From a virus: a stretch of 58,744 bases of DNA. Positions within the stretch are counted from its first letter, which is position 1, and the number at the start of each line of letters is the position of its first letter. The position numbers and the translations under genes are program-made. Under the pieces are notes generated by a model. The model was not told the DNA's origin. It saw only the letters and a program-made list of their open reading frames with translations, and did no database searches. The stretch spans positions 1 through 58,744 of the IMG/VR virus record IMGVR_UViG_3300032282_001014; one strand, 5' to 3'. Of this stretch, positions 1 through 58,744 are shown piece by piece.

Positions 1-207
1 ATGAAAGACAAACTACACAAGCGCAATAGCGACTTAAACCAACAGGTTGCTAAATCAACCCGTCCACAGTTGCCAAGAGACGGCAGCAGAGACGGTCAGA
101 ACAACACAGACCGGATGCCAGCAGGTTATATCTCTGTTTGGGATTTTGGCAATGGTGAGCAAACTAAACGCAGCCCAACCACAGGTGGCGGCAAAAAGGT
201 GTGCTAA
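1..207 (+). CDS. Small hypothetical protein, possibly cut at its N-terminus
   Basis: A 68-residue frame opens at the first base of the window, so the true start may lie outside it. The product is polar, rich in Lys, Arg, Asn and Gly, and has no membrane segment or recognised domain; it contains GYISVWDFGNGE near its middle. Its stop codon abuts the ATG of the next gene, so the two are probably co-transcribed. I do not recognise the family. The position just before a small beta-rich protein and the lysis genes suggests a minor virion or lysis-region role, which is inference only. Confidence 0.5.
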   Translation: MKDKLHKRNSDLNQQVAKSTRPQLPRDGSRDGQNNTDRMPAGYISVWDFGNGEQTKRSPTTGGGKKVC

Positions 208-549
208 ATGGCTAATAACATTCCGTTTCAACCGATGGGTAAAACCACTCGGATAAATGTCACAACGTCGGCAAACACAGTTGCTATTCTGTCTGACAGC
301 CCTGCTAATCAAGTAAGGATTCATAACGGAACTGCGGCTGAAATATTTATTCGTTTAGGCACGGCTAGTACGGATGACGCTGTTATCCCTACGGCTGGAA
401 CTCCTGCTTATGGCGTGCTATTGCACAACAATCAAACAGTTATTTTAACTGCGCCTAAACAAGCAGCAAATACAGCGGTGTTGTATGTGTCAGCCATTAT
501 TGCTACTGGCACAGGAACTATTTACGTAACTCCGGGTGAGGGCTTGTAA
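208..549 (+). CDS. Small beta-rich hypothetical protein, possible virion decoration
   Basis: This 113-residue protein is rich in Thr, Ala, Val and Ile with alternating hydrophobic residues and no Cys, as expected of a small beta-sandwich. The start follows AAGGTG at a good distance and directly follows the previous stop codon. The final base overlaps the ATG of the following membrane protein. Small proteins of this look occur among virion or decoration genes of podovirus-like phages; no catalytic motif is visible. The gene is absent from the equivalent place at the right end of the window, where a different set of genes precedes the homologous membrane gene. Confidence 0.6.
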   Translation: MANNIPFQPMGKTTRINVTTSANTVAILSDSPANQVRIHNGTAAEIFIRLGTASTDDAVIPTAGTPAYGVLLHNNQTVILTAPKQAANTAVLYVSAIIATGTGTIYVTPGEGL

Positions 550-809
550 TGAGTTGGGCTGACGCACTAAAGGCGATTATTCCGATAGTGGTTGCCAGCC
601 TAGCTTGGCTTCTCGGCGAGGTTGGCTCATTCAATACCAGACTGACCAAGATTGAAGGCCAGATGCCAGCGTTGATTACGCCGCAAGGGGTGCCAACTGA
701 CAGTCCGTTAAGTGCAGAGGCTAGGCACAAGCTAAAAGAAGACATTTACAAAGACCTGCATGACCTTCAGGTTCGCATCAAACTAATGGAAGAAAGGGCT
801 AAGAAATGA
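549..809 (+). CDS. Single-TM lysis-region protein (copy 1), holin-like candidate
   Basis: The 86-residue product has one hydrophobic segment at about residues 8-24 (IIPIVVASLAWLLG), followed by a polar, charged C-terminal half ending in a likely coiled coil (DLHDLQVRIKLMEERAKK). It overlaps the 3TM holin by four bases and sits two genes upstream of the endolysin, which suggests a lysis role such as pinholin, antiholin or spanin-like protein. A clear homologue of identical length lies at 58295-58555, differing mainly at the N-terminus and around residues 55-65. The exact function is not known to me. Confidence 0.7.
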   Translation: MSWADALKAIIPIVVASLAWLLGEVGSFNTRLTKIEGQMPALITPQGVPTDSPLSAEARHKLKEDIYKDLHDLQVRIKLMEERAKK

Positions 810-998
810 TTCCTATCGTCGGTGCGTTGCTTGGCACACTTGCTGAAAGTGGACTAGGTCTATTGTCTAGTGCTATTCAAGCAAAAGGCAAAGAGGTTGT
901 TGAGAACACGCTTGGCATTAAGATTCCAGACAACCCTACTCCTGCGGATGTTGAAAAACTACGTCAGCTCCAATACGACCATGAAGAACGATTACTAG
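549..998. repeat. Long direct repeat, left copy
   Basis: Positions 549-998 are collinear with 58295-58744 without insertions. The first part is diverged, the last 103 bases (896-998) are identical. The distance is 57,746 bases. Confidence 0.9.
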
Positions 999-1318
999 AA
1001 CTTGGTATTGAAAAAGCCAAGATGGAACTAGCAGAACTACAACTATTTGCTGACGCTGCTAAGAACGAAGATAACAACGTGTCTACTCGATGGAGTGAAG
1101 ACATGGCGTCTGACTCTTGGTTATCCAAGAATATTCGACCTATGAGCTTAATTGCTATTTTCTGTGGCTACTTCTTATTTGCCATGATGTCTGCGTTTGG
1201 CTACAACGCTAACGAGTCGTATGTTAATTTGCTTGGTCAGTGGGGCATGTTAATAATGGGTGCGTATTTCGGTGGTCGCACGATTGAGAAACTTGCAGAA
1301 CTGAGAGGTAAAAAATGA
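806..1318 (+). CDS. GTA-type three-TM holin
   Basis: The 170-residue protein has an N-terminal amphipathic or hydrophobic stretch (IPIVGALLGTLAESGLGLLSS), a charged helical middle, and a C-terminal membrane pair at about residues 113-134 and 141-157. The SWLSKNIRPMSLIAI and GQWGMLIMGAYFGGRTIEK regions are typical of the 'holin of 3TMs, for gene-transfer release' family. Such holins make inner-membrane lesions that let endolysin reach the wall. The gene overlaps the endolysin gene by four bases, supporting a lysis cassette. Bases 896-998 are identical to the last 103 bases of the window. Confidence 0.8.
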   Translation: MIPIVGALLGTLAESGLGLLSSAIQAKGKEVVENTLGIKIPDNPTPADVEKLRQLQYDHEERLLELGIEKAKMELAELQLFADAAKNEDNNVSTRWSEDMASDSWLSKNIRPMSLIAIFCGYFLFAMMSAFGYNANESYVNLLGQWGMLIMGAYFGGRTIEKLAELRGKK

Positions 1319-1653
1319 GCCTCGCACAAGAACAAGCAGCTTTTCTTTTAGACGCTTGCAAGCTTATTCAGTACGCAACTGAACAAGGCTTTGTGGTTAC
1401 TGGCGGTGAGTTAGCACGTACTCCAGAGCAACAAGCAATTTACTTTAAAAACGGTCGCTCTAAAACCATGAACAGTATTCATTTAAAGCGTTGTGCAATC
1501 GACTTAAACTTCTTCAAAGACGGCAAAATTATTTGGGACAAAGCCATCCTTGCTCCGCTAGGTGCTTATTGGGAATCTTTGTATCCAAAGAACCGTTGGG
1601 GCGGCAACTTTAAAAGCCTTGTTGATTGTCCTCACTTTGAGCGCAATGTCTAA
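1315..1653 (+). CDS. Endolysin, M15-type peptidase
   Basis: The 112-residue protein matches the small M15 (VanY/L-alanyl-D-glutamate peptidase) fold used as phage endolysin. The zinc-site signature is visible: His56 in SIHLKR, Asp63 in CAIDLNFF, and His107 in DCPHFE near the C-terminus. No signal peptide or anchor is present, so release needs the adjacent holin. It is shorter than many M15 lysins but contains the complete metal-binding set. The start overlaps the holin stop by four bases, consistent with translational coupling. Confidence 0.88.
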   Translation: MSLAQEQAAFLLDACKLIQYATEQGFVVTGGELARTPEQQAIYFKNGRSKTMNSIHLKRCAIDLNFFKDGKIIWDKAILAPLGAYWESLYPKNRWGGNFKSLVDCPHFERNV

Positions 1654-1674
1654 TACAAAGAAAGGTAATTCGTA

Positions 1675-1836
1675 ATGGATTCTTTAGAAACAAAGTTTAC
1701 AACCCATGAGGCTGTTTGTGCTGAGCGATGGAGAGAAACTATTCTCCGTATTAAGCGTATAGAAGCTATACTTATTGGCTCTGCAGGAGCAATTATATTA
1801 CTGCTTATAAACATCGCTTTTATGAAACATCCTTAA
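1675..1836 (+). CDS. XhlA-like small membrane protein
   Basis: The 53-residue frame begins MDSLETKFTTHEAVCAERW and has a charged, likely coiled-coil N-terminal half. One hydrophobic helix (about residues 31-49, EAILIGSAGAIILLLINIAF) lies near the C-terminus. This layout resembles the XhlA haemolysin/holin-associated family. The ATG follows AAAGG at a suitable distance. It closes the lysis block, just upstream of a strong promoter. It may modulate holin function; the family call rests on architecture, not on a conserved residue. Confidence 0.6.
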   Translation: MDSLETKFTTHEAVCAERWRETILRIKRIEAILIGSAGAIILLLINIAFMKHP

Positions 1837-1839
1837 AAC

Positions 1840-1868
1840 TTGCCTCTAATAGCTTTCAAGGGTATAAT
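1840..1868 (+). promoter_or_regulatory. Promoter P1.8: TTGCCT-17-TATAAT
   Basis: A TTGCCT -35 box, a spacer of exactly 17 bases and a perfect TATAAT -10 box followed by TT lie in the gap before the adaptor gene at 1918. The same arrangement recurs at 44319-44347 and 47796-47824. It should drive the adaptor, nozzle and internal-virion genes by host sigma-70-type polymerase. Confidence 0.75.
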
Positions 1869-1917
1869 TTTCACAGGCGCAAGCTGCACCAGCTGCTAGT
1901 ACTTACGGAGTATATAA

Positions 1918-2547
1918 ATGTACACGATGACGTACGAGAGCTTGCTGGAAGACGTTCGCCGCTACCTCGAACGAGGCTTCACTGCCGAGAGCGACGCGAT
2001 AGTCTATGATCAGCTGCCACGCTTAGTAACTCTGGGAGAGCGTAGAATCTCCCGCGAATTGAAGATAACAGGCTTCATTCGAGCAGTCACGACCCCACTC
2101 TCCCCTAGCGTTGCTGTTTACCTTAAACCTGATCGCTGGCGCGACACAGTCTCTATGACTGTTGATGGTCAGCCTATATTTGGTCGGTCTTACGAATACT
2201 TACGTTATTATTGGCCAGATGAATCTGAAACTGGAACACCTGAGTTTTACGCAGATTATGATTATCAACATTGGTTGATAGTTCCTACTCCGACTACGGC
2301 TCAGACTTTAGAAATTCTATACTACGAGCAACCTCGCTTTTTAGGCGAAGATTTTCAAACGAACTGGGTCACTGAATATGCCCCAGATGCGTTACTTTAT
2401 GCAACTCTGCTAGAAGCTGCACCGTTTCTTAAAAACGATGAGCGGATACAGACATGGCAAGCTATGTACGATCGTGCTGCACAGGCTCTCAACGGAGAAG
2501 ACCTTAAACGTATCTTAGATCGTACAGCCACTAGGAGTGAAGCGTGA
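1918..2547 (+). CDS. Head-tail adaptor protein
   Basis: The 209-residue protein resembles the podovirus adaptor family that sits below the portal and joins head to tail. It has an N-terminal helical part (SLLEDVRRYLERG, IVYDQLPRLVTLGERRISREL), a central beta part with a repeated DRWRD/YEYLRYYWPDE region, and a C-terminal helix pair (PDALLYATLLEAAPFLKND; MYDRAAQALNGED). A CGGAG ribosome-binding site precedes the ATG. It is the first gene after promoter P1.8 and its stop overlaps the next start (GTGA). A second adaptor-like protein lies at 47881-48861. Confidence 0.72.
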   Translation: MYTMTYESLLEDVRRYLERGFTAESDAIVYDQLPRLVTLGERRISRELKITGFIRAVTTPLSPSVAVYLKPDRWRDTVSMTVDGQPIFGRSYEYLRYYWPDESETGTPEFYADYDYQHWLIVPTPTTAQTLEILYYEQPRFLGEDFQTNWVTEYAPDALLYATLLEAAPFLKNDERIQTWQAMYDRAAQALNGEDLKRILDRTATRSEA

Positions 2548-3740
2548 CTATTTACACAGATGTTTTTGGCGGCGCAAACATATATCCAAGCGATGTAAGT
2601 TACAGCTCATTAACTTTAACTACAGATGTTATTCTAAGCTGGCCAGAAGAAACTTCTACGTCTACTAACCTAGCTACTAGGATTATAGATGTTAACGCTA
2701 CTGTGGCTTCTAGAAGTATATTCTTACCGAACGCTTCTCAAGCAGCTAACGGCGAAACGATACTATTTAACAATACCGGCGCAAACACGTTTGTAGTTAA
2801 AAACGCTACTGGAACTCAAGTTGTTTCGTTAGATGCAGGGACAGTTTGGCAAGTATATTTAACTGATAATTCTACTGAAGCAGGTTCTTGGGTTGCTTTA
2901 CAATATGGCGCTGCTGTTTCTGCAGCCAATGCTTCTGCTTTAGCAGGAACGGGTATCATAGCTATCGGCACGCTGCTTTCGCAGTCCATGCCTATTGTGC
3001 AATTTAACACAGCTTATAACGCTGGTGCTACAGACAGAGCTAAGATGTATGTTTGGGGAGGTTCTGGTGCAGGTGGTTTAGGCTTACCAAACGCTGCCAC
3101 AGTTGGAAACAACTGGTTTATGTACCTTAACAATGCCGGTGGTGGTGATGTTACGGTTACGCCTGATGGTATTTGTAACATTGACGGTTTAGCTACAAAA
3201 ACATACCAACCAGGAAATTCTTCAGTAATCGTCAGCGACGGTACAGATTATTACACTGTAGGTTTTGGTCAATCTGCTATTTTTATTTTTGATTATACAG
3301 TGATTGATGTTTCAGGTTCTGGAGACTATACGCTTACTGGGTCTGAGCTTAATAGAATCGTTTATAAATTTACCGGAGTTTTATCGGGTGATTTAGATGT
3401 TTTAGTTCCTGATACGGTTCAGCAATACTGGGTAGATAATTCTACAACAGGGGCATACGTTTTAACTGTTCGGTCAACAACTGGTACTGGTCCTGTCGTG
3501 AATCAAGGTGCTAGAGCTATTTTATATTGCGACGGAGCTGACGTACTTGACGCAGACACTTCTACAGTAGCTTTCCCTATCAGCATCGCTCAAGGTGGTA
3601 CAGGGGCTACTTCTGCAGGTAACGCATTGATTAATTTAGGTGGAACCGCAACCGGCATACCTATATTTACGGCAGCTTCTACCGCTGCTGTTTGGTCAAG
3701 TTTAGGTCCGATCCCTGTAGTTTCAGGCGGTACATTCTAA
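2544..3740 (+). CDS. Tail fibre or tail-associated protein
   Basis: The 398-residue protein starts at a GTG overlapping the previous stop, after AGGAG. It is rich in Ser, Thr, Ala and Gly and lacks Cys-rich or catalytic motifs. Near the C-terminus it carries IAQGGTGATSAGNALINLGG, a motif typical of tail-fibre shafts and collars, and it ends in VSGGTF. The fibre-like protein at 51069-51734 ends similarly (NGGTF). It probably forms a trimeric beta-structured appendage on the tail; receptor binding is not demonstrated by the sequence. Confidence 0.65.
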   Translation: MTIYTDVFGGANIYPSDVSYSSLTLTTDVILSWPEETSTSTNLATRIIDVNATVASRSIFLPNASQAANGETILFNNTGANTFVVKNATGTQVVSLDAGTVWQVYLTDNSTEAGSWVALQYGAAVSAANASALAGTGIIAIGTLLSQSMPIVQFNTAYNAGATDRAKMYVWGGSGAGGLGLPNAATVGNNWFMYLNNAGGGDVTVTPDGICNIDGLATKTYQPGNSSVIVSDGTDYYTVGFGQSAIFIFDYTVIDVSGSGDYTLTGSELNRIVYKFTGVLSGDLDVLVPDTVQQYWVDNSTTGAYVLTVRSTTGTGPVVNQGARAILYCDGADVLDADTSTVAFPISIAQGGTGATSAGNALINLGGTATGIPIFTAASTAAVWSSLGPIPVVSGGTF

Positions 3741-5266
3741 TGCAAGATACCACTATCGTTTTACGTTCTGAGCCAGGAATTAAACGGGACGGGACTAAAT
3801 TTGAAGGTAACTTTTACACTGACGGACAGTGGGTTAGATTTCAGCGAGGTTTACCTCGCAAAATAGGAGGCTACCGCTCAATCAGTAAATACTTGACTGA
3901 AATAAGTAGAGGTATAACTTCTTTTACGCAACAAAATTTTGTTTATTGTCATTCTGGTAGCTCTTACACGTTGGAACGATTCACTGTGGATGGTTCAGGT
4001 AACACGTCTATTATAAGCAATAGAACACCGTCCACATTAGTTAATTCTGATTTGAATCAATGGATGTTTGATTATCAATATGATTCGTCCAGTAGTTTCA
4101 ATTCTGTCGTTGCTCACGTTGCACCTAATTTAAGCTGTATATGTAATGATGTTGCTGGCCAGATATTTATTGGAGATGTTTTAGATACTACTCCTTTAGT
4201 AGAAATAACTTTACCGGCTGGCGCAAATGTTACTGGGGGTATCGTTGTTCTACATCCGTATTTGTTTTATTACGGTACTGACGGTATTATTGGTCATTCT
4301 GTTGCCGGAGAACCTACGGATCTAGTAGGAGTCGGTTCTAATATTGCTAGACCGTGGGGACAAAAAATAATTAAAGGTTTGCCTTTACGTGCTGGTGCAG
4401 GTTCTGCTCCTGCAGGATTGTTTTGGGCATACGATGCCGTTATACGTGCTACTTTTACTGGCGGTCAAACAACTTTCCAATATGACGTTATAGCTACTGA
4501 AACCTCTATAATGTCTGAAAATTCTATCGTAGACTATGATGGAGTTTTCTTTTGGGCTGGTATGGATCGTTTTTTAATGTTTAACGGTGTGGTGCGTGAA
4601 GTTCCTAACCAGATGAACCTGAATTACTTTTATGACGGTTTAAACACAAACCAACGGTCTAAAGTTTTTGCATTTAAAGTTCCTCATTTTGGTGAAATAT
4701 GGTGGTGTTATCCTAGAGGAAACGCTATTGAATGTACTCACGCTATAGTTTATAATGTTAGAGAAAATAGTTGGTACGACACAGAACTACCTAATTTAGG
4801 TCGGAGCGCAGGAGTTTATAACAACTCGTTGATGGCTCCTCTTTTAACTGGAGTTGTTCCAACTACAGAAGGTTATCACGTTTGGATTCATGAACGTGGG
4901 ACAAATGAAATTAATGGGCAGTCTGTAAACCCAATATCATCGTATTTTGAAACTGCAGATTTATCTCAACTGGTGCAGGGTAAAAATGTTTACACTAGGA
5001 TAACAGGTATAGAGCCTGACTTTATCCAATCTGGTCCGATGACGGTTCAAGTGACGGGTAGAGCAAACGCTCGTGCTCCTGAAGTTTATAGCTCTTTATT
5101 TAGTTTCCCTGAGCAGGCAGATTTACCGTATGAGCAGGTTGTTATGCTAAAAGAGCAGCGTAGAGAAATACGGGCTAGATTTAGCTCTAATGCAGTTAAT
5201 GGTGACTACCAAATGGGTCAAATTATTGGCCATGTGACTACTGGCGATGGAACGATGTTAGGATGA
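3740..5266 (+). CDS. Tail nozzle / packaged-DNA stabilisation-like protein
   Basis: I start this 508-residue protein at the ATG in the TAATG overlap with the preceding stop; an upstream in-frame ATG would add 16 residues inside the fibre gene. It begins MQDTTIVLRSEPGIKRDGT, a beginning common to podovirus nozzle or stabilisation proteins (P22 gp10-like role). It shows repeated beta-strand blades with Trp/Tyr-rich turns such as GEIWWCYPRGN and VRENSWYDTELP. The place after the adaptor and before the internal-virion genes fits a tail nozzle. The role is inferred from family and order. Confidence 0.68.
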   Translation: MQDTTIVLRSEPGIKRDGTKFEGNFYTDGQWVRFQRGLPRKIGGYRSISKYLTEISRGITSFTQQNFVYCHSGSSYTLERFTVDGSGNTSIISNRTPSTLVNSDLNQWMFDYQYDSSSSFNSVVAHVAPNLSCICNDVAGQIFIGDVLDTTPLVEITLPAGANVTGGIVVLHPYLFYYGTDGIIGHSVAGEPTDLVGVGSNIARPWGQKIIKGLPLRAGAGSAPAGLFWAYDAVIRATFTGGQTTFQYDVIATETSIMSENSIVDYDGVFFWAGMDRFLMFNGVVREVPNQMNLNYFYDGLNTNQRSKVFAFKVPHFGEIWWCYPRGNAIECTHAIVYNVRENSWYDTELPNLGRSAGVYNNSLMAPLLTGVVPTTEGYHVWIHERGTNEINGQSVNPISSYFETADLSQLVQGKNVYTRITGIEPDFIQSGPMTVQVTGRANARAPEVYSSLFSFPEQADLPYEQVVMLKEQRREIRARFSSNAVNGDYQMGQIIGHVTTGDGTMLG

Positions 5267-5493
5267 CGACTATAACTAGACCGACGTATATGTCTTTGAA
5301 CGACTGGGCAGACCAGATCATTCTTGACCTTGATGCTTACGGTTCGTTTGGTCGTTTAGATGATGTTACGCAATGGCAAAATTGGGCTGTGCAGTTTTTA
5401 AACAATACTGATATAGGTAGAAATCCGCCAAATCCGTTTCAGTACGACAATTGGCAAGATTGGGCAGAGCGTCTCTGTCAATGTTTGACATGA
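5263..5493 (+). CDS. Small Trp-rich tail-region protein
   Basis: The 76-residue protein overlaps the nozzle gene by four bases. It contains spaced Asp-Trp pairs (LNDWADQ, WQNWAVQ, NWQDWAERL), a pattern I associate with small conserved proteins in this tail locus of podovirus-like phages. There is no membrane segment or enzyme motif. Its 3' end overlaps the following GNAT-like gene. Function is unknown; a structural or assembly role is likely from context. Confidence 0.65.
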   Translation: MTTITRPTYMSLNDWADQIILDLDAYGSFGRLDDVTQWQNWAVQFLNNTDIGRNPPNPFQYDNWQDWAERLCQCLT

Positions 5494-5936
5494 TGAGATT
5501 TATAGGTTTTGACCGAGAGGACGAAGCCGAAAAATGGGCTAAAGAAATGATTGGCACACCGGATGTTACAGGTTTTTGCCGAGTTATGTCTGCAGTTGAT
5601 GAAAATGATGAATTTGTATGCGCTGTCGTTTTTACAAATTTTTCATCTAGAAATGTAGACGTAAACATTGTTTTAAAGCCTAAAGGGTTCGATTCACCGA
5701 AAGAGTTTTTAGTATTGTTTAATGGTGTTTTTAGTTATATATTCGGTCAGCTAAAAGCTGTTAGAGCAACCGGATTGATTAGAGGTAAAAACATAGCCTC
5801 AAAGAATTTTGTAGAACATTTAGGTTTCAAACTAGAAGGTGTAATGCGTAAGTCTTTTGAAGATGACGATTTACACATTTACGGGTTTCTAGCAGAAGAG
5901 TATAATACACATACATGGTATAGAGGTAACTTATGA
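5481..5936 (+). CDS. GNAT-like acetyltransferase fold protein
   Basis: The 151-residue protein (start chosen at MFDMMRF; a second possible ATG at 5490 overlaps the previous stop) has the order of elements expected of a small GNAT fold. The late segment AVRATGLIRGKNIASKNFVEHLGFKLEGVMR (written here only as landmark pieces GLIRGKN, SKNFVEHLGFKLEG) resembles the acetyl-CoA/last-strand region NxxxxxxxxxLGFxxEG. No clear Shine-Dalgarno site precedes either start. GNAT-like proteins are often found next to podovirus internal-virion genes; the substrate is unknown. Confidence 0.6.
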   Translation: MFDMMRFIGFDREDEAEKWAKEMIGTPDVTGFCRVMSAVDENDEFVCAVVFTNFSSRNVDVNIVLKPKGFDSPKEFLVLFNGVFSYIFGQLKAVRATGLIRGKNIASKNFVEHLGFKLEGVMRKSFEDDDLHIYGFLAEEYNTHTWYRGNL

Positions 5937-7900
5937 ATGAGAACATGATGACAGGCTCTATGCCTATGGATCCTAGAATGGCTCCTCCTACGGGAGATAT
6001 GCCTATGGATCCTATGATGGGTCGTCCTGATTCACCTCCCATGCAAGGTGGTAGACCTCAGGTTCTAAATAAAGAGACTATTTTAAATATTGCAAATAAA
6101 GATGCACGGCTTCAGCAGGGTATTGACGAAATTGAACAACAAATTGCGAATATGCCTGTCTCTTCTGGGGACGTTAAAGAAATCATTAAAATGTTGGAGT
6201 TTGTTTTAAACAATCCTGACAAATATGAAGCAGTTAGAGCCGCAGCTATTAAAGACGGGGTGGTCGATGAAGATCAAGTTCCTCCCCAATTTGATAAAAT
6301 TTTCATCATATCATTGCTTGTTGTTTTATACGGGGTAGAAGAAAGACTTGACGGTCAAGGGTTTGCTCGTGGCGGTTTAGCTGTAGCTAGAAGCTTACAA
6401 GCTAAAGGACGTGGTGGCGACACAATGCTAGCCCATATTAACCCTAGGGAAGCTGAAGTGTTGCGTAGGATGGGTGGTTCAGGTACTATCAACCCAAACA
6501 CAGGACTCTATGAATTTAAAAGTCTTAAGAAACTTATAGGCGCTGCGCTACCTATTGTATTAGCTGTTGCAGTACCAGGAATTGGAACAGCCATCGGTAC
6601 AGCTTTAGGAGCTGGTACAGGTATTGGCGCAAGTATTTTAGGTGGAGCTGTTTTAAATGCTGGTAGTGCGGCGTTAACTGGAGGCGATGTTGGCCAAGCT
6701 GCTTTAATGGGTGGTTTGGGAGGCGGTTTAGGCGGTGTTGTGGGAAGTACAGTCGCTCCTGGCTCAAGCGCAGCTATGCAAAACGTCATAGGTAGCGGTT
6801 TAATTGGTGGTGCTTACGGAGCGGCTACGGGTAAAGGTTTCATGGAAGGTGCTACGTCCGGTGCTATAGGCGGGTATCTTGGAGACAAATTCGGAAGCGG
6901 CTCTAATGCTTCTATAAACGCTGGAGCTAAAAGTTTTGGAAACGCTTTAACCGCAGGGTATGACCCTAAAACAGCAGCTTTAACAGCTTTAGCTGCCGGA
7001 GGAACCCAATACGCTACAAATGCTTATAATGGCACTCAAGATGCGTCTCAAGGTTTGAAAATGAAACCGGCTGAAATGACTGTAGATGGGTTAAAAGCAC
7101 CTCCAGCTCCTGGCGATCCAGTTAGATTTAGCGGTTTGAGTCAAGCTAACACTGATTTGTATGGAAATCCAAAATTTATAGACACAGGAACTCAAAACGC
7201 AAATTACAGTTTAAGTAATACTCCTAATGCTGCAAGATCAATGTCAGGAAACTTTAGTACTGTTCCTTCAGACGGAAGCATTTCAAACAACTTGACGGTT
7301 CCTGCAGGTTATAATAACCCAATAGGTTCTTCTATAGGAGCACCGCAGGGTAATAGTGGTCTTTTAGGTGGAAACTATAGTTACGGTGACTTGGCAACGG
7401 CAGGACTTCTTGCTAGTTCTTTGTCAAGTTCTCCTCCTCCTGAAGCAGAAAAAGCTATAGACTCTATGTCTGCTGATCAAAAAGAGTATTTTAACAGACC
7501 TTCTGTTTCTTGGGATTGGAATAGAATGATGCAGGACGCTAACAGACTAAATTTAAGTTTATCTGATTATATGGCTACAAATTGGAATAAAATAACATCA
7601 GGTACTTATAATTCACCTGTTAAAATGGCTAACGGCGGTGTTTTATCTATGATTGGACGATTTGCACAAGGTGCTGGTTCTGGTCGTGAAGACACTATAG
7701 ACGCTAAACTTTCCGATGGAGAGTATGTTATGGACGCTGAAACAGTAGCGTTACTCGGAGACGGATCTAACAAAGAAGGTGCGCTTCGTTTAGACGCAAT
7801 GCGGGCACAGCTCCGCAAGCATAAAGGTAAAGAGATGTCTAAAGGTAAATTTAGCGCTAATGCAAAATCACCACTCCAATATTTTAAAGGAGCGATGTAA
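5933..7900 (+). CDS. Internal virion / DNA-ejection protein candidate, Gly-Ala rich
   Basis: The 655-residue protein opens with a Met-Pro-rich, low-complexity segment (residues 1-40) containing two MPMDP repeats. A helical region follows, then a long Gly/Ala/Leu-rich hydrophobic part at about residues 200-300 of the glycine-zipper type (GTALGAGTGIGASILGG), which could insert into membranes. The C-terminus has MANGGVLSMIGRFAQG and a charged tail ending in FKGAM. Glycine-zipper stretches and position after the nozzle fit ejection proteins that line a channel through the envelope. No lytic transglycosylase motif is visible. Confidence 0.65.
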   Translation: MNENMMTGSMPMDPRMAPPTGDMPMDPMMGRPDSPPMQGGRPQVLNKETILNIANKDARLQQGIDEIEQQIANMPVSSGDVKEIIKMLEFVLNNPDKYEAVRAAAIKDGVVDEDQVPPQFDKIFIISLLVVLYGVEERLDGQGFARGGLAVARSLQAKGRGGDTMLAHINPREAEVLRRMGGSGTINPNTGLYEFKSLKKLIGAALPIVLAVAVPGIGTAIGTALGAGTGIGASILGGAVLNAGSAALTGGDVGQAALMGGLGGGLGGVVGSTVAPGSSAAMQNVIGSGLIGGAYGAATGKGFMEGATSGAIGGYLGDKFGSGSNASINAGAKSFGNALTAGYDPKTAALTALAAGGTQYATNAYNGTQDASQGLKMKPAEMTVDGLKAPPAPGDPVRFSGLSQANTDLYGNPKFIDTGTQNANYSLSNTPNAARSMSGNFSTVPSDGSISNNLTVPAGYNNPIGSSIGAPQGNSGLLGGNYSYGDLATAGLLASSLSSSPPPEAEKAIDSMSADQKEYFNRPSVSWDWNRMMQDANRLNLSLSDYMATNWNKITSGTYNSPVKMANGGVLSMIGRFAQGAGSGREDTIDAKLSDGEYVMDAETVALLGDGSNKEGALRLDAMRAQLRKHKGKEMSKGKFSANAKSPLQYFKGAM

Positions 7901-9303
7901 TGGCAAGTACCACTTTATTTCAAGGTAAACCACAAACTGCTACGTCTTATGTTAAGACGTCTACAGAAACTCCAAAGTGGATGCAAGATGCTATTTATAA
8001 TCAAATACAAGTAGCTACAAACCTTGCCAATAAACCTTATGAAGAATATACTGCTCCTCGGGTAGCAACGCTTACTCCATTGCAGCAGCAAGCTTATAAA
8101 GATATTAATGCTAATCAAGGTTTTTGGAAAGACAATTTGGGTAATGCCCAAAAAGATATGTATAGTCTTTCTGGTAAAGGTACAGCTGATGATTTAACTA
8201 AAGCTCAATCAGCTTATTTAAGTCCAGATTCAATATCTGAGAATCTTGAAGCGGGTCAAGGTTATTTTGGTCAAGCTGGAAAAATAGATGCGTATGGGGC
8301 AGCTTCTCCGTATTTCAAAGATGCTTATGGTAAAGATATAACAGGTGCGGCAGACCCGTATTTCAAAGATGCTTCGGCGCTGAGTCCGTTAACTTCGGCT
8401 GGTGGATTTTTAAAGACAGCGGCAGGTACTTCTGTTGCTGATGTTGAAAATTATATGAATCCGTATGAAAGCGGAGTCATGGATGTTTTAGCTAAGCAAG
8501 GTGCTCGTAACCTTAAAGAATATACTTTACCTGCTGTTTCTGACGCATTTATTAGAGCTGGGCAATTCGGTAGCGGTAAAATGGGTGAATTTGGTGCTCG
8601 TGCTCTTAGAGACACTAATGAAGCAATTGCAAATCAGCAAGCTCAACTAGCCAACCAAGGTTACGGACAAGCTTTGTCTGCGTCACAAGCTGACCTTGCT
8701 CGACAAGCTCAACTTGCTGGAACTGCGGGTCAGTTAGCTGGTCAAGAGCAGCAAAACTTGACAAACCTTGGTCAAACTTCTGGTCAGCTTACCGCTCAAG
8801 AGCAGCAAAATTTAATTAACTTGGGTCAAAATACTGGTCAGATGAACCTGCAACAACAGCAAAATCTTGCTAATTTAGGTCAAATACAAACATCAGCTGG
8901 ACAGGCTCAACAACAGTTCGGTTTAAGTGCTGCTCAAGCGGCTCAACAGGCTCAAGCGGCTGACTACCAACGTCAGATGGGTGCGTTAGGTAGTTATGCG
9001 CAGATGCAGCAGCAAGAACAAGCTATGCGTAATACTGATGCGGCATCTTTAGAAGCGGCAGGTCAAGCTCAACAAAGAGTTAAACAAGCTGAACTCGACG
9101 CAGCTTATCAACAGTTCGCTGATAAACAGAACTACGGTAAACAGCAAGCAGATTGGCTTAGTACTCAAGTGCGAGGTATGGCTCCGATTACTCCTACTTC
9201 TCAGACGCAATCTGGTAATACTTCTGGAGCTACATATTCTCCTTCTGGTCTGCAACAATTAGCAACTGCCTTTTACACTGGTAAAGCTCTGTCGAGTATT
9301 TAA
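7900..9303 (+). CDS. Internal virion protein candidate, Gln-rich
   Basis: The 467-residue protein overlaps the preceding gene by one base. Its N-terminal half begins MASTTLFQGKPQTATSYVKT and contains YGAASPYFKDAYGKDITG repeats. The C-terminal half is strongly Gln/Ala/Leu rich and likely helical. At about residues 277-330 it has three tandem 18-residue units (GQLAGQEQQNLTNLGQTS and variants). It lies in the run of large genes between nozzle and terminator, so an ejected internal protein is the best guess. No enzyme domain is recognised. Confidence 0.62.
   Translation: MASTTLFQGKPQTATSYVKTSTETPKWMQDAIYNQIQVATNLANKPYEEYTAPRVATLTPLQQQAYKDINANQGFWKDNLGNAQKDMYSLSGKGTADDLTKAQSAYLSPDSISENLEAGQGYFGQAGKIDAYGAASPYFKDAYGKDITGAADPYFKDASALSPLTSAGGFLKTAAGTSVADVENYMNPYESGVMDVLAKQGARNLKEYTLPAVSDAFIRAGQFGSGKMGEFGARALRDTNEAIANQQAQLANQGYGQALSASQADLARQAQLAGTAGQLAGQEQQNLTNLGQTSGQLTAQEQQNLINLGQNTGQMNLQQQQNLANLGQIQTSAGQAQQQFGLSAAQAAQQAQAADYQRQMGALGSYAQMQQQEQAMRNTDAASLEAAGQAQQRVKQAELDAAYQQFADKQNYGKQQADWLSTQVRGMAPITPTSQTQSGNTSGATYSPSGLQQLATAFYTGKALSSI
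8728..8889 (+). repeat. Three tandem 54-base units encoding 18-residue repeats
   Basis: Units at 8728-8781, 8782-8835 and 8836-8889 encode GQLAGQEQQNLTNLGQTS, GQLTAQEQQNLINLGQNT and GQMNLQQQQNLANLGQIQ. The period of 18 residues and the Leu spacing suggest a coiled or stacked helical rod inside the virion protein. Confidence 0.85.
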
Positions 9304-9312
9304 GGAATAAAA

Positions 9313-11571
9313 ATGGGATACGAACTTGATCAATTGATGAAGCAGTATGGTGTAAGTACTCCTACTAAGGCTACTTATACGGGTGCTGAAGATCCTGGTG
9401 TTGCTCCGACTGCGCCTAAAGAAGTTGCTATGGCGGTAGCTCCAGAGGCATTTACTTTAACGGCTCCTGCAGTATATAAAGCTCCAACTAAACCAGTAGA
9501 ACCTGCTAAGCTAGGAGCAAAAGCTACGGCAGCTCAGAAAACAGCTTACACTACGGCTCTTGATAAATATGCTTTAGATTTAGAAGATTATAATTTAACT
9601 AACACTCCAGAAGCTATAGAAAAAGCTAGATATCAAAATGCGTTAGATATAAGCGCGTACAACCAAGCTAAAAGCACATACGACACAGATGTAATTAATT
9701 ATAATAACGCAATTAAAGCTTATCCTACAGCTTTTAAAACATACCAATCAGACAAAGCTATTTACGATAAAGCTAATACAACGTATTTAGATCTTTTAGA
9801 TAAATATAAAGTTGATAAAGGTGAGTATGACACTTACGCTGAAAATTATGGGAAAGCTTTTTCTAACCCTGTTGGCGGTTCAATGTACGGTAATCAAGAA
9901 CAATATTATACCGGAGTTGATCCATTTGTAAAGCAAGATGTTGAAAAAATAAATAATCCTGTTTACCAGTACGGAGCTGGGTCAATAGGTACTGGTCCTA
10001 ACGGAGAACCGTTAACCATGGTTGGCGGGTATCGTGGGTATTATACTGATAACCCGTCTGTACAAGCTTCTAAACTACCAGGAGGCGCATTAACTGCGCT
10101 TAAAACTTATCAGGAAGCAAATCCTAGCCAAAAATTTGTGACATTCTCTCACGGTGGTCCAGTTAAAACTCATTTTTACACAGGTGGTGGAAATGATTTA
10201 GACGGTACTCAGTTAGCGGCTGTAGATTTCATAGGTAGAGAAACTAATCCGGCTGAAATTGTAGATGGAAATGATTTTAGAATTACAACTCTTTCTCCTA
10301 CAGCTAAAGAAATACAACAGATTTATCCGGATGTAAATTTTGACAATTATCCTCGTCCTCAGATGGTGAGTAAGATAGATGATATCCCAATGCTGCCTGA
10401 CGATAGAGCTATGGAAAGACAAGCTCCTCCTAAGCAAGACATGCTTAGCGCGATGCTTGCAAAATATTCTACTGGAGACACAGACTACGCTTCAGAGATT
10501 AGAGATGCTAATAGAAGAGCATCTTCTGAAGCTGACGCTTTTCAGAAAATGTTAGGCAGTGCAATGAAAGGTGGTGACGAAGCACCTAGTAAAGCTGAGA
10601 TGTATTTTAGGCTCGCGGCAGCTTTTGGTGAACCGACTAAAACTGGACATGCTAGTGAAAGTATAGGTAAAGCTGGTAACGTGATGGCAGACCTGAAGAA
10701 AGAAGAGCGGGCAAGTAAAACTCAAAGAAGAAACTTAGGGTTGCAGTTAGGTATTGAAGGTCAGAAGTTGAAGATGCAAACTGCTAAAGATGAAGTGGCA
10801 TCTTTACGTGCGTTAGCTGGTGAACAAAGCAAAGACAAACGTGCCATAGCTATTGAGATGATGAAAGAATACATAAAATCAGGCGAGCCACAGTCTACTG
10901 CTGGAAAACAAGCTAAAGATGAAGGTTTAACTCCTGGCACTCCTGAGTTTCAGAAACGTGTAGAAAAAATTGCTGATCTTAATATTGAAAGACAGATGTC
11001 AGCTATTAACGCAGCTTTAGCTAACATGAGCGTAGGAGCAGCTAACTTAGCACTTTCACAAGGTAAATTTAGTTTAGACCAAGCGAAGTTTGAGAATGTT
11101 AAAAACCAACAGGGTAAATTGACTCCTGTAGAAGTTAAAATGAAATCTGAAACAGAAGACACTATAGCTGCGGCAGATTCAGCTATGGAAAGTTTAAAGA
11201 AAGCGTATGCTTTAAATCCGAATACGTTTGATGCTTCTTTCTTGGATAAAGCGCAGCGTAAACTTCTTGAAGAAACAGGTAATAAAGATCCAAAAGTTTT
11301 AGCTACTAGGGAGCAAGAAAACTTGTTGACCAAACAAGTTTTAGCTGGTTTGAAAGCTGCTTTCGGAGGCAACCCGACAGAGGGTGAACGTGATATACTT
11401 TTAAGCGTACAAGGTATAGGATCTAAGAGTAAAGAAGAGCGTGCTTTTATCATGAAAGATGCCTTTAAAGTTTTGAAAGCTAGTCGTGAGCGCCAAAACA
11501 AACGACTCAATGAAATTACTCAAGGTTTATACCGTGAAACTTCACCTGCTCCTGTCGGAGGGTTAGAGTAA
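9313..11571 (+). CDS. Large coiled-coil internal virion protein candidate
   Basis: The 752-residue protein starts after TAAGGAATAAAA. The first 180 residues are Ala/Pro/Tyr rich with many Tyr-Asp-Lys repeats suggestive of long helices (YNQAKSTYDTDVINYNNAI). A GG motif (FSHGGPVKTHFYTGGGND) appears near residue 280. The C-terminal 300 residues are highly charged helices (ERASKTQRRNLGLQLGIEG; TARELL-like repeats). No known catalytic motif is seen. It is probably an ejection protein; the central and C-terminal coiled coil is the main visible feature. The stop codon overlaps the next ATG (TAATG). Confidence 0.62.
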   Translation: MGYELDQLMKQYGVSTPTKATYTGAEDPGVAPTAPKEVAMAVAPEAFTLTAPAVYKAPTKPVEPAKLGAKATAAQKTAYTTALDKYALDLEDYNLTNTPEAIEKARYQNALDISAYNQAKSTYDTDVINYNNAIKAYPTAFKTYQSDKAIYDKANTTYLDLLDKYKVDKGEYDTYAENYGKAFSNPVGGSMYGNQEQYYTGVDPFVKQDVEKINNPVYQYGAGSIGTGPNGEPLTMVGGYRGYYTDNPSVQASKLPGGALTALKTYQEANPSQKFVTFSHGGPVKTHFYTGGGNDLDGTQLAAVDFIGRETNPAEIVDGNDFRITTLSPTAKEIQQIYPDVNFDNYPRPQMVSKIDDIPMLPDDRAMERQAPPKQDMLSAMLAKYSTGDTDYASEIRDANRRASSEADAFQKMLGSAMKGGDEAPSKAEMYFRLAAAFGEPTKTGHASESIGKAGNVMADLKKEERASKTQRRNLGLQLGIEGQKLKMQTAKDEVASLRALAGEQSKDKRAIAIEMMKEYIKSGEPQSTAGKQAKDEGLTPGTPEFQKRVEKIADLNIERQMSAINAALANMSVGAANLALSQGKFSLDQAKFENVKNQQGKLTPVEVKMKSETEDTIAAADSAMESLKKAYALNPNTFDASFLDKAQRKLLEETGNKDPKVLATREQENLLTKQVLAGLKAAFGGNPTEGERDILLSVQGIGSKSKEERAFIMKDAFKVLKASRERQNKRLNEITQGLYRETSPAPVGGLE

Positions 11572-13568
11572 TGGCTACTAAAAACTACGGCACAAACCTT
11601 GCTCGGGCTGCTCTCGGGCAGGGTTTAGGTATGGGTTGGGGTGATGAAGCTGAAGCATGGTTACGTGCTAAATCAGGTGAGGGTGATTACGAACAAAACC
11701 TGAATAAAATACGTAAAGAATACGGTCAGTTTTCTAAAGAAAACCCATACGCTAGTGGGACTGCTGAGTTTGCTGGCGGGTTCGTTCCTGGTGTTGCTGC
11801 TATGTTTGTTCCTGGTGGACAAGCTGCCGGTGCTGCTCAAATGCAACGCTCTACGCTTAATGCGCTGGCTAGGTTAGCTGCCACTGGTGTTGCGACCGGC
11901 GCTATTTCAGGTGCTGGCTCTGCTGAAGAAGGTGATCGTGGTTCTAATGCTGTTTCAGGCGGTGTTATAGGTGGCACTTTAGGTGTGACTTTACCCGTCG
12001 GCATGAGAGCCGGTAAAGGTCTTTATAATTGGGCTAAAGAAAGAATACGTCCGACTGACGCATTAACTCAACAGCGAGCTTTAGAGAAATTTACTGAAGC
12101 TTTATCTGATTCAGGAATGTCTCCAAATGATATTAAACGTATCATGCAACGGGACAGAGCTTTAAATATACCTTCAACAATTGCTAACTCAGGAGAAGCA
12201 ATTACCGACTTAGCAGAAGCAGTTGCTCAGCGGAGCGGTAAAGCGGCTCGTAAAATTGAAAAAGGTATAACTGAACAAAAAGCAGGAATTAGAGAGCGTA
12301 CATATAAGCAAGCTGCTAAAGGTTTAAAACCAGGAGATTATTATGCCGATGAACAAAGAATGGTTAGCGACCTGCGTAAAAAAGCTGACACTCTTTATGA
12401 CAAAGCTTATGAACATGGTACGGTCGATGATCCGGTCATTAACGAAGTCTTAAAATCACCATCATTTAAAAACTTCTTTGATAAAGCTAAAGAAATTGCA
12501 GATGCGGAAGCTTTAGCTGCTAAAGTTCGAGGTGAAGATCCTTCTAAATACGAACTGCAAAATCTTTATAAAGTTATTAGGGATGACAAATTAAACCCTA
12601 TAGGTGTTGAAGTTACACAGTTACCGGACGTTCGTACTTTAGACTATATTAAACGGGGTATTGATGCTAGCATCGATGCTGGTTATAAAAGCGCTAAAGG
12701 TATGTCAACAGCAGAGGCTACTGCTTTAAAAAAGCTGCGTAAAGGGTATGTTGACCGATTAGACGCTCTTGTACCTGATTATAAAACAGCTAGAGGTTCT
12801 TATGCCGGCGACATGGAAGTCATAGACGCTATGCGTAAAGGTATGGATGATTTCGGCGGTATGGATCATGAACAAGTCGCCAGCCTCGTAAAAAATATGA
12901 GTGATGCTGAAAAGCAAGCTTTCCGTACAGGTGTTGCTCGAGATCTTTACGGTCGTATTATGAATCCTTCAAGTAATTTCAATGCAGCTCAACGTATTAT
13001 CGGTGCACCTGAGATGCAAGATAAATTACGTCCTTTGTTTGACAGCCCAAAACAATTTAGAGTATTTAAAAATGCTTTAGAGCGTGAGTCTCAATTGTTC
13101 CATCAATCTAATAATATTCTAGCTAACTCTCGTACTGCGAAACGTACAGATATGGGTAAAAAGCTCGAAGAAGGTAACGAGGTAGGTGGATTTATTGCGG
13201 ATGCAGTCACCGGCGGTTTCTGGAACTCATTGACAAAAACAGCTTTAACTGGTTTACGTAAAACGCAAATGACTGATGCTACTGCTGATAAGTTAGCAGA
13301 TATGTTGATGGCTAAAGACCCTAGACAAGTTGCGGCAGCTGTAAAAGCTTTAGAGAATCACGCTGCTCAAGCTGCTCCAAAAGCTCTCAAAACTTCAGCT
13401 TTAGAAAGAGGAACAGTGACGGGAACTTCAAGCGCAATATTCCCGTCACCGTCAGATAAAGAAACACCTAAACCTATAGAAAGCGATATTGAAACTGATA
13501 TCGCAGCGCCTAGTTCTGGTCCGAGTATAGAAGACGATATACTTAAAGAGGAATCTCAACAGAGATAA
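11571..13568 (+). CDS. DNA-ejection protein candidate with glycine-zipper N-terminus
   Basis: The 665-residue protein begins MATKNYGTNLARAALGQGLG. At residues 60-150 it has a Gly/Ala-rich hydrophobic part (GGFVPGVAAMFVPGGQAAG; GGVIGGTLGVTLPVG), again of the glycine-zipper kind. The remainder is charged and helical up to a Pro/Ser-rich tail. Proteins of this layout are common last genes of podovirus internal-virion blocks and may form part of the ejection channel. It is the final gene of the rightward block and is followed within 30 bases by a rho-independent terminator. Confidence 0.65.
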   Translation: MATKNYGTNLARAALGQGLGMGWGDEAEAWLRAKSGEGDYEQNLNKIRKEYGQFSKENPYASGTAEFAGGFVPGVAAMFVPGGQAAGAAQMQRSTLNALARLAATGVATGAISGAGSAEEGDRGSNAVSGGVIGGTLGVTLPVGMRAGKGLYNWAKERIRPTDALTQQRALEKFTEALSDSGMSPNDIKRIMQRDRALNIPSTIANSGEAITDLAEAVAQRSGKAARKIEKGITEQKAGIRERTYKQAAKGLKPGDYYADEQRMVSDLRKKADTLYDKAYEHGTVDDPVINEVLKSPSFKNFFDKAKEIADAEALAAKVRGEDPSKYELQNLYKVIRDDKLNPIGVEVTQLPDVRTLDYIKRGIDASIDAGYKSAKGMSTAEATALKKLRKGYVDRLDALVPDYKTARGSYAGDMEVIDAMRKGMDDFGGMDHEQVASLVKNMSDAEKQAFRTGVARDLYGRIMNPSSNFNAAQRIIGAPEMQDKLRPLFDSPKQFRVFKNALERESQLFHQSNNILANSRTAKRTDMGKKLEEGNEVGGFIADAVTGGFWNSLTKTALTGLRKTQMTDATADKLADMLMAKDPRQVAAAVKALENHAAQAAPKALKTSALERGTVTGTSSAIFPSPSDKETPKPIESDIETDIAAPSSGPSIEDDILKEESQQR

Positions 13569-13591
13569 TTTCTCCTCACGTATGTGGGTTT

Positions 13592-13617
13592 ACCCCGATT
13601 AATTTCGGGGTTCTTTT
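13592..13617 (+). terminator. Rho-independent terminator
   Basis: ACCCCGA (13592-13598), a six-base loop and TCGGGGT (13605-13611) form a seven-pair stem followed by TCTTTTT. It stops rightward transcription of the internal-virion genes. The stem overlaps the last codons of the convergent leftward gene; the opposite strand lacks a good T tract, so it is mainly one-directional. Confidence 0.85.
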
Positions 13618-13859
13618 TCTTCTAACGGCATTTCCGGTTTAGGTATAGGTTTGGCAAATAACCATCTATCACCTAAAATCATAATAGATTTAACCCATTT
13701 TTCACGGTTAGCGGAGTTTTGTTCTTCAGTAGCATACTCACTGTTGAACAATTCTTCGCTGCGCGATACAAGCTCTTTTGTAGTAATATGAGGAACTTTT
13801 TTAGGTTTCTCAAATATCTTACGAGTTTCTACGTTTTTTGCAGTTTTTATGTTAAGCAT
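13599..13859 (-). CDS. Small charged hypothetical protein
   Basis: The 86-residue protein (MLNIKTAKNVETRK...) is Lys/Glu rich with a Pro-rich C-terminus (PIPKPEMPLEEKEPRN). GAGGT lies upstream of the ATG and the start overlaps the resolvase stop region. It is the last gene of the leftward early operon. I do not recognise a family or motif. Confidence 0.6.
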   Translation of the reverse strand: MLNIKTAKNVETRKIFEKPKKVPHITTKELVSRSEELFNSEYATEEQNSANREKWVKSIMILGDRWLFAKPIPKPEMPLEEKEPRN

Positions 13860-14328
13860 AATTCACCTCAAATAACCAGCGTGCCATTAATAGAGCTTCC
13901 GCTCTGTCGGTATGCTTCTTTAGATGGATAGGTGCGTTAGGAAACAGCTTTACGGCTAACGCTCTCGATAAATCTTTGTCGCTTGTCAATTTAAAATGCT
14001 TTTTCCAAGTGACGGGTGTTACTACGTGCATCTCATAACTACACGCTGCTAAAGCTGATCTGGCGCAGCCGAAGCTGTCACCTAGACTAAAAACACTTGA
14101 TACTCCTTGTCCTGGCATAGCGTTTACACGTTCTAGAGCTGCGGCGCATTTATCGTCAGCTAGAACATACTCTCTAAGTAACCGAATTAACCCTGCAGGA
14201 TCAACTTCCCTTTTAACTGTACCCGTACCCTTGATTATAAATGGCATGTCTTCTACGGCTAAGAAAGCGCCATCAGAGAGGAATGCGATAGCGCCATCTA
14301 ATCCTGGGTCAATGCCAACTGTTATCAT
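13852..14328 (-). CDS. RuvC-like Holliday junction resolvase
   Basis: The 158-residue protein has the RNase H-fold signature of RuvC-like resolvases. GIDPGLDGA carries the first acidic residue (Asp7), ALERV the second (Glu66), and HTDRAEALLMA supplies the C-terminal acidic pair (Asp141, Glu144). It should cut branched DNA from recombination-dependent replication before packaging. GAGGT precedes the ATG, and it overlaps the upstream nuclease gene by four bases. It lies in the same operon as Sak4-like and SSB-like genes, consistent with a recombination module. Confidence 0.85.
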   Translation of the reverse strand: MITVGIDPGLDGAIAFLSDGAFLAVEDMPFIIKGTGTVKREVDPAGLIRLLREYVLADDKCAAALERVNAMPGQGVSSVFSLGDSFGCARSALAACSYEMHVVTPVTWKKHFKLTSDKDLSRALAVKLFPNAPIHLKKHTDRAEALLMARWLFEVNYA

Positions 14329-15164
14329 AGTACCTCGTAATGTTCACATGCCGCTCTCTGCTGGTCTTGAGTTAGCACCGTTTCGTCTCTGAGACACGTC
14401 CAACTACCGTTCTGAGTAGGCGCAGAATTCACGCAAGAACGACATGTTTTTAACGGCTCTTTCTGTTTCAAGCAGACCTCTTTTTGGTCACAAAATTTAC
14501 ACCCGAAAGATGAAGCATCGTCACTTATACCGGCGGGTCTCATTTTTGCTTCTATAAGCTTTATAACTTTCGTTGAAAGTTTCTTTTGCTCAGCACGATC
14601 TTCTTTAATGCGCTCTACGTAAAACTGTTCGTTGTCTTTGCAAACAGCAACGTACATACCTCGATTTAAACCCATAAGAGCCATGCTATACTGCATTTGG
14701 GAGTAATGCGTAGGTTTGGAGTCCTGAACACCTTTTTTGTTTAACCCGTTAAAACTGTCTTTATTGTGAGTTTTTACTTCCAAAAGATGCGCAACTTCTT
14801 CGTTGTCAGGAACACCTTTCATTATACCGTCAACTTTAGTTACAAAGTGTCCGGTGTCGTCTGAACGCTCAAACTGTTTACCGTCTTCATCTCTATCCCA
14901 AACTTGAAAACCGGCACGGCGTAAATCGTTGACAATTCTATCTTCTTGAAGATGCCCTGTTTCAAACAATCTCAGTATTCTACCGTCAAATGACGAAGAA
15001 GTAAATGAACGCCAGCTGAACCAAACTTTACGTATGCAGTCTTCACCTATGAAAGACGCACCGAGACGACCTAGGTATAACTCAGAATTAGACTTTTCTT
15101 GCTTTATACTTTCGTAAATTCTATCTATTACGACCTGCTCTGGGCGAGGTGGCAAAGCTACCAT
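14325..15164 (-). CDS. PD-(D/E)XK nuclease, RecB/Cas4-like
   Basis: The 279-residue protein shows a PD-(D/E)XK core: Asp112 in TKVDGIM, Glu129-x-Lys131 in LLEVKTH, and the following helix QMQYSMALMGL. A Cys cluster follows at about residues 222-233 (GCKFCDQKEVC), as in Cas4/AddB-like Fe-S nucleases, and the C-terminal 40 residues add more Cys (CRSCVNS, WTCLRDE, AACEHYE). It probably processes DNA ends for recombination or degrades host DNA. GGAG precedes the start. A structured 120-base gap separates it from the DUF669 gene. Confidence 0.82.
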   Translation of the reverse strand: MVALPPRPEQVVIDRIYESIKQEKSNSELYLGRLGASFIGEDCIRKVWFSWRSFTSSSFDGRILRLFETGHLQEDRIVNDLRRAGFQVWDRDEDGKQFERSDDTGHFVTKVDGIMKGVPDNEEVAHLLEVKTHNKDSFNGLNKKGVQDSKPTHYSQMQYSMALMGLNRGMYVAVCKDNEQFYVERIKEDRAEQKKLSTKVIKLIEAKMRPAGISDDASSFGCKFCDQKEVCLKQKEPLKTCRSCVNSAPTQNGSWTCLRDETVLTQDQQRAACEHYEVL

Positions 15165-15284
15165 AAATTCTCCTGTTATGTAGGTGTGGGGTCACTAAGC
15201 GAAAGGTAAGACTGCTACTATGAAAACCTAGCCCCCACTGCCGGTGTTTTACACCACCTCCGGCTGGGTGTCGCTGCTGCCTAC
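15165..15284 (-). other. Structured intergenic region
   Basis: This 120-base gap in the leftward operon holds no gene. It contains GGTGT-AAAA-ACACC and GCCGG/CCGGC complements at 15240-15264, and GTGGGG/CCCCAC complements about 50 bases apart. It may be an attenuator, RNA processing site or small RNA. No T-rich terminator tail, tRNA or clear promoter is visible. Confidence 0.4.
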
Positions 15285-15770
15285 TTAATCCCAAGGATTC
15301 CCTGTTTTAGCCGCTGCGGGAGCTGGCTTAGGCGCTGCTTTAGAGGCAGCTTTTGGAGCAGACTCTGCGGCACCAGACAGGAAGGTTTTAATACGGTTAC
15401 TATCTGAATAACCACCTGTACCTTTTTCAATTCCAACAGAAGCTAAAAAAGGTTTATCAAGCAGCTTGTCGGTGTCTTCTGCATCTGCCTTACCACAAGC
15501 TGCAGCCCAAGCAATCAACTGCTGACGCCCGATGCTCTGAGCTTTTTCACTTGGGTTATTGTGGTTGAAATTCTGCCATATCAAACGATTAGCGTAGTCA
15601 CCTTTAACTACTTCAAACTTGACCTTAATATAAGATCCGTCACCTTTACTGGTGGTTTTTTCTTCAGCTTCCACTGCTTTAAGGGTGTATTCTCCCTCAG
15701 GAATAGGATCATAAGAAACAGGAGCTGATGATATTTCCACATCAGACACATCAAAACCGAATTTAGCCAT
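15285..15770 (-). CDS. DUF669 single-stranded DNA-binding-like protein
   Basis: I start this 161-residue protein at MAKFGF, which follows GGAG; an in-frame ATG seven codons upstream lies inside that leader. The sequence (PIPEGEYTLKAVEAEEKTTSKGDGSYIKVKFEVV) matches the DUF669 family, an OB-fold-like phage protein usually paired with a Sak4/RecA-like ATPase. The C-terminal 40 residues are Ala/Pro/Lys rich and end NPWD, an acidic tip reminiscent of SSB tails. It is immediately downstream of the Sak4-like gene. It probably coats single-stranded DNA. Confidence 0.85.
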   Translation of the reverse strand: MAKFGFDVSDVEISSAPVSYDPIPEGEYTLKAVEAEEKTTSKGDGSYIKVKFEVVKGDYANRLIWQNFNHNNPSEKAQSIGRQQLIAWAAACGKADAEDTDKLLDKPFLASVGIEKGTGGYSDSNRIKTFLSGAAESAPKAASKAAPKPAPAAAKTGNPWD

Positions 15771-15780
15771 GGTAATCTCC

Positions 15781-16521
15781 TTAGTTGGCAATTGGAATAA
15801 GTTTAGCTACGTTTTCCATAGTCATCTCGACTTCATCTGGGCATGTGTAACGATTCTTTGCAGCATACGCCGGATTCTCTACGAAATGTAATAGTCGCTC
15901 ACCAGTTGTAACACCACGATTCTTTGTGTTGTTGAAGCCGGTGTCTGCCTTACGGATGATGACTTTAAAAGCAGCGAACGCTAAAACGTCTGCCCATTCC
16001 ATCAACAACGCATTGCAACGATTAGGTAACTTAGGTTGGTACCGATCATAAGGTTCTGTCCTTGGATCTTCAAAACGTATAACTGCTGAATGCGCAATCA
16101 ATACAACATTCATGTTACGTTTATAACGCAAGACGTCTAAACCTTGCAGAATTTCACGAAACTCTTCAGCTACTAACATTTGACCTTTGCCGTAGGCAAG
16201 ATCTTTAGCTTCATGCGAGCTTTCTACGTTCTGCATAATCAACGGTTCAACCAGCCAATCAACTGAGTCGATTACAACTGTTTTGTACTCGTGATCCTCT
16301 TTGATGAGCGTTTTAATGCTCTCAACTACGTCGGTAACTGAAACAGCTCTAGGGAAGCTAGTCACGTCCAATGAATCTAAACCGTCTTCGGTGCTAATGA
16401 AGATTGGTTTAGGGAATTGACTCGCCAACGTAGATTTACCGATACCATGTCCTCCGTAGATGCAAATACGGGGTGGTATTTCCTGCTTGCCTTTTCTGAG
16501 GCTTTTTTGCCAGTCTGACAT
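15781..16521 (-). CDS. Sak4-like RecA-fold ATPase
   Basis: I start this 246-residue protein at MSDWQKSL, which follows AAGGAG; the longer in-frame start lacks such a site. Walker A is GGHGIGKST (residues 23-31), Walker B is TVVIDSVDW, and VLIAHSAV is the sensor strand. This is the AAA_24/Sak4 type of single-strand annealing recombinase often paired with DUF669. It would promote annealing or strand exchange in phage recombination. It lies between polymerase and SSB-like genes in the leftward operon. Confidence 0.85.
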   Translation of the reverse strand: MSDWQKSLRKGKQEIPPRICIYGGHGIGKSTLASQFPKPIFISTEDGLDSLDVTSFPRAVSVTDVVESIKTLIKEDHEYKTVVIDSVDWLVEPLIMQNVESSHEAKDLAYGKGQMLVAEEFREILQGLDVLRYKRNMNVVLIAHSAVIRFEDPRTEPYDRYQPKLPNRCNALLMEWADVLAFAAFKVIIRKADTGFNNTKNRGVTTGERLLHFVENPAYAAKNRYTCPDEVEMTMENVAKLIPIAN

Positions 16522-16549
16522 TTTGTTTCTCCTTTCTGAAGTTTGGCGG

Positions 16550-16912
16550 TTAGTCGTCCGCACTGATAAAACCTGCAAACTCATCGTTGTTGAGTATACC
16601 GAAATCCCAACGCTGAGCAGTATATTGAAATTGATTCCTATCCCAGCTTAACACATTTATTATTGCATGATATTCAGTTATCACTGACATAGCTACTGCG
16701 CAAAGCGTAGGATCACCTATTATCAAAAGATAATCTCCTTGCTGCCAATCTTTAAGTTCCCTACGAGCCTTATTCAATAACTGATTAGTATCGTAAGGCT
16801 TACGAGGATTAGCAAATATAGCACGTAGCTTCCCATATTTTTTAGCGTCTGATAAATCTTTATTATTGTCAACTTGCACCACGTATACTGTTCTTTCGTT
16901 ACCCTGTTCCAT
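16550..16912 (-). CDS. Hypothetical protein linked to DNA polymerase
   Basis: The 120-residue protein is read from MEQGNERTVYVVQVD; a start 12 codons upstream lies deeper inside the polymerase gene. It overlaps the 3' end of the PolB gene by 14 bases. It has an alternating hydrophobic/charged pattern (YVVQVDNN, GDYLLIIGDPTLCAVAM) that looks alpha/beta, with GDP at a turn. I recognise no family. The position between PolB and Sak4 suggests a replication accessory role. Confidence 0.65.
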   Translation of the reverse strand: MEQGNERTVYVVQVDNNKDLSDAKKYGKLRAIFANPRKPYDTNQLLNKARRELKDWQQGDYLLIIGDPTLCAVAMSVITEYHAIINVLSWDRNQFQYTAQRWDFGILNNDEFAGFISADD

Positions 16913-18740
16913 TTTTCTTCTTCCTAGGTTGTTTTGGGGGAGGAGCAACTAAAGCCAACTGCTCCGCTGTTAAATACTCCTTGCAACCTACAGCTATAGC
17001 TATCTTAATTGCTTCTTTGATATACCACGTATAGTCTAAATCTTTCGGATGTATAACTTTGTCTTTCAAAATCATGCACGCTTTCGCACCATCCGTTTTT
17101 GGAACCTTGTTTCCGTTGGAAACGTATCTAATAGGATCCACTTCACCATCGCTAGATTGGTACCAACGAACGACTTTGCCAAGGAATTTGCCAAACTGCT
17201 GCCCACCTCCGGTGACATTCCGTGCCGAGATAAAATCTTGAAACGGAGCACTGCGTATAGTCTCCTCAAATGGCGTACCGACCGCGAGCCACTGCCCGAC
17301 TGCATCTGAAGCGACCTGCGCTGTGGGGTTCTTCCGCAACGATAACGGCGCATATATACCTTTCACTTTGAGACTGCGATCCGGTTTAATTGCTATGTAG
17401 TTATTTACGTCTTTCATAGCTAACGCTCTATATGGCGTAAATTCAAACTCAAATCGCGAAGTTTCACTAAACTTAGCTACAACCCTCTGAATGGTTTCAT
17501 GCTGCGATTTAGAGTAGCGAATCGCTATGCCGTCGGTGTTAGCAGATAAAGTTATAGCACCTGCTTTCTCCAACCATTCAATCAGCATTAAAAGTGTAAA
17601 CTGGCCAGTTAGCGTTACCGCTAACATCAGATCAGGGGAATAGAGAACTGAGTATTTGCTGGCCAGTTTACCGAAAGTGCCATTTAACGAAATCTTTAGA
17701 GTTTCGTTAATTACCTTGTCGCCGGTTCGTTTTGCCTCGAGCCGTTTGTTATAAATATTTCTGTACTCATCGATAAACGGTTTCCCGAGCGACTTGGGGA
17801 TAAAACCACATTCAAGGATAATCGAGGGGTAGAATGAGGCAGCATCGATATCGCAGATGATGTCGTCACCAGCGATGTAGCAGATTGATTTGTCGTGTAC
17901 ACTATGTATTCCTCCAACTCCAAGTTGATATTCACCTACACCGAATTTTATTGTAGTTCCACCCAAAAAATCTGGCAGTATGACGTGCCCTGTGTTTTTA
18001 TTCATATCAAACACATGCACAGAGACCTTATCCAATAAACCTTGTAACTCGGGATCCATAAACTTCAGAAACTGAGGCGGTATGTATCTTACGGTATTCG
18101 GTACTTCATTATCCCTACGCTCAAGCTTCATAGACGTTACGTAAGCTTGTTCAGCCATCTGAGAATCAGACTTACTACGCATGTCAGTTTTATACTGCTT
18201 TGACATGTCTACTCGCAGCATAATCTCTTTTTCAAGATGACGTAACAACTCTTGCGTAGTGTCTACGTCGTTATGACAATACTCAAGCACCAAAGGTTCC
18301 TGCTCTGGTGTTATATACGCATCATGAGCTATCGGCATGTCTTGCAGTATAGGCATATGCATACGTGCTCCGTAAGCTTTTAAACCTACGAACGACGGAG
18401 CCACCTCAATAATGTCTATAGTGTCTATCATTACGTCCCTGAGACTGAACTTACGCATTGCCTGCCAGTATGCCACACGATTAACGATCAAGTCATCGGC
18501 TATACGCTTGATTTCCAACGAGGTGCGCCCACCACAAAACGCAGCAACCACTACGTTGTCAAACGAACGACTGTTAAAACCTACGAACGTAGCATCAGGT
18601 TGCTGTACAAATTTCAATAGTCTCTCCGCTGAGTTTTCCTCATGCTGCCAGAGATCGAACCACTCGCCCGTGTCTACGTTTTTAGCGCAGAATAACGTGC
18701 GGTTAGGTAAGGTCTCAGTATCGAACACAAATGTAGCCAT
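16899..18740 (-). CDS. Family B DNA polymerase with 3'-5' exonuclease
   Basis: The 613-residue protein contains the exonuclease motifs FDTET (Exo I, residues 6-10), VGFNSRSFDN (Exo II, 53-62) and YCHNDVDTT (Exo III, 154-162). The polymerase motifs follow: DIDAASFYPSIIL (A, 297-309), LKISLNGTFGKL (B, 348-359) and SANTDGIAI (C, 399-407). All catalytic acids are present. It is short for PolB and ends in a basic tail PRKKKNGTG. It should replicate the phage genome with the Prim-Pol/helicase and helicase on the rightward arm. Its start overlaps the DUF3310 stop. Confidence 0.95.
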   Translation of the reverse strand: MATFVFDTETLPNRTLFCAKNVDTGEWFDLWQHEENSAERLLKFVQQPDATFVGFNSRSFDNVVVAAFCGGRTSLEIKRIADDLIVNRVAYWQAMRKFSLRDVMIDTIDIIEVAPSFVGLKAYGARMHMPILQDMPIAHDAYITPEQEPLVLEYCHNDVDTTQELLRHLEKEIMLRVDMSKQYKTDMRSKSDSQMAEQAYVTSMKLERRDNEVPNTVRYIPPQFLKFMDPELQGLLDKVSVHVFDMNKNTGHVILPDFLGGTTIKFGVGEYQLGVGGIHSVHDKSICYIAGDDIICDIDAASFYPSIILECGFIPKSLGKPFIDEYRNIYNKRLEAKRTGDKVINETLKISLNGTFGKLASKYSVLYSPDLMLAVTLTGQFTLLMLIEWLEKAGAITLSANTDGIAIRYSKSQHETIQRVVAKFSETSRFEFEFTPYRALAMKDVNNYIAIKPDRSLKVKGIYAPLSLRKNPTAQVASDAVGQWLAVGTPFEETIRSAPFQDFISARNVTGGGQQFGKFLGKVVRWYQSSDGEVDPIRYVSNGNKVPKTDGAKACMILKDKVIHPKDLDYTWYIKEAIKIAIAVGCKEYLTAEQLALVAPPPKQPRKKKNGTG

Positions 18741-19003
18741 CAGTCCTGATTAACGTAATTTCTAGTAGGTTCAGAGCCATCATCGGGTAACCCTAATCCT
18801 GGCGAGCTGACTATCTCAATATACTTCTCAAGGAAATGCTGAGCTTTTAAAAGGTCAGGTAAACCGTTTTTATTTTTCCAACGGGTTACATACTTAGTGA
18901 TTTGACCTTGGAAATAATCAAGATCGTTAGCTACTACGTAGTCCCAATGTTGAATACCTGAGCGGTAATGTGAACCTGCAACCTGCTTATCATTTGCACT
19001 CAC
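18740..19003 (-). CDS. DUF3310 protein
   Basis: The 87-residue protein starts at GTG, seven bases after AAGGAG. The whole protein is the DUF3310 domain: KQVAGSHY, IQHWDYV, LDYFQGQITKYVTRWKNK and LKAQHFLEKYIE are its typical conserved pieces. DUF3310 proteins are widespread in phage replication/nucleotide blocks and are often called SaV-like; the biochemical role is not firmly known. It overlaps the HD gene by 14 bases. Confidence 0.88.
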   Translation of the reverse strand: MSANDKQVAGSHYRSGIQHWDYVVANDLDYFQGQITKYVTRWKNKNGLPDLLKAQHFLEKYIEIVSSPGLGLPDDGSEPTRNYVNQD

Positions 19004-19487
19004 TAGCCATCTCCTTAATTAAATTAAACAATTCTTTTTCACGTCCGTACAGCATCGTTTCCTCAGCGTAAGCAACATAACGATTGAATATACTTCTCAT
19101 GTTACTGTTACCTAAAGACATTTCTTTTATGCAAAACAACGCGCCTTGTGCTACGTCTGCTAACTTTAAAGTTCTTGTGTCGTCAGGGTAAAGTTGGGGC
19201 ATACCTAAACCGGCTTCTCTAAGTAACTTGTCCTCAAGCTCGCTAACCTGATCACCGATGCCGTATTTATGCTTTGCAGGAGAAGGAATGTCGCCAGTTT
19301 GATGCTCTGCTAAATCATGCAGAAGAGCAGCCAGTATCAGTCCTCGACTCGGGTTAGGATCAAGAAGCATACACAGCAAAGCAACACCATGCGAATGATG
19401 GCCAACGGTCTCAGTCATGAGCGTAGTCACCGTGTGGTATCGCTTTACAGCAGCACCGGCTAAAATGAATTCAAGGGTAGTTTTCAT
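18990..19487 (-). CDS. HD-domain nucleotide phosphohydrolase
   Basis: The 165-residue protein has the HD fold: paired His in GHHSHGV (residues 29-34), His57-Asp58 in LLHDLAEH, and Asp111 in LKLADVAQ. It resembles YfbR-like 5'-nucleotidase or dNTPase enzymes that act on deoxynucleotides. It is directly downstream of the thymidylate synthase homologue and the hypermodification genes. This suggests it may lower competing dTMP/dTTP pools or recycle nucleotides. The substrate is inferred from context. GGAG precedes the ATG, with its own upstream TATAAT box. Confidence 0.8.
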   Translation of the reverse strand: MKTTLEFILAGAAVKRYHTVTTLMTETVGHHSHGVALLCMLLDPNPSRGLILAALLHDLAEHQTGDIPSPAKHKYGIGDQVSELEDKLLREAGLGMPQLYPDDTRTLKLADVAQGALFCIKEMSLGNSNMRSIFNRYVAYAEETMLYGREKELFNLIKEMASECK

Positions 19488-19496
19488 GCGTTCTCC

Positions 19497-19563
19497 AGTT
19501 ATGAGTTATGCAAAGAATTATAGGTTAAAAATAGCATTAGTTGATTGTATTTTCAAATCAAGA
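19497..19563 (-). promoter_or_regulatory. Leftward promoter region with leader box before HD gene
   Basis: On the minus strand a TATAAT box (plus-strand 19517-19522 region) lies about 20 bases before a CATAACTCATAACT leader and GGAG. No good -35 box sits 17 bases upstream. Instead TTGATT...AATCAA half-sites around GAAAATAC are present, and a close match lies upstream of the leftward promoter at 25972-26000. An activator-dependent or weak internal promoter is plausible. Confidence 0.5.
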
Positions 19564-20562
19564 TTAAACTTTTGATTGCTTTTTAGCTTCTCTATTGCTT
19601 ATCCATAGAAGCGTAGCATTTTTCCAATCAGACGCTTTTATCTTTGCAGCGTAACCTTTTCCGTCTGTAACTTTACCTCTACGCATTGCGCTGACTGTAG
19701 CCATAGGTACAGCCACACCTTGAAAGAACGGATGCCGGTAAACAACCTTATCATTGAACGGCTTCGTGCAAAACTCTTCTGCATCCCACAAAAAACTCTG
19801 GTAGTGCCCGTCTAACATGAGTGGTAGAGGTTTAACTAGGCAGTTAGTATAATGGTCGTATATATTATCATTCGGAGGAGTATTTATATATTTTTCAGCA
19901 TCGTACAGTTCCGTGTACAAATGTAAATTATTGCTAATTTGACGGTACACGCCAACCTGCATACCAACGGAGGTAGCTACGAACTCTTGCAGTACGCTGA
20001 AATGCACAGCATTTGCACCGTAGGCTCCCCACCAGATATCGTTAGACCTGTTAAACACTGTCATGTCTAGAAAGAAACCTCCGCGAATACTGAACACAAT
20101 CTGCGTGTTGCAAGCTTTGTCTTTAGTTTCCTTCGTTAAATCTTTATCGTCCCACATCTGAATCACAGCTTGCCGAGACCTAGGATCTTTACGTAAAAGA
20201 TTTATAACTTCGATGAGTTGATCGTGTCCGAAATGCTTACGCCAGCGATGTCCGTAGGCAGCGTTGAACACTTCTCCGTCGTCACTGTACTGTTCGATCT
20301 GACGATTGAATTGTTCCAAGAATGCAACATCATTGCGTCCTGCAAGCATCCATATCGCTTCCATGAGGTGAAAAATAGGATTGGCGTCTCGTCCGGCATG
20401 GAATAATACCCTCTCTGTAGGTTTCAAATACGTTGTAGTTACAGGCTCTGGAAACACCAACGCTGGTCCGTTGCGGGTCTCCTCAGGTTGTAAGTTGGCT
20501 ACTCTAAGCTTCCAGAATATTTCAGAGAAAGCTTGATTGACATTACGTACAGTTATTTCCAT
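19564..20562 (-). CDS. Thymidylate synthase homologue (possible dUMP hydroxymethylase)
   Basis: The 332-residue protein has the thymidylate synthase core. Active Cys151 lies in KACNTQIVF, phosphate-binding Arg residues in DPRSRQAVIQMWD (126-138), NRSNDIWWGAYGANAVHF follows (171-188), and HLY is at 214-216. Asn184 is at the position that favours uracil over cytosine substrates. In phages with hypermodified thymidine, TS-like enzymes make 5-hydroxymethyl-dUMP from dUMP. The gene abuts hypermodification genes, so this role is more likely than plain dTMP synthesis, but the sequence alone does not separate the two. Confidence 0.85.
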   Translation of the reverse strand: MEITVRNVNQAFSEIFWKLRVANLQPEETRNGPALVFPEPVTTTYLKPTERVLFHAGRDANPIFHLMEAIWMLAGRNDVAFLEQFNRQIEQYSDDGEVFNAAYGHRWRKHFGHDQLIEVINLLRKDPRSRQAVIQMWDDKDLTKETKDKACNTQIVFSIRGGFFLDMTVFNRSNDIWWGAYGANAVHFSVLQEFVATSVGMQVGVYRQISNNLHLYTELYDAEKYINTPPNDNIYDHYTNCLVKPLPLMLDGHYQSFLWDAEEFCTKPFNDKVVYRHPFFQGVAVPMATVSAMRRGKVTDGKGYAAKIKASDWKNATLLWISNREAKKQSKV

Positions 20563-21486
20563 TTAGAACTCCATCTCTGGTTTATATAATGTTTTTGGTA
20601 CACCTTCACTTAACACAACTCGGCAGTATTTACCATACTCACACATTACGTTCTGCACATCGTGTAAAGTTAAATCAGTTATGCGTAACTCTTCTGCTAT
20701 GTCTTTATTTATGTCGTACAGTATTTGATTGAAATCATCTTGCTGCCAACCGGCAAAAGGTTTTCTATTTTGCAAATAGTTTAACCCTCGCATGCTCCCT
20801 GGTCCCATGGGTGCGAAAGTGTATAAGTCCTCCGCATCGTCAAGGTGACCTTTTGCGTATGAAAGATCGGACGCAACCTGCCCTGCCATAAACGTGCTGA
20901 TTCCATAGCATTTAGATAACGTATCGACAAAGCTTTGAACCGACTTACCTTCATTTTCCTTCCATAGTGAGAAGTATATCTCTTCAGATGCCTCGATAGC
21001 AGCGCTAATAATATGTTTCGCAAGTGAATACGATTTGCATTTACCGACATCCAACTTGGTCGGGTAAACCATATACGCTCCACCGTAAACTTTTGTCGAT
21101 TCTTTTTTGAAATTCTCAATGGTTTTAGAGAACGCTTTACCATCAAAATCCTCTGGGGAACATGGAATAATATCTTCATATAGAAGCTTCTCAAGGGTCG
21201 GTGGCCAGTTAACTAATCTTGCAATTAATAAAGAGAACCAAAGATTTTTATCTTTGAGATTCAAATTGATTATTTCTTTTATTATCCATTTTGACACCCT
21301 ATCGTGCCTACGATGTATATTAGTAAACTTGTATTTTTCAAACACAGGGTCATTAGTCCATGGTTTGTCACCACCTCGCTCTTTTACAATCCTAATGACT
21401 TCTCTTTCCCACACGAAATAAAGCAGTGACTCCATCGTGCAGACATTTTCAGCAGTCGGTCTAGGGTATGGGCAGGTCTCAACCAT
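20563..21486 (-). CDS. 5-hmdU hypermodification protein, HMUDK helical/aGPT-Pplase-like
   Basis: The 307-residue protein contains the signature KPWTNDPVF then KYKFTNIHRRHDRVSKWI (residues 41-68). I know this from putative DNA base hypermodification proteins (5-hmdU DNA kinase helical domain and alpha-glutamyl/putrescinyl thymine pyrophosphorylase group). GPGSMRGLNYL and a final helical part follow. In related phages these proteins act on 5-hydroxymethyluracil in DNA or on its pyrophosphorylated form. It overlaps the P-loop kinase gene upstream and is followed by the TS homologue, as expected of a single pathway. Exact reaction is inferred. Confidence 0.8.
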   Translation of the reverse strand: MVETCPYPRPTAENVCTMESLLYFVWEREVIRIVKERGGDKPWTNDPVFEKYKFTNIHRRHDRVSKWIIKEIINLNLKDKNLWFSLLIARLVNWPPTLEKLLYEDIIPCSPEDFDGKAFSKTIENFKKESTKVYGGAYMVYPTKLDVGKCKSYSLAKHIISAAIEASEEIYFSLWKENEGKSVQSFVDTLSKCYGISTFMAGQVASDLSYAKGHLDDAEDLYTFAPMGPGSMRGLNYLQNRKPFAGWQQDDFNQILYDINKDIAEELRITDLTLHDVQNVMCEYGKYCRVVLSEGVPKTLYKPEMEF

Positions 21487-22060
21487 TCTCAGCCTCTTTA
21501 AAATATCCTACTACTCCAGTTATAGGGTCTTGCCAATCTAACCAGCGAACATCGTAACCACCGGCTTCAGTTAAAAGTTCTGCGCTACGGTGACATTGTT
21601 TGTACGCCATACGCATAGTCTTTTCTGGGTCAAATTCTTTATCGTTACCGGCGGCTTGGCGACGAGCTAAAACTCTCTCAAGGCACACTTCCCATGGTGT
21701 GTCTAAAAACGCAAAGATACCATTGTGATCTCTAATAATAGGTGCTGTATGTCCTTTGTCACTAGACTTAGACATCAACAAACCTTCCACAATTACGTGC
21801 CCATACGGTAAAGCTTTCACAATACGCTCTGCTATTTCTTCCTGAGTTTTTATTCCGTCAGCTCCACCGCAGGTGTTTTCATAACTACCTACTATGAATA
21901 CAGGAGCCTGAATACCCCAATTGTTTGCGTCTACCTGATACCCTACAGGTCGGTCTGGTTTACCTCCTAACGCACGTTTCGGTAGTTTCTCTAAAAACCT
22001 ACGCACAATTGTAGTTTTGCCCGAACCATTACAGCCACGAATATTGACTAATTGATGCAT
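21479..22060 (-). CDS. P-loop kinase, candidate 5-hmdU DNA kinase
   Basis: The 193-residue protein has Walker A GCNGSGKTT at residues 9-17, a later hydrophobic strand VIVEGLLMS (Walker B/LID start) and an Arg-rich lid CLERVLARRQ. It looks like a small nucleoside or nucleotide-type kinase. In thymidine-hypermodifying phages a P-loop kinase phosphorylates 5-hydroxymethyl-dU in DNA. Here its genes on either side belong to that pathway. GAGGAG precedes the ATG and it overlaps both neighbours. A deoxynucleoside kinase role is the main alternative. Confidence 0.8.
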   Translation of the reverse strand: MHQLVNIRGCNGSGKTTIVRRFLEKLPKRALGGKPDRPVGYQVDANNWGIQAPVFIVGSYENTCGGADGIKTQEEIAERIVKALPYGHVIVEGLLMSKSSDKGHTAPIIRDHNGIFAFLDTPWEVCLERVLARRQAAGNDKEFDPEKTMRMAYKQCHRSAELLTEAGGYDVRWLDWQDPITGVVGYFKEAENG

Positions 22061-23052
22061 AAGAAATGTTCTCCTCTATACGGGAAACCAGTCTCAGGAA
22101 ATATTGCTGCTTTCTGCTTCCAAGTCAGATTGTTAGTTTCGCATTCTTGACGCAACCAGTCTGGTAACTTAGCAGCTCGCATCTCTTTAAAAATATCACA
22201 GTTTATATTACGTGACTCTGCCCACTCAATACGCTCCCATGCCATGTCAGCATACACACCAGGATACCGACGACCGAAGAAATGGTTCTTGAACGTACAC
22301 AAGTTAGACTCAAAAGTAAACTTGCTAACACCCCAGTGAGGATATTTCTTTGTGTAAAACTTTTCTAAATACTCGTCTGCTTGAATAGTCAACCAGCTAC
22401 ATATCTTTTTGAAATCTAGGTACTCACCATCCTGCCCGTTAGGCAACCTTCTATCCCATACTAAGTCGTCTCTACCTAACAAAAAGAACATACCGTTACG
22501 ATGCGACTTGCTACCTGACTTATTTTCAAATATAAGGTCTTCACAGTCTGCACCGAATCCGTTTAAATAGACGTACTCAAGATAACTGAAAGACGACAAC
22601 CTTCCGAAAGAACGGTAATTGTTATACACCATGTCCCATAAAGCAGCGTAATTTCTACCTTGGAACATTTTAGTTTGTGAGCCAAACTGTTTAACTAATT
22701 CAGCATAAGCTTTAATTGCTAATACGGTGTCTCGTTTCTGATACCGGCGGTCTGTGTCAAACTGCAAAGTGTCCCAATTATCGTTGAACCATGCGTCAAA
22801 CTGAGTCAGCTTCGCTCCGACAGGAGGAAGCTCAGGCAGCTGCTCAAATAGACGCAACGACGTGATAGGGTTCTGCGTCATACCGTTCAAGAACGCAAAC
22901 CAGAGTATCTGCTCACCATCCCAGTTATAATGCTTAGACAACATAGGCATGTAAAGATACACGAGTCCTGGCATGACGCCGTTCTTCAAATTCATGACGT
23001 ACAGATCGTCAAAATACTCTGCCCTGTTTTCAGGTAGACGATAATCAAGCAT
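22048..23052 (-). CDS. Amino acid:DNA transferase-like hypermodification enzyme (AADT/ADDT)
   Basis: I start this 334-residue protein at MLDYRLPENR, which follows GAGGAAATACG; a start 16 codons upstream lies inside the PLP-enzyme gene. The sequence matches a phage family placed with thymidine hypermodification: MPGLVYLYMPMLS (27-39), WFAFLNGMTQNPITS (51-65), FDTDRRYQKRD (98-108), FGRLSSFSYLEYV (149-161) and SGSKSHRNGMFFLLG (179-193). Family members install an amino acid on phosphorylated 5-hmdU in DNA. The gene sits between kinase and PLP enzyme. I recall the family from motif pattern; the amino acid used is unknown. Confidence 0.8.
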   Translation of the reverse strand: MLDYRLPENRAEYFDDLYVMNLKNGVMPGLVYLYMPMLSKHYNWDGEQILWFAFLNGMTQNPITSLRLFEQLPELPPVGAKLTQFDAWFNDNWDTLQFDTDRRYQKRDTVLAIKAYAELVKQFGSQTKMFQGRNYAALWDMVYNNYRSFGRLSSFSYLEYVYLNGFGADCEDLIFENKSGSKSHRNGMFFLLGRDDLVWDRRLPNGQDGEYLDFKKICSWLTIQADEYLEKFYTKKYPHWGVSKFTFESNLCTFKNHFFGRRYPGVYADMAWERIEWAESRNINCDIFKEMRAAKLPDWLRQECETNNLTWKQKAAIFPETGFPYRGEHFLCIN

Positions 23053-24004
23053 CGTATTTCCTCGTATAAAATGGTTCAATGATTTTAGAGTTAGGCGCAC
23101 TGCCTACAATCCAAAAACCCACGTGTTCTTTTTCAAACAGGCTAGTCTGCTTTAGCCAGCGCCACATTTTAGCTTCATACGTCGGGTGGAACTTTATACC
23201 GTCAAACTCTTCCCCGTTAAACTTATCGCTGTACTTGCTGAAACCGGTGTCGTGCAAACTATGATGACGTATTTTGAACGGTAGTTTGTCCATGTCAACA
23301 CCCATAACTTTTAGACGCTCACGCACCCAGCTACGCTTGTCTGGTCCGATACCAATAGTGAACAAGGTTTCTAAGTTTTTACTATCCCTGCTTAAACCAA
23401 GTAAAACGCTGGTCAGGGAGTTGCAAGAACCTGCAGGCATGATTAGCGTCTCTACGTCATTAGGCATGTTAGAGACCTGATTAGCGCCCACCTCGTGGAA
23501 CTTCTGCACGTACTCTGCAGGGTAACGGTCATGCGGCACGGTGATGCCGTATTCAACCACTAACGAAGTTGGCTTAGTCAAATCTTGAACCATACGCTGC
23601 AATATAGGATTATATGGTCCGTTAGCATATTCAAACTCTGCACCGAATCCGTAAGCAATTCTTGGGTTTTCGTGTTTCAGAACTGTCTCTGGTTTGCTGT
23701 AAACAATTTGGCGAGCTTTGAGGTTGTAATGTGCTCCAACAATCGCAGACATCGACAACTGAGGCGACTGAATACTCGCTCCGGTCACTATGTGAGTACG
23801 GTTGGTCTTGAACTTGTTTACGTACCATATCAACTGCCTCATCTTAGATCCGTTCGGACCACCGTAACCGAGAGGTGCAAAGTAATCTTCACGCTTGAAC
23901 CAGATACCTTTATGGTTTTCCCATGGGGTATGAACACCTAAATGTTCTTCCCACCGGACTTGGTTTCTATCAAGAGACAGTTCAGGAAACACTGTGTCAC
24001 TCAT
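23045..24004 (-). CDS. PLP-dependent enzyme of the hypermodification cluster
   Basis: The 319-residue protein has the fold type II PLP layout of ACC deaminase/D-cysteine desulfhydrase-like enzymes. FKREDYFAPLGYGGPNGSKMRQL carries the probable Schiff-base Lys54 (described in pieces: FKRED, GSKMRQL), and PAGSCNSLTSVLLG (190-203) is the phosphate-binding loop. In M6- and ViI-type phages PLP enzymes trim the amino acid attached to thymidine, usually by decarboxylation. AAGGAG precedes the ATG. It overlaps the AADT-like gene downstream and the winged-helix gene upstream. Confidence 0.8.
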   Translation of the reverse strand: MSDTVFPELSLDRNQVRWEEHLGVHTPWENHKGIWFKREDYFAPLGYGGPNGSKMRQLIWYVNKFKTNRTHIVTGASIQSPQLSMSAIVGAHYNLKARQIVYSKPETVLKHENPRIAYGFGAEFEYANGPYNPILQRMVQDLTKPTSLVVEYGITVPHDRYPAEYVQKFHEVGANQVSNMPNDVETLIMPAGSCNSLTSVLLGLSRDSKNLETLFTIGIGPDKRSWVRERLKVMGVDMDKLPFKIRHHSLHDTGFSKYSDKFNGEEFDGIKFHPTYEAKMWRWLKQTSLFEKEHVGFWIVGSAPNSKIIEPFYTRKYDA

Positions 24005-24402
24005 CCGAATATCTCCTTCAACTTATCGTATAATGCTTTAGCTTCTTTAACAGTCAACGTGTCTATGTTGACCTCTATCTGTTTGACCGGCTCAGGCACA
24101 ATGACTGTAACTTCCTGAGTCTTTTGAACAGGCGGTAACATTTCATACCTATCGCCAACAGCTCGGTAAACCTTTATACTGCGTCTACCCACGCCACGTT
24201 TTTCCAACTCGATGTAACTGGTCAACATTTTACGGGAACTCATGAAATTAACGGCTACATATACCTGAGCCTGTTGAACATTCAAAGCTAACGCTATATC
24301 CTTAGCTGACTTGTCGGGATGGTCTTTCAGGTACATCCATACTCTTTTGTTGACTGAAACGGCTAGACCTGATTTCTTCAATTGTTCTGCGATTTTCGTC
24401 AT
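24001..24402 (-). CDS. Winged-helix DNA-binding protein
   Basis: The 133-residue protein has an N-terminal helix-turn-helix (residues 18-60: RVWMYLKDHPDKSAKDIALALN, broken here as RVWMYLKDH and SAKDIALALNVQQAQVY), a Pro/Val linker and a short C-terminal helix LTVKEAKALYDKLKEIF. Its start follows GGAG and its stop overlaps the PLP gene (ATGA). It may regulate the early operon or bind modified DNA. The membrane-protein gene upstream overlaps its first 100 bases in another frame. Confidence 0.7.
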   Translation of the reverse strand: MTKIAEQLKKSGLAVSVNKRVWMYLKDHPDKSAKDIALALNVQQAQVYVAVNFMSSRKMLTSYIELEKRGVGRRSIKVYRAVGDRYEMLPPVQKTQEVTVIVPEPVKQIEVNIDTLTVKEAKALYDKLKEIFG

Positions 24403-24502
24403 GTTGACTCCAAAAATAAAAAGTTATACCTACTACACCTATAAACATACCCAAGGCTGTCAAGAATCCTGCAGCCCAAACTAACATTACGAAGGTTTCC
24501 AT
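24302..24502 (-). CDS. Small single-TM protein overlapping the winged-helix gene
   Basis: The 66-residue frame METFVMLVWAAGFL... has one clear membrane helix (about residues 4-32) then a charged tail. GGAG precedes the ATG, and the ATG overlaps the end of the Zn-ribbon gene upstream. The unusual point is a 101-base overlap with the winged-helix gene in another frame. The tail (SRFSQQKSMDVPERPSRQVS) is translated from that overlap. It may be real but the overlap lowers confidence. Confidence 0.5.
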   Translation of the reverse strand: METFVMLVWAAGFLTALGMFIGVVGITFYFWSQHDENRRTIEEIRSSRFSQQKSMDVPERPSRQVS

Positions 24503-24657
24503 TTCTTGTACTCCGAAAAACTAGCTCTTTGTGAACAGGGTTTGCACAACCACCGGCGATAACGATGCCTTATAATGCGCATTTCACCACCGTCCAACGG
24601 CTTAAACATATTGCAAGTAGAACAATATTTACGGTCATGCAGAGTGTGTGTTGTCAT
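24487..24657 (-). CDS. Zn-ribbon microprotein
   Basis: The 56-residue frame MTTHTLHDRKYCSTCNMF... carries two CxxC pairs, CSTC (residues 12-15) and CKPC (38-41), with aromatic and basic residues between. This is the pattern of a small zinc ribbon. The reading frame overlaps the preceding helical protein and the following membrane gene, as in other tightly packed early genes. Possible roles include inhibition or rebinding of host RNA polymerase or nucleases; none can be shown here. Confidence 0.6.
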   Translation of the reverse strand: MTTHTLHDRKYCSTCNMFKPLDGGEMRIIRHRYRRWLCKPCSQRASFSEYKKWKPS

Positions 24658-24805
24658 CTTCATCTTTCTTTTCTACTTGTCGTTTACGCCAAACAGATTT
24701 CTTCTTACGGTTTTCATTTCGCATACGCTCGCGGATCTCTTCAAGACGATCTTCACGCTCGTTATACTCTTCTTCCATATTTCGAAACCAGTTAGCGTCA
24801 CGCAT
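24635..24805 (-). CDS. Small charged helical protein
   Basis: The 56-residue protein is read from MRDANWFRNMEEEY, whose ATG overlaps the previous stop in TAATG; an alternative ATG lies 15 bases upstream. It is almost entirely Glu/Arg/Lys helix (ERMRNENRKKKSVWRKRQ), ending in an acidic DEDDNTHSA tail. No family is recognised. It overlaps the Zn-ribbon gene by 23 bases. Confidence 0.55.
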   Translation of the reverse strand: MRDANWFRNMEEEYNEREDRLEEIRERMRNENRKKKSVWRKRQVEKKDEDDNTHSA

Positions 24806-24939
24806 TATGCAAAGTTCCATCCCAAAGTAAATAACCTGTAAACGAGTTTACAGAACACACCAGTGCCGACAATCAAGCACAACCAGCTTATAATCCAAAG
24901 CACAACTTTAAGTGCTAAGGCGAGTTTTTCCAAATTCAT
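24805..24939 (-). CDS. Membrane microprotein
   Basis: The 44-residue frame MNLEKLALALKVVLWIISW... has one long hydrophobic helix over residues 8-32 (VVLWIISWLCLIVGTGVFC) with a short tail. AAGGAT lies upstream at good spacing. The stop is coupled to the next gene through TAATG. Early phage membrane microproteins of this type can act in superinfection exclusion or host takeover; this is a guess from form and location. Confidence 0.6.
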   Translation of the reverse strand: MNLEKLALALKVVLWIISWLCLIVGTGVFCKLVYRLFTLGWNFA

Positions 24940-24949
24940 TTTATATCCT

Positions 24950-25147
24950 TTATTTGAATTTTCCAAGTCTAGATACGGGGATAAGGTTCTGAACTAAAAC
25001 ATGATCTGGTCCGTCCCCGTTCGTCCACTTTACTGCAGCAATCATTCCATCCAGTCTATAAACAAAACCGCGCAGATGAGAAATATTACTGCCAAAACTA
25101 TGTCTCCCAGTATTAGGCTTAATGGCCACATGTTCACCGATCCTCAT
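24950..25147 (-). CDS. Small basic hypothetical protein
   Basis: I use the second ATG of the MMRIGEHVAIKPN start because GGAAGG then lies five bases away; the longer frame opening at 25198 would overlap the upstream gene further. The 65-residue protein has an SH3-like beta pattern (IGEHVAIKPN, HLRGFVYRLDGMIAAVKWTNGDG, written as separated pieces). Its family is unknown. It overlaps the upstream gene by 14 bases. Confidence 0.6.
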   Translation of the reverse strand: MRIGEHVAIKPNTGRHSFGSNISHLRGFVYRLDGMIAAVKWTNGDGPDHVLVQNLIPVSRLGKFK

Positions 25148-25403
25148 CATAACCTTCCATTTCTTCTTTAATCTTCTCTTCAATGTAATCGTTCTCACGC
25201 TCAGTCAAAACAGACTCAACCTCATGAGCCAGCGTGCCGTCCATGTTAAGAAGCTCCCATTCCAACTCAGTATACCCGTGGTAGTCTACATCACTATCTT
25301 TGCAATAACGGTCGGGTTTTTGGTGATGATAATGCGTCACACCGGCGATGTACTTAGTGTCCTCATCGCCCAGTTCAACTATGATTTCTGCTTTATATTT
25401 CAT
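25134..25403 (-). CDS. Acidic hypothetical protein
   Basis: I start this 89-residue protein at MKYKAEIIVELGDED, after GAGGTG, rather than 13 codons upstream. It is acidic and helical at the C-terminus (TERENDYIEEKIKEEMEGYDEDR as separate blocks TERENDYI and EKIKEEMEGYDED). It overlaps the next gene up by 11 bases. There is no recognised family. Confidence 0.6.
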   Translation of the reverse strand: MKYKAEIIVELGDEDTKYIAGVTHYHHQKPDRYCKDSDVDYHGYTELEWELLNMDGTLAHEVESVLTERENDYIEEKIKEEMEGYDEDR

Positions 25404-25581
25404 AGGATGGCACCTCAAGAGTGACTCTGAAGCCGAGCGCACGAATAGAATTCAAAGCGGCTCTGGTGAGAGTTTTTGTACCGGCGAGTTTAGCAAACTC
25501 TTCTGCAAGGACGCAGACAGGGTACACGGTCGCTTGACCGTAGACGTCTTTAACTTTTACGATGATTTCAGGTTGATTCAT
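25393..25581 (-). CDS. Small hypothetical protein with leader box
   Basis: The 62-residue protein MNQPEIIVKVKDVYGQATVYPVC... is alpha/beta in look, with a helix (LTRAALNSIRALGF). The ATG follows GGAG, which itself follows AATAACTTAATAACT, a leader box shared with three other early genes. Function is unknown. Confidence 0.6.
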   Translation of the reverse strand: MNQPEIIVKVKDVYGQATVYPVCVLAEEFAKLAGTKTLTRAALNSIRALGFRVTLEVPSYEI

Positions 25582-25592
25582 AATGATTCTCC

Positions 25593-25607
25593 AGTTATTA
25601 AGTTATT
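25593..25607 (-). promoter_or_regulatory. Leader box of early gene (RTAACTYATAACT type)
   Basis: The minus strand reads AATAACTTAATAACT before GGAG and the ATG at 25581. Close copies occur at 25934-25948 (minus), 19497-19510 (minus) and 26091-26105 (plus). The repeat lies in the untranslated leader, so it may act on translation or RNA stability. Confidence 0.6.
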
Positions 25608-25616
25608 GAGTTAAAA

Positions 25617-25922
25617 TTAATACGTGTAAAAACCTTTAGCGCCACAGAAACCGAGGTAACCACCAGTGCTGCTTGAGCGTTGAATCAACTCGCTCATGTT
25701 GATACCACCTACCCAGCGACCCCACGCTTCATTGTAAAACACAACGTACTGAGCGGGACGAGCTTCAACACCTGGTGTTTTGCTGAAATAATTAGCAGCG
25801 TCTTGTGCCATCTTAGCGGTAGCTTTTTCAGCGGCAGCTTCTGAGGCATAATTCTTGCAAGGGTTTTTGTTTGTAGTGCGATATTCTTCGATGCGGGCGG
25901 TGAGCGAGGCGATGATGTTCAT
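25617..25922 (-). CDS. First leftward early gene, small hypothetical protein
   Basis: The 101-residue protein (MNIIASLTARIEEYRTTNKN...) is helical at the start, Ala-rich in the middle, and ends with Trp/Gly-rich AWGRWVGGIN and a GGYLGFCGAKGFYTY tail. AGGAG follows the leader box TATAACTTATAACT. As the first gene after the divergent promoter, it probably acts early in host takeover. I do not recognise the family. Confidence 0.65.
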   Translation of the reverse strand: MNIIASLTARIEEYRTTNKNPCKNYASEAAAEKATAKMAQDAANYFSKTPGVEARPAQYVVFYNEAWGRWVGGINMSELIQRSSSTGGYLGFCGAKGFYTY

Positions 25923-25971
25923 AGTGAGGCTCCTAGTTATAAGTTATACAACGGGTCGTGCTATGGACTGA

Positions 25972-26000
25972 ACTATGGAGACGTTCTGGAAAAAAGGCAA
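25972..26000 (-). promoter_or_regulatory. Leftward early promoter: TTGCCT-17-CATAGT
   Basis: On the minus strand TTGCCT (26000-25995) is followed by exactly 17 bases and CATAGT (25977-25972). Upstream lies TTGATT-CAAAAATAC-AATTT, which matches an element before the HD-gene promoter region. It would drive the leftward early operon. The -10 box is weaker than those of the structural promoters. Confidence 0.6.
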
Positions 26001-26047
26001 ATTGTATTTTTGAATCAATTTTAGAAAGTTGATTGCTTTTTCCAATT

Positions 26048-26076
26048 TTGACATTTCTACATTTGTCAGGCATAAT
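26048..26076 (+). promoter_or_regulatory. Rightward early promoter: TTGACA-17-CATAAT
   Basis: A consensus TTGACA -35 box, a 17-base spacer and CATAAT form a strong sigma-70-type promoter facing the SF2 helicase gene. TGACA and TGTCA half-sites (26049-26053, 26064-26068) inside it, and CCAATT/AATTGG arms (26042-26047, 26074-26079) around it, could be repressor operators. Confidence 0.75.
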
Positions 26077-26090
26077 TGGGGATCTTTAAT

Positions 26091-26105
26091 TTATAACTTA
26101 TAACT
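26091..26105 (+). promoter_or_regulatory. Leader box directly before GTG start of helicase
   Basis: TTATAACTTATAACT ends one base before the GTG start codon and replaces a normal Shine-Dalgarno sequence. The same direct repeat of ATAACT appears in the leaders of leftward early genes. A near-leaderless or specially regulated start is implied. Confidence 0.6.
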
Positions 26106-27653
26106 GTGAAACTTCGTCCTTATCAGCTAGATGCCTATCAACGTGCTCTACATCACCTAGAGTCCGGTGATAACCCTGTGCTGCAATTAGCTACAGGTAC
26201 GGGTAAATCTCTCATCATCGCCGCTATAGCGTCTCACTATGAGAAAAAACAGCTTAACGTCTGGATCCTGACCCACGTTCAACAGCTCGTCGGGCAGAAC
26301 GCTATAGCGTATAGAAAGTTTACCGGCGACAGTCCTGGCATAGTCTGCTCAGGAATGGGTATGGCTAACTATGAGAACCGTGTTACCTTCGCTACAGTTC
26401 AAAGCATACGTAAACCGGCTATAGATAAGCTCATAGCTGACCCAGACCTCATCATAATTGATGAAGCGCATAGGGTGCCTCACGGTAATGATCAAGCTAT
26501 AATGTATAGTGAGATCTTTTTAAAATACCCTAATGCAAAACGTCTAGGTATGACTGCTACTCCATGGCGAATGGACAACGGTCTCATATACGGAGATAAG
26601 AACCATTTTATATTCAACACTCTCGCTTATGCTTACCCTGTACTCAAAGCAGTGGAAGAAGGTTATCTTTCTCCTTTAGTCGGTGTTGAAACAGAATACC
26701 AATTAGATTTAGAAAAAGCAGACGTTAACAACGGTGACTTCTCTCAGCTAGACGTTGAAGAGCTTGCTACTGAAAAATGGCTTAGGGTTGTAGCTGATTC
26801 TATTCACAGTTTAGCCCACAACCGTAAGCATATTGCTGTGTACTGCCCAACTATAAAGTCAGCTATGAAGACTGCTGACATGATACGTGAAACTACAGGT
26901 TGGACAGTTGACGTTATGACAGGCGGTACGAGTAAGCAACATAGAGATGAAATTTTATTGGACATGTACGCAGGCAGCTTACGGGTGCTCTGCTCAGTTG
27001 ATACAATTACTACTGGCTTTGACTTTCCTCCACTAGATTGCATAGTGTGTCTAAGACCTACTCTATCCTCCTCTCTGTGGGTTCAAATACAAGGTCGGGG
27101 TACACGCCTACACAAAGACAAAAAGAACTGCCTCGTGCTGGATTACGTCGGTAACTACCAGCGTCTGGGCGGTGTTGACATGCTTGACAGTTACGTGCGT
27201 GAAGTTAATCTTGACGTAGTTGAACAAGTACCGGCTGCTGAAATTAGAAAGCCATACGTTAAAAAGACTCGCAAATTATTGCCAGGAGTCCGCAACTTAG
27301 TGCCAGTTGACCCTATGACGGGCAGGGAAGTTATTGACGGTAGCTGCCTCACGTTGACGGTTAACTCAGCTTCAGCTGTGCCGATTAAAACTAAAAGTCA
27401 TTCCAAGCAAGTGCTGCTTGTTCAATACGCTTGCACTACAGTTGACAACGTGAGGATAGATGCCTCTACGTTTGTACACACTGAGACGCCTAGAGGAGTT
27501 GACCAAACATTTTTCAAAAATAGACATTTGGCGGTATACTTACCTTCCCCTGCGGCAAAAGTAATCTGGCAGGTACGTAACAGTATATCACCTCAACAGG
27601 TTATCGCTCGTAAGTCTGGGCGGTATTGGAATGTAATCGAAGAACTTTTCTAA
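26106..27653 (+). CDS. SF2 DNA helicase (DEAH, RadD/type III res-like)
   Basis: The 515-residue protein has RPYQLDAYQRAL (Q-motif region), Walker A ATGTGKS (29-35), DEAH (119-122), MTATPWR (149-155), and a C-terminal helicase domain with TTGFDFPPLD and QIQGRGTR (motif VI). It is a compact SF2 translocase similar to RadD-type helicases. It probably unwinds or remodels forks or recombination intermediates. The start is GTG without a usual ribosome-binding site, directly after the leader box. It is the first gene of the rightward operon. Confidence 0.9.
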   Translation: MKLRPYQLDAYQRALHHLESGDNPVLQLATGTGKSLIIAAIASHYEKKQLNVWILTHVQQLVGQNAIAYRKFTGDSPGIVCSGMGMANYENRVTFATVQSIRKPAIDKLIADPDLIIIDEAHRVPHGNDQAIMYSEIFLKYPNAKRLGMTATPWRMDNGLIYGDKNHFIFNTLAYAYPVLKAVEEGYLSPLVGVETEYQLDLEKADVNNGDFSQLDVEELATEKWLRVVADSIHSLAHNRKHIAVYCPTIKSAMKTADMIRETTGWTVDVMTGGTSKQHRDEILLDMYAGSLRVLCSVDTITTGFDFPPLDCIVCLRPTLSSSLWVQIQGRGTRLHKDKKNCLVLDYVGNYQRLGGVDMLDSYVREVNLDVVEQVPAAEIRKPYVKKTRKLLPGVRNLVPVDPMTGREVIDGSCLTLTVNSASAVPIKTKSHSKQVLLVQYACTTVDNVRIDASTFVHTETPRGVDQTFFKNRHLAVYLPSPAAKVIWQVRNSISPQQVIARKSGRYWNVIEELF

Positions 27654-27670
27654 CTCGGAGAAAAAATATA

Positions 27671-27979
27671 ATGACCGATATATTGAGAAGGAGCCGATTC
27701 AAAGAGGAACGCTCACTGTTGCCGCACCAACGGCAATACATTGAGATATACCTTGAGAAGAGTGTTCCTGAAAAACATAAATTAGCAACCCAAAGATCGC
27801 TGCTCGGTCAAGTGCCTCGCAGTGTGGCTATCCGTGTCAAATGTCTGCAGTGTTGCAGCTATGACCGAGAAGAGATAACACACTGTACTGTTCTGTCTTG
27901 TGCGTTACACGCAGTAAGACCGTATCAGAATAAGAACGCACCTGACGAGGAGACCGATGGTGGTGAAACAGACGAATAA
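27671..27979 (+). CDS. Zinc-binding phage protein linked to primase
   Basis: I start this 102-residue protein at MTDILRRSRF, after CGGAG; the longer frame starts inside the helicase gene. It carries four spaced Cys, IRVKCLQC and HCTVLSC (Cys58, 61, 72, 77), followed by HAVRPYQ, a pattern of small phage zinc-binding proteins of the 'KCLxC...CPLxxxRP' type. It overlaps the Prim-Pol gene by 23 bases. It may assist primer synthesis; the role is unproven. Confidence 0.75.
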   Translation: MTDILRRSRFKEERSLLPHQRQYIEIYLEKSVPEKHKLATQRSLLGQVPRSVAIRVKCLQCCSYDREEITHCTVLSCALHAVRPYQNKNAPDEETDGGETDE

Positions 27980-30068
27980 ATTCGGTCTCGTTGACAAAGC
28001 TCCAACAACTTTAGATTATGCGCTTGCGTACTCTAAGTTGGGTTGGTACGTGTTGCCTGTCTGGTCAGTTGATGACAACGGACAGTGCCGCTGTGGTTTG
28101 CCGAATGACGCTTCCGGTCACAAAGCTGGTAAGCATCCTCAAGCTAACCTCGTACCCCATGGGCATCAAGACTCAACAGTAGACGAACAAACAATACGCA
28201 ACTGGTGGGCAGAAGATCCTGACGCAGGTATAGGAATATCCCTCTCTACGTCCGGACTAATCGCCCTAGACATAGACCCACAGAACGGCGGTCGGGAGTC
28301 TCTAGCTACTTTAGAGGCAGAACACGGCGTGTTACATTCCGACTGTACTGCCATAACTCAAGGTGGCGGTGAACATCGCCTGTTTATAGCTGACCCAGAG
28401 TTATCATTCCCTGGTTCTCTCGGTGCAGGATTAGACCTGAAACACAACGGTTATATCTGTGTAGCTCCCTCACTCGGACCACACGGTGTTTATAGATGGG
28501 AAGCCGGTCGCTCTCCGCTGTCTCAATCTAAACCGGCTAGACCTTCTCCTTTACCTTCGCTCATAGCTGGCAAGGCACGCACTACAGTCGATTATAGCCT
28601 GACTGAACGTGGAGGTATACCTGTAGCGACTGCCCAGACGTTTGATGATCTACGCTCTGCGTTACGTCACGTTGACGCTGATGATTATACTACATGGGTC
28701 AACGTCGGTATGGTGCTTAAATCATACGGCGAGAACGGATACAAAGTCTGGACAGAATGGTCATCCCGCAGCTCTAAGTTTGATGCAAGTGCCCAACGTC
28801 GCAAGTGGGAAAGAGACTTAGACCAAGCCCACAGCATTACATACCGCTCAATCTTTAGAATGGCGATTGATAACGGTTGGGCAGGGAATAACAAAACTAT
28901 CGCCAATGACAATCAAGCTCACCCTCTCAGTCTCAAACGCTCAACTCACTCTGGTGCATCTTCTGTTACCGTCTTTGAATACGTTTACGATGACTTTATG
29001 TCAACTGGTGTCAACGTGGTAGCTGGTGCTCCTGGTGTAGGTAAGACAACTCTCATAGTGCCGATGGCTCTAGCTACCGCTCACTTGTGCCCAACTGACT
29101 ACGCTCTGCGTCCCTCTGTACGGCGTAACGTAATCATCATAACTGAGTCTGTAGTTCAAGTGCAGCGAGTCATTTACTCATTGTACTCATGGGGTTATAC
29201 GGGCATGGGCACTGCTGACTTTGACTCACGGGTTAGAGTTATAGCCGCACAACGCTTAGACCCTAAGATAGTCTCGCAGGTAGCAGATGAATACAAAGAG
29301 TGGACAGTTGACAACAAGAAAGCTGACGGTGAAATGTACTCTGCTTTACCGCTCGTAATATTTGACACCGCCAACGCTGTGTTTGATTTAGAAAACGAGA
29401 ACGACAACGCAGAGGTCGGTCGGGCAATGGCTTACATAAAGCAATCCTTCTCAGCTTTCCCAATCATCATCGTCAGTCACACTTCCAAAACACACGGTAT
29501 GGGTGAATCTGACCTGCTCTCACCTCGCGGTGCGTCTGCTTGGACAGGTGACGCTCAAGGTGTTTACACAGTGTTTAAAGACGGTGAAGACAACGATGCC
29601 CCACGTGTGTTAAAGGCTCTAAAGATCAGGTTTCCTGTTGCCTTCCATGAGCTGACATTCGACCTTATTCAAAACAAAGAGACGCACAAAGATGTGTTAG
29701 GTTACGACAAAGAGATCTGGTTCTCTCACTCAGTCGCCAGACCTTTAAAGACCGGCGAACGTGCGCAGCTGAAAGAAGATCGTAAGGAAGCTAAAGAGTT
29801 AGAATCATGGAACAGGCTCTGTGATGAGATAACTGACTTAGTGCGCAGGGACTCTGGTCGCTCACGTTCTCACTATGAAAGACTACCGGCTAACCAAGGA
29901 GGTATAAAAGGTTCTCAAGAGCGAAAAGAAAGAGCTATAACCAGTTTGCTGAATGACGGTAGTCTAGTCAGAGTTGAATTAGAAGTGCCCAAAGGACGCG
30001 CAAATCATTACTTGCGTGTGGATGAAGACGTAATAGCAGCAATTGAGAAAGGTAGGTATGGTATATGA
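27957..30068 (+). CDS. Bifunctional Prim-Pol/helicase replication protein
   Basis: The 703-residue protein fuses an archaeo-eukaryotic primase-like Prim-Pol domain with a RecA-fold helicase. The primase part shows DIDP (105-108) and GGEHRLF (137-143). A PriCT-like region (about 225-290, DDYTTWVNVGM, RKWERDLDQAHS) follows. The helicase has Walker A AGAPGVGKTT (about 355-364), Walker B PLVIFDTANAVF (about 463-474) and IIVSHTSK. It should prime and unwind for PolB. GAGGAG precedes the ATG. The C-terminal part carries a small winged-helix-like segment. Confidence 0.92.
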   Translation: MVVKQTNKFGLVDKAPTTLDYALAYSKLGWYVLPVWSVDDNGQCRCGLPNDASGHKAGKHPQANLVPHGHQDSTVDEQTIRNWWAEDPDAGIGISLSTSGLIALDIDPQNGGRESLATLEAEHGVLHSDCTAITQGGGEHRLFIADPELSFPGSLGAGLDLKHNGYICVAPSLGPHGVYRWEAGRSPLSQSKPARPSPLPSLIAGKARTTVDYSLTERGGIPVATAQTFDDLRSALRHVDADDYTTWVNVGMVLKSYGENGYKVWTEWSSRSSKFDASAQRRKWERDLDQAHSITYRSIFRMAIDNGWAGNNKTIANDNQAHPLSLKRSTHSGASSVTVFEYVYDDFMSTGVNVVAGAPGVGKTTLIVPMALATAHLCPTDYALRPSVRRNVIIITESVVQVQRVIYSLYSWGYTGMGTADFDSRVRVIAAQRLDPKIVSQVADEYKEWTVDNKKADGEMYSALPLVIFDTANAVFDLENENDNAEVGRAMAYIKQSFSAFPIIIVSHTSKTHGMGESDLLSPRGASAWTGDAQGVYTVFKDGEDNDAPRVLKALKIRFPVAFHELTFDLIQNKETHKDVLGYDKEIWFSHSVARPLKTGERAQLKEDRKEAKELESWNRLCDEITDLVRRDSGRSRSHYERLPANQGGIKGSQERKERAITSLLNDGSLVRVELEVPKGRANHYLRVDEDVIAAIEKGRYGI

Positions 30069-30268
30069 TGCTTGAAACAATCACCTATAAACAAGTGCTT
30101 GACTGGGTGCACGCTACATGGGCTAAATCATTAGCTGCCGTGATTGCATTTTGTTTAGGTATTTGGATTGGTCAAGTGCAGATTGAGGGTCGTGTAATTG
30201 GTGACTGCAAATACGCCGGAGCTTTCCGTGTAGGTCATGAAGCTTTTGTATGCCAGAGGAGAATATGA
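30065..30268 (+). CDS. Small single-TM protein
   Basis: The 67-residue protein overlaps the Prim-Pol stop by four bases. It has one membrane segment at about residues 20-39 (WAKSLAAVIAFCLGIWIGQV) and a short C-terminal domain with two Cys (GDCKYAGAF, FVCQRRI). The next gene starts inside its last codons. The membrane placement suits a partner of the two exported proteins that follow. Confidence 0.65.
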   Translation: MMLETITYKQVLDWVHATWAKSLAAVIAFCLGIWIGQVQIEGRVIGDCKYAGAFRVGHEAFVCQRRI

Positions 30269-31047
30269 AATACATTCTACTGTTACTAATTGCCTCTACC
30301 GCTCATGCTGAATGGCATGCTACTGCAGGTAAAGAAGTTTTTGGTCCGGAGACTTCTGAGAAAGCAGCATGCAAGTCTGCACAAGACCGAGCGATTGAGA
30401 ATGCTTTAGTTAAAGTCGCTGGTGAATCAATCACCGTCTCTAAGGTTCAGATTTGCAATGATAAGAACGTCGATGCTTGCCAATACGCTCAGACTTCTAT
30501 GTCTCAAACAGACGGTATGGTGACTGGGGTTAGGAACATAAAGCAGCTCGTGTTGAACGGCTCTTGTACTGTGTCTTTAGAAGTTGACATCTTTAAAGAT
30601 AAATCACCTGTTGACAATACTTTTGACCCAGACGTTAGATTGGTTCAAAATAAACTTTACGACGGTGATCAGCTCAACATAAAGGCTAAATCAAATCAGC
30701 CGATGTATTTGAATCTGTTCTTGTACTCTCCTTACGAAGACGAGCGAGACCAGATTAAACTGCTGTACCCTAGTCGCTACCAACCTAGCCAACGCATCAC
30801 TAGGGAAGCTTACTTCCCGTCTGAGAATTACAAGATGCTCGTTAGGTTTCCAAAAAGAAACGCAGTCGTAGGTGACCTTGCAAGTGAAACGATTATAGCA
30901 GTCGCAACAAAAACAGAAATGACATTCAGGGAGAGCTTTACCCTGCATGAGTTTAACCAGAGGTTGCAGGAGATTCCAAAGAAAGACCGTAGGATAATCA
31001 AAATGCCGTATTTTGTTTGGGCAGTACCGAAGAAAGAACTTAAATAA
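30265..31047 (+). CDS. Exported DUF4384-like periplasmic protein
   Basis: I start this 260-residue protein at MKYILLLLIASTAHA after GAGGAG; an in-frame ATG five codons upstream has no such site. Residues 1-15 form a signal peptide with a likely cut after AHA. The mature part begins with an Ala/Glu-rich, Cys-containing domain (AQDRAIENALVKVAGES). A beta-rich C-terminal domain of the DUF4384 kind follows (YLNLFLYSPYED, IKLLYPSRY). Two Cys pairs suggest disulfides. Such exported proteins are unusual in a replication block. Confidence 0.72.
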   Translation: MKYILLLLIASTAHAEWHATAGKEVFGPETSEKAACKSAQDRAIENALVKVAGESITVSKVQICNDKNVDACQYAQTSMSQTDGMVTGVRNIKQLVLNGSCTVSLEVDIFKDKSPVDNTFDPDVRLVQNKLYDGDQLNIKAKSNQPMYLNLFLYSPYEDERDQIKLLYPSRYQPSQRITREAYFPSENYKMLVRFPKRNAVVGDLASETIIAVATKTEMTFRESFTLHEFNQRLQEIPKKDRRIIKMPYFVWAVPKKELK

Positions 31048-31063
31048 CTTAGAAAGATATAAC

Positions 31064-31669
31064 ATGAAAACTTTATTATTACTCTCAGTACTCGTACTAG
31101 CTGCTTGCAGCTCAGTCAAACCAGGATCCTTAGAAGCTATTAAAGCTGAGAAGGAAGAGATTAAAAAAGAGATGGCTAAGACTCTTGACAACACGCCTAA
31201 GTGGTACCTAACTCCACCCAAGGACAACACCGCAGTCTATGAGAAAGCTGTAGCACGCAGTCGTGATATGCAGATGGCAGTCAACAAGGCTCACATGCTT
31301 GCCCGTGCTCAGTTGGCGATTGCTATCCAAGGTGAGATTAACGCTACTATGCGTTTGTTCATGGACGAAGTGGGATATAACCCAGACGTCTCAAATAATG
31401 CCTCTATCGTTACGTCTCAAGATGCCCTGCTAGTTGAACTGCCAGGAGTTGAGCAGGAAGACGCAAAGCTGCTGCTTGAAGGTGATCGCTATGTAGCTTA
31501 CGTTCTAATTAAGTACCCTGTAGGTGAAATGAATAAGGTAATGGTTGACCGGATTCACCAAAACAATGCGCTGACTGCTAAACTCAGAGCCAGTAAAGCT
31601 TTTACCGAATTAGAACGTAAAGTTGAAAATGAGAAGTTTAGACAAGATAAATTGATACTGAAAGAATAA
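31064..31669 (+). CDS. LPP20-like lipoprotein
   Basis: I start this 201-residue protein at MKTLLLLSVLVLAACSS. The signal peptide ends in a lipobox LAAC (Cys16), so it should be a membrane lipoprotein. The mature part has KWYLTPPKDN, YEKAVARSRDMQMAVNKAHMLARAQLA (as landmark pieces) and a charged helical end; it resembles the LPP20/FlgP-type outer-membrane lipoprotein group. It follows the exported DUF4384-like gene by 16 bases, and the two may work together at the cell envelope. Confidence 0.75.
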   Translation: MKTLLLLSVLVLAACSSVKPGSLEAIKAEKEEIKKEMAKTLDNTPKWYLTPPKDNTAVYEKAVARSRDMQMAVNKAHMLARAQLAIAIQGEINATMRLFMDEVGYNPDVSNNASIVTSQDALLVELPGVEQEDAKLLLEGDRYVAYVLIKYPVGEMNKVMVDRIHQNNALTAKLRASKAFTELERKVENEKFRQDKLILKE

Positions 31670-31671
31670 AA

Positions 31672-31923
31672 ATGATCAACTTCAACGATAGTTATAAATC
31701 AAACAAATTGTTTGAGCATATTAAAGACGCATATGAATTAGAAACAGATCAAGACCTTGCAAAGTTTCTGCATTCCTCACCGTCAACTATAAGTCGCATT
31801 AACAACGACACGTTGGGGTTGACACCGAAGATGACTCTAGTGATATACGACCGCACAGGGTTACCTATTGAACAAATTAGATCTTGGTTTAAACAGAAAG
31901 TTAAAAGAAAGGATTTTTTATGA
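31672..31923 (+). CDS. XRE-type helix-turn-helix regulator
   Basis: The 83-residue protein has a helix-turn-helix at about residues 26-46 (TDQDLAKFLHSSPSTISRIN), typical of small Cro/CI-like regulators. The C-terminus (LPIEQIRSWFKQK) may dimerise. It is encoded two bases after the lipoprotein stop. It could bind the operator-like dyads at the divergent promoter 26042-26079 and switch off early genes; this is inference. Confidence 0.75.
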   Translation: MINFNDSYKSNKLFEHIKDAYELETDQDLAKFLHSSPSTISRINNDTLGLTPKMTLVIYDRTGLPIEQIRSWFKQKVKRKDFL

Positions 31924-32207
31924 ATAAAGAAGACATTATCCGCATACACAGTTGCGTGTTTTCAAACCAAACGGTAAAGACGTATTCAGCAGGAGGTAGC
32001 GGCAGCACGCATCTTATTCATCTGCATGGCGGTTGGCGTTTCTTAAAGAAAGATGAACCTGTCATAGACAAGTCAATAACTAAATGTGAGTTGAAGCGTG
32101 AATGGGTTGGGCTGACGGATGAAGAAACAAACGCTTTGATACAAAAGTGGGCGGGTGAGTTGGTGTTTGAAGTAACTCAGGCTTTGAAGGAGAAGAACAA
32201 TGGATAA
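31920..32207 (+). CDS. Small hypothetical protein
   Basis: The 95-residue protein starts after AAAGGA and overlaps the HTH gene by four bases. It contains GSGSTHLIHLHGGWRFL and a charged helical end (ALIQKWAGELVFEVTQAL). No family is recognised; the His/Gly motif may bind metal but it is short. Confidence 0.6.
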   Translation: MNKEDIIRIHSCVFSNQTVKTYSAGGSGSTHLIHLHGGWRFLKKDEPVIDKSITKCELKREWVGLTDEETNALIQKWAGELVFEVTQALKEKNNG

Positions 32208-32346
32208 AGAATATTCAGACTACGAAACACAACGCGCAATTCTGCTTGAGTACATGCAAGTCATGATTGCTCGTAACGACTGGCACGGGGTGTCGGATGC
32301 CGCCAACGACCTGCGGGAGCTTGAAGCTGAGGAGAAGAATAAATGA
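32200..32346 (+). CDS. Small acidic helical protein
   Basis: The 48-residue frame begins MDKEYSDYETQRAILLEYM, overlaps the previous stop by eight bases and follows AAGGAG. It contains DWHGVSDAANDLRELEAEE, a motif seen in many small phage proteins of unknown role, probably two helices. Confidence 0.6.
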   Translation: MDKEYSDYETQRAILLEYMQVMIARNDWHGVSDAANDLRELEAEEKNK

Positions 32347-32486
32347 AAGAAAGACCGCCACCAACAAAAGAGCTTTGCTTGCACCTTGCTGAGATTTATT
32401 ACGAGATGGGTATGCCCCAACGTAGTTGGCAATACCTGCTGTGCTGGGCAGCGTACGATGATTACTTAGATCTTTTTTGGAGATAA
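32343..32486 (+). CDS. Small hypothetical protein
   Basis: The 47-residue frame MKERPPPTKELCLHLAEIY... overlaps the previous gene by four bases. It is helical with Trp and Cys (RSWQYLLCWAAYDDY). No family is recognised. Tight overlap on both sides supports it as a real coding frame. Confidence 0.55.
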   Translation: MKERPPPTKELCLHLAEIYYEMGMPQRSWQYLLCWAAYDDYLDLFWR

Positions 32487-32491
32487 TTAAA

Positions 32492-32785
32492 ATGAATTGT
32501 AAACCTAACGACCTTGCGATGATTGTACGGATACCTGCCTCATGGTACCAAATAGGTTCACCACAAATTATGAGAGTAGTTGAAGGACTTATCGGTAAAG
32601 TTGTCCGTGTGCTTTACATTGACAACATAGACGCTGACGGTGAACCCTGCTGGTTAGTTGAAGAGCCGGTGGTACTTATTCCGCATATGGCTGCAGTGGC
32701 TTCTGTTCAAGACTGCATATTACAGCCTCTTAACCCTGAAGGCGAATTAGAAGATATAAACACAAACGAGGAGTTAACCGTATGA
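32492..32785 (+). CDS. Small hypothetical beta-rich protein
   Basis: The 97-residue protein is read from MNCKPNDLAMIVRIP, after TGGAGATAATTAAA. It looks like an SH3-type barrel (NDLAMIVR, IGKVVRVLY, CWLVEEPV), a fold common in small phage proteins of the DNA-metabolism block. The stop overlaps the next start. Function is unknown. Confidence 0.65.
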   Translation: MNCKPNDLAMIVRIPASWYQIGSPQIMRVVEGLIGKVVRVLYIDNIDADGEPCWLVEEPVVLIPHMAAVASVQDCILQPLNPEGELEDINTNEELTV

Positions 32786-33030
32786 GCGAGATGTCTGACT
32801 TCCAAAAACAATTTATGTCCCGTGGTACAGGTGCCAAGCTGTTTACCCAAACTGAGTTTGACGAGGCTCTCACCATGGCCAGAGCTGAGATTATGGCGGT
32901 GGCCATAGAAACAACCAAGACAGCGATTATGATTGAGCGGGAAGCCTGTGCTACGTTGGCTGACAATTGTACCAATATTGAAGAACTGGGAGAGGTAATC
33001 CGTAACCGGATCCCGTCCCAGCGTAACTAA
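32782..33030 (+). CDS. Small helical hypothetical protein
   Basis: The 82-residue protein overlaps the previous gene by four bases. It ends with REACATLADNCTNIEELGEVIRN (two pieces: REACATLADNC and ELGEVIRN), a helix-Cys motif found in many phage proteins. It resembles in form the 81-residue protein at 33839-34084 (ERERCAQKADML). It is the last gene before the repeat region and the terminase genes. Confidence 0.6.
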   Translation: MSEMSDFQKQFMSRGTGAKLFTQTEFDEALTMARAEIMAVAIETTKTAIMIEREACATLADNCTNIEELGEVIRNRIPSQRN

Positions 33031-33258
33031 TCGTGTGATCGTTCGTTCGGGTAATCGTTCGACAAAAAGAACCGACCGAACGATTGGCGTAGATCACAGT
33101 CTAAAACGACTCGACGGACGGAGGAGAGGGCAATTTAGCCTCTCTCCGTAGCTCGTCAGAGTGAGTAAAAGTAATCGTTCGTTCGGCTGTGTTCTCTATA
33201 GAACGAACGATTAAACCGAACGATTACTTTTTTGGTGTTTTTAAGGAGATAAGCTATA
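33031..33258. repeat. Inverted-repeat array before terS (candidate pac/origin/control region)
   Basis: This 228-base gap holds six copies of CGAACGATT or its complement: ATCGTTCG 33038-33045, AATCGTTCG 33053-33061 and 33173-33181, and CGAACGATT 33077-33085, 33204-33212 and 33217-33225. TAATCGTTCGTTC (33172-33184) pairs perfectly with 33201-33213. A competing 15-base pair joins 33167-33181 and 33217-33231, followed by a T tract. A third hairpin is ACGGAG/CTCCGT with AGAGG (33118-33129, 33139-33149). TGTGATC/GATCACA (33034-33040, 33092-33098) enclose the first group. The terminase position suggests a packaging recognition site, though an origin or attenuator is equally possible. Confidence 0.8.
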
Positions 33259-33849
33259 ATGTCTGACATGATGATTAAACCAAAGAAACCCAACGGTGCT
33301 CCACGGAAGTTTGACAGGGAGCTTGTCGGTAACCACGTCTGCTCGGAGCTTATGAAAGGTCGGAGTCTGAATAATATTCTGGTCTCTGATGCCGGCATGC
33401 CTTCTCCCTCCGGTTTTCTGGACTGGGTAAATCAAGACCCCGAGGGACTTGGCAAGCACTACGCGCATGCGCGCGAAATCGGTTACAAGCTGCTCGCCGA
33501 AGAAATCGTCGCCATCTCCGACGAAAATCATACGCTCATCGAATGCGACGCACTAGACCCAGACGGCAACCCGATGCTGGACGCTACCGGCAATCGTATA
33601 CGCAAGAGCATAATGATGCCGCTGTCCTCGGACGCCATCGCTCGTAACCGGCTCCGTGTTGACACACGCAAGTGGATGCTCAGTAAGGTGTTGCCGAAGA
33701 TCTACGGTGATAAGCTGACCACGGAGCATACCGGCAAGGACGGTGGTCCGATAACGCTGGCTGCTATAGACCTCACCAACCTGTCTGACGACGAGCTGAT
33801 GCAGATGCAGAAGCTGTTAGGCAAGACCGGAGTACCTAATGACAAATGA
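33259..33849 (+). CDS. terS: Terminase small subunit
   Basis: The 196-residue protein starts at ATG after AAGGAGAT. The N-terminal part (APRKFDRELVGNHVCSEL, GRSLNNILVSDAGMPSPSGFLDW) has the helix-turn-helix expected of phage small terminases. The middle is an oligomerisation-like helix, and the C-terminus ends LTNLSDDELMQMQKLLG. It should recognise packaging DNA and stimulate TerL. It is preceded by the inverted-repeat array, and its GC content looks higher than that of its neighbours. Confidence 0.82.
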   Translation: MSDMMIKPKKPNGAPRKFDRELVGNHVCSELMKGRSLNNILVSDAGMPSPSGFLDWVNQDPEGLGKHYAHAREIGYKLLAEEIVAISDENHTLIECDALDPDGNPMLDATGNRIRKSIMMPLSSDAIARNRLRVDTRKWMLSKVLPKIYGDKLTTEHTGKDGGPITLAAIDLTNLSDDELMQMQKLLGKTGVPNDK

Positions 33850-34084
33850 TGACTTCGCTCATGAGATCATGCTCTGCTTCTCAGCGTCGCCGGTGTCCGC
33901 TGACATCAACGCAACACGGGTGTATACCGTCATGGAGCAGATCCGCAAGGACGAGCGTGAACGCTGTGCCCAGAAAGCAGACATGCTAGCCAAGAGCTGG
34001 CGAGGTAACGAGAGCTTTAGCCGAGAGGTGCGGGAGACATCGGCAATGGCTTGTGACCTGCTAGGTGCGGTGATACGAGGATGA
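33839..34084 (+). CDS. Small hypothetical protein between terminase genes
   Basis: The 81-residue protein overlaps TerS by 11 bases and TerL by four. It has ERERCAQKADMLAKSW near its middle, the same kind of charged Cys helix as in the 32782-33030 protein. No enzyme motif is visible. Its location suggests a packaging accessory or a remnant of duplication; unknown. Confidence 0.6.
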   Translation: MTNDDFAHEIMLCFSASPVSADINATRVYTVMEQIRKDERERCAQKADMLAKSWRGNESFSREVRETSAMACDLLGAVIRG

Positions 34085-35652
34085 ACGCTCCGCTCTCACC
34101 AACGGTAATGCTAGACCTGATCAAGAAGGAACAGGACAGGCGAGCTGCTACCTCAAGCCTATACGAGTTCGTGAAGCAGTCGTGGCACGTAGTAGAGCCA
34201 GGAGTACCCTTCGTGCCCAGCTGGCACATTGAGGCTATCTGCGAGCATCTTGAGGCAGTGTCGGCAGGGGACATAACTCGACTGCTCATCAACATCCCGC
34301 CACGACACTCCAAGTCAACCATCGTGTCCGTCATGTGGCCAATGTGGGAGTGGATTGAACAGCCAGAGGAGAAGTTCCTGTGTGCCTCGTACTCCGGTGT
34401 GCTGTCAACCCGAGACAACTTGAAGGCACGACGACTGATACAGTCGCCATGGTATCAGGAACGATGGCTCAAGAACTTCACGCTGTCAGGCGACCAGAAC
34501 GCTAAGCAGAGATTCGAGAACGACAAGACCGGCTACCGCATCGCGACCTCGGTAGGCGGTACAGCGACGGGTGAGGGTGGATCCCGCCTCCTGCTCGATG
34601 ACCCACACGGCGCACAGGACGCACAGTCCGACGCAATGCGTGAGACGGCATTAGAGTGGTTCGATCAGGTATGGTCAACCCGACTCAACGATCCCAAGCG
34701 AGACGCCATGGTAACCATCATGCAGCGTCTGCACGACCGAGACATCAGCGGACACATCCTTGAGGACATCAAGGGATGGGAGCACATATGCATACCGGCA
34801 GAGTGGGATGGCAGGGAACGCAAGACAGTGCTCGGTGGCTATGACCCTCGTAAGGTCAAGGGAGAGCTGATCTGCCCAGAGCGATTCGGCGACAAGGAGA
34901 TCACTGCACTCAAGCAGTCCCTCGGCGTGTACGGCACCAGCGGACAGCTACAGCAGGATCCGGCACCGATAGAGGGTGGTATCCTGAAGACCAAGCACTT
35001 CCAGCAGTGGTCAGCAGACAAGGAGCTGCCGCAGTTTGAGTACATACTGCAGAGCTACGATTGCGCATTCACCGAGAAGACCACAGGAGACCCGACAGCC
35101 TTCACAGCCTATGCGGTGTTCTCGATGAAGGGTAAGCGACAGGTCATGCTGATAGACGCATGGGACGAGCACCTCAGCTATCCCGCACTGCGGAAGAAGG
35201 CGATAGCAGAGTGGAACACGGAGTATGGTGGTGCCACAGACGACAGCCCATACGCACGGGCGAGACGACCCAACAGGGTACTTGTAGAGGCTAAAGCAAG
35301 TGGCCAGAGCCTAATACAAGATTTGCGCTTGGCGAATGTGCCAGTTGTAGGTTATAATCCTGGTAATGCTGACAAGGTATCCCGTGCCCATCAGGCAGCT
35401 CCCGTGTTGGAGCAGGACATACTGTGGATCCCTGAGTCAAAGAAGAATCGTGGTCACTATGTAACATGGGCAAAGGGATTCCTCAAGCAGCTTGAGAAGT
35501 TCCCGATCGCTGAACATGATGACTACGTTGATACGTTCACACAGGCTATCATCTACCTACGGAATGACGGGTGGTTCCAGATGCCAGTGGCAAAGGACAT
35601 TGATGAACCAGCACAGAAGAAACGCGAGAGGATAAACCCATATGCAGCCTAA
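34081..35652 (+). CDS. terL: Terminase large subunit
   Basis: The 523-residue protein has the ATPase-nuclease layout. Its Walker A variant is PPRHSKST (about 73-80), Walker B is RLLLDDPHG (about 169-177), and a coupling-like region follows. The nuclease part has YDCAFTEKTTGDPTA (from about 326) and a late acidic site HDDYVDTF (about 479). It drives DNA into the prohead and cuts concatemers. The gene overlaps its neighbours. Its first three quarters look clearly richer in G+C than the rest of the window, with a return near 35285, inside the nuclease part. Confidence 0.92.
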   Translation: MNAPLSPTVMLDLIKKEQDRRAATSSLYEFVKQSWHVVEPGVPFVPSWHIEAICEHLEAVSAGDITRLLINIPPRHSKSTIVSVMWPMWEWIEQPEEKFLCASYSGVLSTRDNLKARRLIQSPWYQERWLKNFTLSGDQNAKQRFENDKTGYRIATSVGGTATGEGGSRLLLDDPHGAQDAQSDAMRETALEWFDQVWSTRLNDPKRDAMVTIMQRLHDRDISGHILEDIKGWEHICIPAEWDGRERKTVLGGYDPRKVKGELICPERFGDKEITALKQSLGVYGTSGQLQQDPAPIEGGILKTKHFQQWSADKELPQFEYILQSYDCAFTEKTTGDPTAFTAYAVFSMKGKRQVMLIDAWDEHLSYPALRKKAIAEWNTEYGGATDDSPYARARRPNRVLVEAKASGQSLIQDLRLANVPVVGYNPGNADKVSRAHQAAPVLEQDILWIPESKKNRGHYVTWAKGFLKQLEKFPIAEHDDYVDTFTQAIIYLRNDGWFQMPVAKDIDEPAQKKRERINPYAA

Positions 35653-35806
35653 GAAACCTGTTTGGGACAAGAGTCGTCCCGCCAAGCTAGGTGAATCGAA
35701 ACCTCTAACATCAAAGCAGAAGACTTCTGCAAAGGACGCAGCCAAGTCTGCCGGTCGTCCGTATCCCAACCTCGTTGACAACATGCGCGCAGCGAGGAAG
35801 AAATGA
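35642..35806 (+). CDS. Small basic protein after TerL
   Basis: The 54-residue frame MQPKKPVWDKSRPAKLGESK... is Lys/Pro/Ser rich, overlaps the TerL end by 11 bases and the next ATG by four (ATGA). Conserved-looking GRPYPNLVDNMRA near the end resembles small proteins found between TerL and DUF5872 genes in podovirus-like phages. Function is unknown, possibly virion or packaging related. Confidence 0.65.
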   Translation: MQPKKPVWDKSRPAKLGESKPLTSKQKTSAKDAAKSAGRPYPNLVDNMRAARKK

Positions 35807-36054
35807 GCAAGCTACTCGACAAGAGCAAGATGGCTTGCAACAAACCCAAGAGTACACCAAGCCACCCCACCAAGTCACACGTAGTCAAGGCATGCGCCGA
35901 TGGGCAGGAGAAGATTATACGCTTCGGACAGCAGGGTGTCAAAGGCTCTCCCGACGGCAGCGCACGCAACGAATCATTCAAAGCACGACACGCAAAGAAC
36001 ATAGAGAAGGGTACTATGTCTGCGGCGTACTGGGCTAACAAAGTTAAATGGTAA
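35803..36054 (+). CDS. DUF5872-like protein
   Basis: The 83-residue protein contains IIRFGQQGVKGSPDG, FKARHAKNI and SAAYWANKVKW, the conserved pieces of DUF5872, a phage family usually located near TerL or portal. It is basic and may bind DNA. The function of the family is not known to me. It lies eight bases before the large 1348-residue protein. Confidence 0.8.
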   Translation: MSKLLDKSKMACNKPKSTPSHPTKSHVVKACADGQEKIIRFGQQGVKGSPDGSARNESFKARHAKNIEKGTMSAAYWANKVKW

Positions 36055-36062
36055 GGTGAGCT

Positions 36063-39000
36063 ATGCCTGAGTTCCGTTCCCGTCCTGAGCAATATCCCGT
36101 CATAGGTGCGTTAGGTCGCTACCTAAAGAAAGCTGATGATTTCGCTCGTGCACCAGGAGGTTATGAGAACCCACCAGTGGCTATCATCTCAGACTTACTC
36201 AACATACCGCCAATATACCGCACGTTAGAGAACATCAATTACGGTACACCAGTCACACAGGGTAGAGGTGAGACCTATGGGTTCACGGCAGACACCAAGG
36301 ATGCTCTAACGGGTGCACTAGACATTGCGCCAATTGTACCGGCGGCAGCACGTATGGTCAAGCCTCTGGCCAAAGCGGCAGCGCCATATGCTGCTCGGCA
36401 CGCAGTGAACCTCGCTGAGAAGTACGGTGTGTCACCGACCATGAACGTCATCAAGCCTAAAGGTGGTAATTGGTTGAATCACACCGTTGGAGACGCCGTT
36501 GAACCATTGAAACGTCATTTGACTTTCACACCTCCTTCAGAAGTACCTAACACTGACGCAGTTAACAAATGGGTTGACAGCAAGTTAGCTAAGTATATTA
36601 CTAATGAAATGGCTACGCCGGAAGACCCTATAAGAGCCTTAGCTGAAAAAGATATATTGCATTTTCAACCTCGCTATGTGGGTCTATACTCAAATCTCAT
36701 GGACACAAGAATGCGAGGTGGTTTCCCAAGAGAAGGTATGGCTAATTCACCGTTAGCTATTGATTGGGAAAAGTTCGCAGACAGTGCTATAAATCGAAGC
36801 ACAGCTGGAGAACAGTTGAACTTTAGAGGCAACGCAGAGAATATGCCTTGGTTAACCAAAGTGCCTCCAGAGACTCCGGTTTATAGTCCTAAACATAATG
36901 TAATGGCTTCAGAAAATTTAGGCTTCCCGCATCTCATAGACGAGCTTAAAAATGCGACAAGTGCCGCGAGTGACTTGCCAGCAAACCTGCGTATTGATTT
37001 GAAAAGCTTAGACAAGCTCACTGTACCTCAGGCAGTAGAGCGTGTAGCAAAGATAAACGCATTCCGAGCTAAACAAGCTGCGGAAGCCGAGCGTGAAGGT
37101 ATGATGGCTAATCTGCAGGAGAAGCCGCGATTAGCAGATGAAGATTTAAATTTATCGTTTACTGAAAAGCCAGGAGGCACTTGGGTTGACATCCCAGAAA
37201 CAACAGATGCCAAAGGGATGAAATTATGCAGCTCTATAGGCAAAGCAGGTGGTTGGTGTACTCAGAGCGAATGGGCAGCTAAAGATTACGGTTCAGGAAT
37301 TAACCGGCTCACAGCACTTTTAGATGCTGAAGGTCGTCCACATGTGCAAGTGAAGATCACGCAAGACGTAGATGAAGTCGTTGCTATCGAAGACGCAACT
37401 ATGTATATGACGCCGGAGCAAGAAATTGCTTACGACCGTCATTTCAGCAAATTAGACAGACCTCCTGAGTTTGGTGAAAGTCTTGACTGGATGGAAGAAA
37501 ATGCTCCGGACGCTTACAAGGTGTACGAAGAAATTATAAACAGTCAACCTAAGCTGCCGCCAAGTATCACCGAACTCAAACCTCCTGGCAACTCGTTTAG
37601 CAGCGATCGCGCACAAGAGTACTCCAAGCGCGACCCATACTACGGATCAAAATTGACTCAGTCTGTTCTCAAGTTCTTAAACAGCGGAGAGTGGGGTAAA
37701 GTTAACGATCTACATCATTACGGTATCGTGGATTTAGAAAAAGACCCTGTAATGTTGACGCAGTATTTAAGAAGGATCACTAATGCAAGCGACGCTGAAG
37801 CTCAAACGATATTCAACGCTGCTGTCGACGCGAACCCAAACGCACCACGTTTCATGACCACTATTCAGCTACGCGACTTTATTGAAGGCTCTATGAAACC
37901 AGAAGGTTTCGCCCAAGGAGGTTCCGTGAATTTCGCTGCTGGTGGTTACGCAGAGTACGATGACGACCTGATACGTCAGATGGCAGCGGAGCTGGTTGAC
38001 GCACAGCAGGAGAGAGCAGAAGAGTCCAGAGACATACCTGAGCTTTCCCTGCTTGACAGCTTGAGGAACATGAGTCCCCTCGGTGGGCGTGTGTCTGCGG
38101 GACCATTTGACTTAGACGCGATGACCCACAGCGGCGGCGTAAACTTGAGAGGCAGCGTAGGTACAGACAACTTACGTGGGTATGTTGACGTAGACCCTCG
38201 GCAGAAGAAATTGTCTCAGTTGGGAGTCACTTACGAAGACATGAATCCTCGCGGCGGGTATCACTTGAACGCTAGCATGGATCCCGAGACACGTGAGAAG
38301 ACTCTCAATGCTTTGTACCGTAAACAACTGAGCGACGGATCCGAGCTTATGGTTGGCGGTACACATAGACCCGATAGCCGGCAGACCATGTTGAACCTTA
38401 TGTACCGTTACGGCTTCGCGCAGGGTGGTGAGGTACAGGCAAGGACTCGCGCAGGGACACCGGCTAAACCTACTTTTTTAGATGATCAAATCGAACGGAC
38501 TGAGGCTCGTTTAAAAGGTTTAGTAACCGATCCTGATCAAGAACTTCGTAACATTGCCCGACAGTATTTCCCTTCTGAGGATGACACCCCAGAAGAGCGT
38601 TATCGTAAGATGGAAGACTTAGCTTTAGGTTTTGCCGGAACTACTGGTAAAATTCCAAACAAAGGTGGTGCGAAGCTAAGCGTGCCTGAGATTGATTTAT
38701 CTCGTCGTAAACTATTTGGTTTAAGCACTGAACCAAAACCGGCTAACTTACCTGTTGAACAACCTAACATAATTAAAAATGTGTTAGAAACTCCTGTAAC
38801 TCGTAGGCAGGTTTTAAGGAGCGGATTAGCTAACACTTTAAAATCTTTTATGCCAGAGGGTTTATCAAATCCGTTAACTCGTTTAGCTAGCGAGGAAACT
38901 GCTAAAGAAACTGCTAAAGAAGCGGTTAAATCTACAGCTCCTAGTTTAATGTCAGAGTTAAAAGCATCGATTTACAATATGCCTAGGCGATCATTAGATC

Positions 39001-40109
39001 ATAACTGGGGTATGAACACGCTCCTTGACAGAGGTTACATCACTAAAAACTTATTAAACTACAGCGGAGAATCGCTTCTAAATAAAATGTCTTTAAAAGA
39101 AGCTTTGCGCCAGATTAAATCTGACCCAAAAGTTTATAAAAAGTTTAAAAAGACATTAAATGATTTGAACAATGAAGAACGTGTCCCATTGATTCAATAC
39201 TCAAAAAATAAAGAAGATTATTTAAAATTACTTTCTGAAGACGGATACTCTAAAAACATAATAGCTAGAGAAAGCAGGTTATGGGATCAAAACGATGGTA
39301 AGTTTAAACGAGCACGTTTACCGAGTGAAGAATCTTCTTACCCTATGTACGACCCTCATCATTCTCCATCTAATTTAGAAGAAGGTTTTGAAAAAGGCGG
39401 TAAGGTTAAACGTAAAGAGCCTTCACCGTTTGACGATTTAGAGCCGACGTTCGGTGACCGGATGGGCGCATGGGTGTCAGATAAAGTAACCGAAGGCGGT
39501 ATTAATTTATACGACAAACTGTCTAACCGTGACCGAATGTCCGCTGCGCATAAAATTTATCTTGATACGTTTGCGCGAGATAAACGAGACCCAATCACCG
39601 CTAAAGATTTCAACACCGAAGAGTTAGCAGAGTTGCAAAACTTGATCCGGCAGAAAGAAAAGATGTTAGGCGGTAAAGGTAAAGGTTACATTGAGTACAA
39701 AGATTATACCGAGCTAACGGGTGGTGACCGGCGTAAAGGAATTACGGCAAACCTGATTGGCGGTGTCATGCCTCCACGTCCTTCGCTGGCTAAGTCGCTC
39801 GGACAATTTAATTACGAATTAGACCCTACAACTAAACAGTACAAGATAATTGATGAGTATGATTTTAATCCGCAGCAGATTGAGTACCAAGGTAGGAAAG
39901 TTGACGTTCCTGTCGAACACTATGGCGATTACCTTGGAGAAGGGTCTCTTTACGCTCTTGCTCGTTTATATGGTGGTCGTAAAATGCCTCCTGGCACTGG
40001 GCGCAAAGTCGAACTCTCAGTACCGTACGCAAAGGGTGGAGCGGTAGAGTTCAATCCTGATGAAATTGATATGATGGCAGCGCAGTTAATAGAGGAACAA
40101 AATGGCTGA
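36063..40109 (+). CDS. Giant multidomain virion-associated protein
   Basis: The 1348-residue protein lies between terminase and portal. Visible parts are a hydrophobic N-terminal region (RTLENINYGTP, IAPIVPAAARMVKPLAKA), and a Cys/Trp block around residue 390 (MKLCSSIGKAGGWCTQSEW, HVQVKI) reminiscent of PcfJ-like proteins. A repeat-rich central part and a charged C-terminus follow. GG boxes (FAQGGSV about 615, FAQGGEV about 784, EKGGKV about 1108, AKGGAVEF about 1322) separate blocks. The two sequences IRQMAAELVDAQQE and IDMMAAQLIEEQNG are related. No enzyme is proven; injection or toxin-like function is open. Confidence 0.65.
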   Translation: MPEFRSRPEQYPVIGALGRYLKKADDFARAPGGYENPPVAIISDLLNIPPIYRTLENINYGTPVTQGRGETYGFTADTKDALTGALDIAPIVPAAARMVKPLAKAAAPYAARHAVNLAEKYGVSPTMNVIKPKGGNWLNHTVGDAVEPLKRHLTFTPPSEVPNTDAVNKWVDSKLAKYITNEMATPEDPIRALAEKDILHFQPRYVGLYSNLMDTRMRGGFPREGMANSPLAIDWEKFADSAINRSTAGEQLNFRGNAENMPWLTKVPPETPVYSPKHNVMASENLGFPHLIDELKNATSAASDLPANLRIDLKSLDKLTVPQAVERVAKINAFRAKQAAEAEREGMMANLQEKPRLADEDLNLSFTEKPGGTWVDIPETTDAKGMKLCSSIGKAGGWCTQSEWAAKDYGSGINRLTALLDAEGRPHVQVKITQDVDEVVAIEDATMYMTPEQEIAYDRHFSKLDRPPEFGESLDWMEENAPDAYKVYEEIINSQPKLPPSITELKPPGNSFSSDRAQEYSKRDPYYGSKLTQSVLKFLNSGEWGKVNDLHHYGIVDLEKDPVMLTQYLRRITNASDAEAQTIFNAAVDANPNAPRFMTTIQLRDFIEGSMKPEGFAQGGSVNFAAGGYAEYDDDLIRQMAAELVDAQQERAEESRDIPELSLLDSLRNMSPLGGRVSAGPFDLDAMTHSGGVNLRGSVGTDNLRGYVDVDPRQKKLSQLGVTYEDMNPRGGYHLNASMDPETREKTLNALYRKQLSDGSELMVGGTHRPDSRQTMLNLMYRYGFAQGGEVQARTRAGTPAKPTFLDDQIERTEARLKGLVTDPDQELRNIARQYFPSEDDTPEERYRKMEDLALGFAGTTGKIPNKGGAKLSVPEIDLSRRKLFGLSTEPKPANLPVEQPNIIKNVLETPVTRRQVLRSGLANTLKSFMPEGLSNPLTRLASEETAKETAKEAVKSTAPSLMSELKASIYNMPRRSLDHNWGMNTLLDRGYITKNLLNYSGESLLNKMSLKEALRQIKSDPKVYKKFKKTLNDLNNEERVPLIQYSKNKEDYLKLLSEDGYSKNIIARESRLWDQNDGKFKRARLPSEESSYPMYDPHHSPSNLEEGFEKGGKVKRKEPSPFDDLEPTFGDRMGAWVSDKVTEGGINLYDKLSNRDRMSAAHKIYLDTFARDKRDPITAKDFNTEELAELQNLIRQKEKMLGGKGKGYIEYKDYTELTGGDRRKGITANLIGGVMPPRPSLAKSLGQFNYELDPTTKQYKIIDEYDFNPQQIEYQGRKVDVPVEHYGDYLGEGSLYALARLYGGRKMPPGTGRKVELSVPYAKGGAVEFNPDEIDMMAAQLIEEQNG

Positions 40110-42597
40110 GAAGATAAAAGATGATGAAGAAGAGTTAGAAGGTGAAACCGTTCGTCTGGAAGATGTAGACAACGAAGTAGAGGACACCGAAGACGGTGGC
40201 GCAATTCTGCGCGAAAAGAACGACGTAGACCTCAAGCGTAACCTGAGCCATTTCTCAAACATTGTTGAGGAAGTTGATCAGTCCGAGTTATCCACGGCAG
40301 TTACTGACCTGCTTGAAAAGATTGACAAAGATAAGACTGCACGTGAGAAGCGTGACAAGCAATATGAGGAAGGTATCCGTCGTACCGGACTGGGTGATGA
40401 TGCTCCTGGTGGTGCGCAGTTCACCGGCGCAAACAAGGTAGTACACCCCATGCTGGTTGAGGCGTGCGTAGACTTCTCAGCACGATTCATGAAGGAAATT
40501 TTCCCTTCAAATGGTCCTGTACGTAGTAAGATCTACGGTGTAAAAGATAAAGATAAGTCAGAGAAAGCAGAACGTAAAGCTACGTTCATGAATTGGCAGA
40601 CCACCAAGCAGATGAAGGAGTTCCGCTCCGAGCTTGAGCAGTTGTCTACGCAGCTCCCTTTAGGCGGGGGGCAGTATCTTAAACTGATGTGGAATCCTCA
40701 GTTTAAACGTCCTGGTTCTGAGTTCATCGCGATTGATGATATATACCTGCCGTTCGCTGCTACTAATTTCTACTCTGCTGAGCGCAAGACACACGTACAG
40801 TACATTACAAAAATGGAGTACCAGAAACGTGTCAAGCAGGAAATGTACATTGACGTTGATTTAGGAATGCCAGGGGATCCTGAGTTCAGTAAGTCAACAA
40901 TAGCTAACGATAAAATTGAAGGTCGTCAAGCTTCGTCATATAATGAAGACGGGTTACGTACAATCTACGAAGTATATACGTACTTGGACTTCGGTGACGG
41001 TGATGAACCTTATATCATATCTATTGACAAAACGACCAGCGAAGCTCTAGCGTTGTACCGTAACTGGGAGCCAGAGGACGAGCAGCGTCAAGAGTTAGAT
41101 TGGATTGTTGAGTTCCCGTTTGTACCTTGGCGTGGTGCTTACCCAATCGGCTTGACGCATATGATTGGCGGTTTGTCTGGAGCAGCCACCGGCGCACTAC
41201 GCGCACTGATGGATTCAGCGCATATTCAGAACATCCCAACCTTGCTCAAGCTAAAAGGGGGACCGTCCGGACAGACTATCAACGTACAACCTACTGAAGT
41301 TGTTGAGATGGATGGCGGTGCGATGATTGACGACGTGCGTAAGCTAGCCATGCCTATGCCGTTTAACCAACCTAGTCCTGTTTTGTTCCAACTTCTCGGC
41401 TTCCTAGTTGACGCAGGTAAAGGTGTTGTACAGACGAGCTTTGAAAAGCTGTCAGACCAGAGTCCTAACCAGCCCGTCGGCACAACTCTAGCTCTAATTG
41501 AGCAGGGTATGGTAGTGTTCAGTAGTATTCACGCACGTCTCCATTCATCTATGGAGAGAGTGTTTGAGATTCTGCACCGAATTAACAGCGCTTACCTCAC
41601 TGAAGAAGACATTAAAGCGCAATCGGCTGGTATTGAGATAGATCCTAGTGACTTTGATGGTCCGATGGACGTAATTCCTGTGTCTGACCCTGCTATTTTC
41701 AGTGAAACACAGCGATTTGCACAGATTCAAGCGGTAATGCAGCGTGCAGCTACGGTTCCACAGCTGTATGACGCTAGAAAAGTAGAGGATATGTTCCTCC
41801 GCACGCTGAAAATCAGCGATACGGACGTGCTTCAGCCTAAACCAGCGTCAGAAGACATGGATCCGGTGTCTGAGAACGTAGCGGCTACCATGGGAAGTCC
41901 AGTTTACGTGCTCCCAGCACAAGATCACATAGCGCATTTGATGACGCACCTTGCTTTCTTAAAGTCTCCGTTGTTTGGGCAGAATCCAGCTATTATAAAG
42001 ACGTATTTATACCCGATGGCTATTCATTTACGTGACCACTTACTTAATTATTACTTAACGGAAGCTCATGAGGCTGTGGATAAAGCACAAAAAGAAAAGT
42101 TAATTGAAGAAGACTCAGAACAGCAAGTTTCTGTCATACTTGAGGTTCAAAGGTACATTGAGAATCAGTTAGCTACCTTTGCAAATGAGTTAGCGCAGAT
42201 AGATAAACAAGCTCAGCAATTTAAACCTGAGCCTCCGATGCCGCCAGACAGCAGCTTACAAGTAGCTAAGATGAGTGCTGAATTGCAAGGTCAAGCGTTG
42301 CAGCAGAAAGCTCAAGCAGATCAGGCTAGACTGCAGATAGAGCAACAGAAGCTGGTTGAGAAGCAGAAAGCTGATCAACAGAAGATGACTTCCGACCAGA
42401 TGTCAAGTCAAGCTGAACTCCAGCGTGAACAGTTACGTCAACAGTCAGAAGATCAGCGCACTATGGCTGAATTACAAGCTCGTATGGAAATGAATACCGA
42501 TGACAACGAGACAGCAATGCGTCTTGCGGCAGCGGAAATTGCCAGCGGAGATAAAGTCGCCGTTAGCACAGGAACTGGTATTAACCCAGGAGTTTAA
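40102..42597 (+). CDS. Portal protein
   Basis: The 831-residue protein has the look of large podovirus portals. An acidic N-terminus is followed by KYSG-like core features (RRTGLGDDAPGGAQF, TGANKVVHPMLVEACVDF, FMKEIFP), a beta-rich stem region (NWQTTKQMKEFRSELE), and a long coiled-coil C-terminal barrel rich in Gln/Lys (QIEQQKLVEKQKADQQKM pieces). The size and place after the terminase and before the scaffold fit. It forms the dodecameric DNA channel. It overlaps the giant gene by eight bases. Confidence 0.85.
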   Translation: MAEKIKDDEEELEGETVRLEDVDNEVEDTEDGGAILREKNDVDLKRNLSHFSNIVEEVDQSELSTAVTDLLEKIDKDKTAREKRDKQYEEGIRRTGLGDDAPGGAQFTGANKVVHPMLVEACVDFSARFMKEIFPSNGPVRSKIYGVKDKDKSEKAERKATFMNWQTTKQMKEFRSELEQLSTQLPLGGGQYLKLMWNPQFKRPGSEFIAIDDIYLPFAATNFYSAERKTHVQYITKMEYQKRVKQEMYIDVDLGMPGDPEFSKSTIANDKIEGRQASSYNEDGLRTIYEVYTYLDFGDGDEPYIISIDKTTSEALALYRNWEPEDEQRQELDWIVEFPFVPWRGAYPIGLTHMIGGLSGAATGALRALMDSAHIQNIPTLLKLKGGPSGQTINVQPTEVVEMDGGAMIDDVRKLAMPMPFNQPSPVLFQLLGFLVDAGKGVVQTSFEKLSDQSPNQPVGTTLALIEQGMVVFSSIHARLHSSMERVFEILHRINSAYLTEEDIKAQSAGIEIDPSDFDGPMDVIPVSDPAIFSETQRFAQIQAVMQRAATVPQLYDARKVEDMFLRTLKISDTDVLQPKPASEDMDPVSENVAATMGSPVYVLPAQDHIAHLMTHLAFLKSPLFGQNPAIIKTYLYPMAIHLRDHLLNYYLTEAHEAVDKAQKEKLIEEDSEQQVSVILEVQRYIENQLATFANELAQIDKQAQQFKPEPPMPPDSSLQVAKMSAELQGQALQQKAQADQARLQIEQQKLVEKQKADQQKMTSDQMSSQAELQREQLRQQSEDQRTMAELQARMEMNTDDNETAMRLAAAEIASGDKVAVSTGTGINPGV

Positions 42598-42613
42598 CCT
42601 TTAGGAGATAAAA

Positions 42614-42751
42614 ATGTCAGACAAACCAAAAACGGGCACAGTCCCAATGAACAACGCAGCAGTTAAGCAGCATCACCGTATGGCAGCGGGTGTACCCGTC
42701 ACAGGTCAAACTCTGCCCTCAACTCCGGTTATGCCTAAAACTCCTGCATGA
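42614..42751 (+). CDS. Small Pro/Thr-rich protein
   Basis: The 45-residue frame MSDKPKTGTVPMNNAAVKQHH... follows AGGAGATAAAA and overlaps the next ATG by four bases. It is rich in Pro and Thr and has no membrane segment. A short virion or assembly peptide is possible, without further evidence. Confidence 0.6.
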   Translation: MSDKPKTGTVPMNNAAVKQHHRMAAGVPVTGQTLPSTPVMPKTPA

Positions 42752-42945
42752 ATGTAGAAACAAAACTTCTCAATAGGCTGAAAACGGCGCAAGGTGAGTT
42801 CGCCATGGAGTCTATGAAGAGACCACAAAATCGAGATGCTTTTGAGTACGGGTATCGAGTAGGCGTCGTGGCAGGTTACGAGGCTGCAATTAATGTACTT
42901 CTTTCAATGTTAGATGAGGAGAAAAATAGTGACAACGACCTATGA
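42748..42945 (+). CDS. Small helical hypothetical protein
   Basis: The 65-residue protein MNVETKLLNRLKTAQGEFA... has ENRDAFEYGYRVGVVAGYEAA-like helices (DAFEYGYRVGVVAGYEAAI) and an acidic end. Its stop codon lies inside the start region of the GroES-like gene. The family is unknown; it may be an assembly partner. Confidence 0.6.
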   Translation: MNVETKLLNRLKTAQGEFAMESMKRPQNRDAFEYGYRVGVVAGYEAAINVLLSMLDEEKNSDNDL

Positions 42946-43336
42946 GAACGCGCTAGATGAGGCATTTCCAGCAGTAAATGCTGGAGTACGTCCTTATGGA
43001 AGCCGTGTTCTGGTTCAAATCCGTAGTCCGAAGAAAAAATCAGCAGGGGGTATCATAATCGATACTGGTTCTCGTGATACTGAAAAGTGGAACACGCAAA
43101 TCGCTAAAGTGGTCGCGATTGGTCCTCTGGCTTTTCACAACCGAGACACCATGCAACCATGGCCAGAAGGCGCATGGGCGAAGGTTGGGGATTATATCCG
43201 TGTAGCTAAGTACGGTGGCGATCGCTGGGAAGTACCTCTAGAAGACAACGAAGCTGCGTTGTTTGTTATGTTTAACGATTTGGATTTGTTGGGTGAGGTC
43301 ATTGGCGACCCACTAGCTATCCGAGCATTCATCTGA
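42929..43336 (+). CDS. GroES-like co-chaperonin
   Basis: I start this 135-residue protein at GTG, seven bases after GAGGAG; an ATG five codons upstream lies within the ribosome-binding region. It has the Cpn10 pattern GSRVLVQIRSPKKKSAGGI (start of the core), AKVVAIGP, WAKVGDYIRVAKYGG and FVMFNDLDLLGEV. The mobile-loop region is SPKKKSAGGIIIDTG in pieces. It likely partners host GroEL to fold capsid proteins, as phage co-chaperonins do. Confidence 0.85.
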   Translation: MTTTYENALDEAFPAVNAGVRPYGSRVLVQIRSPKKKSAGGIIIDTGSRDTEKWNTQIAKVVAIGPLAFHNRDTMQPWPEGAWAKVGDYIRVAKYGGDRWEVPLEDNEAALFVMFNDLDLLGEVIGDPLAIRAFI

Positions 43337-43350
43337 TAAGGAGATGAGAT

Positions 43351-44310
43351 ATGGCTGACGTAATGAAAGAAGATGACGAAGACATCAAAGATAAAGATGA
43401 TGTTGTAATCATTGAAGAAGACCCTGCTAATAAAGCAGAAGATGATGACGACGATCAAGATGATGAACGATCGGCTAAAGCTGATGACGGAAATGAAGAT
43501 GAACGGGAAGCTATTCGTGAACGTCGCCGGCAAGAAAAACTAGATCGTAAAGAACGTCGTGATAAAGCTATTTCTAGAGATAAACTAGAGCTAGACTTTT
43601 TACGTAAACGTAACGAAGATTTAGAGCGCCGAGTAACGGTTCAAGAGCAACGTACGCATCAGTTAGACGTAAACGGTTTAGAAGCTCAGATTCAGAAAGC
43701 TCAAAACGATGCTCAAATGGCTGATAGAATCATAGCTAAAGCAGTTGAAGCCGGTAACGGTGAAGACGTAACCCAAGCTATGCGCTACCGTGACGAAGCT
43801 TTATCTAAAATCCAACAATTAGCTTACGCTAAGCAGAATTTTCAGCAAAGAGCTGTGTCTCCTCCTCAAGATAAAATAGATGAGGCTACTGCGTATTATG
43901 CTAAGCAGTTTATAGAAAATAACAAATGGTATGATCCTCAAGGTCGTAATGAGGATTCAGCTATTGTTATGGCAATTGACCAATCTTTAGCAAAAGACGG
44001 TTATGACCCTCGTACAGAAGATTATTGGGTTGAACTTGAGCGTCGTGCGGCACGTCGTTTACCTGAGCGGTTCGGCAAACAGTCTCGTGAACGCGATGAT
44101 GATTACGGAGATAAACAAGAGCGTAAACCTCGCGGTGGTCCGGCAGTCGGTTCAGGTAGAGAACACGCTCCAACATCTACCCGAAAAGAGATCTATCTGT
44201 CCCCAGACCGTAAGCAAGCTCTTATTGATGCTGGAGTATGGGACGACCCTGTTTTACGTATGAGATACGCTAAGAGGTATGCTGAATACGACAAAGCTAA
44301 CAAGGCTTAA
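43351..44310 (+). CDS. Scaffolding protein
   Basis: The 319-residue protein is strongly acidic at the start and helical and charged in the middle (RRQEKLDRKERRDK, FLRKRNEDLERRVT). The C-terminal half is folded-looking and ends YLSPDRKQALIDAGVWDDP. The composition, coiled coil and location before the capsid gene are those of a podovirus scaffold. It guides prohead assembly and is then removed. It follows the GroES-like gene by 14 bases after AAGGAG. Confidence 0.8.
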   Translation: MADVMKEDDEDIKDKDDVVIIEEDPANKAEDDDDDQDDERSAKADDGNEDEREAIRERRRQEKLDRKERRDKAISRDKLELDFLRKRNEDLERRVTVQEQRTHQLDVNGLEAQIQKAQNDAQMADRIIAKAVEAGNGEDVTQAMRYRDEALSKIQQLAYAKQNFQQRAVSPPQDKIDEATAYYAKQFIENNKWYDPQGRNEDSAIVMAIDQSLAKDGYDPRTEDYWVELERRAARRLPERFGKQSRERDDDYGDKQERKPRGGPAVGSGREHAPTSTRKEIYLSPDRKQALIDAGVWDDPVLRMRYAKRYAEYDKANKA

Positions 44311-44318
44311 GTCATCAG

Positions 44319-44347
44319 TTGCCTTTTTTGAAATAACACACTATAAT
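44319..44347 (+). promoter_or_regulatory. Promoter P44.3: TTGCCT-17-TATAAT
   Basis: TTGCCT, a 17-base spacer and TATAAT followed by TT lie in the short gap after the scaffold gene. It drives the capsid genes. The boxes and spacing equal those at 1840-1868 and nearly those at 47796-47824. Confidence 0.75.
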
Positions 44348-44377
44348 TTGCACTAATCGCTGAAAGGAGCGAGTATT

Positions 44378-44908
44378 ATGACCGACGAACGATTAAAGAA
44401 ATCCGCTGGAGAGAACCGTGATAGCAGGGTGATGAAAGATCGCCCAGTTACTGAAAATCGCGAAGTAACCGAAGATGAGCGGGTTGAAATGTTCCGTCAG
44501 CAATTTTTTCAGTCCTCACTTCCGGACTTACCCAAGATTCCTGGCTGGCATACGTGCTGGCTTACCACGACTAATCCCCGTGACTCCATCCAGACGAGAA
44601 TTCGTTTGGGCTATGAACCTGTGAAGCCGGAGGATGTCCCTGGCTGGGAGTATGCCACACTCAAGACGGGTGACTGGCAAGGTTTTATCGGTGTTAATGA
44701 AATGTTGGCTTTTAAGTTGCCTATCAGTCTTTATGAGCGTTTTATGAAGGAGGCTCACCATGATGCTCCTATGCGCGAAGAAGAGAAACTGACAGACACA
44801 GCTGAGTTCTTAGAAGAACAAGCCAAGATGTCTAAGTCGAGGTTGACAGTAGGTGAAGGTAATGCGGAAATGGGACAAAAGCGGGAAGCTCTTTTTGATC
44901 TTTCCTGA
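44378..44908 (+). CDS. Capsid-region hypothetical protein
   Basis: The 176-residue protein begins MTDERLKKSAGENRDS after AAAGGAG. It has an acidic/basic N-terminus, then WHTCWLTTTNPRDSIQTRIRLGYEPV in pieces (WHTCWLTTTNPRDSI) and GDWQGFIGVNEMLAF. A charged end follows. A similar protein is often found between scaffold and decoration genes in podovirus-like phages; role unknown. It is the first gene after promoter P44.3. Confidence 0.7.
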   Translation: MTDERLKKSAGENRDSRVMKDRPVTENREVTEDERVEMFRQQFFQSSLPDLPKIPGWHTCWLTTTNPRDSIQTRIRLGYEPVKPEDVPGWEYATLKTGDWQGFIGVNEMLAFKLPISLYERFMKEAHHDAPMREEEKLTDTAEFLEEQAKMSKSRLTVGEGNAEMGQKREALFDLS

Positions 44909-44937
44909 CGTAACTTTTTAACCATTTAGGAGCAAGC

Positions 44938-45531
44938 ATGTCTTCGACTAGCGCACCTTTTGGTTTTCGCGCATCGTACCACAACAGTGGTCAAATGCGT
45001 CCGAAAGCCTATGTAATCGCTTCGACCTATGCGGCAAATATTTTCTCGGGCGACCCTGTAAAATTAACCGATAACGGTGTTATTCAACTTGGCACTTCAG
45101 ATGGTACTCGTTCAGGTACTGTTGATGGTGTTACTTTGCTAGGCATTTTCGCTGGTTGTCAGTACAACGATGCTACTGGTAAACCAACGATTTCGCCATT
45201 TTGGCCAACTGGCGCAACAGGTACTGAAATTACCGCTTGGGTGTATGACGATCCTGAGACACTATTTGCTGTTCAGTACAACAATCCTTCTTCTGGTACA
45301 ACTATGCAGACTGCGGTCGGCGAAGAATGTGATTGGACTGTAGCATCTCCTGGTGGTTCGACCCAAACAGGTCTTTCCAATACTTATTTGACTGCTATTG
45401 TAGCAACCTCTGGTCAGTTCCAGATTACAGGTTTCGAAGGTAACGTCAATGACTCTATAACAGACGCTTATATTGTGGCTACGGTTCGTATTAACGAACA
45501 CGCCTACAAAGCTGCTGTTAATAGTATTTAA
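44938..45531 (+). CDS. Capsid decoration-like protein
   Basis: The 197-residue protein MSSTSAPFGFRASYHNSG... is a beta-rich, Ser/Thr/Gly-rich protein lying just before the major capsid gene after AGGAGCAAGC. The start SAPFGFRASYH and tail AYIVATVRINEHAYK fit small decoration or head-completion proteins of podoviruses. It has no catalytic motif. Alternative: a head fibre. Confidence 0.7.
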   Translation: MSSTSAPFGFRASYHNSGQMRPKAYVIASTYAANIFSGDPVKLTDNGVIQLGTSDGTRSGTVDGVTLLGIFAGCQYNDATGKPTISPFWPTGATGTEITAWVYDDPETLFAVQYNNPSSGTTMQTAVGEECDWTVASPGGSTQTGLSNTYLTAIVATSGQFQITGFEGNVNDSITDAYIVATVRINEHAYKAAVNSI

Positions 45532-45546
45532 AGGAGGGTTGATTAA

Positions 45547-46461
45547 ATGGCAACTCCAATGAGAAGTACCGACTTTCGGTCGGTAGTTGAACCTATCCTT
45601 AACGAAGTCTTCGATGGTGTTTATGACCAGCGTGCAGACGAGTGGAAGATGGTTTTCCGTGAGCAAAAAGGTATTCCCCGTAATTATCACGAGGAACCTG
45701 TTCTGTATGGTTTTGGCGCAGCTCCAGAACTCCCTGACGGTATGGCTGTTACGTATCAGTCCGGTGGTGTTCTGTTCCTGCAACGCTACCTCTACAAAGT
45801 CTATGGTTTGGCTTTCGCGCTGACCAAAGTTCTGGTAGAAGACGGCGACCACATCCGTATCGGTAAGACCTACGCTGAGCACCTCGCTCAATCGCTGGTT
45901 GAAACCAAGGAAACTCTGGGCGCTAACATTCTGAACCGTGCGTTCAATGCTGCTTATACTGGCGGCGATGGCGTGGCTCTTGTATCTACTAGCCACCCAA
46001 TCGTTAACGGTGTGTTCAGCAATCAGCTGACCACTGCTGCAGCTTTGTCGCAAACATCGCTTGAGCAGATGCTGATTCAGATCCGCAACGCTGTTGACAA
46101 CAACGGTAAGCGTATCCGTTTGACACCTAAGAAGATCGTTTCTGGTCCTTCTAACGTATTCCAAGCTGAAGTTCTGCTGAAGTCCGTCTTGCGTGCTGGC
46201 ACAGCTGACAACGACATCAACCCTGTTAAGTCGATGGGTCTGTTGGCTGAAGGTCAAGCTAACCTTTCTCGTATTACTTCAACTACCGCATGGTGGGTTC
46301 AGACTGATGCTCCACAAGGTCTGAAGCTGTTGATGCGTCGTGGTTTGGAGAAGTCAATGGAAGGTGATTTCGAGACCGACTCGATGCGTTACAAAGCCAC
46401 CGAGCGTTACATCTTCGGTTGGACTGACCCACGTGGTGTCTACGGCACTGCTGGAGTCTAA
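45547..46461 (+). CDS. Major capsid protein
   Basis: The 304-residue protein lies in the classic position after scaffold and decoration genes, after AGGAGG. Features of the HK97-fold capsid include an N-terminal arm (MATPMRSTDFRSVVEPILN, WKMVFREQ), E-loop-type region (YQSGGVLFLQRYLYKVYG), a long P-domain-like helix (KTYAEHLAQSLVETKE) and the A-domain end (FGWTDPRGVYGTAGV). A rho-independent terminator follows at 46473. No delta domain is fused. Confidence 0.85.
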   Translation: MATPMRSTDFRSVVEPILNEVFDGVYDQRADEWKMVFREQKGIPRNYHEEPVLYGFGAAPELPDGMAVTYQSGGVLFLQRYLYKVYGLAFALTKVLVEDGDHIRIGKTYAEHLAQSLVETKETLGANILNRAFNAAYTGGDGVALVSTSHPIVNGVFSNQLTTAAALSQTSLEQMLIQIRNAVDNNGKRIRLTPKKIVSGPSNVFQAEVLLKSVLRAGTADNDINPVKSMGLLAEGQANLSRITSTTAWWVQTDAPQGLKLLMRRGLEKSMEGDFETDSMRYKATERYIFGWTDPRGVYGTAGV

Positions 46462-46472
46462 AGCAAGAATAG

Positions 46473-46502
46473 CCCTCGCTTGGAAACAGGCGGGGGTTTT
46501 TT
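46473..46502 (+). terminator. Rho-independent terminator after capsid gene
   Basis: CCCTCGC (46473-46479) pairs with GCGGGGG (46490-46496, one G-T pair) around a ten-base loop, followed by TTTTTT. It probably sets capsid mRNA levels. Weak read-through would supply the small genes downstream. Confidence 0.85.
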
Positions 46503-46582
46503 CCGGATTATTCCGTGTATCTGACAGTTCCGGCTGACGACATGCAGACAGATACGCACCACTCGCATGTGAGGAAATTAAA

Positions 46583-47002
46583 ATGGCACGTACTACATTT
46601 AGCGGTCCAGTATCGTCTTTGAACGGTTTCATTCCTGGCCACCAAGTAACAACAAACAACGCTATTAACGCAACTGCTACCGCTACGGCAGCTCAAGTTG
46701 CTACCGGCTATATTACTTCTACTTCCGCAGCGGCTACTTCTATCACTATGCCTACAGGCACAGCTCTGGGTAACTTGCTTGGTGCAACTCAAGGTACAAG
46801 TTTAGACCTGTACATTGACAATACCGCTGGGGCGAGCACTGTAACTATGGTCGTCAACACAAATGCTATTTTGTCGTCAGCAGCGGCAGACACTGCGGCT
46901 AGTTTCGGCGATTTGACAATCGCAGCCGGTGTGACAGGTGTTGGTCGTTACACAATCATGTTCTCTAGCCCAACCGCATACGTATTTACTCGTACAGCGT
47001 AA
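46583..47002 (+). CDS. Small virion protein candidate
   Basis: The 139-residue protein starts after GTGAGGAAATTAAA. It is Thr/Ala/Val rich and beta-like (ATATAAQVATGYITSTSAA, VNTNAILSSAAADTAA). Similar small decoration or head-fibre-like proteins lie in this position in related phages. No enzyme motif is visible. A stem-loop follows its stop. Confidence 0.65.
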   Translation: MARTTFSGPVSSLNGFIPGHQVTTNNAINATATATAAQVATGYITSTSAAATSITMPTGTALGNLLGATQGTSLDLYIDNTAGASTVTMVVNTNAILSSAAADTAASFGDLTIAAGVTGVGRYTIMFSSPTAYVFTRTA

Positions 47003-47005
47003 TTG

Positions 47006-47029
47006 TGAGGGGGTTCTCCCCCTCATTTT
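47006..47029 (+). terminator. Stem-loop terminator candidate
   Basis: TGAGGGGG (47006-47013), a TTCT loop and CCCCCTCA (47018-47025) make an eight-pair perfect stem followed by TTTT. The next ribosome-binding site AAGGAGAT begins at 47030. It may lower transcription of the next genes or stabilise a 3' end. Confidence 0.75.
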
Positions 47030-47041
47030 AAGGAGATATAC

Positions 47042-47452
47042 ATGGCTGATGCAGTAACCTCGCAAGTTTTGCTTGATGGCGAACGACTATACATCGCAAA
47101 ATTTACAAACATTTCAGACGGCACAGGTGAGACGGCAGTTTTGAAGATTGACGTCTCTACACTTGCGCCTAATGCTTTCAATTTAGCGTGCAACGGTGTA
47201 AAACTGAACAAAGTTTACGCTACTACCCACGGCATGGAAGTTAGAATTCTTTGGGACGCTACTACTGATGTTTTTGCATGGATGATTCCGCAAAACACAA
47301 ACTACCTTATGGATTTTTCTTCATTCGGTGGCATATCAAACAATTCCGGAGCCGGTAGTACAGGAGACGTGCTATTCACTACACTAGACAGCACTAACGG
47401 AGATATGTATAGTATCGTACTTGAATGTATTAAAACATACGCCACCTCGTAA
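47042..47452 (+). CDS. Small virion protein candidate
   Basis: The 136-residue protein MADAVTSQVLLDGERLYIAK... starts just after AAGGAGATATAC. It is a mixed beta protein with VRILWDATTDVFAWM and a central aromatic cluster. Its class is close to head-tail or capsid accessory proteins near MCP. No enzyme motif. Role unknown. Confidence 0.65.
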   Translation: MADAVTSQVLLDGERLYIAKFTNISDGTGETAVLKIDVSTLAPNAFNLACNGVKLNKVYATTHGMEVRILWDATTDVFAWMIPQNTNYLMDFSSFGGISNNSGAGSTGDVLFTTLDSTNGDMYSIVLECIKTYATS

Positions 47453-47461
47453 GGACAAATC

Positions 47462-47794
47462 ATGGCAAAAGGACCACAGTACGTTAAAGATTTTGACTTC
47501 AGCGTAAAACCTTGTGAGTACAGCTACGGCGGTAAAGTAAAAGGTTACGCAAAAGGCGGCGTAATTGAGAAAGCTACCGGAGAGCGTTACCCTAGCAAAA
47601 AAGTTATGATGAAGCACGAAGCCATGGAAACTCCTCGCATGCAGCGTGAAGAAGTCATGCGACGTTCTGAAGTTAAAGGTGCTATTCCTGGTAAAGCGAT
47701 GCGTCGTTCTGTACCTGTAGCACCTCAAGTGCCGATGATCGGTATGCAAAAAGGTGGTTCGGCAATGAAAATGAGCAAAATTACAAAGAAGTAA
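47462..47794 (+). CDS. Basic GG-motif protein
   Basis: The 110-residue protein is Lys/Met rich and carries SYGGKVKGYAKGGVIEKATG at about residues 22-41 and MQKGGSAMKM near the end. This GG pattern recurs in other virion proteins of the window. It may be a linker or assembly protein. It is followed by a promoter for the second tail block. Confidence 0.62.
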   Translation: MAKGPQYVKDFDFSVKPCEYSYGGKVKGYAKGGVIEKATGERYPSKKVMMKHEAMETPRMQREEVMRRSEVKGAIPGKAMRRSVPVAPQVPMIGMQKGGSAMKMSKITKK

Positions 47795-47795
47795 T

Positions 47796-47824
47796 TTGCT
47801 ATTTTAGTGTTATTGAACTATAAT
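47796..47824 (+). promoter_or_regulatory. Promoter P47.8: TTGCTA-17-TATAAT
   Basis: TTGCTA, a 17-base spacer and TATAAT plus TT lie after the GG-motif gene and before the adaptor-like gene at 47881. It matches the two promoters at 1840 and 44319 in boxes and spacing. Confidence 0.72.
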
Positions 47825-47880
47825 TTCGTCATTCGGGCACGCTGGAACAGCGGCTATACTGACTACTATACGGAGTTAGC

Positions 47881-48861
47881 ATGGCGTATTCTGGCAGCAT
47901 AGGAAACACGACGTTTAACGCTCTGAAGGTGATTGATCATGCCTACAGACGTTGTCGCTTGCCTGCTCAGGCTATAACGAGCGAGATGCAGAACTATGCT
48001 TTAGATTCCCTATTCATGCTTCTTTCAGACTTAGCGAATGTGCGTACACCTAGCTGGTGTATAGAAAAGCTCATTCTACCTATGTATGAAAATCAGCCGA
48101 TTATACCTATGCCGGCAGGTACAATTGATATTTTGAATCTGAATTACCGTCAGATACAACCTGTAAGCGGCGCATACGTAGCTACTTCTACCTCGTATAC
48201 CGTAAACTTCACTACTTCTACCGTCGTAGATACAGTTGGAATTAAATGGAGCGCAGCTTCTGTGCCGCTCACATTCCAAACTAGTGTTGACGGTACAACT
48301 TGGATTACCGTAGGAAGTGCAGATGACACGTCTTCAGCTGGCGAAATAAACTGGACAGACATTTCTGGTGCCATCGCCTATCAGTACTTCCGTATTACCT
48401 CTACGGCTACGATTTCGTACTCTGCGATAACCCTCGGTAACCTTCCTCAAGAAATACCTCTGGGACTTTTGAACAGAGACGGTTATGTTAACCAGAGTAA
48501 TAAATATTTTCCTGGTAGACCTAGCAATTATTGGTACCAGAGAGATTTACCTAACCCTGTCGTAAACCTATGGCCAGCACCGTTTTTAGCTGCTGAAAAT
48601 GCGCAGCTGATTCTTTGGCGCCATAGACAGATTATGGACACCCAGAATTTACAGCAGCAAGTTGAAATACCTACTCGCTGGTATGATGCTATAGTTAACA
48701 AGTTAGCTTACAAAGTAGCTAGAGAAACACCAGCAGTAGACATGAATCTGTTTCCTCTTTTGCAACAGGATTCAAACTTGTCTGAGGAACGAGCTTGGGA
48801 AGGTGATGGCGACCGCTCACCTACTTATATCCAACCTTCTATCGGAGTGTATACAGCATGA
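47881..48861 (+). CDS. Adaptor/connector-like protein with Ig- or jelly-like insert
   Basis: The 326-residue protein begins MAYSGSIGNTTFNALKVIDH after CGGAG. The N-terminal part (EMQNYALDSLFMLLSDLANVR) and the end (LPNPVVNLWPAPF, IVNKLAYKVARETPAVD) resemble phage adaptor/connector families. In the middle a Ser/Thr-rich beta domain (VGIKWSAASVPLTFQTS, GTTWITVG) looks like an inserted Ig or carbohydrate-binding module. A second adaptor-like gene at 1918 makes the pair worth checking. It may join the tail or carry a receptor module. Confidence 0.65.
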   Translation: MAYSGSIGNTTFNALKVIDHAYRRCRLPAQAITSEMQNYALDSLFMLLSDLANVRTPSWCIEKLILPMYENQPIIPMPAGTIDILNLNYRQIQPVSGAYVATSTSYTVNFTTSTVVDTVGIKWSAASVPLTFQTSVDGTTWITVGSADDTSSAGEINWTDISGAIAYQYFRITSTATISYSAITLGNLPQEIPLGLLNRDGYVNQSNKYFPGRPSNYWYQRDLPNPVVNLWPAPFLAAENAQLILWRHRQIMDTQNLQQQVEIPTRWYDAIVNKLAYKVARETPAVDMNLFPLLQQDSNLSEERAWEGDGDRSPTYIQPSIGVYTA

Positions 48862-49166
48862 GTAATGTTGTTTACCTTGACGTACGAGGAGAACCGACGT
48901 TCGGTATCGGTATATGTGCCCGTTGCTCGCGTAAGTTTAAACTTGCAGATTTGGCTTCTGATCCTAATTACCCTAATCTCATGGTCTGTGAACAAGATCG
49001 TGATGATTATGACCCGTATCGTCTTGCGCCACGTAAAGAAGACCAAATCATTCTTCCATTTACGCGTCCGGACACTCAGATAAACACACGTCCTGCTGGA
49101 GTTATTCAAGAGGCAGGTGATGAGTTCTTCGTCACAGAAGACGGTAACGGCTACTTGGAGTTTTAA
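48858..49166 (+). CDS. Zn-ribbon virion-region protein
   Basis: The 102-residue protein has CARCSRKF at residues 20-27 and a partner Cys in LMVCEQDRDDYDPY near residue 44, with RLAPRKEDQI afterwards. This is a small structural or assembly protein found beside adaptor-like genes. It overlaps the adaptor gene by four bases. The single second Cys makes zinc binding incomplete unless an Asp or His joins in. Confidence 0.72.
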   Translation: MSNVVYLDVRGEPTFGIGICARCSRKFKLADLASDPNYPNLMVCEQDRDDYDPYRLAPRKEDQIILPFTRPDTQINTRPAGVIQEAGDEFFVTEDGNGYLEF

Positions 49167-51059
49167 ATGTCAGACGTTCCAAGCAATTTAATACCGACCA
49201 GAATAACGCAACTTCCAGTTGCGCCTGTAGCTGACGAAAACAGCTTGATGATGATTGTCTACCAAGGTAATAATTATCAAATCCGTGTCGGAGATTTGCT
49301 AAGTGTTGCCGGAGTACCAACTACAACACAAGTCATTGCTGGCACAGGAATGACCGGCGGTGGCCAGCTTACAGGTAACGTAACTCTAAGTATTGCTACA
49401 GGTGGTGTCGGAAGCACGCAGCTTGCAAGTTCTGGTGTGACCCCAGGAGTTTACGGCACTGCTACGCAGATCCCTGTGTTTACTGTAGACACTACAGGTC
49501 GAGTCACTGCTGCAACTACAGTAGCTGCTACTATTTCAGGTTATGTTCCTGACACTCGCCAAGTTATAGCCGGAACTGGTTTAAACGGGGGTGGAGCACT
49601 AAGCGCTAACGTAACTTTAAACGCAAATCTGGGTAATTCTTTACCTCTAGCTGGTTTTCAAAGCGGCTCTGCCGGAACTTCTACTAATATTTCTAGAGAA
49701 GATCATAAACATCCTGCCGTAAACCTAGCTCTTGACGATGAAGTAGACGGTATCCTCGGTCTTTCTAACGGCGGTACAGCTAAGAGTTTAGTACCTACTG
49801 CGGGTGCTATAGTTTGGTCAGGCGCAGATGGTTTGTATATTGGTCCTCAAGGTTTAGCTGGGCAAGTTTTAATTTCAGGCGGCTCAGGTCAATATACTTG
49901 GGGTTCAGCCTTAGTTATAAGTGACCAACCTGCTAATGTTGTTTACGCTGGTCCTACGGCTGGTGCAAGCGGACCTACAAGTTTTCGTTCTTTAGTTATA
50001 GCTGACTTACCTAATTCAGGAGTTTCTGCTACTACTTACGGAAGCTCGTCTAGCGTCCCTGTAGTCACGTTTAACGCAAAAGGTCAGGCGACTTCAGTAA
50101 CTAACACGCCGATTAACGCTATAGCGTTAACCACAGGTACCATAACAACGTCGCCGACTAACGGTACTGACATTGTCAATAAAGACTATGCTGACGCGAT
50201 AGCATCGGGATTAAATTATCATCAGCCGGTTATTTATGCTTCTACAGTAGCATTACCTGCGTATACGTACAACAACGGTACAAGCGGTGTAGGCGCTACT
50301 ATAACTGCTAATGCAAACGGTGCTTTGTCGTTAGGTGGCGGTTCTCCAACAGCTACGCAGCGGGTCTTAATTAAAGATGAAACAGCTGGCAACGCTCCTT
50401 ATAACGGTGTGTATGTAGTTACGCAAGCCGGTACAGCAGGAACACCGTTTATTTTAACTAGAGCTACAGATTATGACACTAGCGGCTCAGGTACTAATGA
50501 AATAGACCAAGGTGATTATGTTTTAGTTTTATCTGGAACTCTAGCTAGTACAGCTTGGGTTCAGCAGACTGCTTTACCTATTGTAGTCGGTACTACTGCT
50601 CTTTCGTTTGTACAGTTCAATGCACCTATAACGTACAGCGCAGGAACAGGATTAAATCTTTCACCGTCTACCACGTTTAATATAACTAATACTGGGGTAA
50701 CGGCAGCAGCTTACGGTTCAGCTTCTTCCGTCAGCACTTTTAGTGTTAACGCTCAGGGTCAGTTAACTCTTGCCGCATCAACCAGTATTGCTATTTCTGC
50801 TAGCCAAATAACTTCTGGAACGCTACCTATAGGTAACGGCGGTACGGGTCAAAGTACTAAAGTTCCGGCATTCAATGCTTTATCGCCGAGCGCTACAAAG
50901 GGTGATATAATTGGGTTTGACGGAACAAATAATATAGCATTTCCAGTAGGCGCAAACGACCTTGTCCTCACAGCAGATTCAACTGCCGCTAGCGGACTGC
51001 GCTGGGGAGCAGGTGGTAGCGCAGCTCTAGGGCAGTCGTATGCTTGGTTTATATCATAA
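49167..51059 (+). CDS. Tail fibre protein
   Basis: The 630-residue protein starts MSDVPSNLIPTRITQLP and is Ser/Thr/Gly rich. Shaft motifs typical of tail fibres recur: IAGTGMTGGGQLTGNVTLSI, IAGTGLNGGGALSANVTL, IGNGGTGQSTKV. A central folded block with NKDYADAIASGLNYHQPVIYAS looks like a typical phage-tail-fibre knob domain. It begins right after the Zn-ribbon gene. It is probably trimeric and used in adsorption. Confidence 0.78.
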   Translation: MSDVPSNLIPTRITQLPVAPVADENSLMMIVYQGNNYQIRVGDLLSVAGVPTTTQVIAGTGMTGGGQLTGNVTLSIATGGVGSTQLASSGVTPGVYGTATQIPVFTVDTTGRVTAATTVAATISGYVPDTRQVIAGTGLNGGGALSANVTLNANLGNSLPLAGFQSGSAGTSTNISREDHKHPAVNLALDDEVDGILGLSNGGTAKSLVPTAGAIVWSGADGLYIGPQGLAGQVLISGGSGQYTWGSALVISDQPANVVYAGPTAGASGPTSFRSLVIADLPNSGVSATTYGSSSSVPVVTFNAKGQATSVTNTPINAIALTTGTITTSPTNGTDIVNKDYADAIASGLNYHQPVIYASTVALPAYTYNNGTSGVGATITANANGALSLGGGSPTATQRVLIKDETAGNAPYNGVYVVTQAGTAGTPFILTRATDYDTSGSGTNEIDQGDYVLVLSGTLASTAWVQQTALPIVVGTTALSFVQFNAPITYSAGTGLNLSPSTTFNITNTGVTAAAYGSASSVSTFSVNAQGQLTLAASTSIAISASQITSGTLPIGNGGTGQSTKVPAFNALSPSATKGDIIGFDGTNNIAFPVGANDLVLTADSTAASGLRWGAGGSAALGQSYAWFIS

Positions 51060-51068
51060 GGATCAGTC

Positions 51069-51734
51069 ATGTTAGTTCTTGACAGCACTAGTAAATCGAT
51101 ACAAATAGTGATGAGCGGGGCAGCAGCCACGACTAATCCTGATTTTGTTTCAACGTATTCAGACAATAACGGCACAACTTTTGTTGAAGGCTCTTCAGAC
51201 GGAGCTTTAAACGGAACTACTGCGGTTACGGTTGTTGCTGCACCGGCGGCTTCTACTCGTCGTATTATTAAAACTATCTATGTTGAAAATAAAGATACTG
51301 CGGCTATAACGATCACCGTAACCTATTTAAATTCTGCAACATCAAGAACTATAGTTAGAGTTACCCTTCAAGTAGGCGACACTTGGACTACCGACGGAAC
51401 TTTTGACACCTACGGCGCATTAAAACAAACGGTTGGGGTAGTTAATTTAGCGAATGTTACTGGTGTTTTGCCGACTGCAAATGGCGGTACAAATCTAAGT
51501 TCATTCACGTCTGGTGGTGCTGTTTACGCGACATCTACAAGTGTTTTAACTACAGGCACATTGCCGATCGCTTCTGGTGGTACAAATGCTACTGCAACCC
51601 CAACAGCGGGTGGATCAGCATACGGAACCGGAACGGCATACGCATTTACTTCCGCAGGTACTGCAGGTCAAATACTAACAAGTAACGGAGCAAGTGCTCC
51701 GACTTGGAATGGTATTAACGGGGGTACGTTTTAA
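51069..51734 (+). CDS. Tail fibre-like protein
   Basis: The 221-residue protein has a beta-rich N-terminus (VLDSTSKSIQIVMSGAAAT) and a C-terminal part with LPTANGGTNLSSFTSGG and LPIASGGTNATATP repeats. It closes in APTWNGINGGTF. The GGTN-type repeats are those of fibre shafts. It is ten bases from the larger tail fibre and probably forms part of the same appendage. Its stop overlaps the next start by one base. Confidence 0.72.
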   Translation: MLVLDSTSKSIQIVMSGAAATTNPDFVSTYSDNNGTTFVEGSSDGALNGTTAVTVVAAPAASTRRIIKTIYVENKDTAAITITVTYLNSATSRTIVRVTLQVGDTWTTDGTFDTYGALKQTVGVVNLANVTGVLPTANGGTNLSSFTSGGAVYATSTSVLTTGTLPIASGGTNATATPTAGGSAYGTGTAYAFTSAGTAGQILTSNGASAPTWNGINGGTF

Positions 51735-52078
51735 TGATTGAAAAATTAATAGCTAGAGCATTTAAGATAAGAAACGTCGCCCATGTTAAACATTGGAAGA
51801 CAAATTCTTATGCTCAGCACAAAGCTTTAGGTCATTTTTATGAAGACCTAGTAGAATCTCTTGATAAATACGTTGAAGCCTATCAAGGAACATACGGTTT
51901 AATAGGAGATATGCCTGAGGACGTGCCCAATATCGTTAAAGTTTTGAGGGACGAACTGATCTGGTTAAATGAAAATCGTGAAAAAGTTGCCTGTGATATT
52001 CCAGCATTAGAGAATATAATAGACGAAATGACCGCGAATTACATGAAAACTTTGTACAAACTTGAAAATTTGAGGTAA
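51734..52078 (+). CDS. DUF5856-like, ferritin-like helical protein
   Basis: The 114-residue protein is all helical. Its HWKTNSYAQHKALGHFYEDL and VEAYQGTYGL pieces with conserved His and Glu resemble the phage DUF5856 family, which has a Dps/ferritin-like look. His and Glu could bind metal. It sits among tail fibre genes, where its role is obscure. Its TAATG-type start is coupled to the fibre gene. Confidence 0.68.
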   Translation: MIEKLIARAFKIRNVAHVKHWKTNSYAQHKALGHFYEDLVESLDKYVEAYQGTYGLIGDMPEDVPNIVKVLRDELIWLNENREKVACDIPALENIIDEMTANYMKTLYKLENLR

Positions 52079-52082
52079 AACT

Positions 52083-52400
52083 ATGGCACAAGCAGGATAT
52101 ACCCCGATTCAATTATATCGCACTACGACTGCTGCAGCAGCTCCTTCAGCTGGTAATTTAAATGCCGGAGAGCTAGGCTTCAATATTGCTGACGCAGACA
52201 TGGCGTTGTACGCTAAAAACAACACCGGCACTGTTAAACGTATTATGAACAATCCTGCCGGTTTAAAATACCCCACGGCAGACGGAACGAATGGCCAGTT
52301 TGTAACTACTGACGGAGCTGGTAATTTGTCTTTCGCAACATCTTCTGGCGGTATTACAACAGGTAAAGCCATCGCTATGGCGATGATTTTTGGATTCTAA
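52083..52400 (+). CDS. Small tail fibre-like protein
   Basis: The 105-residue protein (MAQAGYTPIQLYRTTTAAAAPSA...) has NLNAGELGFNIADADMALYA, a sequence common in small fibre or receptor-interacting proteins. The Gly/Ala/Thr composition fits a fibre tip or chaperone. Its ending GKAIAMAMIFGF is hydrophobic. Role inferred from place and composition. Confidence 0.65.
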   Translation: MAQAGYTPIQLYRTTTAAAAPSAGNLNAGELGFNIADADMALYAKNNTGTVKRIMNNPAGLKYPTADGTNGQFVTTDGAGNLSFATSSGGITTGKAIAMAMIFGF

Positions 52401-52410
52401 GGAGTAACAC

Positions 52411-52830
52411 ATGGCTAGTCCTAATATTGTTGGCGTAACAGACATTCGCGGGTTTGTCGCATACGTCATACCTTCTTCTGCTGCTACGGCAACCACTTCG
52501 TGGACGTATGACGGTACAACCTCTTTAACTGGGTTGACTCCGTCTGCGGGCACAATAGTTAACCGAGTCACGTCTATTACTGCGGCAAATACAACCGCTA
52601 GTGCTGCAACTGCAACGATTGCGCTAGGTAACAACGCTACGTTCGCTTCTGCTACTGTGACTACGTATCCTGCTTATCAGATTTCAGTACCAGCAAATTC
52701 AACGCTTATTATCATTGATAAGACAAACTCGTTGTACGTCACTAATACAACATCTGTCGCTGCATTCTCTGGAACAGCAAGCGCATTGACTTTTACAGCT
52801 ACTTTTGAAGCAATTACTGGTACTGCTTAA
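52411..52830 (+). CDS. Small beta-rich tail protein
   Basis: The 139-residue protein is Ser/Thr/Ala rich with a regular alternating pattern (TATIALGNNATFASATVTTY). Start after AAGGAGTAACAC. It resembles fibre or decoration proteins, without a recognised domain. It is 11 bases before the first glycine-rich adhesin-like protein. Confidence 0.65.
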   Translation: MASPNIVGVTDIRGFVAYVIPSSAATATTSWTYDGTTSLTGLTPSAGTIVNRVTSITAANTTASAATATIALGNNATFASATVTTYPAYQISVPANSTLIIIDKTNSLYVTNTTSVAAFSGTASALTFTATFEAITGTA

Positions 52831-52841
52831 AAGGAATTGAC

Positions 52842-54458
52842 ATGGCAATTCATGGTTATCCTGGGCAGATAATAAGCGCTATACAACCTACAGCATTTAG
52901 CTCTGCTATATGGACGCTTACTAACGCTAACAAAGCTTACAATACTGTTGTGCAGATATTTACTGCAACAGCTAATTGGGTGTGTCCCCAAGGTGTAACT
53001 TCTGTTGAGTATTTATGTGTAGCTGGTGGCGGTTCTGGAGGTTCTGTCGCCGGAGGTGGCGGCGGTGCAGGTGGGTTTAGAGCAGGTTCAGGTTTAGCGG
53101 TTGTCCCAGGAACTTCTTACACAATTACTGTCGGCGGCGGTGGAGCAACTCAAACAAGCACTGGTCCTGGCGCTGCAAACCCAGGAGTTAACTCTTCTAT
53201 AGGTTCTTTGCTAGTTTCAACTGCTGGGGGTGGGGGTAGTAATAACGGTGGCAATGCTGGTAGCGGCGGTTCTGGCGGTGGTGGTCCTAGAAATGGTGGC
53301 GTTGGTGGCACTGGTAATTCTGGAGGCTTTACTCCGTCAGAAGGAAATAGAGGCGGTGTTGGTTCAAATCCAGCAGGTACTGCAGGTGGTGGAGGTGGAG
53401 CGGGTGGTGTTGGAGGTGACGGTGCTGGTGGATCCGGTGTTTATGCTGGGGCTGGAGGTGCAGGTTTACTCTCAGCTTTGAGCGGTATTGGCGATTACTA
53501 TGCTGGCGGTGGTGGTGGCGGGGCTGATCAACCAGGAAATTACGGTGGTGTAGGTGGTAGAGGTGGTGGCGGTAACGGTGCCGCAGCAAATAATTCAGGT
53601 AGTGCCGCAGCTGTTAATTCTGGCGGCGGTGGCGGTGGGGGTGGTGGCAATGGAACTCCTTGGGACGGCGGGGCTGGTGGTTCAGGTATAGTAATCCTTA
53701 GATATATTCAATCTGGAATTTCTATAGTGTCGTTTAACACCACTACCACTTACAAAATACCTTCTGGTTTTACACAAGCTGATTACCTTGTGGTTGCAGG
53801 AGGCGGCGGTGGTGGTTCGCGTCACGGAGGCGGTGGTGGCGGTGGCGGCGTTAGAACAGGAACCGGTCTTTCTGTTTCCGGTACGTACACAATCACAGTA
53901 GGTGCTGGCGGTGCTGGAAGCACTAATACAGGCACAGGAAGTAATGGAGTTGTAGGAGGAAATTCTACTTTTTCATCTATTACTTCTACTGGTGGCGGTT
54001 ATGGTTCAGGAGGTGCTAACGGAGGTCCTGGTGGCAGTGGGGGCGGCTGTGGTCCTGGGTCATCCGGAGGTCCTGGGACTCCTGGCCAAGGAAATGATGG
54101 AGGAGCTACAGCCACTGTTGATTACCATGGCTCTGGTGGCGGTGGTGCCAGTACTGCTGGTGGAAGTGTTACCGGACAGTTCGGAGGTGTTGGTGGAGAT
54201 GGTACTATATCAACTCTTAGCGGGTCTGGCGTATATTATTATGGTTGTGGAGGCGGTGGCGGTGCACTACAAGGTATCGGTGGATCATCAGGACCAGGAG
54301 GTGCTGGCGGGTCTGGTAGTATAAACGGCGGTATAGGAGCTGGGGTAGGACAAGGAAACTCTGGTGCAGATAACACCGGAACAGGCGGCGGTGGAGGAAA
54401 CTCAAGTTTAGGTGCCTACAATGGTGGTTCAGGTTTAGTTGTTCTGAGATTATATTAA
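52842..54458 (+). CDS. Glycine-rich adhesin-like tail protein (paralogue 1)
   Basis: The 538-residue protein begins MAIHGYPGQIISAIQPTA. Two modules each start with a beta strand pair (TANWVCPQGVTSVEYLCVAGG; TTYKIPSGFTQADYLVVAGG) and continue into very long glycine tracts (GGGGGG with Ser/Ala/Asn), then ITVGGGG. Such tracts suggest stacked polyglycine II helices, as in some phage adhesins. The next gene is a paralogue. It likely forms a tail tip or receptor-binding surface; not proven. Confidence 0.75.
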   Translation: MAIHGYPGQIISAIQPTAFSSAIWTLTNANKAYNTVVQIFTATANWVCPQGVTSVEYLCVAGGGSGGSVAGGGGGAGGFRAGSGLAVVPGTSYTITVGGGGATQTSTGPGAANPGVNSSIGSLLVSTAGGGGSNNGGNAGSGGSGGGGPRNGGVGGTGNSGGFTPSEGNRGGVGSNPAGTAGGGGGAGGVGGDGAGGSGVYAGAGGAGLLSALSGIGDYYAGGGGGGADQPGNYGGVGGRGGGGNGAAANNSGSAAAVNSGGGGGGGGGNGTPWDGGAGGSGIVILRYIQSGISIVSFNTTTTYKIPSGFTQADYLVVAGGGGGGSRHGGGGGGGGVRTGTGLSVSGTYTITVGAGGAGSTNTGTGSNGVVGGNSTFSSITSTGGGYGSGGANGGPGGSGGGCGPGSSGGPGTPGQGNDGGATATVDYHGSGGGGASTAGGSVTGQFGGVGGDGTISTLSGSGVYYYGCGGGGGALQGIGGSSGPGGAGGSGSINGGIGAGVGQGNSGADNTGTGGGGGNSSLGAYNGGSGLVVLRLY

Positions 54459-54466
54459 GGTGAACG

Positions 54467-56116
54467 ATGAGTAATTACCCAGGACGAATCATCACGAGAA
54501 ATCCAATAACAATATCTACTACTCAAGCGTCGGGTGTGTGGACATTGCAACAGGCTTTACAATCTATAAAAAGCGGAGTATGGCCAGGAATTGGCTCGAC
54601 TATTATACAAAGTTTTACTGCTTCTGGTAGCTGGACTGCACCTTCTGGTGTTACGCAGATTGACTACTTAGTTGTAGGTGGCGGCGGTGGAGGTTCTCAA
54701 GATATTGCAGGAGGTGGCGGGGGTGGTGGCTTTAGAACAGGTACGGGTTTAACGGTTATTCCTGGCACTACGTATGCTATAACTGTGGGGGCAGGAGGTA
54801 GAGGTAGCATTGCTACTGGTAATGGAAATCTAGGAGCAAGCGGGGGTGCTTCAGTATTTAGCAGTATTATTTCTTCTGGCGGTGCTCGTTCTGGAAATTA
54901 TTTAATGATTCCCGCAGATGGCGCTTCTGGTGGGGGGGCAGGTAGTGTGGCTCCTCGTACTGGTGGTTTAGGTAATGTTCCAAGCGCACCTTCTGCGGGT
55001 GGTTACACGGCTCCTGCTGTTGCATACCAAGGGTTTAATGGTGGTAATAGCGATGGTAGCGCTGCTGGCGGAGGCGGTGGCGCTGCCGGTCTTGGTAGCA
55101 ATAATAGTGGTTTTACAGGGGGCGCTGGCGGTGCTGGTCAGATAACAACTATTTCTGGTTCCCCAGGAACTTATTATGCCGGCGGCGGTGGTGGAGGGGG
55201 CGATAGCCGTTACGGTGGTGGAAATAGTGCCGGTGGGGTTGGCGGTGGCGGGGCTGGGGCTGGCTCATCGGCATCTGGAACAAACGGTACTGCCAATACT
55301 GGCGGCGGGGGTGGGGGTGGCAGAGAAAATAGTAGTGCAGGAGGCGCTGGCGGCAGTGGTATAGTAATTATTAAATACGTAGCTCCTGTTATTAGCTCTG
55401 TTACTTTTAACTTTTCGCAGTCATATACTATACCTGCTGGCGTTGTTAGCGTAGATTATTTACTCGTTGGTGGTGGTGGCGGTGGGTCGGGTGGCGGTGG
55501 CGGTGCAGGCGGTTTCCTTTCTGGTACGGCATTTCCCGTCACTGCTGGAAGCACAACAACTGTTGAAGTCGGTGGCGGCGGTAATTATAATTCTCAAGGT
55601 ACAGGTGACGCCTCTCCTGGGACAGATTCTGTGTTTTACACGTTAAGAGCTTTTGGTGGCGGTGGCGGTGCAGGGGGTTACAGATTCTCTGTGGGTATGA
55701 GTGGAGGTTCTGGCGGCGGTGGTAGCATGGGATCTGGCTCAGTAGGTAACGCTCAAGGTGGCGGCGCAGTGGCTGGGCAAGGTAACAACGGCGGCGCAGC
55801 AACTGGAAGCAGTAATCCTGGGTGGATATCTGGCGGCGGTGGTGGGGCGGGTGGCGTTGGGGGTTCTGCTTTAAGCTGGAACACGGGTAATGAGTCTCCG
55901 TTTGGTCCACTAGGGGGTCCTGGTTTATCTTCAGCAATTACTGGTCAATCTGTGGTGTACGCTGCAGGCGGTCAAGCGTATTATTCAAACACAGTAAGTG
56001 CCAACGCTGCTGATAATTCAGGTAACGGTGGTGGCGGTTCTAGAGGTCAAAACTCTATAACTAACGGATGGGTCGGCGGCTCGGGTAGAGTTATTATCAA
56101 ACTAAATTACAGTTAA
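54467..56116 (+). CDS. Glycine-rich adhesin-like tail protein (paralogue 2)
   Basis: The 549-residue protein MSNYPGRIITRNPITIS... mirrors the preceding gene: SGVWTLQQALQ, then GSWTAPSGVTQIDYLVVGG and SQSYTIPAGVVSVDYLLVGG (two modules), each followed by long glycine tracts. It lies nine bases after its paralogue and is about 30% Gly by eye. Its N-terminus (YPGRII...SGVWTL) is a tail-attachment type sequence. Duplication gives a second adhesin variety. Confidence 0.75.
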   Translation: MSNYPGRIITRNPITISTTQASGVWTLQQALQSIKSGVWPGIGSTIIQSFTASGSWTAPSGVTQIDYLVVGGGGGGSQDIAGGGGGGGFRTGTGLTVIPGTTYAITVGAGGRGSIATGNGNLGASGGASVFSSIISSGGARSGNYLMIPADGASGGGAGSVAPRTGGLGNVPSAPSAGGYTAPAVAYQGFNGGNSDGSAAGGGGGAAGLGSNNSGFTGGAGGAGQITTISGSPGTYYAGGGGGGGDSRYGGGNSAGGVGGGGAGAGSSASGTNGTANTGGGGGGGRENSSAGGAGGSGIVIIKYVAPVISSVTFNFSQSYTIPAGVVSVDYLLVGGGGGGSGGGGGAGGFLSGTAFPVTAGSTTTVEVGGGGNYNSQGTGDASPGTDSVFYTLRAFGGGGGAGGYRFSVGMSGGSGGGGSMGSGSVGNAQGGGAVAGQGNNGGAATGSSNPGWISGGGGGAGGVGGSALSWNTGNESPFGPLGGPGLSSAITGQSVVYAAGGQAYYSNTVSANAADNSGNGGGGSRGQNSITNGWVGGSGRVIIKLNYS

Positions 56117-56119
56117 TTT

Positions 56120-56377
56120 ATGGATACTAAAATTTATCAATTCTACGGTATTGACACAGCTATGGCTTTATTGCGTCCTAACGCTAAGTGGGAGATTAGT
56201 AACACCACGTTTACACGTTGGGAAGATCCACGTCCATGTCCTAGCATGGAAGAAGTATTAGAGACGATGGAGAAGATAAAAGCTTTTGAGGACAGTATCA
56301 ATACGATCTGGACTGAAGAGCAGTTAGAAAAAATGCTTGGGCAGCAGAAAATATATGACAAAGCGGTGAACGGATGA
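56120..56377 (+). CDS. Small tail assembly protein candidate
   Basis: The 85-residue protein MDTKIYQFYGIDTAMALLRPNAKW... has WEISNTTFTRWEDPRPCPSMEEV, a pattern found in small tail assembly or fibre-chaperone proteins of phages. The charged helical C-terminus (EEQLEKMLGQQKIYDKAV) fits. It starts three bases after the second glycine-rich gene. Confidence 0.65.
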   Translation: MDTKIYQFYGIDTAMALLRPNAKWEISNTTFTRWEDPRPCPSMEEVLETMEKIKAFEDSINTIWTEEQLEKMLGQQKIYDKAVNG

Positions 56378-56982
56378 ATATAAACAGTTTATTTCCGACA
56401 GCTGTTGGCTTTTCTAAGTTAGATCGTGAGTTAACTGGAGAAGAATTAAAATTTATCAAAGAGCAAGCTCGTCATGCTAACGAAGGTAATACTACTAGCG
56501 ATAACAGAATTATTTTGAAATCTGCTGAGATGACAGAGATTCGTGAGTTTATTGAAGACGCAATGCTTAATTATTTTAAGTCGGTATATGCGCCTAAGTT
56601 TGACGTAACTCCTTATATTACTCAGAGCTGGGCTAATTTTACTGATCCTGGTCAGTTTCATCACAGACATGCTCATCCGAATAGTTTTATTTCTGGTGTG
56701 TTCTACCCGCAAGCCGATAGAGAAATAGATAAAATTTATTTTTACAAAGACGGTTACGAAAGAATTAAATTTCCTGCTGCTGAGTACAATCAACATAATT
56801 CAGAAAGCTGGTGGTATGAGACAGGTACTGGTGATTTGATTATTTTTCCGTCTAACCTGACGCATATGGTGCAGACAAAGCAGGGTGATGAAACACGTAT
56901 TAGTATTTCATTCAATACGTTTTTAAAAGGTTATATTGGTTCAGACGAAAGTTTGACAGGTTTACATTTAGGAGAAGAGTAA
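56374..56982 (+). CDS. 2OG-Fe(II) oxygenase-like protein
   Basis: The 202-residue protein has a double-stranded beta helix pattern with the metal site HHRHAHPNS (His96-His101) and a distal His in NLTHMVQTK with DETRISISFN (Arg for 2-oxoglutarate). This is the 'putative 2OG-Fe(II) oxygenase' type common in aquatic phages. The substrate is unknown: a virion protein, host nucleotide or modified base are options. It overlaps its upstream neighbour by four bases. Confidence 0.8.
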   Translation: MNINSLFPTAVGFSKLDRELTGEELKFIKEQARHANEGNTTSDNRIILKSAEMTEIREFIEDAMLNYFKSVYAPKFDVTPYITQSWANFTDPGQFHHRHAHPNSFISGVFYPQADREIDKIYFYKDGYERIKFPAAEYNQHNSESWWYETGTGDLIIFPSNLTHMVQTKQGDETRISISFNTFLKGYIGSDESLTGLHLGEE

Positions 56983-57338
56983 TGGCACATTTTGCTGAAC
57001 TGGATAGCAATAACATCGTATTGCGTGTAATCGTAGTGGACAACAAAGACACCGCAGACGCTAACGGTGTTGAAAAAGAATATATCGGTGCTGCGTTCTG
57101 CGAACGCTTACTTGGTGGCACATGGAAACAGACCAGCTACAACGGAAACAAGCGTAAGAACTACGCCGGTGTTGGCTATACTTATCGTTCAGATATAGAT
57201 GCTTTTATTCCTCCACAGCCATACCCAAGCTGGGCGCTAGATTCTGATGCGCAATGGCAACCGCCAGTGGCTATGCCTACAGATAGTATGTATAAATGGG
57301 ATGAAACCACAACATCGTGGATCCGCTTACCCTCTTAG
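56982..57338 (+). CDS. Phage structural protein (MAHFAELD family)
   Basis: The 118-residue protein contains FAELDSNNIVLRVIVVDN, FCERLLGGTWKQTSYNGN, NYAGVGYTY and DAFIPPQPYPSWALD. I know this family from aquatic phage tail or virion proteins located near fibre genes. It overlaps the 2OG gene by one base and its end lies 22 bases into the next frame. Function not defined. Confidence 0.75.
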   Translation: MAHFAELDSNNIVLRVIVVDNKDTADANGVEKEYIGAAFCERLLGGTWKQTSYNGNKRKNYAGVGYTYRSDIDAFIPPQPYPSWALDSDAQWQPPVAMPTDSMYKWDETTTSWIRLPS

Positions 57339-58027
57339 CCGCTGCTAATGCCGCTGTTGTTGCGGTAAAGAAGGGATGCCAGTTATACAAAGACATTAAA
57401 AGCGCAAGCGGAGATGTTAGTGTAATACTAAAAGATTTACAAGAACAGTATCACAAACTAGTAGACCCAACACCCCAGCAGAAGATGCAGTATAACGCTG
57501 AGGTTCAAAGGGTGCAGGAAATTGCCAAGACAGACCCCAACGACGTTTATACAGAAATCGGTAATCAGTTGGGTTTGTTGATGGATGCTTACGATGTGCT
57601 GAGTAAAGCATTATTGCAGGAAGAGCTTTCAGGTAAGAAAGTTTATAAAGGTGAAGAAAGTGTAGGTCGTCGTGCTTTGCGTAGAATCCTTATCACAGCT
57701 AGACTAGATGCGATGCTGGCTGAAATACGCGAAACAATGGTCTACCAAGCGCCCAAAGAACTAGGTGCGTTGTGGGGTAAGTTTGAGACGATGTGGAAGC
57801 GTATTGTAGCCGAGCAAGAAGCAGCACATGTCGAAGAACTTAAGCAGAATCAGGTTGCAAAATGGCGACGGGCAAATATAAGAAAAAAGCTCAAGGAACA
57901 ACTAACGTCAGTAATCGCGGTGCTGTTCATAATGTTATGGTTCGTATGGGTAATGATACTGATAAGGACGAGCCACACGTACCATGGACTTTACTCGTCA
58001 CCGTCTTGGTACTGTGTCTTGTGTTAG
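57317..58027 (+). CDS. Helical protein with C-terminal TM segment
   Basis: The 236-residue protein starts at GTG (MDPLTLLAAANAAVVAVKKG), overlapping the previous gene by 22 bases with only a weak ribosome-binding site. It is helical (LLQEELSGKKVYKG, GRRALRRILITARL) with one TM segment at about residues 200-217 (IAVLFIMLWFVWVMILI). Homologues in podovirus-like phages have the same ending, so the frame is genuine. The last 165 bases are shared with the next gene in another frame. A lysis or injection role is likely. Confidence 0.7.
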   Translation: MDPLTLLAAANAAVVAVKKGCQLYKDIKSASGDVSVILKDLQEQYHKLVDPTPQQKMQYNAEVQRVQEIAKTDPNDVYTEIGNQLGLLMDAYDVLSKALLQEELSGKKVYKGEESVGRRALRRILITARLDAMLAEIRETMVYQAPKELGALWGKFETMWKRIVAEQEAAHVEELKQNQVAKWRRANIRKKLKEQLTSVIAVLFIMLWFVWVMILIRTSHTYHGLYSSPSWYCVLC

Positions 58028-58161
58028 TGATAGCGTTACCTATTATGGGTATCATGTATATGGACATGAACAACGCTACGATTGCAGCGATGCAGGAAGT
58101 AAAGAAAATGCGTGAGTTACGTGCAAAAATACTTTTAGAAATACAGGAAAAGCAGAAATGA
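57862..58161 (+). CDS. Membrane protein overlapping the preceding TM gene
   Basis: The 99-residue protein MATGKYKKKAQGTTN... has a basic N-terminus, a TM segment at about residues 43-65 (LLVTVLVLCLVLVIALPIMGI) and a short coiled-coil tail (MQEVKKMRELRAKILLEI). It starts inside the upstream gene, which overlaps it by 166 bases. The layout recalls embedded lysis genes such as spanins, but no lipobox exists here. Its tail is repeated in the next small gene. Confidence 0.65.
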   Translation: MATGKYKKKAQGTTNVSNRGAVHNVMVRMGNDTDKDEPHVPWTLLVTVLVLCLVLVIALPIMGIMYMDMNNATIAAMQEVKKMRELRAKILLEIQEKQK

Positions 58162-58298
58162 TTCCTATCATCGATACGTTGTTTGGCACACTTGCTATTG
58201 CGCTACCAATTATGTGTGTCATGTATATAGACGAAGTGATAAAGAAGATGCGTGAGTTACGCGCTAAGATAATGTTACAAATGCAGGGGGAACAATGA
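58158..58298 (+). CDS. Chimeric small TM protein
   Basis: The 46-residue protein MIPIIDTLFGTLAIALPIMC... joins two local sequences. Its first 13 residues copy the start of the holin gene at 58552 (MIPIIGALLGTLA), and the rest copies the TM-tail part of the preceding protein (IALPIMGIMY, KKMRELRAKI). It looks like a tandem-duplication or recombination relic kept in frame. It overlaps its neighbours by four bases. Confidence 0.6.
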   Translation: MIPIIDTLFGTLAIALPIMCVMYIDEVIKKMRELRAKIMLQMQGEQ

Positions 58299-58555
58299 AC
58301 TGGTCAGACGCACTTAAAGCAATTGTGCCTATTGTGGTTGCAAGCCTAGCTTGGCTGCTTGGCGAGGTCGGTTCGTTCAATACCCGTCTGACTAAAATTG
58401 AAGGCTCTATGCCAGCGTTGATTACTCCACAGGGTGTGCCTACTGACAGCCCTATATCCGCAGAACGTCGGCATGCAATGAAGGAAGAAATATACAAAGA
58501 TCTGCATGACCTTCAGGTTCGTATTAAGTTGATGGAAGAAAGGGTTAAGAAATGA
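58295..58555 (+). CDS. Single-TM lysis-region protein (copy 2)
   Basis: The 86-residue protein MNWSDALKAIVPIVVASLAWLLGE... is a homologue of 549-809, same length, differing at about 15 positions. It has one TM segment and the same coiled-coil C-terminus. It precedes a holin copy with identical spacing. It may be the true neighbour of the holin once the map closes. Confidence 0.7.
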   Translation: MNWSDALKAIVPIVVASLAWLLGEVGSFNTRLTKIEGSMPALITPQGVPTDSPISAERRHAMKEEIYKDLHDLQVRIKLMEERVKK

Positions 58556-58744
58556 TTCCTATTATCGGTGCGCTGCTTGGCACACTTGCTGAAAGTGGAC
58601 TAGGTTTATTGTCTAGTGCTATTCAAGCAAAAGGCAAAGAAGTTGTTGAGAACACGCTTGGCATTAAGATTCCAGACAACCCTACTCCTGCGGATGTTGA
58701 AAAACTACGTCAGCTCCAATACGACCATGAAGAACGATTACTAG
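58552..58744 (+). CDS. GTA-type three-TM holin, copy 2, truncated at window end
   Basis: The first 64 residues (MIPIIGALLGTLAESGLGLL...) are seen before the window ends. They match the holin at 806-1318 except for a Val-to-Ile change at residue 5. The last 103 bases are identical to 896-998, so this is either the same gene met again on a circular map or a paralogue. Confidence 0.75.
   Translation, partial: MIPIIGALLGTLAESGLGLLSSAIQAKGKEVVENTLGIKIPDNPTPADVEKLRQLQYDHEERLL

Follow-up and report, generated by a model that had tools for sequence, protein, structure and literature searches.

Thymine hypermodification is known as a means by which viruses disguise their DNA from bacterial restriction enzymes. 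In the DNA of Salmonella phage ViI (Vi01), 5-(2-aminoethoxy)methyl-dU (5-NeOmdU) accounts for ~40% of T (PMC11721090), and the DNA of Pseudomonas phage M6, a Yuavirus, contains 5-NedU (PMC6449724). In ViI, the pathway genes are dispersed across a genome of 157 kb. By contrast, the window analyzed here (the whole 58,744-nucleotide stretch, positions 1 to 58,744 of IMG/VR record IMGVR_UViG_3300032282_001014) holds one compact minus-strand operon in a 58-kb genome. This operon, at 19564-24004, has five genes: those for a TS homologue, an HMUDK helical-domain protein, and a P-loop kinase, together with those for an amino acid:DNA transferase (AADT) and a PLP enzyme of fold type II. Judged by its protein families, it is probably a thymidine-hypermodification operon that makes 5-NeOmdU by serine attachment and subsequent decarboxylation. 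At a more general level, the phage and dozens of its relatives very probably load an amino acid onto part of their DNA thymine and then trim it to a short amine, which may shield the DNA from restriction.

All five genes that the preliminary description had placed on the minus strand within 18990-24004 are present, and its thymidine-hypermodification reading is supported by the families and by two fold comparisons. The genes had been called overlapping; this holds for three of the four junctions (8-13 nt), whereas the TS and HMUDK helical genes simply abut (overlap 0). A sixth gene in the same interval had gone unnamed and encodes an HD-domain YfbR-like 5'-deoxynucleotidase of 165 aa (18990-19487, minus strand; PF12917, 4e-10). 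It is followed on the same strand by the gene for an 87-aa DUF3310 protein that is part of the conserved order (18740-19003; PF11753, 3e-6) and then by the family B DNA polymerase gene polB (16899-18740; phrog_1252, 1e-164). PolB replication had thus been recognized correctly, while the podovirus-like structure suggested with it is backed by weak matches. On the other side of the operon, a small HTH-like protein (24001-24402, minus strand; weak match to phrog_1324, 0.006) overlaps the start of the PLP gene and is a possible regulator; its gene is found 5' of the PLP gene in 7 of 65 loci, and in most relatives it is not conserved.

The TS homologue (332 aa, 19564-20562, minus strand; PF00303, 2e-21) carries Cys151 within KACNTQ and Asn184 within GANAVHF, as first described, and is 44-46% identical over 98-99% to the deoxyuridylate hydroxymethyltransferases of M6 and a Bordetella phage. 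Its best PDB match is a CMP 5-hydroxymethylase (6.5e-24), with thymidylate synthases ranking below. These similarities point to a predicted dUMP hydroxymethylase, as in the pathway class of Lee et al., which would form 5-hydroxymethyl-dUMP for polymerization into DNA. The HD nucleotidase, whose gene has the same position in both M6 and PaMx11, is predicted to deplete dTMP so that 5-hmdU gets used. No 5-hmdUMP kinase was identified in the analysis. The P-loop kinase (193 aa, 21479-22060, minus strand; Walker A motif GCNGSGKTT) matches phrog_800 (1e-19) and, below threshold, PF18748 HMUDK_HMUD1 (2.5e-5); its profile recovers PaMx11 gp49 (2.5e-29), the M6 kinase (3e-18), and also the ViI kinase. 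The helical protein (307 aa, 20563-21486, minus strand) matches PF18723 HMUDK_hel (8e-41) and, in a profile search, its M6 homologue (3e-48). Together the two proteins would constitute a two-gene 5-hmdU DNA kinase (HMUDK), with the P-loop protein as the putative catalytic half, and would phosphorylate some of the 5-hmdU residues in DNA.

The AADT (334 aa, 22048-23052, minus strand) starts at an ATG with a ribosome-binding site and matches PF18724 ADDT (2e-16). Neither its sequence nor its profile matched any PDB chain, and the structural match was therefore resolved by fold comparison only, in which the AF2 model (pLDDT 89.2) paired best with 8z2m, the PaMx11 5-PmdU glycinyltransferase gp46. 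Family and modeled fold are thus consistent with the AADT of the same pathway class. In the AADT tree, the window group, ViI, Zemanar, and Montesquieu are split from M6, PaMx11, and phiW-14 with support of 100/100, although ViI forms a long branch whose exact placement is unsure. The former enzymes have the GRLS and GSxS(H/N)RNG motifs in common. Identity of the window protein is ~28% to the ViI enzyme and 35% to the closest actinophage AADTs. We therefore assign it, as a sequence-based prediction, to the ViI/actinophage subclass (ViI gp247) rather than to the glycine-type M6/PaMx11 subclass. The enzyme is predicted to act on the phosphorylated 5-hydroxymethyl group, where it would exchange the phosphate for an amino acid, most likely serine joined through its side-chain oxygen.

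The PLP enzyme (319 aa, 23045-24004, minus strand; phrog_3650, 6e-76) has no match in Pfam or, as a single sequence, among PDB chains. Its AF2 model (pLDDT 83.6) best matches the D-cysteine desulfhydrase/ACC deaminase fold (3e-10), in line with the proposed fold-type-II enzyme with Lys54. This lysine is invariant in 42 of 42 aligned sequences and aligns with the GGNK-motif lysine of D-cysteine desulfhydrase. The QSN loop of the latter family is replaced by SPQ, and both K54 and the SPQ loop are common to the window group and ViI. The PLP profile matches ViI gp226/Vi01_182 at 3e-76, scoring 252 bits for ViI, 133 for Montesquieu, and 12 for M6; among 147 invariant residues, 83 are kept by ViI and 37 by M6, while no homologue was found in phiW-14, PaMx11, or Zemanar. 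The enzyme thus appears to be ViI-type. Scanning of genome contigs with the PLP alignment revealed no bacterial or prophage relative, and therefore no host is named.

Fold-type-II PLP enzymes usually catalyze beta-elimination or racemization. By homology to ViI, the window enzyme is predicted to decarboxylate a DNA-linked amino acid, and work by Lee in 2022 reportedly lends further support to such an activity. PLP enzymes require a free primary alpha-amine. O-linked serine would offer one, whereas N-linked glycine, by inference, would not unless a radical-SAM step intervened, which favors serine as the donor. Decarboxylation of the serine adduct would yield 5-NeOmdU, as in ViI, the likeliest product.

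The AADT might instead use neither serine nor glycine but another amino acid that is likewise attached by its side chain (threonine, homoserine, ornithine, or lysine), and decarboxylation would then give an undescribed base. The AADT is indeed closest to actinophage enzymes and far from that of ViI, with its long branch; however, the product has to be accepted by the PLP enzyme, which is clearly of the ViI type, and we regard this alternative as unlikely. In ten relatives, a methyltransferase-like gene sits between the PLP and AADT genes; it has no match in Pfam, PHROG, or PDB and could extend the tailoring chemistry. Under the same unlikely scheme, these ten phages would also methylate the amine to give a methylated aminoalkoxy thymidine.

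The best fold matches of the PLP enzyme, D-cysteine desulfhydrase and ACC deaminase, would also suit a beta-elimination (for example, of an S-linked cysteine adduct to 5-mercaptomethyl-dU) or action on a free metabolite rather than DNA. We consider this improbable: the SPQ substitution is shared with ViI, whose product is the aminoethoxy base, and the PLP gene occurs together with the AADT gene in every relative with enough flanking sequence.

The preliminary description had remarked on the lack of a radical-SAM or acetyltransferase partner, and this lack was confirmed. Radical-SAM (PF04055) and GNAT domains were each found in 0 of 22 window-group records and the FAD enzyme (DAO) in 0 of 16, while the same searches were positive for M6 (radical-SAM) and PaMx11 (GNAT and DAO). 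Among the compared phages, radical-SAM was detected in M6 only and DAO with GNAT in PaMx11 only. The window group thus has neither the radical-SAM isomerase of the M6-type (5-NedU) branch nor the FAD enzyme and acetyltransferase beside the AADT of the PaMx11-type branch. Since the ViI genome also has no radical-SAM, DAO, or GNAT match, the window set equals the ViI tailoring set. The absence of radical-SAM was accordingly rejected as an anomaly, and the proposal that the missing partners might signal a new base finds no support, because ViI makes 5-NeOmdU without them. The product is probably an already known base, found here in a large uncultivated lineage. An M6-type route, in which glycine would be converted by a host-supplied or undetected radical-SAM enzyme and a PLP enzyme to 5-NedU, has the M6-like front-half genes in its favor but is very improbable, as PF04055 detected the M6 protein and none in 22 group records, and neither AADT nor PLP enzyme is M6-type.

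The PLP gene was found in 65 IMG/VR loci at 58-97% identity, and wherever the flank was long enough the other four genes were present as well. Every gene has a dN/dS of 0.03-0.09 against the two nearest relatives, indicating purifying selection. These 65 loci and dN/dS values argue that the operon is not a chance assembly. The gene set is inherited all-or-none within the PolB-sharing group. That the genes are inactive or repurposed, leaving plain thymidine or only 5-hmdU, is highly improbable given intact reading frames, invariant catalytic residues, dN/dS below 0.1, and a gene order kept across the group.

The window resembles ViI in its AADT (Vi01_199, orf00247), PLP enzyme (Vi01_182, orf00226), TS, and P-loop kinase, although the TS (35%) and kinase are only distantly related, and the helical protein had no match in the ViI stretches searched. 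M6 shares the kinase, helical protein, TS (44%), HD nucleotidase (33%), and DUF3310 protein (47%) in the same order, but its AADT belongs to the other subclass, its PLP enzyme is distant, and a radical-SAM gene lies between those for the AADT and the kinase. PaMx11 gp46-gp55 follows the order AADT-...-kinase-helical-TS-HD-...-PolB, with an FAD enzyme (gp47) and acetyltransferase (gp48) where the window has the PLP enzyme. In Glutamicibacter phage Montesquieu (MONT_38-MONT_52), the AADT (36%) adjoins a PLP enzyme (profile 5e-40), with P-loop kinases, TS, and helical protein nearby; this system is distant, however, with other kinase genes and order and the AADT preceding the PLP gene. Because the PLP enzyme and AADT are ViI-type while the front-half genes and order are M6/PaMx11-like, the locus is, by sequence comparison, a hybrid of an M6-type chassis (TS, kinase pair, HD, DUF3310) and a ViI-type tailoring module. 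A likely complete ViI-type pathway in five adjacent genes is handy for reconstitution, and a sister clade without the operon offers a natural contrast for asking what the modification guards the DNA from. The comparison shows thymidine-hypermodification pathways to be modular: a front half that stays fixed (the hydroxymethylase, the split DNA kinase, the dTMP nucleotidase, DUF3310, and the polymerase) is joined to different tailoring modules, namely radical-SAM and PLP enzymes in M6, an FAD enzyme and acetyltransferase in PaMx11, and a ViI-type PLP enzyme in the window.

The five-gene thymidine-hypermodification set proposed in the preliminary description is present on the minus strand of the window (24004-19564), and PDB sequence or fold matches back the assignments of its thymidylate-synthase-fold dUMP hydroxymethylase homologue (TS), amino acid:DNA transferase (AADT), and fold-type-II PLP enzyme. 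Transcription order runs from the PLP enzyme (23045-24004) through the AADT (22048-23052), a P-loop kinase (21479-22060), and an HMUDK helical protein (20563-21486) to the TS homologue (19564-20562), followed on the same strand by an HD 5'-deoxynucleotidase (18990-19487) and then by a DUF3310 protein (18740-19003) and a family B DNA polymerase (PolB; 16899-18740). All five block genes and the HD gene have an ATG start and a plausible ribosome-binding site. The TS homologue is 44-46% identical to M6-type deoxyuridylate hydroxymethyltransferases, and CMP 5-hydroxymethylase (6.5e-24) ranked above thymidylate synthases (5e-13) in its PDB search; Asn184 is aligned with an Asp of this cytosine enzyme, which fits the expectation for a uracil substrate. 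The top PDB match of the AADT AlphaFold2 model (pLDDT 89) was 8z2m, the PaMx11 5-PmdU glycinyltransferase gp46 (probability 1.00, TM 0.53/0.61, E 0.034), with 8-oxoguanine glycosylases ranked below it. The PLP model (pLDDT 84) matched D-cysteine desulfhydrase and ACC deaminase (3e-10); in a profile search, Lys54 was aligned with the GGNK lysine of the D-cysteine desulfhydrase family, and the family's SNH site reads SPQ, as it does in Salmonella phage ViI.

The hypermodification block is real and under selection. One scan with the window PLP protein yielded 65 loci, and on every contig of sufficient length the AADT, kinase, helical protein, and TS genes adjoin the PLP gene; L025 and L028 have it inverted and shifted by about 7 kb. 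Lys54 is unchanged across 42 aligned sequences, and dN/dS is 0.03-0.09 for all six genes (window versus its two nearest relatives). Relatives that are otherwise close differ in their kinase, which forms two classes, one 38-47% and the other 66-97% identical to that of the window; the gene may have been replaced within the operon. Two different HMUDK_hel copies lie 57.4 kb apart in record L045 (101,830 bp), which may be two related viruses joined in assembly.

A scan with the window PolB yielded 80 loci; where the upstream sequence is long enough, the ordered block down to DUF3310 is either present or entirely missing. For L120, L130, L132, and L133, tblastn with every cluster gene gave no match near PolB, neither HMUDK_hel nor PLP was found in the entire records, and other genes lie between primase and PolB, including a DCD-type dUTPase-like gene in L120 and L130. 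L130 also encodes a stand-alone DNA methyltransferase (986-1699; phrog_67, 3e-60). Locus L155 has the AADT onward, and no PLP gene was found in its 39.9-kb record, which may be incomplete.

Any argument from absent genes depends on a complete genome. The window, an IMG/VR record of 58,744 bp, is probably close to one, since its last 103 bases (58642-58744) exactly repeat 896-998 and long relatives are mostly 53-59 kb; the contig end running back into 896 suggests a genome of about 57.7 kb that is nearly complete and has circular permutation or terminal redundancy. The missing radical-SAM enzyme had suggested that the final base may be new, an argument that was not borne out: the search that recovered the M6 enzyme at 1e-6 found none in ViI, nor in any of 22 window-group records. 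DAO-type FAD enzyme and GNAT acetyltransferase searches matched in PaMx11 and gave none in ViI, M6, or the window group. With all three lacking a match in both ViI and the window group, the window holds the ViI partner set, with no unexplained gap. A 2OG-Fe(II) oxygenase (56374-56982; PF13759, 5e-23) lies far from the operon, with no sign of action on DNA.

Judged from the protein families, the TS homologue would supply 5-hmdUMP for polymerisation into DNA, the DNA kinase would phosphorylate a fraction of 5-hmdU, the AADT would swap phosphate for an amino acid, and the PLP enzyme would trim the latter. PLP enzymes need a free primary amine for imine formation; O-linked serine has one, and N-linked glycine gains one only once a radical-SAM enzyme has relocated it. 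M6 reportedly uses glycine with a radical-SAM isomerase, and the ViI PLP enzyme is said to be a decarboxylase, both according to Lee et al. in 2018 and 2022. Because no radical-SAM enzyme was found and the PLP enzyme is ViI-type, O-serine attachment and decarboxylation to 5-(2-aminoethoxy)methyl-dU (5-NeOmdU) is the best reading, and a fairly likely one. The bases of M6 and ViI DNA have been described (PMC6449724), the ViI product being 5-NeOmdU at about 40% of T (PMC11721090).

All the protein families are already known, and the product is probably a known base. More novel possibilities lie in the amino acid and in a methyltransferase-like protein of 248-256 aa encoded between PLP and AADT at ten loci (L050, L052, L053, L054, L057, L060, L061, L062, L064, L069). 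This conserved protein (L064:10948-11715 and its counterparts) has the class-I-methyltransferase-like motifs EPFGGCGVFS, GELD, and CDFPFF, and Pfam, PHROG, and PDB searches gave no match. As a lead, if it methylates the amine, those ten phages would have a new base. As far as could be seen in a limited literature check, outside which the main pathway papers fell, this permutation and lineage have no earlier description; the Lee 2022 abstract reportedly already mentions combinatorial permutations in viral metagenomes. The terminase large subunit (34081-35652) is nearest to those of Roseobacter phages CRP-901/902 (47%), and the searches turned up no closely related cultured virus.

Profiles built from the window group, with ViI compared over stretches 1-50000 and 120000-157061, point to a mosaic ancestry of the block. 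The TS profile scored 347 bits in M6, 330 in PaMx11, and 153 in ViI; the helical-protein profile 160 in M6 and 92 in PaMx11, with no match in these ViI stretches; and the kinase profile 98 in PaMx11, 62 in M6, and 34 in ViI. The PLP profile gave 252 bits in ViI, 133 in Glutamicibacter phage Montesquieu, and 12 in M6, and the AADT profile 221 in Zemanar, 211 in Montesquieu, and 114 in ViI, with no match in M6 or PaMx11. Gene order is AADT-PLP-radicalSAM-kinase-helical-x-TS-HD-DUF3310 in M6 (in part by Pfam) and AADT-FAD-acetyltransferase-kinase-helical-TS-HD-...-PolB in PaMx11. Read straight from the sequence, the right-hand block is common to the window, M6, and PaMx11, and the left-hand module has been exchanged.
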